A DNA stretch of 35,996 nucleotides. Source: Flavobacteriia bacterium. Lineage in GTDB: Bacteria; Bacteroidota; Bacteroidia; Flavobacteriales; Schleiferiaceae. Location: NCBI GenBank assembly GCA_949516455.1, contig CATILC010000040.1, positions 1-35,996 of the forward strand, in the 5' to 3' direction. Positions 1-35,996 of this stretch are shown one piece after another (position 1 is the first letter of the stretch; every line of letters starts with the position of its first letter). A program made the position numbers and the translations under genes. Under the pieces are notes generated by a model. The model was not told the DNA's origin and searched no databases. It saw only the letters and a list, made by a program, of their open reading frames with translations.

Positions 1-669
1 GAGTATCGTTTGCGCATCCAGAAAAACAACGGCAACCCCGACATTACAGCGGTCACCCGTGTGCTCGAGGATGATCTGCGCGTCGTCCGCCCCACACCGG
101 CACAGCTCATTGCGCTTGAACCACTCAAGGACTACACGATTCAATTCGATACCCAGGAAGGATCAAAGATCTTTCAGACCTATGTCACGCTGCGCTACAA
201 AGAACATCCGATCGGACAGCCCGGTCAGCTCAGCTACCACGAAGCAGTGGCCCGTCTCCCGGTGACGGATGTGAACAATACCGGTGGAGACGTCCGCGTG
301 ATCGTGGGCTACAATACAGAAAGTCTTCTTCAGAGCTTTCGCAACGAGGTGCCCTACGACCCCAATGTATGGCGCTATTTTCAGGCATTGGACTTCACCG
401 TTCTCGCAGGAGATGAAGACCTCCATACATTCATCAATGTCAATCAGCCAGCGACAGGCATTGTTTCGGAACGACCTGATTTCTCCAACATCGAGGGCGG
501 ATATGGTCTCTTCGCATCCCGCGCCTTAAATGGGCGTTACAATAAATCGTTCAACGAATCAGGACTCAATACATTGATCTTGAGTGATCTCACCTGCGAC
601 CTGAACTTCGTGAAGGTGACAACCACTGACACCTGTTTGTGCGATCAGGGCAATCTCGCCTGCCAGTAA
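1..669 (+). CDS. Secreted protein, DUF4249-like (5' end cut by window)
   Basis: The reading frame is open from the first base, so this is the C-terminal part (about 222 residues) of a longer gene; the TTG at position 10 is probably not its start. The visible part is mostly predicted beta strand. A segment reading PDFSNIEGGYGLFASR, about 60 residues before the end, resembles the SNIxGGxGxFxS motif near the C-terminus of Bacteroidota DUF4249 outer-surface lipoproteins, which often accompany TonB-dependent receptors. The signal peptide or lipobox would lie outside the window. The last residues are cysteine-rich (DTCLCDQGNLACQ). The family call is tentative and rests on that motif and the general style. 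There is no clear terminator between it and dnaK. Confidence 0.5.
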   Translation, partial: EYRLRIQKNNGNPDITAVTRVLEDDLRVVRPTPAQLIALEPLKDYTIQFDTQEGSKIFQTYVTLRYKEHPIGQPGQLSYHEAVARLPVTDVNNTGGDVRVIVGYNTESLLQSFRNEVPYDPNVWRYFQALDFTVLAGDEDLHTFINVNQPATGIVSERPDFSNIEGGYGLFASRALNGRYNKSFNESGLNTLILSDLTCDLNFVKVTTTDTCLCDQGNLACQ

Positions 670-708
670 GCACACTCCCTGACACAATGTCTGCTTAACT
701 GCTGAATT

Positions 709-744
709 CTGTGCCGCGGGCCTGACAGCTTCCTGTTGGCACAG
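709..744. repeat. Inverted repeat CTGTGCC / GGCACAG upstream of dnaK
   Basis: CTGTGCC (709-715) and its exact reverse complement GGCACAG (738-744) are separated by 22 bases, in the 112-base gap before the dnaK ATG at 782. No T-run follows, so it does not look like a terminator. It could be a protein-binding site or an RNA hairpin, or chance. It does not match the CIRCE element. Confidence 0.35.
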
Positions 745-781
745 CAATTGACCTTCCGAGGTGAATTTGAAAATCAACCCA

Positions 782-2689
782 ATGAGTAAAGTAATCGGAA
801 TCGACCTCGGGACCACGAATTCGTGCGTAGCCGTTATGGAAGGAAACGAACCTGTGGTCATTCCAAATAGCGAAGGACACAGGACCACCCCTTCTATGGT
901 CGCTTTTGTAGAAGAGGGTGAGCGCAAGGTGGGTGACCCCGCTAAACGTCAGGCCATCACCAATCCCACCAAGACCATTTATTCCATAAAGCGTTTCATG
1001 GGCAAATCCTTCTCGGATTCTTCCAGCGAGGTGGACCGCGTGCCCTACACGGTGAGTAAGGGGGACAACAATACACCTCGGGTAGACATCGATGGACGGC
1101 TGTATACTCCGCAAGAACTCTCCGCAATGATCCTTCAGAAGATGAAGAAGACCGCGGAAGATTATTTGGGCACAAGTGTCTCGGAAGCGGTGATCACAGT
1201 TCCTGCCTACTTCAACGACGCAGAGCGTCAGGCGACCAAGGAGGCGGGAGAGATCGCCGGACTCACTGTCCGTCGCATCATCAACGAACCTACAGCTGCC
1301 GCTCTGGCCTACGGTATCGACAAAAAGCAACAAGAGGAGAAGATCGTGGTCTTTGACTGCGGTGGGGGAACGCATGACGTCTCGATACTGGAATTGGGCG
1401 ACGGAGTCTTTGAAGTGAAATCCACCGATGGAGACGTCCACTTGGGGGGAGATGACTTCGACCAGAAGATCATCGATTGGCTGGCAGAGGAATTCAAGAC
1501 CCAAGAGGGAATCGATCTCAGAGGTGATGCCATGGCCCTTCAGCGGCTCAAGGAAGCAGCTGAGAAAGCCAAGATCGAATTGTCGAGCACCAGCTCAACG
1601 GAGATCAATCTGCCCTACATCACAGCCACTTCTAGCGGACCAAAGCACCTGGTGCGTCCGTTCAGCCGTGCGCAATTTGAGCAGCTCGCTTCAGACCTGA
1701 TCGACCGCACCATCGAACCCTGTCGCACAGCCCTTGAAAAGGCTGGACTCAGCACTGGAGATATCGACCAAGTGATCTTAGTGGGTGGCACCACACGCAT
1801 CCCGGCCATCCAGGATGCGGTCAAGAATTTCTTTGGAAAAGAAGCGTCCAAAGGGGTCAACCCCGATGAAGTGGTGGCCATTGGTGCAGCCATTCAAGGA
1901 GGTGTGCTCAGTGGAGACGTCAAGGATGTGCTCCTATTGGATGTCACACCGCTCTCCTTGGGCATCGAGACCATGGGCAGCGTGTTCACCAAATTGATCG
2001 AAAGCAACACGACCATTCCGACCAAGAAGTCAGAGACCTTCTCAACAGCAGCCGACAACCAGCCCAGTGTGGAGATCCATGTTCTGCAGGGCGAGCGCCC
2101 CATGGCAGGAGACAACAAGACCATTGGCAGGTTCCACCTCGATGGCATCCCTCCTGCGCCGCGCGGCACCCCACAGATCGAAGTGACCTTCGACATCGAT
2201 GCAAATGGAATCTTGAATGTATCTGCCAAGGACAAAGCCACCGGCAAGGAGCAGAGCATCCGGATCGAAGCCTCCTCCGGCCTCTCCAAGGACGAGATCG
2301 ACAAGATGAAGCAGGAAGCCGAGGCAAATGCCGACGCCGACAAGGCCGCCAAAGAAAAGGTGGACAAGTTGAATGCTGCTGACAGCATGGTCTTCCAAAC
2401 GGAAAAGCAGCTCAGCGAATTCGGAGAAAAGCTGCCGGCTGATAAGAAAGAACCCATCGAGACTGCACTGGAGGAACTCAAAAAGGCCCACCAAAGCCAG
2501 GAGCTCACGGCCATCGATGCCGCCATGGAGAAGATCAACGAGGCATGGAAGAATGCCAGTGAAGAACTCTACAAGGCGCAACAGGAGAATGGAGGTGCGC
2601 CCAATGACCCGACTGCAGGAGAAGCAGGCGCCGGAGGCGATGCAGATGTCACCGATGTGGATTTCGAAGAAGTAAAGGACGATAAGTGA
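782..2689 (+). CDS. dnaK: Molecular chaperone DnaK (Hsp70)
   Basis: This is a cytosolic ATP-driven Hsp70 that folds and protects proteins with DnaJ and GrpE. It has 635 residues from the ATG at 782, which puts the conserved [11 protein letters not shown] phosphate-binding motif at residues 4-14. The GTG at 761 would add seven residues not typical of the family. The nucleotide-binding domain spans about 1-380 and includes [11 protein letters not shown] near 195 and [12 protein letters not shown] near 338. The linker [15 protein letters not shown] leads into the substrate-binding domain and a helical lid. The tail is Gly/Ala-rich and ends in the acidic motif [14 protein letters not shown], typical of DnaK. 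The usual Phe of GGGTFD is His here, which I recall from other Flavobacteria. No grpE or dnaJ is adjacent and no CIRCE operator is visible. A strong terminator follows, so it appears monocistronic. Confidence 0.97.
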
Positions 2690-2712
2690 TCCGTCCACAG
2701 ATTAGAATGTTC

Positions 2713-2736
2713 AGCCGGCCTCGTGCCGGCTTTTTT
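2713..2736 (+). terminator. Rho-independent terminator of dnaK
   Basis: A 7-bp stem AGCCGGC (2713-2719) pairs with GCCGGCT (2725-2731) around a 5-base loop CTCGT. Six T residues follow (2731-2736). It lies 24 bases after the dnaK stop codon. Confidence 0.9.
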
Positions 2737-2799
2737 CTGCTCAAAAGCGACCAATGAACAAAGACCGCCTCCTCTCGTTCTTTTTCTAAACATTTGATT

Positions 2800-2964
2800 A
2801 TGTTATCATTATTCAAGAAAACAAGCGCAGCTGACCGCATGAGCAAGCAATATCAGCGTTTGATGCAGAGGGCCATGGAGGCCAGCAAGACCGACCGCCG
2901 AAAGGCTGACGAACTGTACGCTGAGGCCGAAGCACTTGCCCGGAAAATGGAAGGGGAAGCCTGA
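2800..2964 (+). CDS. Lacal_2735-type small protein (54 aa)
   Basis: This short ORF of 54 residues begins MLSLFKKTSAADRMSKQY and ends ARKMEGEA. It matches the pattern of the Lacal_2735 family of Bacteroidota: a hydrophobic MxxLFKK start, then one or two charged amphipathic helices with a KxxxxYxRLMxxA stretch and a DxxYAEAEALxRKME stretch. The function of the family is unknown. The composition is highly charged and helical, with no membrane segment. It lies between the dnaK terminator and a convergent two-component operon, so it should have its own promoter; the region just upstream is AT-rich (TTTTTCTAAACATTTGATT). Family membership is from recall of the pattern. Confidence 0.75.
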   Translation: MLSLFKKTSAADRMSKQYQRLMQRAMEASKTDRRKADELYAEAEALARKMEGEA

Positions 2965-3036
2965 ACCGAAGGCGACCTGATCAGGTGCACTGAAACTCCA
3001 TGGAGGGAGAAGTCAGTCTCAACGAATCCCTGCGTT

Positions 3037-3714
3037 TCATCTGATCCTTTCCTTTATTTCTTCCCTGTAGCTCGCACCGATCGGGATGTCTCGCCCCCCG
3101 ATCCGTAAAAAATTCCCCTCCATATACTCCAGGTGGGCCAGATTCACGGCATGCGAGCGGTGCACACGCAGCAGGACATCCTCCAGTTCCGTCAGGTACC
3201 CTGTCAGACTTCCGAGCAGCATATAGGATTTTTCTTCCAGGTAGAGATGCGTATAGTCCCCATCCGATTCGAGTGCATGAATACGCTCGACCGGAACGCG
3301 ATAGGTCCGTTTGTCCGCCTTGAATCCGAAAAAGCGATCGGCCTTCCCTTCAGCTGTTCGCTGTTCATGTGCAGACTGGGCTTTATTGACCGCCTTGAGG
3401 AAACGCGCAAATGGAATGGGTTTGAGCAGGTAATCGACCGCATCCAATTCAAATCCCTCGACTGCAAAATCGGTGTAGGCCGTTGTGAAGATCACGTTTG
3501 GCGCATCACTGAGGGACCTCAGGAAGGAAAGACCATCGAGGCCCGGCATCTGAATATCCAAAAAGAGCAGATCGATCTTTTGGTTTTTGAGGTACTCCAT
3601 GGCCGTAAAGGCATCGGGGCATTCACCCAGCACTTTCAAAAACGGGACGCGCTCCGCATGGTGCAGCAGAATGCTTCTTCCCTCAGGCTCATCGTCGACG
3701 ATCAGACAGCGCAT
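3037..3714 (-). CDS. LytTR-family response regulator
   Basis: This is a cytosolic DNA-binding response regulator of 225 residues. The N-terminal REC domain (about 1-115) has the acidic pair D7/D8, the phosphoacceptor D53 in LLFLDIQMPGLDG, a conserved Thr in VIFTTAYTDFAVEGF, and Lys in YLLKPIPFARF. The C-terminal LytTR domain (about 130-225) contains RVPVERIHALESDGDYTHLY and HRSHAVNLAHLEYMEG, a fold that binds DNA with beta strands. Its start overlaps the end of the upstream LytS-type kinase by 13 bases, so the two are almost certainly a cognate pair made from one transcript. The targets cannot be read from the sequence. Confidence 0.93.
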   Translation of the reverse strand: MRCLIVDDEPEGRSILLHHAERVPFLKVLGECPDAFTAMEYLKNQKIDLLFLDIQMPGLDGLSFLRSLSDAPNVIFTTAYTDFAVEGFELDAVDYLLKPIPFARFLKAVNKAQSAHEQRTAEGKADRFFGFKADKRTYRVPVERIHALESDGDYTHLYLEEKSYMLLGSLTGYLTELEDVLLRVHRSHAVNLAHLEYMEGNFLRIGGRDIPIGASYREEIKERIR

Positions 3715-4769
3715 TTATCCAAATTCAGTTCCATACGCACCACGAATTGTTCATCCCTCTCCTCTGCATCCAGTTGATGTCCCTCTGGAAACAGTCGATG
3801 AAGCCGCTTGCGAAGATTGCTCAAACCCATGCCACCTGATGAAGCATCGGTTTCTGCCTTCGCCCGGGCATTCACTGAAGAGAAGATCAAGGTATTGCCT
3901 TTTTGAACCAGTTCCATACGAAGTTCAACCGCTCCTCTCTGGTCCAGAACACCGTGCTTGATCCCATTCTCTACCAAGGGCAGAAAGAGCAGTGGGGGGA
4001 TCTGTATATCGGTCCGGTCCAGCTGATGCTGCCATTTTATCTGTGACTCTGAGTGCATGCGCTTTTGACTCAGTGCGATATAGTCGTCGATCATCTTCAA
4101 TTCCGCATCCATCCGAACCATAGGCTGATTGGTCTGATACATCACATAGCGCAACAGATCGGACAGCTGCACGATGTGGTCAGGCAGATCGTCTGCCTTT
4201 TTGATCGACAAACTGTAAAGCAGGTTCAAATTGTTGAACAGGAAATGGGGGTTGATCTGTGCTTTCAATGCGTTCAGCTCATCGTCCAGACGTTCCTTTT
4301 CCATCTGCTCTTGCTGGCCCCGGAGGCGCTCTGAACGGAAGTAGTCCACACTCAACTGAAACAATCCGGTCACCACCAAATAGGCCAATACATACAGGCC
4401 GATCTCCCACCATTTGAGATAGCTGATAAAGTAATAACCCGGGAAGATCCAATCGGCCAAATGGCTCATTACCCAGTGGTGGATCAGGATGCTCGCTCCG
4501 ATGGTTGATGAGAATCCGAAGAAGTACAGAGCGAATCTTCGTTGTTGCAGGAGCCTGGGGATCAACAAGTGTCCGTTGACCGCCACCGCCGGGATCAGAG
4601 ATAAGTGAAAGAGCAAGGAGAACAGCCAGTCTATCGTTTCCCATTCGTTGCCTATTCGGAAAACACGTGCGATCAGCACCACGGATGCACTCCAAAAAAG
4701 AAGGAACTGAAAAAGGGAAACCCATGGGCTTCCCTTTCCAGTTTTTGTCTGAATCGACTCAGATGCCAT
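3702..4769 (-). CDS. LytS/YehU-type membrane sensor histidine kinase
   Basis: This is a membrane-bound sensor kinase of 355 residues. The first 145 residues hold about four predicted transmembrane helices (roughly 17-35, 48-70, 80-98 and 120-142). A short coiled coil (about 145-168) leads to the His_kinase domain, with the phosphoacceptor H175 in NALKAQINPHFLFNNLNLLY. The ATP-binding domain follows, with FLPLVENGIKHG (N box) and GGMGLSNLRKRL (G box). No separate extracytoplasmic domain is visible, so it may sense the membrane or a partner protein. It overlaps the upstream lipoprotein gene by 11 bases and the downstream regulator by 13, making a tightly coupled three-gene unit. Confidence 0.92.
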   Translation of the reverse strand: MASESIQTKTGKGSPWVSLFQFLLFWSASVVLIARVFRIGNEWETIDWLFSLLFHLSLIPAVAVNGHLLIPRLLQQRRFALYFFGFSSTIGASILIHHWVMSHLADWIFPGYYFISYLKWWEIGLYVLAYLVVTGLFQLSVDYFRSERLRGQQEQMEKERLDDELNALKAQINPHFLFNNLNLLYSLSIKKADDLPDHIVQLSDLLRYVMYQTNQPMVRMDAELKMIDDYIALSQKRMHSESQIKWQHQLDRTDIQIPPLLFLPLVENGIKHGVLDQRGAVELRMELVQKGNTLIFSSVNARAKAETDASSGGMGLSNLRKRLHRLFPEGHQLDAEERDEQFVVRMELNLDKCAV

Positions 4770-5514
4770 GGATCTTCATCAATTGGGTCCGATTGGAGAA
4801 GGCCTTTTCTTCATCGGAGAATTTGATGATGAATTTCTGCAGATCCTCGGGCTGCGCGGTGAGTAAGACCTGGTCATCGCGCTCCACGTGTTCGAGTCGG
4901 GCTCTGTTCTGCTCAAAGAGCGTCTTGAGGAAGGACTCATTCATAAAGTTCAGCTCTAACGCATCTCCATTCTGGACAACTTGCGCAAAGGTGTGCATGG
5001 CCACATGGTCGAGTTCGCCCACAAACTCCACTTCTCCAGATGCATCCATGATTATGTTTGATAATCTCAGGCAATCTGCGTAGAGTTTGCCGTCAAGCTC
5101 CACCAGGTGCATTCCATGGATTTCAAAGCGGTCCGCACTGACCGAACGCTTTTCGCTCGGATCGAGCAAGGGCTCGTTGTCCCGGATGACAAAATAGGAG
5201 GGCTCCTCTTTACCATTACCTTCAGCCTCAATGCTCGTCAGAATTTGCGTCCATGGGGCAGGAAAGAGCATGCCCGATGGCATTTTGATGCGCTCCCCTT
5301 CGATGGAGTACTCTTTGTTGATCAGCTGGCTTCTCAACGCCGGACCAATGATGTATACGCTTTCTGAGCTGTCATTGGCCAGGTAGTTTCCTTCGATCGC
5401 CGATCGCTCGACCACGTGCTCTTTGCTTTCTGTGTAGAGCGGGAAAAAGCTCAAGACCTTACAGGAGCTCACTGAGAGCAGGAGTACGGCAATAAAAAAT
5501 GTGGATCGTTTCAT
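4759..5514 (-). CDS. Predicted lipoprotein, first gene of a LytS/LytTR operon
   Basis: I do not recognise a named family. The protein has 251 residues and starts MKRSTFFIAVLLLSVSSC, a lipoprotein signal peptide with Cys at residue 18 after VSS, so it should be anchored in the cell envelope. The mature part looks beta-rich and charged, with SVYIIGPALRSQLINKEYS and a paired FEIHGMHLVELDGKLYAD segment. Late in the protein, AFSNRTQLMKIHG suggests a helical end. It is the first gene of an operon; its 3' end overlaps the kinase start by 11 bases. That position suggests it may be the sensory accessory or the regulated output of the kinase, but this is inference. Confidence 0.75.
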   Translation of the reverse strand: MKRSTFFIAVLLLSVSSCKVLSFFPLYTESKEHVVERSAIEGNYLANDSSESVYIIGPALRSQLINKEYSIEGERIKMPSGMLFPAPWTQILTSIEAEGNGKEEPSYFVIRDNEPLLDPSEKRSVSADRFEIHGMHLVELDGKLYADCLRLSNIIMDASGEVEFVGELDHVAMHTFAQVVQNGDALELNFMNESFLKTLFEQNRARLEHVERDDQVLLTAQPEDLQKFIIKFSDEEKAFSNRTQLMKIHGI

Positions 5515-5623
5515 GACTTTGTTTTTGATGATCGATGCAGCTAAACAACTTCAGCAAGAGAACGCACCAAAAAAAAATCGACCAACGGCCCAATATATTC
5601 GACGAATGCAGACCTGAGCTCGA

Positions 5624-5899
5624 TCAGTGGATCTCAGCACTCAGCCCACGTTCCAAAAGTGCGCTGCATTTGGGCTCCAATTCGTCGTAGGTTCCGTTCT
5701 TCACACCGCACTTGCCCGTTGTATGAACGATCAGTGCGCACTGCTCGGCCTGCTCGCTTTCGTGTTCGCAAATATCGATCAGAGATCTGATCACCCAGTC
5801 GAAGGTGTTCACGTCATCGTTGAAGAGAACGATCTCCCGCTCCCGCTCCTCGAGCGTAAGGACTTCAGATGCTTCCTGCGTCTTGGTAGATGCGAACAT
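5624..5899 (-). CDS. clpS: ATP-dependent Clp protease adaptor ClpS
   Basis: ClpS delivers N-degron substrates to the ClpAP (or ClpCP) protease in the cytosol. The protein has 91 residues, typical of the Bacteroidota form. After a variable N-terminal tail it has EREIVLFNDDVNTFDWVI, which matches the core motif carrying the NDD and T residues that contact the N-terminal residue of substrates. HESEQAEQCALIVHTTGKCGVK follows, corresponding to the Q-A-x-x-x-x-x-x-H-x-x-G-x pattern. The end (KCSALLERGLSAEI) forms the last strand. It is the final gene of the long minus-strand run, 33 bases after the 1459-residue secreted protein gene. A run of nine A (5569-5577, T on the minus strand) lies downstream but without a convincing hairpin. 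Confidence 0.95.
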   Translation of the reverse strand: MFASTKTQEASEVLTLEEREREIVLFNDDVNTFDWVIRSLIDICEHESEQAEQCALIVHTTGKCGVKNGTYDELEPKCSALLERGLSAEIH

Positions 5900-5932
5900 G
5901 AAACGAAAATAATACCTGCGCCCGCATTGACC

Positions 5933-8900
5933 TTAGAATTCGTTGATGAATCGCATGGCCTTTCCCTTGGATGCCTGCGATATGTTCAAAAACCCTTTCT
6001 TTTCCTCGATCCGGCGCTTTTTCTCGTCGAGTTTTTGGAATTCCGCCATCAGCTCCTTGTCGTTCGAATAGAATTGCAGGACGTTTCGCTTGTACCCAAA
6101 AAAGTAAAGAGTACCTGCACCATCTTCGAAGTAGAAATTGAGTTCATCCCCTCTTCTCTTTCGAATGAGTTGCACCGCTCCTCTGAGCTTTTTGTTGATC
6201 GGTTCCTTGAATATGCTCCCCAAGCCAATGTCGCCCACACTCAAAAATGAATTGGTGGCTGGATCCCATTCCATCTTGAGATCGCTGAAGGTGAATGTGT
6301 TCCTAAGCGCATCGGGCACTTCATCGGGTGCCCCATAGAGTTCGACCTCTTCATCGAAGTCATAGATGTCGTCGGCTGTCATCAGCTCATTCATGGCCAC
6401 ACGAAATGCCCGTCTGGAGAGGTCTACGGTTCCACGGCCATCGCCGGCAATGACCGCATCGGCTATGTCCTCAATGATGCCCTTGTCGAAGGGAAATTCA
6501 ATGCCCATCAGTGCATCGATCTCAATGCGATCGCTCTTCAGATCGTGCTGGACCCTTCCATAGGTGCCGATCTTGAGCAATCCCGTCTTTTCTCCCAGAC
6601 TCAAACTTCCCTGACCTTCTGTATAACAATCCTTGTTTTGAAGGATCAGATAATTCCCGGGATGGTCCTCGTCGTCGATCCGATCCTCACGAGCGATGAC
6701 GTAGGAGAACAGATCTTCGTCGTAAAGCAGCTGACCATCGGAACGGATGATCTCTATATCCGCCCGCTTGCTCGCCCGACTCAGGAAAGCCGAATAGGCC
6801 GAAGTCGAATCATTGGCGATGAAGATGCCGTTGAACAGCCGTTCAGCAGCTTTGTCCTCTCCAAACTTGGGCAGGTCGATCACAATGTTGTTCGGATCGA
6901 TGGGCGACCGAAAGGGGAACCAGGTGGTCGAGATATTGGCGCAGCTGCTTTGGATGTTCGTCTTGCCGTTAAAGGTCAGGTACTTCGCACTCGCCAGCAT
7001 TTCCACCTTTCCCTGGAACCCGAAGAATGGACTCATATAGAACTCGTCCTCCGGCTTCACATCGGCCGATCCCACCGTTTCGAGATCCCTGTTCACACCA
7101 AGCGTATGAAAATAAAGCGGCCAGGGGGTCTCGTCCTGATCGACATATTCCAGAATGCCATTTCCGCTGTAGCGATTCCTCGACTGGATCTTCAGAGAAC
7201 AATCATAGAGGTTGAAATGCCGGGTGAAACGATTCGCCACAAGAACAGACTTATCGAGCAGACGCATGTTGGCCGCCGTATCGATGGTCACACGGCCACT
7301 GTCTGGCTCAATGCGCGCATCGGCCACTTTGATCTGCTCCACTCCGTAGACTTCCAGCACCGAATTCAACAAGCTGAATTTGCTCGAAGCCGCGTCAAAA
7401 TGAAGGGAATCCTGAGCCTTATTGACCGATATCATGGGCGAGAGCTTTCCTTCCTCATGATTCCGCACATTGAAGGTTTTGGCCGCGATGTCCCAGTCTG
7501 CACGGTCCATGTAGGCGTCATACTGATTGACATCAAAGGCAAAGTGGTAGGATGAATCGAGCATTTCAAAACGACCGGCTTGCTTGTCGAAGTCTACTGA
7601 AGAACGTGCCTGCCAAGAGCTGAAAGCCCAGTCCGCCTCCGGGTATGGTCGGATCCTGAAGTCTGCGTGCTCAGCGTCAAAACGCCGGTTCTCAAATACG
7701 AAATCCTTTGAGTGCATTTGTGCATTGAGAAAATCTATCTGTCCTCTGCCCTCCAAGGCCGTGGGCGTGAGTGCCAGCGTTCCCGTACCGAGCATGTCGA
7801 CGTCATCGTACATCTCGAAGGGGCTTTCCCGGCTGCTTTGTTCCAAACGGTCTTCGCGGGGCAACCAACGCAAGAAGCTCCCCCTCCCGCGTACCGGTGG
7901 GTGGTATGCCGTCCCCTCCTCGGCCTTCAGATCGAATTCTTCGGTCGGACCCGTTGCTGAATCCGGGAAAAAGGTGATGGCCTTTCCACGGGAAAGAGAA
8001 GACAGATAGCGAATGGCGCCCATCCCCACCAAACCAGACTCATCCAGACTCAGACTATCGGTAAACTGACCCGCACCGTCATATGCAGACAGCCCTTCCG
8101 GAGGCGTGGCGATGCGAAAACCAAGGCTGTAGTCCCTCTGGACCTTCAGCGTCTGTTCCATTTCCGGAAAGATGCCTCCGGAGACGAATGTGCCGTCAAA
8201 GGAAAGCCCCTCCGCAGTCGTATTGTCCAAGCTGTCGATGGTGAACTGGTGGACCTCGACGAAAAAGGTTTCCCTGGGATATACGCGATCATAAATATCC
8301 CTTCGGTCGTAGTAGATATAATTCTTTTTGCCCGAGGTGAAGATCGGGTAGTCGTGGTAGACGCGCCTGCTGGATTTGTTGTTTGGTTTGTCTATGTACA
8401 GCTCACCATTGAAATCCTGAAGAGTGGTCCGGACATAGCGAAGAGGTCTTCGGCCCATGGCGTCCGGTGTAAAGGACTGCACCTTGAATTTCATGGAATC
8501 GATTTCGGTCATGCTGACCCTGAACTGATCGTAATTGAACAAGAATTCGTGGCCCCAATAGGTGAATCGGCCAGCTTGGATCACCCCGTCGAACTTGAAA
8601 TCAAATCCTTCATTCATTTCGATCTTACGTCCATAGGGGAACATGGCCACCTTTTGAGAATCCGAAACGGCGATCTGTCGGATCCCCTTGATCTCCAATT
8701 TGTGGTCGAGCAGACTCAGCCGTGCATTCTCTCCCTGTGCAGTTCTGCTCTGGAAGCGGATCACGTCGTAGTCTCTTTTTCCGCTGAAGTTCTTTAAGTA
8801 CTCAAAGGTCCGGGGGCGAACCGTGGCGCGCTGGCTGAGCGGATCGTAGTCCAGAAATCCGGCCACCATCATTTGCAAAAGGAAACGCTCGGCCTTGATC

Positions 8901-10312
8901 TTGGTCACCGGGAGAACGCGCTGTACTGTGGCCAAACCAAAATTGAGTGAATCAGCGAGCTGCGTCATTCGCTTCAGCTGAGCCAGTGGATGGACATTGC
9001 TCAAGCCCTGAAGGGCGCGCATCCGCTCGCCGCGGAAGTATTGATCCGACTCAAAGACCGAAGCACTCATCCCCTCAGATTGCAGATTGCCCATGCTGAT
9101 GACGTGCTTTTTCATGTTCCACTGGACCACATCCAGATACATAGCCATGTTGTGGTAGGAGTTGGCAAATGCCGTCTGTCCACTGCCCTTATCCGGACGC
9201 AGCAGGGTCAGGGTTTCTCTGGGGACGACGTACTGCACGGTAAGCCTTGGATGCGAGATGGAGTCGTCCTTGATATATATGGCCACCCGGGCATCCTCTG
9301 CGCGGATCACATCCCCCTTGAACTGGAACCGATCCGAACTCACGCGAACGAGCGGAACGCTGTCGTATTTGAAAAAGAGTTTGGAATCCTTAGACTCACT
9401 GGCGCTGCCGAACAATTTGTCCCCCAGCACATGAAATCCCCCCACGTAGTCGACATTGGGTACGATGTCCTTCAGTCTGATCTGGTTGCTGTAGGATTCG
9501 AATCGGGGAAAATCGGCCCGGTTGGCACTGAGCTGTTCCATGAAATGCCCAAGGGTCGGTTCCTGCAGGTAGATCTCACTGAACAGGGTCACACTGTCGG
9601 CTTGGAATCCTTCGTGGGCCAGATCGATAGTGGCCTTATTCAATTCGGCATAGAGCGTGTCTTCCCGAAAACCGGATCGGGTGAAATAAACCGTTCCTCC
9701 CTCTATTTGGAACTGGTTGCGCAAGGGATAAAAGATGCCCGATGTGCCCTCGATCAGTGTACTGTCCGTCCGAAAAAAGCCGATCAGATCAATGTCTGAG
9801 TAAAGGAACAGCGGTTCGGGTTCCATTCTGAATTCTCTGATCCCTCCTTCTGCCTTCCAACCGACATTGCGCATGTCGGAAACCAGACTATCGGTAAGGT
9901 TCAGCATGCAGGAATAGAGGTATTCCGATGTGATGCGTTTGGGGGACGAACCACTGAACTGCTTCAGGTGTACCAGCCAGCTGCTCAGCATCTCCTCTCC
10001 TTCCTGATCGTACAGAGCAAGTGAACTGGCCAGAAGCGAAACCCACGAACGATGATCCTTCACCCGCTTTCGCAACATGTGGTTGCAGCTGCTGATCAGG
10101 TCTTTTTGTTGTGTTTCACTCCATTCCTGAAGGAAGACGTCCCGAAACCGAAGGAATAAAGACTCTGAATCTCCATAGTCTTCGCTAAAACTCAGGAAGT
10201 AGTCGTTCAGGTCCGAAATGAAGCGGTCCGGTTCTTCATGAAACTTCTTCAGTTGTTGCCCGTGCAGTCCAACACTCAAAATGAAAGCAAAGAAGATCAG
10301 AATCTGTTTCAT
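5933..10312 (-). CDS. Large secreted protein of unknown function (1459 aa)
   Basis: I do not recognise a named domain. I chose the ATG at 10312 because it forms an ATGA overlap with the prmA stop and gives a clear signal peptide, MKQILIFFAFILSVGLHGQ; the frame stays open for 42 more codons upstream but inside prmA. Residues 20-160 are helical. From about 160 to the end it is dominated by short beta strands and turns, with recurring phrases such as FQIEGGTVYF, FKFDGVIQAGRF, LEGRGQIDF and ILEYVD, like LptA/AsmA-type or beta-helical envelope proteins. Two halves look duplicated: about 388-592 and 932-1040 share W-N/D-x-x-x-K-x-x-x-V and LE(I/V)xG(I/V)xQIxVxDxxI patterns. The C-terminus (1420-1459) is basic and helical. 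It is likely periplasmic or exported. No catalytic motif is visible. Confidence 0.85.
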   Translation of the reverse strand: MKQILIFFAFILSVGLHGQQLKKFHEEPDRFISDLNDYFLSFSEDYGDSESLFLRFRDVFLQEWSETQQKDLISSCNHMLRKRVKDHRSWVSLLASSLALYDQEGEEMLSSWLVHLKQFSGSSPKRITSEYLYSCMLNLTDSLVSDMRNVGWKAEGGIREFRMEPEPLFLYSDIDLIGFFRTDSTLIEGTSGIFYPLRNQFQIEGGTVYFTRSGFREDTLYAELNKATIDLAHEGFQADSVTLFSEIYLQEPTLGHFMEQLSANRADFPRFESYSNQIRLKDIVPNVDYVGGFHVLGDKLFGSASESKDSKLFFKYDSVPLVRVSSDRFQFKGDVIRAEDARVAIYIKDDSISHPRLTVQYVVPRETLTLLRPDKGSGQTAFANSYHNMAMYLDVVQWNMKKHVISMGNLQSEGMSASVFESDQYFRGERMRALQGLSNVHPLAQLKRMTQLADSLNFGLATVQRVLPVTKIKAERFLLQMMVAGFLDYDPLSQRATVRPRTFEYLKNFSGKRDYDVIRFQSRTAQGENARLSLLDHKLEIKGIRQIAVSDSQKVAMFPYGRKIEMNEGFDFKFDGVIQAGRFTYWGHEFLFNYDQFRVSMTEIDSMKFKVQSFTPDAMGRRPLRYVRTTLQDFNGELYIDKPNNKSSRRVYHDYPIFTSGKKNYIYYDRRDIYDRVYPRETFFVEVHQFTIDSLDNTTAEGLSFDGTFVSGGIFPEMEQTLKVQRDYSLGFRIATPPEGLSAYDGAGQFTDSLSLDESGLVGMGAIRYLSSLSRGKAITFFPDSATGPTEEFDLKAEEGTAYHPPVRGRGSFLRWLPREDRLEQSSRESPFEMYDDVDMLGTGTLALTPTALEGRGQIDFLNAQMHSKDFVFENRRFDAEHADFRIRPYPEADWAFSSWQARSSVDFDKQAGRFEMLDSSYHFAFDVNQYDAYMDRADWDIAAKTFNVRNHEEGKLSPMISVNKAQDSLHFDAASSKFSLLNSVLEVYGVEQIKVADARIEPDSGRVTIDTAANMRLLDKSVLVANRFTRHFNLYDCSLKIQSRNRYSGNGILEYVDQDETPWPLYFHTLGVNRDLETVGSADVKPEDEFYMSPFFGFQGKVEMLASAKYLTFNGKTNIQSSCANISTTWFPFRSPIDPNNIVIDLPKFGEDKAAERLFNGIFIANDSTSAYSAFLSRASKRADIEIIRSDGQLLYDEDLFSYVIAREDRIDDEDHPGNYLILQNKDCYTEGQGSLSLGEKTGLLKIGTYGRVQHDLKSDRIEIDALMGIEFPFDKGIIEDIADAVIAGDGRGTVDLSRRAFRVAMNELMTADDIYDFDEEVELYGAPDEVPDALRNTFTFSDLKMEWDPATNSFLSVGDIGLGSIFKEPINKKLRGAVQLIRKRRGDELNFYFEDGAGTLYFFGYKRNVLQFYSNDKELMAEFQKLDEKKRRIEEKKGFLNISQASKGKAMRFINEF

Positions 10313-11142
10313 GCTCTTTGGAATTCTTGTGCGACCCATCCGTCCTGTTCTACGGAACGTCCGGCCTGCCATCCATATTTCGCGGCCTGCCTGCGGATAG
10401 GCTCTGCATCGTGGGCATAGAATCCACTGAGGATCCATCGCCCCCTTTCCGCGGTCATTTCATGGTAGATCGGGATGTGTTCAAGAAGAACGTTCCTATT
10501 GATGTTGGCCAGGATCAGATCGAAAGCCTTTTCCGATGCATCCAATGCTTCCGGACCACCGTGGACCACACGGCAGTGGCTGCAGCTGTTCCGAGCCATA
10601 TTCTCCTCCGTACTGGCACAGGCCCAGTCAAAATTGTCGGCAAGCACGACTTCCCGAGCCCCTTTCTTTTCGGCCAGGATGCCCAACACACCCGTTCCGC
10701 ATCCCATGTCCAGGACACGCTCCCCGCTGATCTCCATCTCCTCCATCAATCGGATGACCAAGGAAGTGGTGGCGTGATGGCCCGTGCCGAAGGCCATGGC
10801 TGGACGAACTTCCAATTCGAAGGAAAAGCGTTCAGACGGATCGTGGAAGGGTGCACGGATGCGGCAGTAACCTCCGATCTCCACAGCGGGATAATTCCTT
10901 TCCCACTCTTCGTTCCAATTGCGGTCTTCCAGGGGTTCGGTGCGGATCTCGCCTACTTTCAGACCCGACAGAACAGATCGTATCTGTTCGGAACCGGGAG
11001 CCGTATCCGGATCTTCCCAGTAAGCCAAAAGGGTGGACGACTGCTCCTCGAAATAAGAAAACCCAAGATTTTGGAGAAAGGCAGACGCGATCTCCACATC
11101 ACCGTCCTGAACCAGATCGATCTCAAAGGCGAGCCAGCTCAT
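10309..11142 (-). CDS. prmA: Ribosomal protein L11 methyltransferase
   Basis: PrmA uses S-adenosylmethionine to methylate ribosomal protein L11. The protein has 277 residues. The N-terminal part (1-60) fits the substrate-recognition domain. The family signature RPAMAFGTGHHATTSL sits at about 113-128. SAM motif I is VLDMGCGTGVLGILA (143-157), with motif II near VVLADNFDWACASTEEN and DLILANINRNVLLEHIP, corresponding to the usual D-L-x-x-A-N-I-x-x-x-x-L motif. It is joined by ATGA overlaps to tpiA upstream (11139-11142) and the large secreted protein downstream (10309-10312), which implies translational coupling in one operon. Confidence 0.95.
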   Translation of the reverse strand: MSWLAFEIDLVQDGDVEIASAFLQNLGFSYFEEQSSTLLAYWEDPDTAPGSEQIRSVLSGLKVGEIRTEPLEDRNWNEEWERNYPAVEIGGYCRIRAPFHDPSERFSFELEVRPAMAFGTGHHATTSLVIRLMEEMEISGERVLDMGCGTGVLGILAEKKGAREVVLADNFDWACASTEENMARNSCSHCRVVHGGPEALDASEKAFDLILANINRNVLLEHIPIYHEMTAERGRWILSGFYAHDAEPIRRQAAKYGWQAGRSVEQDGWVAQEFQRA

Positions 11143-11918
11143 CCCCCCATGGCGTAGATGATGCGAATGAAATCATCCGCTTTGAGACTGGCCCCACCGA
11201 CAAGGCCGCCGTCAATATCCGCATGTGCGAACAGATCGGCTGCGTTGCCAGGTTTAACGCTTCCACCGTACAAAATACTCGTGGCCTCGGCAGTGGCCGC
11301 ACCAAAGAGTTCCTCAAGCACAGATCGGATGAAGTGGTGCATGGATCCGGCTTGCGCTACAGTGGCTGTTTCTCCAGTGCCAATGGCCCAGACCGGCTCA
11401 TATGCAATGATCACATTTGTCATTTCATCGGCAGAAAAGTCTTTGAATGCCGTCCGGATCTGACCGCCCACCACCTCTTCGTGTGCATCGGACTTTCGCT
11501 CGTCCAATCGCTCTCCACAGCAATAGATGACACTGAGCTCATTTTTGAGTGCGGCCTTCATCTTTTTGGCGATCAGCTCATCGGTCTCTCCGAAGAACTC
11601 CCGGCGTTCCGAGTGGCCGAGGATGACGGCATCGGCATCGATGGATCGGATCATCTGTGCAGAGACCTCACCAGTAAACGCACCCGAAGCTTCTTCATGA
11701 CAGTTTTGAGCCGCCACAGCGATGCCTGGTGTGAACAGAAGCAACTCCGTAATGGGCTGAATGTGCAGAGAAGGAGGCGCTATGATCACGTGCGTATCGC
11801 CCATCTTTTCTTCTTGAAGTCCTTCCAGGAGGGCCTCGGCGAGTTCAATGGACTCTTCGTACACGAGATTCATTTTCCAGTTGCCGGCAACTATTTTTCT
11901 TCTGGGCATGGGTTTCAT
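11139..11918 (-). CDS. tpiA: Triose-phosphate isomerase
   Basis: This glycolytic and gluconeogenic enzyme interconverts dihydroxyacetone phosphate and glyceraldehyde 3-phosphate in the cytosol. It has 259 residues, slightly longer than the 250 of many homologues. All catalytic residues are present: K15 in AGNWKMN, H102 in ILGHSERR and E174 in IAYEPVWAIGTG. The phosphate-binding YGGSVKPGNA and GGLVGGASL motifs lie near the end. I kept the start at 11918 (MKPMPRRK), since it overlaps the preceding exonuclease stop as ATGA; a start at MPRRK is also possible. prmA follows with another ATGA overlap. Confidence 0.97.
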   Translation of the reverse strand: MKPMPRRKIVAGNWKMNLVYEESIELAEALLEGLQEEKMGDTHVIIAPPSLHIQPITELLLFTPGIAVAAQNCHEEASGAFTGEVSAQMIRSIDADAVILGHSERREFFGETDELIAKKMKAALKNELSVIYCCGERLDERKSDAHEEVVGGQIRTAFKDFSADEMTNVIIAYEPVWAIGTGETATVAQAGSMHHFIRSVLEELFGAATAEATSILYGGSVKPGNAADLFAHADIDGGLVGGASLKADDFIRIIYAMGG

Positions 11919-13273
11919 ATTGAAGGTTTCATTAAAAGAGATTCAGGCATATTCCACTTGCTTTGGGCGGGATAACGAATGTGGGCTCTCCAGATGAGTC
12001 CGCACACCAAGGGATCGAGCAGTACATGGGTCTCATTCTTGTTCACATGCGCTTCATCCAGCACTTCTTTTTCCAGACGGAAGAACAGGTAGCCACAACG
12101 GCCAGCATTGGCCTGTACCAGGACTTTCTCATTCGCATCCCTGCCCGGCAAACGGATCTGCAGGGAACCTGTTTCCAAGCGCATCGCCTGAAGCAGCTTG
12201 GATTTCTTGTCCGAAGACATCAATTCGGAATGTCGCTCTTTACAGCTTGAGGCACAGTCCCATTTTGCATGGAATGAACGGCATTTCCATTTGGCGTTCT
12301 TTGGTTTTTCGACCGTACAAAGTTTGAATCTGCGCAGCCAGTAACTCAACACCTTTTTTGCATCGGATGCCCGCAGAAAAAAGGCGAGCTGTTCTTCTTC
12401 TGGGGACACTCCGCTTCGCAAACACAACTGATCACACTCCTCATCCCAATACACGGCCGTTCCCCGAGCCTCTGCAGGCAACAGATCTCCACCGGCATGC
12501 AACTTCAGCTGCGCGATCATTTTGGATCCGGTGCGCTCACACTGCAGTTCGGCGACCTCCTGCTGAATGCGTACATCTTCTGCTTCAGGACTCAAGAATA
12601 TCTTCGAGAGTTCACCATTCAACTTTTCCGCAAGTCCGGACCTCAACAGCTGTCGGTCCTTGTCGTAGAGATAGTAGATTCCCGCCTCGTCTTTGATGTC
12701 CCGGATGAGCTTCTGATGACGCTCCGAAGGCTGTTCCTTGGCGTCGCCCAACTTTCCCATGGAACGGATACGGTTCTCCACATCCTTGTCCAATATCCTG
12801 CGAAAGAGATCGACCGTGGCCCGCGCGTCATCGCCTGCCCTGTGATTCCTCGGCAGCCAAATGCCCAATGAAGAGCACAGTGAGGTCAGCTTGTAGCTGT
12901 CTTCACCTGGAAAGAGCTTTCGACTCCAATTGACCGTGTCGATGGTAGACCGTTCGTAGTCGTAGCCCAAGCGTGCAAACTCCTGACGGACCATACGGTA
13001 ATCAAAGGAGACGCCGTGGCCCACCAAAATAGCGCCTTCAGTGATCTCCACTACGCGCTTGGCGATCTCCTGCCAGCGGGGTGCAGAGCGGATCATTTTA
13101 GGTGTGATTCCCGTCATGCGCTGCACAAAAGGCTGAATAGGTCTTTCTGTGTGGACCAGGGAGATCAGCTGATCGACGATCTTCTCCCCGTCAAAGCGAT
13201 ACAAGGCGATCTCGATGATCGCATCCTTGTCGATCGGACCACCTGTGGACTCCACATCGAGTACAACGTACAT
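11915..13273 (-). CDS. DEDDh 3'-5' exonuclease with degenerate GIY-YIG domain
   Basis: The protein has 452 residues from the ATG at 13273; an upstream in-frame start would add 11 residues, but the family starts MY(A/V)(I/V)xDxE. The DnaQ-like exonuclease domain (about 1-160) has the full DEDDh set: D6 and E8 in VLDVESTGG, D91 in GHGVSFDYRMV, H144 and D149 in NHRAGDDA. A GIY-YIG-like region starts at about 198 (GIYYLYDKDRQLLRSG) and ends with ERTGSKMIAQLK (246-257). In functional relatives this reads roughly GIYYF...IYIGKS...R...ETGSELIALLKE; here YIG, the following Arg and the final Glu are missing. A Cys-rich stretch (331-345) matches the UvrC/Cho-like layout. Likely roles are DNA repair or end processing by the exonuclease half. 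It overlaps tpiA by ATGA. Confidence 0.85.
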   Translation of the reverse strand: MYVVLDVESTGGPIDKDAIIEIALYRFDGEKIVDQLISLVHTERPIQPFVQRMTGITPKMIRSAPRWQEIAKRVVEITEGAILVGHGVSFDYRMVRQEFARLGYDYERSTIDTVNWSRKLFPGEDSYKLTSLCSSLGIWLPRNHRAGDDARATVDLFRRILDKDVENRIRSMGKLGDAKEQPSERHQKLIRDIKDEAGIYYLYDKDRQLLRSGLAEKLNGELSKIFLSPEAEDVRIQQEVAELQCERTGSKMIAQLKLHAGGDLLPAEARGTAVYWDEECDQLCLRSGVSPEEEQLAFFLRASDAKKVLSYWLRRFKLCTVEKPKNAKWKCRSFHAKWDCASSCKERHSELMSSDKKSKLLQAMRLETGSLQIRLPGRDANEKVLVQANAGRCGYLFFRLEKEVLDEAHVNKNETHVLLDPLVCGLIWRAHIRYPAQSKWNMPESLLMKPSI

Positions 13274-13345
13274 AGAAGCGAAGATAGATGCGGGCAGGGC
13301 CGGCACAACAGGGCCGGCACATCAAGTTTTCCAAAGGTCGGATGT

Positions 13346-14005
13346 TCAATAGTTGCGGGGACCGAAAGCGGCCGTTCCCACACGAACCATCGTACTCCCC
13401 TCTTCCTGTGCGATCTGCAGATCTCCGGACATTCCCATGGAAAGTATGCCCAGATCGAATCCGGCTTTCCGCATGTCTTGAAACATTCTGTTCAAGTCAC
13501 GAAACTCCTTTCGGATCTGATCCTCATCCGGTGTGTTGGTGGCCATCCCCATCAGCCCCTGAATATTGATGTTCGGCCATTCTCCCTGATCGCTTCGCTG
13601 CAGGATCTCCTCGAGAAGTGACTCATCCATGCCCGTTTTGGTCGATTCTTGAGCGATGCTCATTTGAAGGAGCACCCCAATGACGCGATCGTTCTGTCGG
13701 GCGCGTTTATCGACCTCCTTCAGCAATTTCAAGCTGTCCACGCTGTGGATCAGATGGATGAAAGGTGCGATGTATTTCACCTTATTGGTCTGCAAATGAC
13801 CGATCATGTGCCAGCGGACATCCGAAGACATCTGCGGTTGCTTTTCGACGAGTTCCTGCACCTTGTTCTCACCGAAATCGCGCTGGCCGGCCTCATAGGC
13901 AGAAAAGAGTTTTTCGATGGGCTGCCTTTTGCTTACGGCCACGAGCAAGACGCCCGCATCCAATCGGTTCCGCAGGCGTTCGAGATATTCAGCGACTTCA
14001 TTCAT
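13346..14005 (-). CDS. yggS: YggS-family PLP-binding protein (PLPBP)
   Basis: This cytosolic protein binds pyridoxal 5'-phosphate and helps control vitamin B6 and amino-acid balance; it has no established catalytic activity. It has 219 residues. PLP would bind K26 in LVAVSKRQP. The family signature DFGENKVQELVEK follows, then WHMIGHLQTNKVKYI, LIHSVDSLKLLKEVD, VLLQMSIAQESTKTGM, and the phosphate-binding end LSMGMSGDLQIAQEEGSTMVRVGTA. The start overlaps the end of the DUF1015 gene by 8 bases, so both are translated from one message. A 72-base gap separates it from the exonuclease gene. Confidence 0.95.
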   Translation of the reverse strand: MNEVAEYLERLRNRLDAGVLLVAVSKRQPIEKLFSAYEAGQRDFGENKVQELVEKQPQMSSDVRWHMIGHLQTNKVKYIAPFIHLIHSVDSLKLLKEVDKRARQNDRVIGVLLQMSIAQESTKTGMDESLLEEILQRSDQGEWPNINIQGLMGMATNTPDEDQIRKEFRDLNRMFQDMRKAGFDLGILSMGMSGDLQIAQEEGSTMVRVGTAAFGPRNY

Positions 14006-15200
14006 CTTCTAAAGAATAAACCAACAAACCACTCCTGAGTTTGGGTTCAACGTAGGTGCTCTTGGGCGGCATCACCCGGTCGGCATCTGCCACAGACTTG
14101 ATGTCCTCTACGCTCGGTCGGGGCATCCGAAATCCGAAGCTGCCCCCGGAAGCGTCGACATGCTCCTTCATTCCCGCACCCAGATCGGTGTCTGGAAGAA
14201 ATGTCATTCGCGGGTCGGTCCGTTCATCACTGATGGAAAAGACTTCGGCCAGGACATAACGGCTGAACTGTGCAGCGGAAAGTTCTTCCATCTCAGGCTT
14301 TGAACTGCGCTCTTTGAGTTTCATGTCCCACCATTCTCCTTGCGTATACAATTGAAATTCTCCAGCAGACAGCTCCCTTGGACCATTCGAGGGAGCGCAA
14401 TCAAAGTATTCGGACAGGGAGCGAAACACCTCATCTTTTGTTTCCGAACCTCTGCGTACGATCCTTGAGAATGGAGAGAGATGCAGTTCTTGCTCGTCCA
14501 TCAAGAATGCCATGAAGCGCTGGTTGACCTCATTGGGTGAGCGTTCACAAAGCAGAGCACTCGAGGCGATCCGGTGATGCCCATCCGCGATATACAATCG
14601 CTCGACCTGCGCATAGCATTTCTTTATTCCTTCTATTCGTTCTTTGGAGGTGACGGGCCAAAGAAGATGCGTCACCCTATCTGTCGTGGTGAATTCGTAA
14701 TCCGGACGCTCGGTCATGATCTCGTCGAGCATTTGGTTCAGATCGGGAAGAGGCCGATGACTGAGCAAGACAGGCTCTGCATTGAAACCAGTCTCCGACA
14801 GATACGAAGTGAACATTTCCTCTCTTTGTGGCAGAGTGTGTTCGTGCCGCATCACATGCCCCTTGTTGTAATCAGAAACACTGGCGGTGGCCACCACTCC
14901 AGCAAATGCCCTTTGCTCATGTAGCTGCTGGTAGACATAAAAAGCAGGGGTTTCCTCCATGCAGAATATGCCTGCTTCACGAAACTCGTTGAAGCGCGAC
15001 TGGACCTTTTTGTAACGTGCAGATCCAGAAGCACTGGACTTTCCGAATGGGTCGGGATGGATGACCTGAAGAAAGGAAAACGGATTGTAAAGCAACTTGT
15101 CCTTGAGTTTCTCCTCTTCGTAGGTCAAATATGATCGCGTGGCCACCAAGTGGGCCTTGTCACGCGTAGGGCGCAGTGCTCTAAAAGGTTGGACGTCCAT
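13998..15200 (-). CDS. DUF1015 family protein
   Basis: The protein has 400 residues and belongs to the DUF1015 family, whose biochemical function is not settled. Recognisable landmarks are the N-terminal FRALRPTRDKAHLVATRSY, NPFSFLQVIHPD, the central AFYVYQQLHEQRAFAGVVATASVSDY with a following RHEHTLPQREE, and YIADGHHRIASSALLCER, a His-rich motif that is the family hallmark. The end contains MRMPRPSVEDIKSVADADRVMPPKSTYVEPKLRSGL. It is cytosolic by composition. In other Bacteroidota I recall it next to serine biosynthesis genes (serC/serA), but none is here. A -7-like promoter element, TATATTTG, lies just upstream on the minus strand (15228-15221). It overlaps yggS by 8 bases. Confidence 0.9.
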   Translation of the reverse strand: MDVQPFRALRPTRDKAHLVATRSYLTYEEEKLKDKLLYNPFSFLQVIHPDPFGKSSASGSARYKKVQSRFNEFREAGIFCMEETPAFYVYQQLHEQRAFAGVVATASVSDYNKGHVMRHEHTLPQREEMFTSYLSETGFNAEPVLLSHRPLPDLNQMLDEIMTERPDYEFTTTDRVTHLLWPVTSKERIEGIKKCYAQVERLYIADGHHRIASSALLCERSPNEVNQRFMAFLMDEQELHLSPFSRIVRRGSETKDEVFRSLSEYFDCAPSNGPRELSAGEFQLYTQGEWWDMKLKERSSKPEMEELSAAQFSRYVLAEVFSISDERTDPRMTFLPDTDLGAGMKEHVDASGGSFGFRMPRPSVEDIKSVADADRVMPPKSTYVEPKLRSGLLVYSLEDE

Positions 15201-15220
15201 GTTCAGCGGATGGGGGTCGT

Positions 15221-15228
15221 CAAATATA
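15221..15228 (-). promoter_or_regulatory. Putative Bacteroidota -7 element (TATATTTG) for the DUF1015-to-clpS run
   Basis: Read on the minus strand this is TATATTTG, matching TAnnTTTG. A TTG at 15253-15251 lies 22 bases upstream, within the accepted 17-23 base spacing for the -33 box. The DUF1015 start codon is 21 bases downstream, which would leave a very short leader. Confidence 0.5.
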
Positions 15229-15265
15229 AAAGATGACGCGGCGGTTCACCCAACAGAACTTCTGT

Positions 15266-16087
15266 TCAGGGGGCGGGTGTGTAGTATCCGAGTGCTGAAG
15301 CCATTTGCGCCTCCAGATCGCGAATGCGGCGCTCGTCAGAAGGATGCGTACTTACGAATTCCGGCGGCTTCGCACCACCCTGAGCGGCCATTCTTCGCCA
15401 AAATTCAGGGGCCTCCCGTGGATCGTAGCCAGCAAGCGCCATAAAGATCAAACCCATTTGATCGGCCTCTGACTCGTGCTTGCGACTGAATGGCAAGAGA
15501 ACGCCCAATTGAGCCGCCGCACCAAAGGCTGTGAGATAAATGCTGCGCAATTCATCGGACTCCTCTACTGTGGCTGCTGTAATGACCTGCTGACCCATCT
15601 GAGCCAATACCTGCTGAGACATGCGTTCAGCACCATGACCGGCAATGGCATGGGCCACTTCGTGTCCCATGACGACAGCAATTCCCTTTTCGTCTCTGCA
15701 AATGGGAAGTATGCCCGTGTAGAAGGCCACTTTTCCCCCGGGCATGCACCATGCATTCACCTGATCGCTTTCGATCAGATTGAATTCCCACTCGAAACCT
15801 TCAAGCACTTCTGCATGGCCCGTACTGCTCATGTAGTTTTCAACGGCCGATTGTATGCGCTTACCCACCTTCTTGACCAACTGCACCTTATCGCGGTCCC
15901 CGCTCATATTGGCTTCCTCAAGCACATGCGCATATTGCTGAAAACTCATCGTCCGCACCTGCGATTCAGGCATCAGAGAAAGCTTTCGCCGACCTGTGAT
16001 TGGAACGGTCTTACAGGCTTGAAATATCCAAACGCCCAAGAGCAAGCATGCGATCAGCGGAGTCCATTTATTGAGCAGTGCAGTCAT
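15266..16087 (-). CDS. M48-family zinc metallopeptidase, probable lipoprotein
   Basis: This Zn-dependent peptidase of the M48 family (Oma1/BepA/LoiP group) has 273 residues from the ATG at 16087; a TTG four codons earlier is less likely. The N-terminus is hydrophobic and ends with Cys at residue 25 (GVWIFQACKTVPITGRRKL), the usual pattern of periplasmic M48 lipoproteins, although FQA is a weak lipobox. The zinc site is HEVAH (about 142-146), and the third ligand is the Glu of HESEADQMG (about 207). EFVSTHPSDERRIRDL near the end is the conserved THP motif. The probable role is quality control of envelope or outer-membrane proteins. It is the first gene of the minus-strand run and diverges from thrS. 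Confidence 0.93.
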   Translation of the reverse strand: MTALLNKWTPLIACLLLGVWIFQACKTVPITGRRKLSLMPESQVRTMSFQQYAHVLEEANMSGDRDKVQLVKKVGKRIQSAVENYMSSTGHAEVLEGFEWEFNLIESDQVNAWCMPGGKVAFYTGILPICRDEKGIAVVMGHEVAHAIAGHGAERMSQQVLAQMGQQVITAATVEESDELRSIYLTAFGAAAQLGVLLPFSRKHESEADQMGLIFMALAGYDPREAPEFWRRMAAQGGAKPPEFVSTHPSDERRIRDLEAQMASALGYYTPAP

Positions 16088-16113
16088 AAGCGGTAACAAA
16101 ATTGGTCAAAGCA

Positions 16114-16121
16114 CAAATTTA
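16114..16121 (-). promoter_or_regulatory. Putative -7 element (TAAATTTG) for the M48 peptidase gene
   Basis: On the minus strand the sequence reads TAAATTTG, a match to TAnnTTTG, 27 bases before the M48 start codon. I do not see a clear TTG -33 box at the right distance. Confidence 0.45.
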
Positions 16122-16161
16122 ACCATGACCGCTCCCTTCTCGACGATGAAGAATTTATTAC

Positions 16162-16179
16162 CCCTGTGCCTGCACAGGG
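16162..16179. promoter_or_regulatory. Perfect inverted repeat in the M48/thrS divergent region
   Basis: CCCTGTGC (16162-16169) and GCACAGGG (16172-16179) form a perfect 8-bp inverted repeat around two bases. It ends three bases before the TACCTTTG element of the thrS promoter, so it lies in the spacer between -33 and -7. Four T residues follow it on the plus strand, so a weak terminator is possible, but the location between divergent genes suits an operator better. Confidence 0.5.
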
Positions 16180-16182
16180 TTT

Positions 16183-16190
16183 TACCTTTG
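16183..16190 (+). promoter_or_regulatory. Putative -7 element (TACCTTTG) for thrS-infC-rpmI-rplT
   Basis: TACCTTTG matches the Bacteroidota TAnnTTTG consensus and lies 20 bases before the thrS ATG. The implied leader is only about a dozen bases, leaving no room for a T-box riboswitch. A TTG -33 box is not obvious. Confidence 0.5.
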
Positions 16191-16209
16191 GGGTCCAATT
16201 GATTCACAG

Positions 16210-18144
16210 ATGATCGCCATTACCCTACCCGACGGAAGCGTTCGCACATATGAAGAAGGTGCCAGCGCCCTTGATGTGGCCCGAAGTATTTCTGAAGGCC
16301 TGGCCCGTAATGTCCTTTCGGCTCAATGGAACGGACAAACCATTGAGGCCGGGGCAGAACTTCCAGGAGATGGTGAACTGAGGCTGTTCACATGGAACGA
16401 CCCGCAGGGAAAACAGGCCTTCTGGCACTCTTCTGCCCATGTCATGGCTCAGGCGCTGTTGAAACTCTATCCCGAGGCCAAACTCACCATCGGGCCGGCC
16501 ATCGAAAACGGCTTCTATTACGATGTCGATCTGGGGGAGCAGACCCTTTCTGAGAAGGATTTTCCGGCCCTCGAGGCCAAAATGATCGAACTGGCCAGAG
16601 AAAAAGCCGAATTCAAAATGCGTTCGGTGAGTAAAGAGGAGGCCTTGTCCATTTACTCGGGCAACGAGTACAAAAGCGAGCTCATTGAGCATCTGGAAGA
16701 CGGCAGTATCACCTTTTGCGACCACAGCGATTTTACGGATCTGTGCCGGGGCGGCCACATACCGAATACCGGTGTGATCAAGGCCATCAAGGTGATGAGT
16801 GTGGCGGGGGCCTACTGGCGCGGAGATGAAAACAAACCGCAGTTGACCCGGGTCTACGGAACGAGTTTTCCCAAAAAGGCCATGCTCAGCGAATACCTGG
16901 AGCATCTGGAAGAAGCGAAAAAAAGGGACCACCGAAAACTCGGAAGGGAATTGGAGCTCTTCACCTTCTCCCAAAGGGTCGGACAGGGGCTGCCCCTGTG
17001 GCTGCCCAAAGGTGCCGAACTGAGAGAGCGCCTCGAACAATTCCTCAAACTGGCCCAAAGGAAAGCAGGCTACAAGCCAGTGATCAGCCCGCACATCGGG
17101 TCCAAAGAACTCTACGAAACATCAGGGCATTACGCCAAATACGGAGCCGACAGCTTCCAGCCGATCCATACACCGGAAGACGGAGAAGAATATCTGCTCA
17201 AGCCCATGAACTGTCCGCACCATTGCGAACTTTACAAAAGCAAACCCCGCTCCTACAGAGACCTTCCCGTTCGCTTTGCAGAATTTGGAACCGTCTACCG
17301 CTACGAACAGAGCGGAGAGCTTCACGGCCTGACGCGGGTGCGCGGGTTCACACAGGACGATGCCCACCTTTTCTGCACGCCAGAACAGGTAAAAGAAGAG
17401 TTCAAGAACGTGATCGATCTGGTGCTCTACATATTGAAGACGCTCGATTTTCCTGAGTTCGTTGCCCAGATCAGTTTGCGCGATCCAAAGCAGCCCGAGA
17501 AGTACATCGGATCCACAGCGAACTGGGACAAGGCGGAGCAAGCCATCATCGAGGCTGCGGAGGAAAAGGAACTCAAAACAGTGGTGGAATACGGAGAGGC
17601 GGCCTTTTACGGGCCCAAACTGGATTTCATGGTCAAGGATGCGCTGAACAGAAGCTGGCAGCTGGGCACCATACAGGTGGATTACAACCTACCGGAACGT
17701 TTTGAACTGGAGTACAAGGGCTCGGACAATGAGGTGCACCGGCCGGTGATGATCCACAGGGCGCCCTTTGGATCGATGGAGCGATTTGTCGCCGTATTGC
17801 TCGAACACTGTGGTGGAAATTTCCCCCTTTGGCTCACCCCCGATCAAGTGGTCATTTTACCCATTTCAGAGAAGTATGTGGCGCACGCACACAGCCTTTT
17901 GAAATTGCTTGATAATTGCGATATTCGCGCCCTCGTTGACGAGCGCAACGAAAAGACGGGCAGGAAGATACGGGATGCTGAACTGAACAAGATCCCTTTT
18001 ATGCTGATCATCGGCGAAAAGGAATTGAATGAGGACACAGTATCGGTGAGAAGGCACGGAGATGGAGATATGGGCAGCATGGAATTGGAGGACTTCATTC
18101 ACCTGGTGAATGAAGCAGTGAAAAAGGAATTAGCAACGGATTAA
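16210..18144 (+). CDS. thrS: Threonine--tRNA ligase
   Basis: Class II aminoacyl-tRNA synthetase that charges tRNA-Thr in the cytosol. It has 644 residues, the normal full length. Domains in order: TGS (1-60, with [21 protein letters not shown]), the editing domain (about 65-235, with [11 protein letters not shown] and [19 protein letters not shown], which carries the editing-site His and Cys), the catalytic core (about 245-540), and the anticodon-binding domain (about 545-644). The core shows [21 protein letters not shown] with the zinc-binding Cys, motif 2 [28 protein letters not shown], and motif 3 [13 protein letters not shown]. It heads the classic thrS-infC-rpmI-rplT cluster; infC begins about 15 bases after its stop. 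Confidence 0.98.
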
Positions 18145-18159
18145 CCAAAACAGAACACA

Positions 18160-18723
18160 CTGAGGCGAGCACCCAGAAAGGAGCCGAAAAGGCGCGAGGA
18201 AGACAAGCACAGAGTCAACCGGAACATAACAGCACCGAAGGTGCGGTTGGTAGGTGACAATGTTGAGGAACAAGGTGTTTTTACGACAGCAGAGGCCCTC
18301 AGGCTTGCAGAAAGCCAGGAACTGGATCTGGTAGAGATCAGTCCAAAGGCAGACCCACCGGTCGCCAAGATATTGGACTACCGCAAATTCCTCTACGACC
18401 AGAAGAAGCGGCAGAAGGAACTTGATGCCAAAAACATCAAGGTGGTGGTGAAGGAAATACGGTTCGGGCCGAACACGGACGAACACGATTACGCGTTCAA
18501 AAAGAAGCACGCGATCAACTTCCTGAAGGAAGGATCAAAGATCAAGGCGTTCGTCTTCTTCCGGGGGCGTTCGATCGTGTTCAAGGACAAAGGAGAGATC
18601 CTTTTGCTGCAGTTGGCCCAGGACGTGGAAGAATTTGGGAAGGTGGAAAGCCTGCCCAAACTCGAAGGAAAGAGAATGATCATGATGCTGGCCCCTAGGA
18701 CGCTGGCTGGAAAAAAGAAATAA
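18160..18723 (+). CDS. infC: Translation initiation factor IF-3 (non-canonical start)
   Basis: IF-3 binds the 30S subunit and checks initiator tRNA and start codon. There is no ATG, GTG or TTG in frame between the thrS stop and residue 28. The GTG at 18241 would remove the N-terminal part. The CTG at 18160 gives [19 protein letters not shown] as residues 2-20, which fits the basic N-terminus of Bacteroidota IF-3 (usually M-R-R...). That yields 187 residues. The N domain has [41 protein letters not shown]; the C domain has [14 protein letters not shown] and [15 protein letters not shown]. Non-AUG starts in infC are known (AUU in E. coli) and support autoregulation by IF-3 itself. It lies between thrS and rpmI. 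Confidence 0.9.
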
Positions 18724-18743
18724 GAACCTGAAAAAGGATCGAG

Positions 18744-18938
18744 ATGCCAAAAATGAAAACCAAGTCGAGTGCCAAGAAGCGCTTCAAGCTGACCGGCACG
18801 GGAAAGATCAAGAGGAAGCACGCCTTCAAAAGCCACATCCTCACCAAGAAAAGCACCGTACAAAAGCGACGCCTGACCCATGCCACCCTGGTGCATGAGT
18901 CTGATGAGAAGAATATCAAACAGCAACTGGTCCTCTGA
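18744..18938 (+). CDS. rpmI: 50S ribosomal protein L35
   Basis: A small, very basic protein of the large ribosomal subunit, 64 residues, the standard length. It begins [22 protein letters not shown], the signature of bacterial L35, followed by [22 protein letters not shown]. An AAGGA sequence lies five bases before the ATG, one of few Shine-Dalgarno-like sites in the window. It follows infC by 20 bases and precedes rplT by 84 bases. Confidence 0.98.
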
Positions 18939-19022
18939 ACGGCCCGGTTCCAATCTGAACCCTGATGCCGGCACCTAAGAGCGGTTCCCGAACCGACGCC
19001 GTCATCAAAAACAAACAACAAC

Positions 19023-19367
19023 ATGCCAAGATCGGTCAATCATGTTGCCTCGAGAGCCCGCAGGAAAAAGATCCTCAAGCTGGCCAAAGGCTCCTTCGGA
19101 AGAAGAAAGAATGTATGGACGGTAGCCAAGAACTCCGTCGAAAAAGGATTGCAGTATGCCTACAGGGATCGCCGAAACAAGAAGCGTTCTTTCCGGGCCC
19201 TTTGGATCCAAAGGATCAATGCCGGAGCCCGTCTTCATGGCATGTCCTATTCTCAGTTCATGGGCAAGATGAACAAGTCTGGGATCGAGCTGAACCGAAA
19301 AGTTCTGGCGGATCTGGCCATGAATCATCCAGAGGCCTTCAAAAAAGTTTGTGAGAGCATTCGCTGA
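19023..19367 (+). CDS. rplT: 50S ribosomal protein L20
   Basis: L20 binds 23S rRNA early in large-subunit assembly. It has 114 residues and starts [23 protein letters not shown], typical of the basic extension. The globular part has [21 protein letters not shown] and [17 protein letters not shown], conserved in the family. The leader just before the ATG is A-rich (AAAAACAAACAACAAC), the usual translation-initiation context in Bacteroidota. In E. coli L20 represses rpmI and rplT translation; I cannot identify such an RNA fold here. A strong terminator follows. Confidence 0.98.
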
Positions 19368-19390
19368 AACTTTCCCCTCTGAAAGAATTG

Positions 19391-19414
19391 ACCACGCCCT
19401 GTGCGTGGTTTTTT
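19391..19414 (+). terminator. Rho-independent terminator after rplT
   Basis: ACCACGC (19391-19397) pairs with GCGTGGT (19403-19409) around the loop CCTGT. A run of six T follows (19409-19414). It ends the thrS-infC-rpmI-rplT transcript, 24 bases after the rplT stop. Confidence 0.92.
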
Positions 19415-19425
19415 ATTTTCGCTGC

Positions 19426-20481
19426 ATGCAGAAATGCCTCTTGATCCTGTGCATGGTCGTTGGCGCTCATGCCATTGGACAACAGAGCGAAACATGCGAG
19501 GCTGATATTTTGTACGCCGTCCATACGCCATCTGGCCTCAAGCTGAGGTCGGGACCCAGTACGAAGGCCGAACACTTGGTCACGGTCCCTAAGGACAGTG
19601 TGGTGCTCGCCTGCAAAAAGACCTTCGGTACATTGGAAGTGGGCGATACGCAGGGCTACTGGCGATCTGTTCGATACAAGCAGTACGAAGGATTCATGTT
19701 CGATGGCTACCTCAGGCCACTTTTGGCTTCTTCACCCGACAGCATCAGCCTTGCTGCAGAAGATGGCGCATCAAATGATGCGGCCCGACCACTGGCACCT
19801 AGTTCCTTCACACTGGCCATGGAGACCTACAATTACTGTGGAAACTACGATCAACTCGACCCCTCCCTCCATTGGTACGGCATCTACCCGCCCGAGAATG
19901 GAAAATCCGCTTTTTCTCTCCAAGGCATACGTCTGGAACTCGTGCTCTTGGGCAAGAATGAAGCGGGCATTATGGAATTCGATGTTCGCACCGACCGGGA
20001 AGAAAAGTCCCTTTTCCTGATCGGAACGGACCAGCAGCTGGAAAGAGGGGATCTGCTCTATCTCTCATCTGCCTGGCAGAATGAACTTCCTGTATTGCTT
20101 CACCCCGGAAAGGAAACAAAAGTATTTGCTCGATCTGTGGCCGAAGACCCTAAAAACCTGCATGTTCAGGCATTTGGCGGTGTGATGCCCGGAACGGACG
20201 GGGAATGTCTCTCCCTTGTGAACTACCAGATACACCTGCAGACCGACGGCCCCGCGGACCAGAGAACGCAGGACATTGCTCCACTGATCGGCACAAAAGA
20301 CGCATGCGCACCTCCAGAGCTCATCTGGTTCGGCGATCTGAACCGCGATGGTTATTCCGATGCGCTCATGGCCGTTAAGAATCGAGATGGCGCCCGACTG
20401 AGCCTTTTGGTCAGTGGGCAGGAAAGCACAGATATTTGGGAACTTGCAGACAGCTGGACCATCAAAGACTGCCGACCATGA
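19426..20481 (+). CDS. Secreted protein with bacterial SH3 domain
   Basis: The protein has 351 residues. I took the ATG at 19426, which gives a signal peptide (MQKCLLILCMVVGAHAIGQQ); the frame extends upstream only through the terminator. Residues about 29-99 resemble a bacterial SH3 (SH3b) domain: VHTPSGLKLRSGPSTKAEHLV, a Trp-containing GYWRSVRYKQYEGFMFDGYL. The middle part has no recognised domain. Near the C-terminus, FGDLNRDGYSDALM is a D-x-N-x-D-G-x-x-D calcium-type loop like those of FG-GAP/VCBS repeats. It is probably periplasmic or surface-located and binds a cell-wall or other polymer, but this is inference. Its stop overlaps the carboxylase ATG as ATGA. Confidence 0.78.
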   Translation: MQKCLLILCMVVGAHAIGQQSETCEADILYAVHTPSGLKLRSGPSTKAEHLVTVPKDSVVLACKKTFGTLEVGDTQGYWRSVRYKQYEGFMFDGYLRPLLASSPDSISLAAEDGASNDAARPLAPSSFTLAMETYNYCGNYDQLDPSLHWYGIYPPENGKSAFSLQGIRLELVLLGKNEAGIMEFDVRTDREEKSLFLIGTDQQLERGDLLYLSSAWQNELPVLLHPGKETKVFARSVAEDPKNLHVQAFGGVMPGTDGECLSLVNYQIHLQTDGPADQRTQDIAPLIGTKDACAPPELIWFGDLNRDGYSDALMAVKNRDGARLSLLVSGQESTDIWELADSWTIKDCRP

Positions 20482-22109
20482 AAAAAGAACTCGAGTTCAA
20501 TAAAAATGAAGATGCGCTTAAGCTCTTGCTGACGGATGTCAAAAAACGGCTGGAGAAGGTCAAGCTGGGAGGGGGCAAAAAAAAGATCGAGAAACAGCAC
20601 GCACAGGGCAAGATGACCGCTCGGGAGCGCATTGCTTCGTTGCTCGACAGCGACAGGCCTTCTTTTGAGATCGGCGCCTTTGCTGCGGAGGGCATGTATA
20701 GCGAACACGGGGGGTGTCCTGCGGCTGGTGTAATAGTCGTAATCGGCTGGATCGAAGGCAGGCAATGCATTGTTGCGGCCAATGATGCCACCGTCAAAGC
20801 CGGTGCCTGGTTCCCTATGACCGGTAAAAAGAATCTTAGAGCCCAGGAGATCGCCCTTGAAAACCATTTGCCCATCATCTACTTGGTGGACAGCGCGGGC
20901 GTCTATCTCCCCATGCAGGACGAGATCTTCCCGGACAAAGAACACTTCGGTCGCATCTTCAGGAACAATGCGGTCCTTTCCTCAAAAGGCATCACACAGA
21001 TCTCAGCAGTGATGGGCAGTTGTGTTGCAGGAGGGGCCTATTTGCCCATCATGAGTGATGAGGCGCTCATTGTTGAGAAGACAGGAAGCATTTTTCTGGC
21101 GGGTTCCTATTTGGTCAAAGCCGCCATTGGTGAAGACATCGACAATGAAACCCTTGGAGGTGCCGACACACATTGTGAGATCAGTGGGGTAACGGACTAC
21201 AAAGCCAAAGACGATCAGGACGCGATCAACACCATCAAAGGCATCATGGGTAAAATGGGAAGTTCACCCAAAGCCGGTTTCGATCGCAGCGCGCCCAAAG
21301 CGCCAAAAAAAGACGAAAAAGAGCTTTACGGCATGTTGCCAGAAGATCGATCAAAGCCCTACCGCAGCCTGGACATCATTGAACGCCTGGTGGATGACAG
21401 TGATTTCCAGCAGTACAAGGAGGGTTTTGGGAAGACGCTTCTCTGTGGTTATGCACGGATCGATGGATGGGCCGTGGGCATCGTCGCCAATAACCGGGAG
21501 ATCATCCGAACCAAAAAGGGTGAAATGCAACTGGGCGGAGTCATTTATTCCGATTCCGCCGACAAAGCAGCACGCTTCATCGCCAACTGCAACCAAAAAC
21601 GGATTCCACTGCTCTTCCTTCAGGATGTCACCGGATTCATGGTGGGATCGCGTTCTGAGCACGGCGGGATCATCAAAGACGGGGCAAAAATGGTGAACGC
21701 CATGAGCAACTCTGTCGTCCCCAAATTCACTGTGATCATTGGGAATTCGTTTGGCGCTGGAAATTATGCCATGTGCGGCAAGGCCTATGACCCACGCCTG
21801 ATCGTGGCCTGGCCCTCTGCACAACTTGCCGTCATGGGAGGAGAACAAGCCGCCAAGGTGCTTCTTCAGATCGAAAAAGCCCGATTGAGCAAAGAGGGGG
21901 AATTCGGCGAGAAAGAAGAGCAGGAATTGCTCGATCGCATCGAAAAGCGATATAAAGATCAGATGTCTCCGTATTACGCAGCCTCGCGCATGTGGGTGGA
22001 CGCCATCATCGATCCCATGGACACCCGTGGCTGGGTGAGCGCGGGCATCGAAATGGCCAACCACAATTCCGAAGAGAAGGCCTTCAACACGGGCATACTC
22101 CAAACCTGA
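20478..22109 (+). CDS. Acyl-CoA carboxylase, carboxyltransferase (beta) subunit
   Basis: The protein has 543 residues and transfers CO2 from biotin to an acyl-CoA in the cytosol. Its substrate could be methylcrotonyl-CoA or propionyl-CoA; Bacteroidota homologues are usually annotated only as acyl-CoA carboxylase beta. It has the N half (GKMTARERIASLLD, GMYSEHGGCPAAGVIVVIGW, NDATVKAGAWFPMTGKKNLRAQEIA), VDSAGVYLPMQDEIFPDKEHFGRIF, and the C half with GNSFGAGNYAMCGKAYDPRL and VMGGEQAAKVLLQIE. Both oxyanion-hole glycine motifs are present (GSCVAGGAYLP and GNSFGAGNYAM). No biotin carboxylase or biotin carrier gene lies nearby. The start overlaps the SH3 gene (ATGA) and its stop shares one base with the rimM start (TGATG). 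Confidence 0.95.
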   Translation: MKKELEFNKNEDALKLLLTDVKKRLEKVKLGGGKKKIEKQHAQGKMTARERIASLLDSDRPSFEIGAFAAEGMYSEHGGCPAAGVIVVIGWIEGRQCIVAANDATVKAGAWFPMTGKKNLRAQEIALENHLPIIYLVDSAGVYLPMQDEIFPDKEHFGRIFRNNAVLSSKGITQISAVMGSCVAGGAYLPIMSDEALIVEKTGSIFLAGSYLVKAAIGEDIDNETLGGADTHCEISGVTDYKAKDDQDAINTIKGIMGKMGSSPKAGFDRSAPKAPKKDEKELYGMLPEDRSKPYRSLDIIERLVDDSDFQQYKEGFGKTLLCGYARIDGWAVGIVANNREIIRTKKGEMQLGGVIYSDSADKAARFIANCNQKRIPLLFLQDVTGFMVGSRSEHGGIIKDGAKMVNAMSNSVVPKFTVIIGNSFGAGNYAMCGKAYDPRLIVAWPSAQLAVMGGEQAAKVLLQIEKARLSKEGEFGEKEEQELLDRIEKRYKDQMSPYYAASRMWVDAIIDPMDTRGWVSAGIEMANHNSEEKAFNTGILQT

Positions 22110-22624
22110 TGGAAGCCCATTTCGAACTCGGATACATCAAAAAAACAAGCGGACTGCAGGGTGTGCTGCTCGTTCAACCGGATACCGACCGACCTGAACA
22201 CTACCTCGGGGCTGAGGCATTCTTCCTTGAAGAAAACGGACAGGCGGTCCCCTACTTCTTGAAGGAATGTACGCTGGACAACAAGGGCCTCATGCGCGTT
22301 CAATTCGAGGAGGTCGAGGATGCCGATTCAGCAAGTCGGTTTGTGGGAAAGAAGGTCTTTCTGCCCCTCCATCTGCTTCCATCTCTTGAGGGGAAGCAAT
22401 TCTATTTCCATGAGGTGATCGGATGGAATGCGATCGATGAAAACAACCAGACCATCGGGTCCATTGTGGATGTGCTCGACAGGGGGCCACAGGAATTGCT
22501 CCTGGTGAAAAGTGCGGAGAACAAAGAGATCTACCTTCCTCTGGCAGACGACTTTCTCCTTGAAGTGGACCGCGTTAAAAACGAATTGAAACTCATTGTG
22601 CCCGAAGGCCTGCTCGATCTCTGA
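22109..22624 (+). CDS. rimM: Ribosome maturation factor RimM
   Basis: RimM helps mature the 3' domain of 16S rRNA in the 30S subunit and binds ribosomal protein S19. The protein has 171 residues. The N-terminal domain begins FELGYIKKTSGLQGVLLV (usually GxIxKxHGLKGEV), with EDADSASRFVGKKVFLP in the middle. The C-terminal PRC-barrel domain runs from about 95 (YFHEVIGWNAIDENNQTIGSIVDVLDRGPQELLLV) to DDFLLEVDRVKNELKLIVPEGLLDL, which fits RimM well. It is usually next to rpsP and trmD; here it follows the carboxylase gene with a one-base overlap. It converges on the acr3 gene. Confidence 0.9.
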   Translation: MEAHFELGYIKKTSGLQGVLLVQPDTDRPEHYLGAEAFFLEENGQAVPYFLKECTLDNKGLMRVQFEEVEDADSASRFVGKKVFLPLHLLPSLEGKQFYFHEVIGWNAIDENNQTIGSIVDVLDRGPQELLLVKSAENKEIYLPLADDFLLEVDRVKNELKLIVPEGLLDL

Positions 22625-22669
22625 CCGCAGCATCCTTCGATGGATTCAGACAGACTGTTTCCAACCGGC

Positions 22670-23716
22670 CTATGCTTTTGGGCCAACTCTTGGATAAAAT
22701 CGCTTCCGAAGGGCTGCGGACAAACGAACCAAAAGGATCAAGGCGGGAACTTCGACCAACGGACCGACCACTCCTGCGAAAGCTTCACCCGAATTCAGGC
22801 CAAAGACCGCAATCGCCACAGCAATGGCCAACTCAAAGTTGTTTCCTGCTGCGGTAAAGGAAATGGCCGCATTCTGATCGTAGCGGGCACCCATCATTTT
22901 ACTGATGAAGAAACCGATGAGAAACATCAGAGAGAAATAGATCAACAAAGGGATGGAAATACGCAGGACATCCAAAGGAATGTCCACGATCATTTCACCC
23001 TTGAGTGAGAACATCAATACGATCGTAAAAAGAAGGGCAATGAGCGTCAGGGGTGCAATCCTCGGCAGATAAGTGGATTCATACCATTCCAAACCCCTGG
23101 ATCGGATCAGCCACCAACGACTCAGCGCACCTGCCAAAAAAGGTATGCCCAAATAGATGGCTACACTCCCTGCAATGGTTTGAATGGAAATGTCGACCAG
23201 GGCTCCCGGGTAACCGAAATAAGGAGGAAGCACCGTGATGAAGAGCCATGCATAGAAGCTGTAGGTGAACACTTGGAATAGACTGTTGAGCGCCACCAAC
23301 CCTGCCCCATATTCTGGACTGCCATCGGCCAGATCGTTCCAAACCAACACCATGGCAATGCACCTGGCCAAGCCGATCAGTATGAGCCCGACCATGTAGT
23401 GCGGATGGTCTTGCAAGAAAAAAAGCGCCAGGCCGAACATGAGTAAGGGACCGATGATCCAATTCAGTAAAAGAGAAACGGACAGCATCCGCACATCTTT
23501 GAAAACCTCTGGCAGCAGTCGATAATTCACTTTCGCCAAAGGCGGGTACATCATGATGATAAGCCCGATGGCAATTGGAATATTGGTGCTTCCAAAACTC
23601 AGGACTTCGATACCACTTGCAACAGAGGGCACAAAGTAGCCGAGGCCGACGCCCAAGAACATGGCCAAAAAGATCCACAGGGTCAAATAGGTGTCTTGGA
23701 AACCGAGTCTTTTCAT
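22670..23716 (-). CDS. acr3: ACR3-family arsenite efflux transporter
   Basis: An inner-membrane arsenite exporter of the BART superfamily, 348 residues with about ten predicted membrane helices. The conserved motif [18 protein letters not shown] contains the essential Cys of helix 4 (C119). [18 protein letters not shown] near residues 290-310 carries the conserved Glu, and [16 protein letters not shown] closes the protein. Resistance operons usually include arsR and an arsenate reductase; none is seen. Instead the start is coupled by a TAATG junction to a 34-residue ORF, and dihydrolipoyl dehydrogenase lies upstream. Confidence 0.93.
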
Positions 23717-23820
23717 TAGTAGGGTGGCGGTTTCAATTCAAAAGATTCATCGCTCACATACTCATTAAGCCGACGGCCCATGGTCTGAAACAGTTCTCTT
23801 TGTTGCTGCGCAAACGACAT
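23716..23820 (-). CDS. Small ORF (34 aa) coupled to acr3, unknown
   Basis: This ORF is too short for routine gene finders. It reads [20 protein letters not shown] then [14 protein letters not shown], from the ATG at 23820 to TAA at 23718-23716; a stop codon lies four codons upstream in frame. Its stop and the acr3 start share a base (TAATG), the classic arrangement of translational coupling. The first half could be an amphipathic helix and the tail is proline-rich with a PPPY end. I recognise no family. It could be a real small protein or a leader that controls acr3 translation. Confidence 0.45.
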
Positions 23821-23862
23821 CTTGTCAAATCATTTCATGAATTCCCCAGACCTCAGAGACGG

Positions 23863-25251
23863 CTACAGATGGATCACCTCGTCATATGCGTCGGCAGATG
23901 CCTCCATGACCGCTTCACTCATCGTCGGGTGCGGGTGTACGCTTTTCACGATCTCCATTCCCGTGGTCTCCAGTTTTCGCGCCACCACGGCCTCAGCGAT
24001 CATTTCTGTGACATTGGCTCCAACCATGTGGCAACCGAGGAATTCACCGTATTTCTTATCGAAAATGACTTTGACAAAGCCATCCTTATGTCCGGCTGCG
24101 CTGGCCTTTCCACTGGCTGAGAAGGGAAACTTACCCACGCGGAGTTCGTAGCCCGCCTCTTTGGCTTGTTTTTCGGTCATTCCAACAGAAGCGATCTCAG
24201 GCGAACAATAAGTGCATCCTGGGATATTTCCGTAGTTCAGCGGTTGGGGATGATGCCCGGCGATCTTTTCTACGCAAATGATGCCTTCCGCACTGGCTAC
24301 ATGCGCGAGCGCCTGTCCGGGAACACAGTCACCGATGGCGTACACACCGCCCACGCTGGTCTGGTAGTACTCATCGACCACGATCTTGCCCTTCTCGGTC
24401 TTGATCCCCAGTTCCTCGAGCCCTATGCCCTCGATATTCGCCTGAACGCCCACGGCTGAAAGGACCACATCGCATTCGATCTGCTCTTCGCCCTTTGGGG
24501 TTTTCACGTGTACCACACACTGTTTGCCCTTGGTGTCCACAGAGGTCACCTCGCTTTTGGTCTTGATGGCGATGCCCTGTTTCTTGAAACTTCGCTCGAG
24601 CTGTTTGCCCACTTCCTCGTCTTCCAATGGGACGATCTGTGGCAGATATTCCACAATGGTCACATCGGTTCCCATGGCGTTGTAGAAGTAGGCAAATTCG
24701 ACCCCGATCGCACCTGAACCAACAACGACGAGCTTCTTGGGCTGCTTGGGCAGGGTCATGGCCTCCCGATATCCGATGATCTTCTTACCGTCTTGCGGCA
24801 AACTGGGCAATTGGCGGCTTCTGGCGCCCGTTGCAATGATGATGTGCTTGGCTGTATGCTCCGTTTGCTTTCCGGAAGCATCTTTGACCTGCACTCTTTG
24901 GGGGGAAACCAATCGGCCATCTCCCATGATCACCTCGATCTTGTTCTTCTTCATTAGGAATTGAACTCCGTTGCTCATGCCCTCAGCCACTCCCCTGCTC
25001 CTTTTCACTACCGAGGAAAAGTCGTGCTTGGCTTCTTTGATATCGATACCGTAGTCGCCTGCGTGGCGGATGTAATCAAATACATTGGCACTCTTGAGCA
25101 AAGCTTTGGTCGGTATGCAGCCCCAGTTCAGACAGATTCCACCCAGACTCTCCCGTTCGATCACGGCAGTCTTGAGACCGAGCTGTGCCGCGCGAATGGC
25201 TGTAACATATCCCCCAGGGCCGCTGCCCAATACGATGACGTCAAAATTCAT
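23863..25251 (-). CDS. lpdA: Dihydrolipoyl dehydrogenase
   Basis: Flavoenzyme E3 that reoxidises the lipoyl groups of 2-oxoacid dehydrogenase complexes and the glycine cleavage system, passing electrons to NAD. It has 462 residues, the normal length. FAD binding: VIVLGSGPGGYVTAIRAAQLG (residues 5-25). The redox-active disulfide is C40/C45 in GGICLNWGCIPTKALL. NAD binding: LVVVGSGAIGVEFAYFYNAMG. The second FAD motif is VYAIGDCVPG, and the dimer-interface His-Glu is in VHPHPTMSEAVMEA. It lies 42 bases upstream of the small ORF and acr3 on the same strand. A -7-like element lies upstream on the minus strand. Confidence 0.97.
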   Translation of the reverse strand: MNFDVIVLGSGPGGYVTAIRAAQLGLKTAVIERESLGGICLNWGCIPTKALLKSANVFDYIRHAGDYGIDIKEAKHDFSSVVKRSRGVAEGMSNGVQFLMKKNKIEVIMGDGRLVSPQRVQVKDASGKQTEHTAKHIIIATGARSRQLPSLPQDGKKIIGYREAMTLPKQPKKLVVVGSGAIGVEFAYFYNAMGTDVTIVEYLPQIVPLEDEEVGKQLERSFKKQGIAIKTKSEVTSVDTKGKQCVVHVKTPKGEEQIECDVVLSAVGVQANIEGIGLEELGIKTEKGKIVVDEYYQTSVGGVYAIGDCVPGQALAHVASAEGIICVEKIAGHHPQPLNYGNIPGCTYCSPEIASVGMTEKQAKEAGYELRVGKFPFSASGKASAAGHKDGFVKVIFDKKYGEFLGCHMVGANVTEMIAEAVVARKLETTGMEIVKSVHPHPTMSEAVMEASADAYDEVIHL

Positions 25252-25258
25252 GAATAGC

Positions 25259-25266
25259 TAGTTTTG
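25259..25266 (+). promoter_or_regulatory. Putative -7 element (TAGTTTTG) for the DUF5362 gene
   Basis: TAGTTTTG matches TAnnTTTG and lies 50 bases before the ATG at 25317, in the short gap between divergent lpdA and DUF5362 genes. No TTG at the right spacing is visible, so support is weak. Confidence 0.35.
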
Positions 25267-25274
25267 CGATCGCA

Positions 25275-25282
25275 CAAATTTA
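25275..25282 (-). promoter_or_regulatory. Putative -7 element (TAAATTTG) for lpdA
   Basis: On the minus strand this is TAAATTTG, identical to the M48 promoter element at 16121-16114, and it lies 24 bases before the lpdA start. It nearly abuts the plus-strand element at 25259-25266, so the two divergent promoters would overlap. The -33 box is not clear. Confidence 0.45.
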
Positions 25283-25316
25283 CGTCAAGGCCCATCATTA
25301 TCCATCCGCAGAATTC

Positions 25317-25787
25317 ATGACCGATAAGCTTCAGGAACCCTTCAGAAAGGAGGAAGGAAAAGAACGACCCCAAGGACCGGAATGGATGTCTGAAAGACCC
25401 AGGAAAGCGCTGGAACAGCTGTACAAGTGGACCCGCTTCATAGGGATCTCCGGCAGCATCATTTCGGCATTCATCTTGCTCAATGGGCTTGCTTTATTTG
25501 CCAATCCTGCAGCAGCCGAGCAAGCCCTCGGCGGAGCACTTCCAGGAGTGGACCTCAGGGGCATCGCTTTGCTTTACGTTGCATTTGGTGCAGCATACAT
25601 CTTTCCCATGCGCCATCTTTTGAAATTCAGCCGTCAGATCGAACTCTATTTCAAACGCGAACAGATGGAACAGGCCGTAGAGGCCCTGATCAGTATCAGC
25701 AGCTTCTTCAAGATCATTGGCGTGGTGATCCTCCTCTTCCTGGGCGTCTACATCCTTGGAATGATGGGGAGCATCGTCAGTCTTTGA
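25317..25787 (+). CDS. DUF5362 family membrane protein
   Basis: The protein has 156 residues and fits the DUF5362 family of Bacteroidota, of unknown function. After a polar, charged N-terminus (1-36) there are three hydrophobic segments, about 41-62, 82-98 and 131-152. The stretch FPMRHLLKFSRQIELYFKREQ, followed by a short amphipathic helix and ISISSFFKIIGVVILLFLGVYI, is the part I associate with the family. It is an inner-membrane protein. The last 11 bases overlap the end of the convergent ridA gene. Confidence 0.75.
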   Translation: MTDKLQEPFRKEEGKERPQGPEWMSERPRKALEQLYKWTRFIGISGSIISAFILLNGLALFANPAAAEQALGGALPGVDLRGIALLYVAFGAAYIFPMRHLLKFSRQIELYFKREQMEQAVEALISISSFFKIIGVVILLFLGVYILGMMGSIVSL

Positions 25788-26157
25788 TGGCCACGGCGCT
25801 GATCTCCACATTCACCCCAAGGGGCAATCCTGCCACAGCCACTGTCTCGCGTGCCGGCTGAGCTTCTCCGAAATAGGTCGCATAGACCTTGTTCACGATG
25901 GGAAAATGCTTCATGTCAGAGAGAAATATGCTGCACTTGACGACCTCTTCCATGGCCATTCCACCCGCATGAAGAACCGCTTTCAAATTTTCTAGGACTT
26001 GTCGGGTCTCCTCTTCTATGCTGGCCATTTTCAATTCACCTGTTTCGGGATCTGAGGCGATCTGTCCGCTGCAAAAGAGCATATTGGCCGATTTGACAGC
26101 CTGACTATACGGACCGATGGGTTCGGGTGCATGATGAGTGAATACGGTAGATGACAT
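25777..26157 (-). CDS. ridA: RidA-family enamine/imine deaminase
   Basis: RidA hydrolyses reactive enamine/imine intermediates such as 2-aminoacrylate made by PLP enzymes, protecting them from damage. The protein has 126 residues from the ATG at 26157; an upstream in-frame start would add 19 residues that do not belong to the family. It shows APEPIGPYSQAVK with the conserved Tyr, LFCSGQIASDPETGEL, ETRQVLENLKAVLHAGGM, and the active-site Arg in PARETVAVAGLPLGVNVEISAVA with the following Glu. It is divergent from the amidotransferase gene, 45 bases away. Confidence 0.94.
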   Translation of the reverse strand: MSSTVFTHHAPEPIGPYSQAVKSANMLFCSGQIASDPETGELKMASIEEETRQVLENLKAVLHAGGMAMEEVVKCSIFLSDMKHFPIVNKVYATYFGEAQPARETVAVAGLPLGVNVEISAVAIKD

Positions 26158-26202
26158 GTGAATTGGATTAGGTGAAGGAAAAGTAAAATATTTGTCCATC
26201 GC

Positions 26203-26766
26203 ATGAAGCCACACATTTTACTGCTCGACAACTTCGACAGCTTCACTTACAATTTGAAACACCACCTTTCCTCCTTGGGGGCCAAGGTGGAGGTGGTCCG
26301 CAACGACCGAAAAGACTGGCGTTCTTTCCAGGGCAGCCACATTGTGCTGTCACCAGGCCCGGGCCTCCCGGGATCTTCAGGGGCGCTGATGGACTGCATT
26401 GCCCATTACTCAGGCAAGAAGCCCATCCTTGGCGTCTGCCTCGGTCATCAGGCCTTGGCCGAATACAACGGAGGTTCCCTGTTCAATCTGGATCATGTCC
26501 GCCACGGCAAGCAAAAGAAGATTGACATCCTTTCCGAAGGAGTGCTGTTCCGGGGGCTCACAAAGGATCTTTCCGTAGGGCTGTATCATTCGTGGGCGGT
26601 GCGCGATGTTCCCGAGGGCTTCAAGCTCACCGCTCTGGACGAAGACGGCGTCGTCATGGGTATGGAAAATGAGCGAGACGGCAGTTTCGGTGTCCAATTC
26701 CATCCCGAGAGCGTCATGTGCCCCGGTGGTATCGATCTGTTGGCCAATTTCTTGGCCTTCAGCTGA
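26203..26766 (+). CDS. Anthranilate / aminodeoxychorismate synthase glutamine amidotransferase
   Basis: This class I glutamine amidotransferase of 187 residues supplies ammonia to anthranilate synthase (TrpG) or aminodeoxychorismate synthase (PabA). The catalytic triad is C79 in GVCLGHQALAEYNGG and H167 and E169 in VQFHPESV. LLLDNFDSFTYNL and SPGPGLPGSSG are typical of the TrpG/PabA group, and YHSWAV corresponds to the substrate-side loop. No trpE or pabB is present, so it cannot be assigned between tryptophan and folate synthesis; a shared subunit is possible. The 3' end overlaps convergent pepD by 8 bases. Confidence 0.9.
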   Translation: MKPHILLLDNFDSFTYNLKHHLSSLGAKVEVVRNDRKDWRSFQGSHIVLSPGPGLPGSSGALMDCIAHYSGKKPILGVCLGHQALAEYNGGSLFNLDHVRHGKQKKIDILSEGVLFRGLTKDLSVGLYHSWAVRDVPEGFKLTALDEDGVVMGMENERDGSFGVQFHPESVMCPGGIDLLANFLAFS

Positions 26767-28210
26767 TGCGCGAGAGCACCAAGCAGAGATAATTCCACAC
26801 TTTTTCGGCCGAACCAATGTGTGCGCACTCGTCGGGACTATGGGCATTGCGTATGGTGGGGCCAAAACTGATCATCTGCATCTCAGGCATGGCTTCGCCG
26901 ATCAATCCACATTCCAATCCGGCGTGACATGCAAGGACCTTGGGCGGACGTCCAAACGATTCTTCATGCAGCTCGGTCATAAGCCGTACCAGCGATGAAT
27001 CAGGTTGCGGAGTCCATCCAGGATAACTCCCTTCTGTGCGAACCTCGGCCCCCATTGCCCGAAACGGAGAAGCGACCGTGTCAGAAACATCCCACTTGGC
27101 CGACTCCCGGCTGCTCCTTTGCAGGCTCTGTACATCCAACTGGCCATCGGAAAGTCTCACCCGGGCCAGATTGCTCGAAGATTCCACAAGGTCTGCCACC
27201 TCAGGACTGAGCCGATAGATGCCGTTGAAGGTGGCCTGAAGCTGATGAATGAGGCTTCTCTGATCGTCCGGCTTCAATCCGATCTCGGGTCGTTCGATCT
27301 CAAGACAGCGAAGAGACAGCTCAGGATCGGTGAAGCTGTATTCCCGCTGAAAGACCTCTTCCATTTCACGGATGATTCTGTCGATCCCAGCGCTTTGGTC
27401 TTGTGAACAGGAAATATGAGCGACTGCTTCCCTCGGGATGGCATTCCTCAGACCACCGCCATCCACTTCATTCAATGTGAAGACGCACTGCTGCTGCAGC
27501 CGATGCAAAAGACGAAACAACAGTTTATTGGCGTTTGCGCGACCCAGGTGAATGTCCGTTCCGGAATGTCCGCCAAAGAGCCCCTTCAACTCAATGGCCC
27601 AGCCGACATATGAATCTGGTACGGACTCCGTATCAAAAGTGTGTTCAACGAGGGTATCCACCCCGCCAGCACAACCGATGGTCAATTCGTCGTCCTCTTC
27701 CGTGTCGATGTTCAACAGATACTTCGCCTCCAGCCAATTCTTCTGAAGGCCTTTGGCACCCGTCATCCCAGTTTCTTCATCGATGGTGAACAAGGCCTCT
27801 AAACGCGGATGCGCCACACGATCGCTGTCCAATACTGCCAGCATATAGGCCACCCCCAATCCATTGTCCGCGCCCAGCGTGGTTCCCTCCGCCTTGAGCC
27901 ACGCTCCTTCCACCTTCATACGGATGCCTTCGGTGGCAAAGTCAAATGCCACAGATGCATTCTTCTGGTGCACCATGTCCAAATGCCCCTGCAACGCCAC
28001 GATCGGCCGATCCTCCATTCCCGGGCTGGCCGGCTTACAGATCAGCAGATTGCCCGCCTCATCCTCTTTGATCTCAAGATTTCTTTCGCTCGCAAAGGCC
28101 CTTACAAAACTGCAGGCCGCTTCTTCCTTTTTACTCGCTCTTGGGATGTCATTCAATTGGATGAAAAAATCCCAAAAGTTGCTCTCAGGTAAGTCGTTTC
28201 TATTCAGCAT
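26759..28210 (-). CDS. pepD: Aminoacyl-histidine dipeptidase (PepD-like, M20 family)
   Basis: A cytosolic zinc dipeptidase of the M20/M28 group, 483 residues, with broad dipeptide specificity. Metal and catalytic residues are in place: H76 and D78 in LQGHLDMVHQKN, D115 in TTLGADNGLGVAY, and E145/E146 in FTIDEETGMTGAKGL. A dimerisation domain follows (GLFGGHSGTDIHLGRANANKLL, about 213-235). The last metal ligand is expected near the C-terminal motif NAHSPDECAHIGSAEKVW. The ordering matches PepD of E. coli. It is divergent from the sensor-kinase operon and converges on the amidotransferase gene. Confidence 0.94.
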   Translation of the reverse strand: MLNRNDLPESNFWDFFIQLNDIPRASKKEEAACSFVRAFASERNLEIKEDEAGNLLICKPASPGMEDRPIVALQGHLDMVHQKNASVAFDFATEGIRMKVEGAWLKAEGTTLGADNGLGVAYMLAVLDSDRVAHPRLEALFTIDEETGMTGAKGLQKNWLEAKYLLNIDTEEDDELTIGCAGGVDTLVEHTFDTESVPDSYVGWAIELKGLFGGHSGTDIHLGRANANKLLFRLLHRLQQQCVFTLNEVDGGGLRNAIPREAVAHISCSQDQSAGIDRIIREMEEVFQREYSFTDPELSLRCLEIERPEIGLKPDDQRSLIHQLQATFNGIYRLSPEVADLVESSSNLARVRLSDGQLDVQSLQRSSRESAKWDVSDTVASPFRAMGAEVRTEGSYPGWTPQPDSSLVRLMTELHEESFGRPPKVLACHAGLECGLIGEAMPEMQMISFGPTIRNAHSPDECAHIGSAEKVWNYLCLVLSRIS

Positions 28211-28298
28211 GTGGCTTTTTTAATCGCAAGCAAAGTAATTGAAGTCTGACGAAAAAGCCCCTGCTCTTCCATTGCTACAATTTTGATATTTGCAACTC

Positions 28299-30455
28299 AT
28301 GCGCTTTCGGCATTTACATATCGTTTTCCTGCTTATCGGGATCGCAGGATCCCTGAGGGCGCAGCCTATCGAATTGTCCGATCTTTCGTCAGGCAATCCA
28401 CGGCTCATCGGGGATCGGGCAGAATACATTGCTGACCGCAGTCACCAATTGGACTGGGAGGATCTGTCTTCTGTAGAAATGAAGCCATCGGACCAAGCGG
28501 TGATCACCTTTTCCGAGGCCTCCACGACCTACTGGTTTCGATTCCGTCTGCACTCGAATCAATCTATAGATGGAAACTACGTACTGGACATTCGCAATCC
28601 ATTGCTCGATTCGGTAGATGTGTATCTCGTCCAGTCCGGGCAACTCATTCGCTCTTACCACACGGGTGACCGACATCCCTACAAGAGCAGGCCGCTCGAA
28701 TACAATTCGTTTGCCTTCCCGATCTTTTCTCTGCAGGAAGGAGAATTCGAGATCCTTGTTCGGATCCGATCGACCGATCAGTTGCTGATCCCCTTCTACT
28801 TGGGCGAATCCCATTGGGTGTCGGCCATCAAGAACAATCAGGAACTTATTTTCGGCATATACATCGGGCTCATGCTCGTCATGTATCTATACAACGGCTT
28901 CATTTGGATATCCACGAGGGACAATGCCTATCTCTACTATGTCTCCTATGTGGGCTGTCTAATGATGGCGCAAATGATCCTCGAGGGAACTGCTTTTCAC
29001 CGGTTGTTTCCCGAAAGTCCGGAAATACACAATTTCGGGGTGGTTCTCTTCAGTGCATTGACGGGGTTGGCGGCCATCAAATTCACCCGAAAATTCCTCA
29101 ATCTCAAGGTCAGAGCGCCACGGTTGAGCAATGGTCTGTACCTCTTTGAAGGCCTGTATGTACTGGCTGTAATATTCCGCCTATTTGGCTTGTATGCCCT
29201 GAGCTTTCGAATGCTGGATGTCGGTGGGCTTCTGTCGTCCCTGTATGTGCTCGGCCTCTCCATTGCGCTGGTCCGCAAAGGATTTTCTGAAGCCAAATTC
29301 TATTTGGTCGCCTGGATATTCTTCATCCTCGGTGTCCTGGTCTACGTCTTGAAGAATTTTGGCTTGCTGCCTTTCAATACGCTGACAAGCAGCGCCATTC
29401 AAATTGGTTCAGCGATCGAGATCGTACTGCTCTCTTTCGCACTGGCCAACAGGATCAACAGATTGAGAAGGGAAAGAGAACAAGCCCAAAGAGAGCGATT
29501 GGAGGTGACCCGGGAAAACGAGCGGCTGATCAAGGAACAAAATGTGGTGCTGGAGCAAAAGGTCGAAGAGCGAACCAACGAATTGGAGGAGACGCTCAGC
29601 GACCTGAAGGAGACACAGGCCCAGCTGGTGGACGCAGAGAAAATGGCCTCCCTCGGACAATTGACAGCTGGAATCGCCCACGAGATCAACAATCCCATCA
29701 ATTTTGTTTCCTCCAACATTTCGCCTTTGAAGAGGGACATCAAAGACATGTTGGACCTGATCGAGAATTACGAGCGACTTGAAGATGCCGATCTCAAAAA
29801 GGAACAGAGGCATGCGATCCTCGAGGAGATCAAGGACTTCAAGGAAGAGATCGACCTGAGTTTCCTCAAAACAGAAATAGACGCTCTCCTGGACGGCATT
29901 GATGAGGGCGCAACTCGAACGGCAGGGATCGTCAGCAGTTTAAAGACCTTTTCGCGTTTGGATGAAGAGGATTTCAAAGACACGAATATCGAAGAGGGGA
30001 TCGACTCGACTTTGGCCATCCTGAACTCGAAGATCAGCGGTCAGATCGAACTGGTGAAGGAATACGCGGGCTTGCCTCTGGTCTATTGCAATTCTGGGAA
30101 AATGAATCAAGTATTCATGAATCTATTGAGCAATGCCATTTTTGCGATCAACGAGAACCGCTCGCAAGGGCATATCGACCATGGTTTGCTTACTGTGCGT
30201 ACGAGGGAGTCCAAGAGCAGCTACATGATCGAGATCGAGGACAACGGCATAGGCATGAGCGACGAAGTCAAACAAAAGATCTTTGAGCCCTTCTTTACAA
30301 CCAAAGAAGTAGGAGAAGGCACCGGGCTCGGACTGTCGATCGTCTACACCATTCTGCAGGAGCATCAGGCCAAAATGACCGTTGTTTCCGAAGAAAAGAA
30401 GGGAAGCCGGTTCAAGTTGAGTTTGCCGAAAGATCTAGAATCCAGGACCTCATGA
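28299..30455 (+). CDS. 7TMR-DISM sensor histidine kinase
   Basis: The protein has 718 residues from the ATG at 28299; a TTG three codons earlier is less likely. A signal peptide ([21 protein letters not shown]) precedes a periplasmic 7TMR-DISMED2-type beta domain (about 25-165). Seven transmembrane helices of the 7TMR-DISM type follow (about 180-385), with [20 protein letters not shown] coiled coil (385-445) leads to HisKA with phosphoacceptor H461 in [15 protein letters not shown], then HATPase with N box [46 protein letters not shown]. It heads a three-gene relay; its stop overlaps the next start as ATGA. Ligands of such domains are often carbohydrates, but none is implied here. Confidence 0.93.
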
Positions 30456-31546
30456 TCGTCGATAAGAACATACGTGTGCTTTACCTTGACGATGAGCCAT
30501 CAAACCTCAATTCGTTTCGCGCCGCATTCAGAAGGCAATTCACCGTATATGTGACGGACAACCCCGACGATGCCCTGGAATTGGTAAGAGAAAAAAGACC
30601 GCAGTTGGTCTTCTCCGATCAACGGATGCCCGAGGTGAATGGAACAGATTTTCTGCGCACCGTTCACGAGCTGGACAGCAACACCATCAGGGTGCTGATC
30701 ACAGCGTATACAGATGCAGCAGAGATCATCAACGCGATCAACCGGGGACGCATTTACCGATTCATTTCCAAGCCGTGGAATGAAGAAGAATTGCGGCAGA
30801 CCATCATCAACGGCTACGAAATACATTCTACACGCAGAAAGCTGGAAGAGAAAGTCGAAGAACTTGAAAAGACAAATGAGGAGCTCAATAAGTTCATCTA
30901 CAGTGCTTCCCACGATCTCAGGGCACCGCTCATGTCGATCCTCGGAGTGGTCAAACTCTCCGAGCTCGATCCACTGGACGAGGGCGCCCGCAATCTATTT
31001 CAGTTGATCGAGAACAGTGTGATGCGTATGGACGCCTTCATTTCAAGCATCATTGAATACTATCAAAATACGCGAAGCGAAAAAGAACTCAAGGAGATCG
31101 ACTTTCGAGGACTGGTCGATGAGATCCTCGGGAATTTGAAATTTTTCGAGGGCGCTCGTGAGATGCAATACGACCTGCGCATCGATACGTGCCCAGGCTT
31201 TGTAACAGACCTCTTCCGCTTGCGCATTGTCTTGAGCAATCTGATATCCAATGCCATGAAATTCAATCGCCTCGATCCAAAAGAGCACAGGGTGGGCATT
31301 GAGATCATTTGCAACGAATCAGAGGTAAAACTCAAGGTGGAGGACAATGGACTCGGCATTGCGGAAGATCAAAGAGAGCTCGTGTTCAATATTTTCCATC
31401 GAGCGGATGCCAAAAAGAGCGGTTCAGGTATCGGCCTTTACATAGTGAAGGAAGCACTCGAAAAGTTGAATGGCAGCATCGAACTCGAATCCATTCCCAA
31501 CCAAGGCAGCACTTTTTCCTGCACCATCCCCAACCTCAAAAAATGA
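30452..31546 (+). CDS. REC-HisKA-HATPase hybrid histidine kinase
   Basis: A cytosolic protein of 364 residues with an N-terminal receiver and a C-terminal kinase, with no membrane segment. The receiver (about 1-125) has D13/D14, phosphoacceptor D56 in LVFSDQRMPEVNG, Thr84 in VLITAYTD and K107 in YRFISKPWNEEEL. The linker (128-147) is a coiled coil. The kinase has H154 in FIYSASHDLRAPLMSILGVV, then an ATPase with NLISNAMKFN, VEDNGLGIAEDQR, GSGIGLYIVKEALEKL. The design suggests the kinase is switched by phosphorylation of its own receiver, probably by the upstream 7TM kinase. It overlaps genes on both sides by ATGA. Confidence 0.93.
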   Translation: MIVDKNIRVLYLDDEPSNLNSFRAAFRRQFTVYVTDNPDDALELVREKRPQLVFSDQRMPEVNGTDFLRTVHELDSNTIRVLITAYTDAAEIINAINRGRIYRFISKPWNEEELRQTIINGYEIHSTRRKLEEKVEELEKTNEELNKFIYSASHDLRAPLMSILGVVKLSELDPLDEGARNLFQLIENSVMRMDAFISSIIEYYQNTRSEKELKEIDFRGLVDEILGNLKFFEGAREMQYDLRIDTCPGFVTDLFRLRIVLSNLISNAMKFNRLDPKEHRVGIEIICNESEVKLKVEDNGLGIAEDQRELVFNIFHRADAKKSGSGIGLYIVKEALEKLNGSIELESIPNQGSTFSCTIPNLKK

Positions 31547-31944
31547 ACAAGGTGATTAAGCGCATTTGGATGATCGACGACAGCTCGACCGATATGTATC
31601 TGCAGGAGGAGCTGATGCGTCGAAGAAACATCGGTACATCATTTTCTCATTTTATCTCAGCCGAGAAAGTGATCGAACTTCTGAATATCCTGGCAGAAAG
31701 GGAAGAACAAGAACTGCCGGACCTCATCCTCCTGGACATACACATGCCCAGGGTCGATGGTTTCGGTTTCCTCGAGGCATATTCAAAAGCTGTTGATTCC
31801 TTCAAAAAACACCCCGTCCTCGTGGTCATTTCTTCTACCATCATGAGCAGTGACATTCAAAAGATGAAAAACCACCCGCTGGTGAGTGGCGTATTGAAAA
31901 AACCGCTGGAGGTGGATCAACTCAGAGCTATTCTTGAAGCCTAA
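31543..31944 (+). CDS. Single-domain response regulator
   Basis: This is a lone receiver of 133 residues, starting at the ATG at 31543 that overlaps the stop of the hybrid kinase (ATGA). It has the acidic pair D12/D13 (WMIDDSSTDMYL), phosphoacceptor D65 in LILLDIHMPRVDGFGF, the switch Ser in VISSTIMSSD, and LKKPL with the conserved Lys near the end. No output domain follows, so it would act by protein contact or pass phosphate on. It resembles the small REC proteins that follow hybrid kinases in Bacteroidota. It is the last gene of the relay and converges on prfC 14 bases away. Confidence 0.92.
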   Translation: MNKVIKRIWMIDDSSTDMYLQEELMRRRNIGTSFSHFISAEKVIELLNILAEREEQELPDLILLDIHMPRVDGFGFLEAYSKAVDSFKKHPVLVVISSTIMSSDIQKMKNHPLVSGVLKKPLEVDQLRAILEA

Positions 31945-31958
31945 GGGTTTCCAGCCGG

Positions 31959-33539
31959 TCAGTCTTCGGACTTGAGTCGGAATTGCAGCTTATCGTACTT
32001 CTCTATGGCCATCTGGAGACTGAAAGACGAATCTGCCAAATACACCAATCGTTCAAATTTGTCACGGGCGATGAAACGCTGTTTGAGTTTTTTGAATTCC
32101 TCAAGCTGACGCTCATCCTCAGAAGTCAGCCAGCATGCTTTGTGTGCCGGATAGGGCTCATAGCTGCATCGAGCACCGTACTCGTTTTCCAGTCGATATT
32201 GAATGACCTCGTATTGCAACGCCCCCACCGTGCCAATGATCTTCCTTCCATTGGACTCAAGGATGAATAGCTGGGCAACCCCCTCGTCCATCAGCTGATC
32301 GATACCCTTGGCCAACTGCTTGGATTTCAGCGGATCCTCATTGTTGATGAAGCGAAAATGTTCGGGGCTGAAACTTGGTATTCCTTTGAAGTTCAAAGAT
32401 TCTCCGCTGCTCAGACCGTCACCGATCCTGAAATTGCCTGTGTCGTGGAGCCCGATGATATCCCCAGGATAGGCCCGATCCATAATGGCCTTGCGGGAGG
32501 CCATAAAAGTGGTCGGACTGGAGAACTTGAGGTCTTTACCCAGGCGTACGTGCTTATAGGGTTTGTTTCTTTCGAACACCCCTGACACAACTTTTACAAA
32601 AGCCAGGCGGTCCCTGTGTTTGGGGTCCATATTCGCATGGATCTTGAAAACGAAACCAGAGAAGCCTTTTTCATTGGGGTGAACGATCCGTTCTTCTGCC
32701 ATTTTCGGCTGGGGATGGGGGGCGATCCGAACGAAGCCTTCCAAGAGATCTTGCACGCCAAAATTATTCAAGGCACTTCCGAAGAAAACAGGGGATTGTT
32801 TGCCTTGCTGGTATGCCTCCACATCAAATGATGGATATACACCCTGGATCAATTCCGCTTCTTCTTTGAGCTGTTCAAATGCTGGCTGCCCCAGAAAGTC
32901 CGCAAAGCGGATATCTTTGAGTCCATTCAATTCCACCTGCTCCCCTACCTTCTGCTTGAGCTGCTCGGTAAAGAGCAACAACCTGTCGTCCTGGAGATTA
33001 TAAACGCCCTGAAAATCCTGACCCATCCCAATGGGCCAACTCATCGGCGTCACATTCAGACCGAGTTTCTGCTCCACTTCATCGAGCAGGTCGAAGGCGT
33101 CTCTGCCCTCCCGATCGAGTTTATTGATGAAAATGATCAGCGGTATGTTGCGCATCCGGCTCACTTCCACCAATTTTTCGGTCTGGGCTTCCACTCCCTT
33201 GGCCACATCGATCACAACAATCGCAGAATCGACAGCAGTCAGCGTTCGGTAGGTGTCTTCTGCAAAATCCTGGTGACCCGGTGTATCGAGGATATTGATC
33301 TGTCGGCCTTGGTATTCAAAGGCCATAACCGATGTAGCCACAGAAATACCTCTTTGCTTTTCGATCTCCATGAAATCGGAGGTGGCGGTTCTCTTGACCT
33401 TATTTGATTTGACCGCACCCGCTTCTTGGATGGCTCCGCCAAAAAGAAGAAGTTTTTCTGTTAAAGTGGTCTTCCCCGCATCTGGATGAGAGATGATTCC
33501 AAAGGTCCTTCTGCGCTTGATTTCTTCTTCGGGCGACAT
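31959..33539 (-). CDS. prfC: Peptide chain release factor 3
   Basis: RF3 is a GTPase that removes RF1 and RF2 from the ribosome after termination. The protein has 526 residues, full length. The P-loop is SHPDAGKTT (17-25), switch II region is ILDTPGHQDF, the guanine motif is INKLDREGRD. RRRTFGIISHPDAGKTTLTEKLLLFGG and the following ATSDFMEIEKQRGISVATSVM distinguish it from EF-G. The C-terminal domains contain VGALQYEVIQYRLENEYG. It sits between the relay operon and the carotenoid region on the opposite strand. Confidence 0.97.
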   Translation of the reverse strand: MSPEEEIKRRRTFGIISHPDAGKTTLTEKLLLFGGAIQEAGAVKSNKVKRTATSDFMEIEKQRGISVATSVMAFEYQGRQINILDTPGHQDFAEDTYRTLTAVDSAIVVIDVAKGVEAQTEKLVEVSRMRNIPLIIFINKLDREGRDAFDLLDEVEQKLGLNVTPMSWPIGMGQDFQGVYNLQDDRLLLFTEQLKQKVGEQVELNGLKDIRFADFLGQPAFEQLKEEAELIQGVYPSFDVEAYQQGKQSPVFFGSALNNFGVQDLLEGFVRIAPHPQPKMAEERIVHPNEKGFSGFVFKIHANMDPKHRDRLAFVKVVSGVFERNKPYKHVRLGKDLKFSSPTTFMASRKAIMDRAYPGDIIGLHDTGNFRIGDGLSSGESLNFKGIPSFSPEHFRFINNEDPLKSKQLAKGIDQLMDEGVAQLFILESNGRKIIGTVGALQYEVIQYRLENEYGARCSYEPYPAHKACWLTSEDERQLEEFKKLKQRFIARDKFERLVYLADSSFSLQMAIEKYDKLQFRLKSED

Positions 33540-33559
33540 ATGTCTGATTCAACGGCTGG

Positions 33560-33567
33560 CAAAAATA
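33560..33567 (-). promoter_or_regulatory. Putative -7 element (TATTTTTG) for prfC
   Basis: On the minus strand this reads TATTTTTG, matching TAnnTTTG, 21 bases before the prfC ATG. The nearest TTG (33584-33582) is 14 bases upstream, shorter than the usual 17-23. Confidence 0.4.
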
Positions 33568-33640
33568 TGCAGTTTGTGAACCAAGCACCTTCTTTGGCGT
33601 TCATTTCTTATTAGTTAAGTCCATTTAAGAGCTTATTCCT

Positions 33641-34555
33641 GTGGAAGTTCAATACAGCATTAGCGACCTGGAGCGCATCAGCGGCGTGAAAGCACATACC
33701 ATTCGCGTATGGGAAAGTCGCTACGGACTGATCATTCCGCAGCGTACTGAAACCAATATTCGTTTCTATTCAGACGGCGACCTCAAGAAGATCATGAATG
33801 TGGCTTTCCTTGTGAATACTGGATTGCGCATCAGCAAAGTTGCTGGTATGACGGACAAGGAGCAGCGGGCGTTGGTTCTCGATAAGTCAAACGGAGGTCA
33901 CGACCACCAGGGCACTTTGACGGCCCTTAAAGTTTCCATGATCGATTACGACCAAGACACCTTTGAACGCATCCTCAACCGTTGCCTGTTGAATATGGGC
34001 GCAGAGGAGGCCTTCAATTCGGTTTTGGGTGATTTCATTCGGCATCTGGGAATCTTGTGGCAAACGGGCGCGATCAACGTGGCCCACGAGCACTTTGTGA
34101 CAGGCATCATCAAACAGAAGCTCTTCTCGCTGATCGATCAGCTTACCGTCGCCCCATCGGCCCACTCCAAAAGGCACTTGCTCTTTTTGCCCGCTGGCGA
34201 ATTGCATGAGCTTGGATTGCTCTACATTCATTTCCTCCTGAGAAAGAACGGTCAGTCCAGTCTGCTTCTGGGACAGGACGTGCCCATCGAATTCGTCAAG
34301 GAGGCGGCCGATAAATTCGAGCCCGAAGTCATTGTAAGCATATTCACGACCCACCCTGAAGAGGAGAACGTCGAAAATTACCTCCACGAACTCGGTTCTA
34401 CATTTCCCGAAAAGAAAAAGCAGTTCTTTTTGGCCGGTTATCCCCTGCGCAACTTCCGGGGGCCACTCAACGACAAGCGCGTGAATCTATTCCGTACCAT
34501 GGAAGATCTGCGCTCCTTCGTGGTGAACACCTACGCTGTAAAGCAGTCTACATAA
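33641..34555 (+). CDS. MerR-family regulator with B12-binding domain (CarH/LitR-like)
   Basis: The protein has 304 residues from a GTG start. The MerR helix-turn-helix (about 5-75) begins YSISDLERISGVKAHTIRVW and has ESRYGLIIPQRTETNIRFYS. A helical cap domain (about 90-175) contains W140-QTGAINVAH-E150-H151, an exact W-x9-EH motif. The cobalamin-binding domain (about 177-300) contains E187-L-H189-E-L-G192, an exact ExHxxG motif in which His189 should be the lower cobalt ligand. Together these are the hallmarks of adenosylcobalamin-dependent photoreceptor repressors of the CarH/LitR family. The residue after the Trp is Gln141, where, as I recall, Thermus CarH has the light-state His ligand. 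It lies 117 bases upstream of the sigma factor gene and likely represses that gene through the repeats described separately. Confidence 0.9.
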   Translation: MEVQYSISDLERISGVKAHTIRVWESRYGLIIPQRTETNIRFYSDGDLKKIMNVAFLVNTGLRISKVAGMTDKEQRALVLDKSNGGHDHQGTLTALKVSMIDYDQDTFERILNRCLLNMGAEEAFNSVLGDFIRHLGILWQTGAINVAHEHFVTGIIKQKLFSLIDQLTVAPSAHSKRHLLFLPAGELHELGLLYIHFLLRKNGQSSLLLGQDVPIEFVKEAADKFEPEVIVSIFTTHPEEENVENYLHELGSTFPEKKKQFFLAGYPLRNFRGPLNDKRVNLFRTMEDLRSFVVNTYAVKQST

Positions 34556-34580
34556 GGCTTCCAGCTTCCTTAGCGCCTTT

Positions 34581-34666
34581 TTGTTTAATTCTTTGTGTTA
34601 AATATTAAACAAAACCTTGGCTCCCTGCCTTTCTTGTTTAACTTCGTCCCTGTAAAGATTAAACAA
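34581..34666. promoter_or_regulatory. Four-half-site TTGTTTAA / TTAAACAA operator array
   Basis: TTGTTTAA lies at 34581-34588 and 34634-34641; its exact reverse complement TTAAACAA lies at 34605-34612 and 34659-34666. They form two inverted pairs with 16 and 17 bases between half-sites. The second pair starts 53 bases after the first, about five turns of DNA. A further near-palindrome, TGTTAAATATTAAACA (34596-34611), overlaps the second half-site and has one mismatch from perfect symmetry. The last half-site ends six bases before the sigma ATG. A regulator bound here would cover the promoter and leader of the sigma gene. The adjacent MerR protein is the obvious candidate. Confidence 0.7.
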
Positions 34667-34672
34667 ACGGCT

Positions 34673-35179
34673 ATGTCTACCATCGAATTCAACCGCTTGA
34701 TCGTCTCTCACCAAGAGTTTCTCAACCAACTGGCTATGAAACTGACCAAGAGTGTAGACGATGCAGAAGACCTCCTGCAGGATACGCTTTTCAAGGCTTT
34801 AAAGAATAAAGACAAGTATCAGGAGGGTACCAACCTGAAAGGCTGGCTTTACACGATCATGAAGAACACCTTCATCAATAACTACCGAAAGAAGAAAGTG
34901 CAGAACACCTTCATTGATGAAACAGACAACAAGTATTTCATCAACAGCAGAGAAGCCGAAAAGGACGCACGTACCGACTCAAGGGTGGATCGCGATTACC
35001 TCATGCGTCAGATCGACTCGGTGGATAAGCACTACGTGGACACTTTCATGATGCACTACAACGGGTACAAGTACGAAGAGATCGCTGAGATACTTGATAT
35101 TCCGCTTGGCACCGTGAAAAGTCGCATTTTCCTCGCTCGTCGTAAGATGATGGAGAAACTCATGGACTACCGAATCTGA
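34673..35179 (+). CDS. ECF-type RNA polymerase sigma factor
   Basis: A sigma-70 family factor of 168 residues. I took the ATG at 34673; a GTG at 34595 is in frame but lies inside the repeat array and would add 26 atypical residues. Sigma region 2 is at about 5-85: LTKSVDDAEDLLQDTLFKALKN and NLKGWLYTIMKNTFINNYRKKK. Region 4 is at about 115-165: HYNGYKYEEIAEILDIPLGTVKSRIFLARRKMMEKL, the helix-turn-helix that reads the -35 region. No anti-sigma gene follows; crtI begins 11 bases downstream. It is of the group usually found in flavobacterial carotenoid clusters and probably directs crt transcription. Confidence 0.92.
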   Translation: MSTIEFNRLIVSHQEFLNQLAMKLTKSVDDAEDLLQDTLFKALKNKDKYQEGTNLKGWLYTIMKNTFINNYRKKKVQNTFIDETDNKYFINSREAEKDARTDSRVDRDYLMRQIDSVDKHYVDTFMMHYNGYKYEEIAEILDIPLGTVKSRIFLARRKMMEKLMDYRI

Positions 35180-35190
35180 GCCGTCCTTTC

Positions 35191-35996
35191 ATGCCAAACC
35201 TCCCCCACGCATGTGTCATAGGCGCAGGATTTGCAGGCCTTTCTGCAGCTTCGCATCTTTCCAAAAAAGGCTTCCGAGTCACCCTGGTCGAGAAGAACGA
35301 TCAGGCCGGCGGCCGAGCGCGTCGCTTCGAGTCTGAAGGATTCACCTTCGACATGGGCCCCTCTTGGTATTGGATGCCCGATGTTTTCGATCATTTTTTC
35401 AACGCACTGGATTCGGAAACCCAGGCGCATTACGAATTAAAAAGGCTCGACCCATCTTATCGCATCTTTTTTGAAGGATCCGAAATAATGGATGTTCCTG
35501 CCTCCATGGATGAACTCTATGCCCTTTTTGAGCAGTATGAAAAAGGGAGCTCGAGGGCACTGAAGAAATTCCTCAAAGAAAGCGAATACAAGTACGATGT
35601 CGGGATCAACGACCTGGTGTACAAACCAAGCAGGTCTCTTCTGGAATTTGCTGATTCACGCGTACTCAAAGGGCTGTTCAAAATGGATCTGTTCTCATCC
35701 ATGAGCAGCTATATACGCAAACACTTCACCGACTCAAGGCTGATCCGACTGCTCGAGTTTCCTGTTCTTTTTTTGGGAGCCACAGCGAAAAAAACACCAG
35801 CTCTTTACAGTTTGATGAACTACGCGGATCTCTGTCTGGGCACTTGGTATCCCATGGGCGGAATGCACAAGATCGTAGAGGGAATGGTTCGTGTTGCAGA
35901 GGAAAAAGGAGTGGAACTTCGGCTCGATGAAGAGGTGACTGGATTTTCTTTCAAAGAGGACGGCACCATCGGCTCCATTCGTACTACAAAAGGAGA
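35191..35996 (+). CDS. crtI: Phytoene desaturase (3' end cut by window)
   Basis: A FAD-dependent enzyme that desaturates phytoene, the first coloured step of carotenoid synthesis, at the membrane. The first 268 residues are visible and the frame is open at the window end. The FAD motif is VIGAGFAGLSAASHLSKKGF (residues 9-28), followed by VTLVEKNDQAGGRARR and FTFDMGPSWYWMPDVFDHFF, which matches the CrtI family GPSW motif. GTWYPMGGMHKIVEGM near 225-240 corresponds to the conserved YPxGG region. It follows the sigma gene by 11 bases in one transcript. The next genes, if the usual cluster continues, would be crtB and a hydroxylase. Confidence 0.92.
   Translation, partial: MPNLPHACVIGAGFAGLSAASHLSKKGFRVTLVEKNDQAGGRARRFESEGFTFDMGPSWYWMPDVFDHFFNALDSETQAHYELKRLDPSYRIFFEGSEIMDVPASMDELYALFEQYEKGSSRALKKFLKESEYKYDVGINDLVYKPSRSLLEFADSRVLKGLFKMDLFSSMSSYIRKHFTDSRLIRLLEFPVLFLGATAKKTPALYSLMNYADLCLGTWYPMGGMHKIVEGMVRVAEEKGVELRLDEEVTGFSFKEDGTIGSIRTTKG

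Follow-up and report, generated by a model that had tools for sequence, protein, structure and literature searches.

The window analysed here is a stretch of 35,996 nucleotides (contig CATILC010000040.1, assembly GCA_949516455.1) from a Flavobacteriia bacterium of the Schleiferiaceae, whose draft genome comprises 276 contigs and 1.97 Mb and is 94% complete. Towards its end lies the gene for a CarH-like regulator of 304 amino acids (33641..34555, + strand, GTG start), recognised by its Pfam matches, its likeness to the Thermus protein TtCarH and its predicted fold. Two genes follow on the same strand. The first encodes an ECF sigma factor (34673..35179, likely ATG at 34673) that matches Pfam Sigma70_r2/r4 and scores over the cut-off of the NCBIfam sigma70-ECF model, while the second is the phytoene desaturase gene crtI (35191..35994), truncated by the contig end and over the cut-off of NCBIfam TIGR02734, with CrtID as the best match. 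The ECF sigma gene is the conserved next gene in the regulator family, and in most Bacteroidia loci either the sigma gene and then crtI, or crtI directly, stand downstream on the same strand whatever residue occupies the position equivalent to 141 of the regulator. The linkage to carotenoid genes that marks CarH/LitR class I is present in this arrangement. On the other side of the regulator are a sensor kinase gene (28290-30455), a gene for a receiver-histidine kinase protein (30452-31546) and prfC (31959-33539, minus strand).

The regulator combines a MerR-type helix-turn-helix (HTH), a B12-binding four-helix bundle and a B12-binding Rossmann domain, in that order. The N-terminal HTH matches PF13411 with 52.9 bits against a cut-off of 21.6, and the helix bundle, in which W140, E150 and H151 form the Wx9EH motif, matches PF02607 with 43.4 bits against a cut-off of 23. 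For the Rossmann half, PF02310 reaches 19.6 bits, under its cut-off of 32.1; of the motif D/ExHx2G/P-x41-SxT/V-x22-27-GG, the ExHxxG element is present, the Ser has no clear placement in the alignment, the first Gly of the GG pair is Ala265, and the fold itself is predicted. An AlphaFold model built from 41 aligned relatives has a pLDDT of 90. When submitted to Foldseek, it returns full-length TtCarH (5C8D, E 7e-16) as the top match and the CtMerR domain of Chloracidobacterium as the best match outside Thermus, and TtCarH is the best solved relative. Against the NCBIfam CarH equivalog NF052513, the regulator scores 95.2 bits, short of the curated cut-off of 400.

A preliminary description of this DNA had assigned W140, E150/H151 and H189 to adenosylcobalamin binding, and both the numbering and the alignment to TtCarH bear this out. 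By phmmer and MAFFT alike, Trp140 (34058..34060, + strand as for all codons given here), which caps the adenosyl group, corresponds to W131, Glu150-His151 (34088..34093) to E141-H142, and His189 (34205..34207), the lower cobalt ligand within the E187-L188-H189 part of the ExHxxG motif (34199..34207), to H177. Leu188 stands in for the interface residue Arg176 of TtCarH. All four of W140, E150, H151 and H189 are invariant in 30/30 family members with identities down to ~36-46%, which indicates that the adenosyl pocket is under selection. Several close CarH-like proteins with an intact pocket (L039, L064, L068, L078, L084 and L100 are examples) come from loci where no flanking sigma or crtI gene was found.

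The same description drew attention to the residue after the cap Trp, noting that a His at this site in the Thermus protein becomes a cobalt ligand after light. This agrees with the published account of TtCarH, in which His132 is the upper cobalt ligand of a bis-His light state (PMC10442372). Both aligners place Gln141 (codon CAA, 34061..34063) on His132 and no other His at the 132 site. The description had treated this Gln as a peculiarity of one protein; instead, it proves to be the norm of its class. Gln141 is invariant in the query and 29 fetched relatives of its own family (30/30) and is among 24 invariant positions within residues 90-275 of those sequences. Across 152 Bacteroidia proteins with an intact pocket, Gln occupies the 132 site in 108 and His in none, the rest being mostly Leu, Ile, Val or Met. 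An even sample of the phylum gives a similar distribution for 72 Bacteroidia proteins with intact W/E/H/H (Q 46, L 9, I 3, M 3, V 3, T 2, G 2, and A, S, R and D one each), again with no His. In a second collection, the best 80 contigs ranked by similarity to the query yielded 79 intact pockets (Q 61, L 14) and no His. A sequencing or assembly error that turned a His codon into CAA could be imagined, as CAA is one third-position base away from CAC or CAT and the genome is a draft. Since the query and all 29 relatives carry Gln, as do the 108 class members, such an error has a negligible chance of being the explanation and was rejected.

In a FastTree phylogeny, the Bacteroidia form a clade of 151 rows in which the 132 site is never His. 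At least 9 to 16 changes of the Gln label, mostly against hydrophobic residues, are required when the entire tree is considered; the site thus tolerates change inside Bacteroidia, with no return to His found. Beyond Bacteroidia, relatives on plasmid records have H (Thermus), R (Caballeronia), E (Eleftheria) and A (Comamonas and Rhizobium), and eight deep relatives in the same GTDB phylum have K in three, R in two, and E, N and H; this census is small and biased towards the query, so that no frequencies can be derived from it. A search of viral contigs found no relatives. Separately, the W/E/H/H pocket is partly lost in CarH-like paralogues at five loci; these paralogues may be independent of B12, as is CarA of Myxococcus. 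The Gln amounts to a mild variant of a kind already known and is ordinary within its class, although no description of the class-wide fixation of a His-less form was found in the open-access literature.

Another suggestion of the preliminary description was that a different residue may serve as the ligand. Under this explanation, His149, His151 or Gln141 would move onto cobalt after light and the protein-ligated state would drive disassembly. His149 (34085..34087), two residues ahead of His151, is the nearest candidate, and in a raw table of the class it accompanies Gln141 in 46/55 cases. Yet residue 149 is H in 18 and N in 12 of the 30 family sequences, and mostly Q among the 152 Bacteroidia proteins (Q 90, H 49, N 10). 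The coupling to Gln141 moreover finds no support from independent phylogenetic pairs. His151, the histidine of the EH pair, is also found in TtCarH and CtMerR and is not reported there as a cobalt ligand. In the class alignment only H151 and H189 are conserved among the histidines of the B12-binding domain, and the idea of a conserved substitute His was dropped. A ligand exchange of this kind is improbable.

Two inverted repeats within the 117-bp gap between the regulator gene and the ECF sigma gene are predicted operators. The first, TTGTTTAA-N16-TTAAACAA, spans 34581..34612 (no strand), and the second, TTGTTTAA-N17-TTAAACAA, spans 34634..34666 and lies 7 bp ahead of the likely start codon (ATG) of the sigma gene. 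Exact matches to TTGTTYAA-N15..17-TTRAACAA in the 1.97-Mb assembly are limited to these two, and a search of the same genome for the 16-bp-spaced repeat with up to two mismatches gave no further copies. When the gap was shuffled 100,000 times with dinucleotides preserved, no shuffle held two repeats, and paired repeats 53-56 bp apart recur in four relatives (L221, L228, L229 and L235). Near CarH-like genes, with one mismatch allowed per half, a half-site distance of 24 was seen 134 times against 0.3 expected and a distance of 25 was seen 32 times against 0.0 expected, the expected counts being derived from distant flanks. At the same tolerance, the repeat is present at 104/176 CarH-like loci. 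The Bacteroidota-type -7 box has the form TAnnTTTG. Of 128 distinct repeats, 37 have it adjoining the right half-site in the orientation of the downstream gene and 0 in the opposite orientation, and the repeat thus overlaps a promoter as expected of a repressor site.

Known CarH operators of the direct-repeat type are tandem 11-bp nnnnTnnACAn units at the promoter with the core TnnACA (PMC9304148). This tandem type was not matched at the regulator locus, which has inverted repeats instead; the half-site contains TAAACA, which fits the TnnACA core, with the halves inverted and 24/25 bp apart. In a hand tally of 79 genomes of the order, 39 have a CarH-like gene, and 23 of these carry the 32/33-bp repeat, against 4 of the 40 that lack the gene (Fisher p = 4e-6, from a test that ignores relatedness and genome size). 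Co-occurrence, position and the TnnACA core together suggest that the CarH-like protein binds the inverted repeat.

Inverted repeats are bound by Myxococcus CarA (PMC9304148), a B12-independent member of the CarH family, and the regulator could in principle act in the same way, given a Rossmann half divergent enough to leave PF02310 below its cut-off. CarA, however, lacks the Trp of Wx9EH. This hallmark was not seen in the 30 family sequences, where Trp140 is invariant together with the E, the H and the lower His, and a B12-independent regulator is accordingly a rather remote prospect. As for the cofactor, the assembly encodes a PduO-type adenosyltransferase (L182:1495-2037), a methylmalonyl-CoA mutase with a MeaB-type gene and an IcmF-like fragment read by eye, so that adenosylcobalamin (AdoCbl) should be available. 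No PF02607 protein other than the CarH-like regulator was found in the 94% complete assembly, and a B12-dependent methionine synthase therefore appears to be absent.

Which genes the repeat might control was surveyed in related genomes, in 40 regions fetched around copies of the repeat, with one to four members of each gene cluster tested for naming and the others joined by BLASTP. A fasciclin-type cluster adjoins the repeat in 10 of the 40 (four positive out of five Pfam-tested) and a rhodopsin gene in four, two of them beside a blh-like gene, one of which was confirmed as blh by PF15461. Other neighbours include ECF sigma genes (in three genomes), crtI (2), TetR_C_23-type regulators (3), MsrA (2), photolyase (1), TspO (1) and an SRPBCC-like family (3) that was named by eye and has no Pfam match. 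Unrelated genes also adjoin repeats, and two repeats fall inside coding sequence. In other Flavobacteriales genomes, the repeat lies ~160 bp or less upstream of rhodopsin genes at four loci, fasciclin-type genes at six, MsrA at two, and photolyase and TspO at one each. With rhodopsin, photolyase, MsrA, crtI and fasciclin genes next to it, the repeat has the look of marking a regulon for light and photo-oxidative stress, and suggests one shared across Flavobacteriales. The complete proposal is a Bacteroidia branch of CarH without the bis-His switch, with TTGTTTAA-N16/17-TTAAACAA as predicted operator and a regulon of carotenoid genes, rhodopsin and its retinal-forming enzyme, photolyase, MsrA and fasciclin lipoproteins; we regard the chances for and against it as evenly balanced.

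No described regulator for light-dependent rhodopsin, photolyase or carotenoid genes in Flavobacteriales was found in the open-access literature, and the predicted operator and regulon name a candidate. They are the more useful result compared with the Gln itself. For Chryseobacterium lacus, carotenoid production in light has been reported even though no lit/car operon was recognised (PMC7064467), so a CarH-like protein is not necessarily behind every case of light-induced carotenoids in Bacteroidota.

How a His-less protein might respond to light can be judged from published relatives. In TtCarH, replacing His132 by Ala (H132A) yields a hydroxo-Co(III) species at 352 nm, and the variant stays for the most part tetrameric in light (PMC10442372). 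A protein without the His therefore need not switch well. According to the summary given in the same paper, another study saw H132A disassemble in light, which leaves the function of the upper His in CarH under dispute. PMC11796333 describes natural proteins without the 132 His, namely CtMerR with Arg, SasPcob with Gln (an assignment taken from that paper) and AbDPcob with Tyr, all of which retain photolysis of adenosylcobalamin. In that account, CtMerR passes from tetramer to monomer in light, and under anaerobic conditions its Glu reorients to cobalt via a water. Biliverdin-loaded SasPcob changes from dimer to monomer, and its Co(III) carries water or hydroxide (PMC10979010). The His is present in many myxobacterial CarH (PMC9304148), and the title of a 2016 paper, listed as a reference in PMC9758184, calls the upper His semi-conserved. 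The residue is not required of all CarH/LitR class I proteins, and the regulator has Gln141 in its place. The expectation of the preliminary description that the light-state structure may differ finds support by analogy with H132A, SasPcob and CtMerR. Counting partly against that description, a characterised domain with Gln, that of SasPcob, is photoactive.

The H132A tetramer and the absence of the His from the whole class allow another explanation, in which the regulator binds AdoCbl, stays assembled in light and reports AdoCbl supply or oxygen/redox state. Against this stand the light-driven monomerisation of His-less CtMerR, the conflicting H132A result and the position of the repeat before photolyase, rhodopsin/blh, MsrA and carotenoid genes, which argues for regulation by light. 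A protein without a light switch is unlikely, if the least so of the alternatives considered. What was observed directly are the residues with their conservation, the order of the genes and the repeats; that the regulator binds B12, responds to light and binds DNA is what we infer from them, and the open-access literature searched reports none of the three for any member in Bacteroidota. The explanation we consider probable is an AdoCbl-dependent, light-released repressor of the CarH/LitR kind whose His-less form is normal for Bacteroidia.

As to its mechanism, AdoCbl would bind base-off in the dark, His189 ligating the cobalt from below and the invariant Trp140, Glu150 and His151 capping the adenosyl group. 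The AdoCbl-loaded oligomer would then occupy the TTGTTTAA-N16/17-TTAAACAA repeats before the sigma and crtI genes and block transcription. As in the family, light would break the Co-C bond and the adenosyl group would depart. With Gln141 no bis-His adduct could form, leaving Co(III) with water or hydroxide above and His189 below, the former perhaps hydrogen-bonded through Glu150 in the manner described for CtMerR. By analogy with these relatives, a working B12 light repressor with a water/hydroxide-cobalt(III)-His189 light state, and not a bis-His one, is the likeliest form of the protein. Loss of the adenosyl group alone would loosen the oligomer, aided by an interface that lacks the Arg176-Asp201 pair of TtCarH, and the ECF sigma and carotenoid genes would be expressed. 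Because the absence of the His is normal throughout the class and His-less relatives are known to work, the proteins of the Bacteroidia probably switch in a way that departs a little from that of the textbook Thermus protein. A class that keeps the adenosyl pocket without the upper His also amounts to a natural experiment on the disputed role of this residue.

Several known systems resemble parts of this arrangement. In Streptomyces coelicolor, the CarH-type regulator LitR stands beside the ECF sigma factor LitS, which serves carotenoid genes; the host belongs to a different phylum, and the likeness considered here is that of gene arrangement. The regulator shares its family with Cystobacter CarH, which binds direct repeats as a dimer, and with Myxococcus xanthus CarA, which has inverted repeats in its operator but neither the B12 dependence nor the Wx9EH Trp. 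The photocobilin SasPcob (8J2W, 8J2X) has Gln at the 132 site and a light state with water/hydroxide on Co(III) (PMC11796333, PMC10979010); it differs in being no DNA-binding MerR protein, in its fused biliverdin-binding globin domain and in needing biliverdin for its oligomer change. CtMerR of Chloracidobacterium thermophilum (8JBS, 8JBT) is a MerR-type protein that keeps the adenosyl pocket without the 132 His, although it has Arg and not Gln, and its sequence match to the regulator is confined to the B12 domain. The most extensive likeness is to TtCarH/LitR (5C8D, 5C8E, 5C8F; 8C31-8C37), which shares the domain order, fold, W/E/H cap, lower His and adjoining carotenoid genes. At ~26% identity, it has His132 and Arg176 where the regulator has Gln and Leu, and its operator consists of three tandem 11-bp direct repeats (PMC9304148) as opposed to inverted ones. 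In Bacteroidia, Leu or Ile prevails at the Arg176 site (Leu188 in the query), Ser or Asn at the Asp201 site (where the query keeps Asp213) and Gln, Val or Pro at the Gly160 site (Thr169 in the query), and Ser or Thr mostly stands in for the first Gly of the GG motif (Ala265 in the query). As the class is without the Arg176-Asp201 pair and one Gly of the GG motif, its oligomer and nucleotide-tail pocket may differ from those of TtCarH, and such an interface could let adenosyl loss alone break the oligomer.
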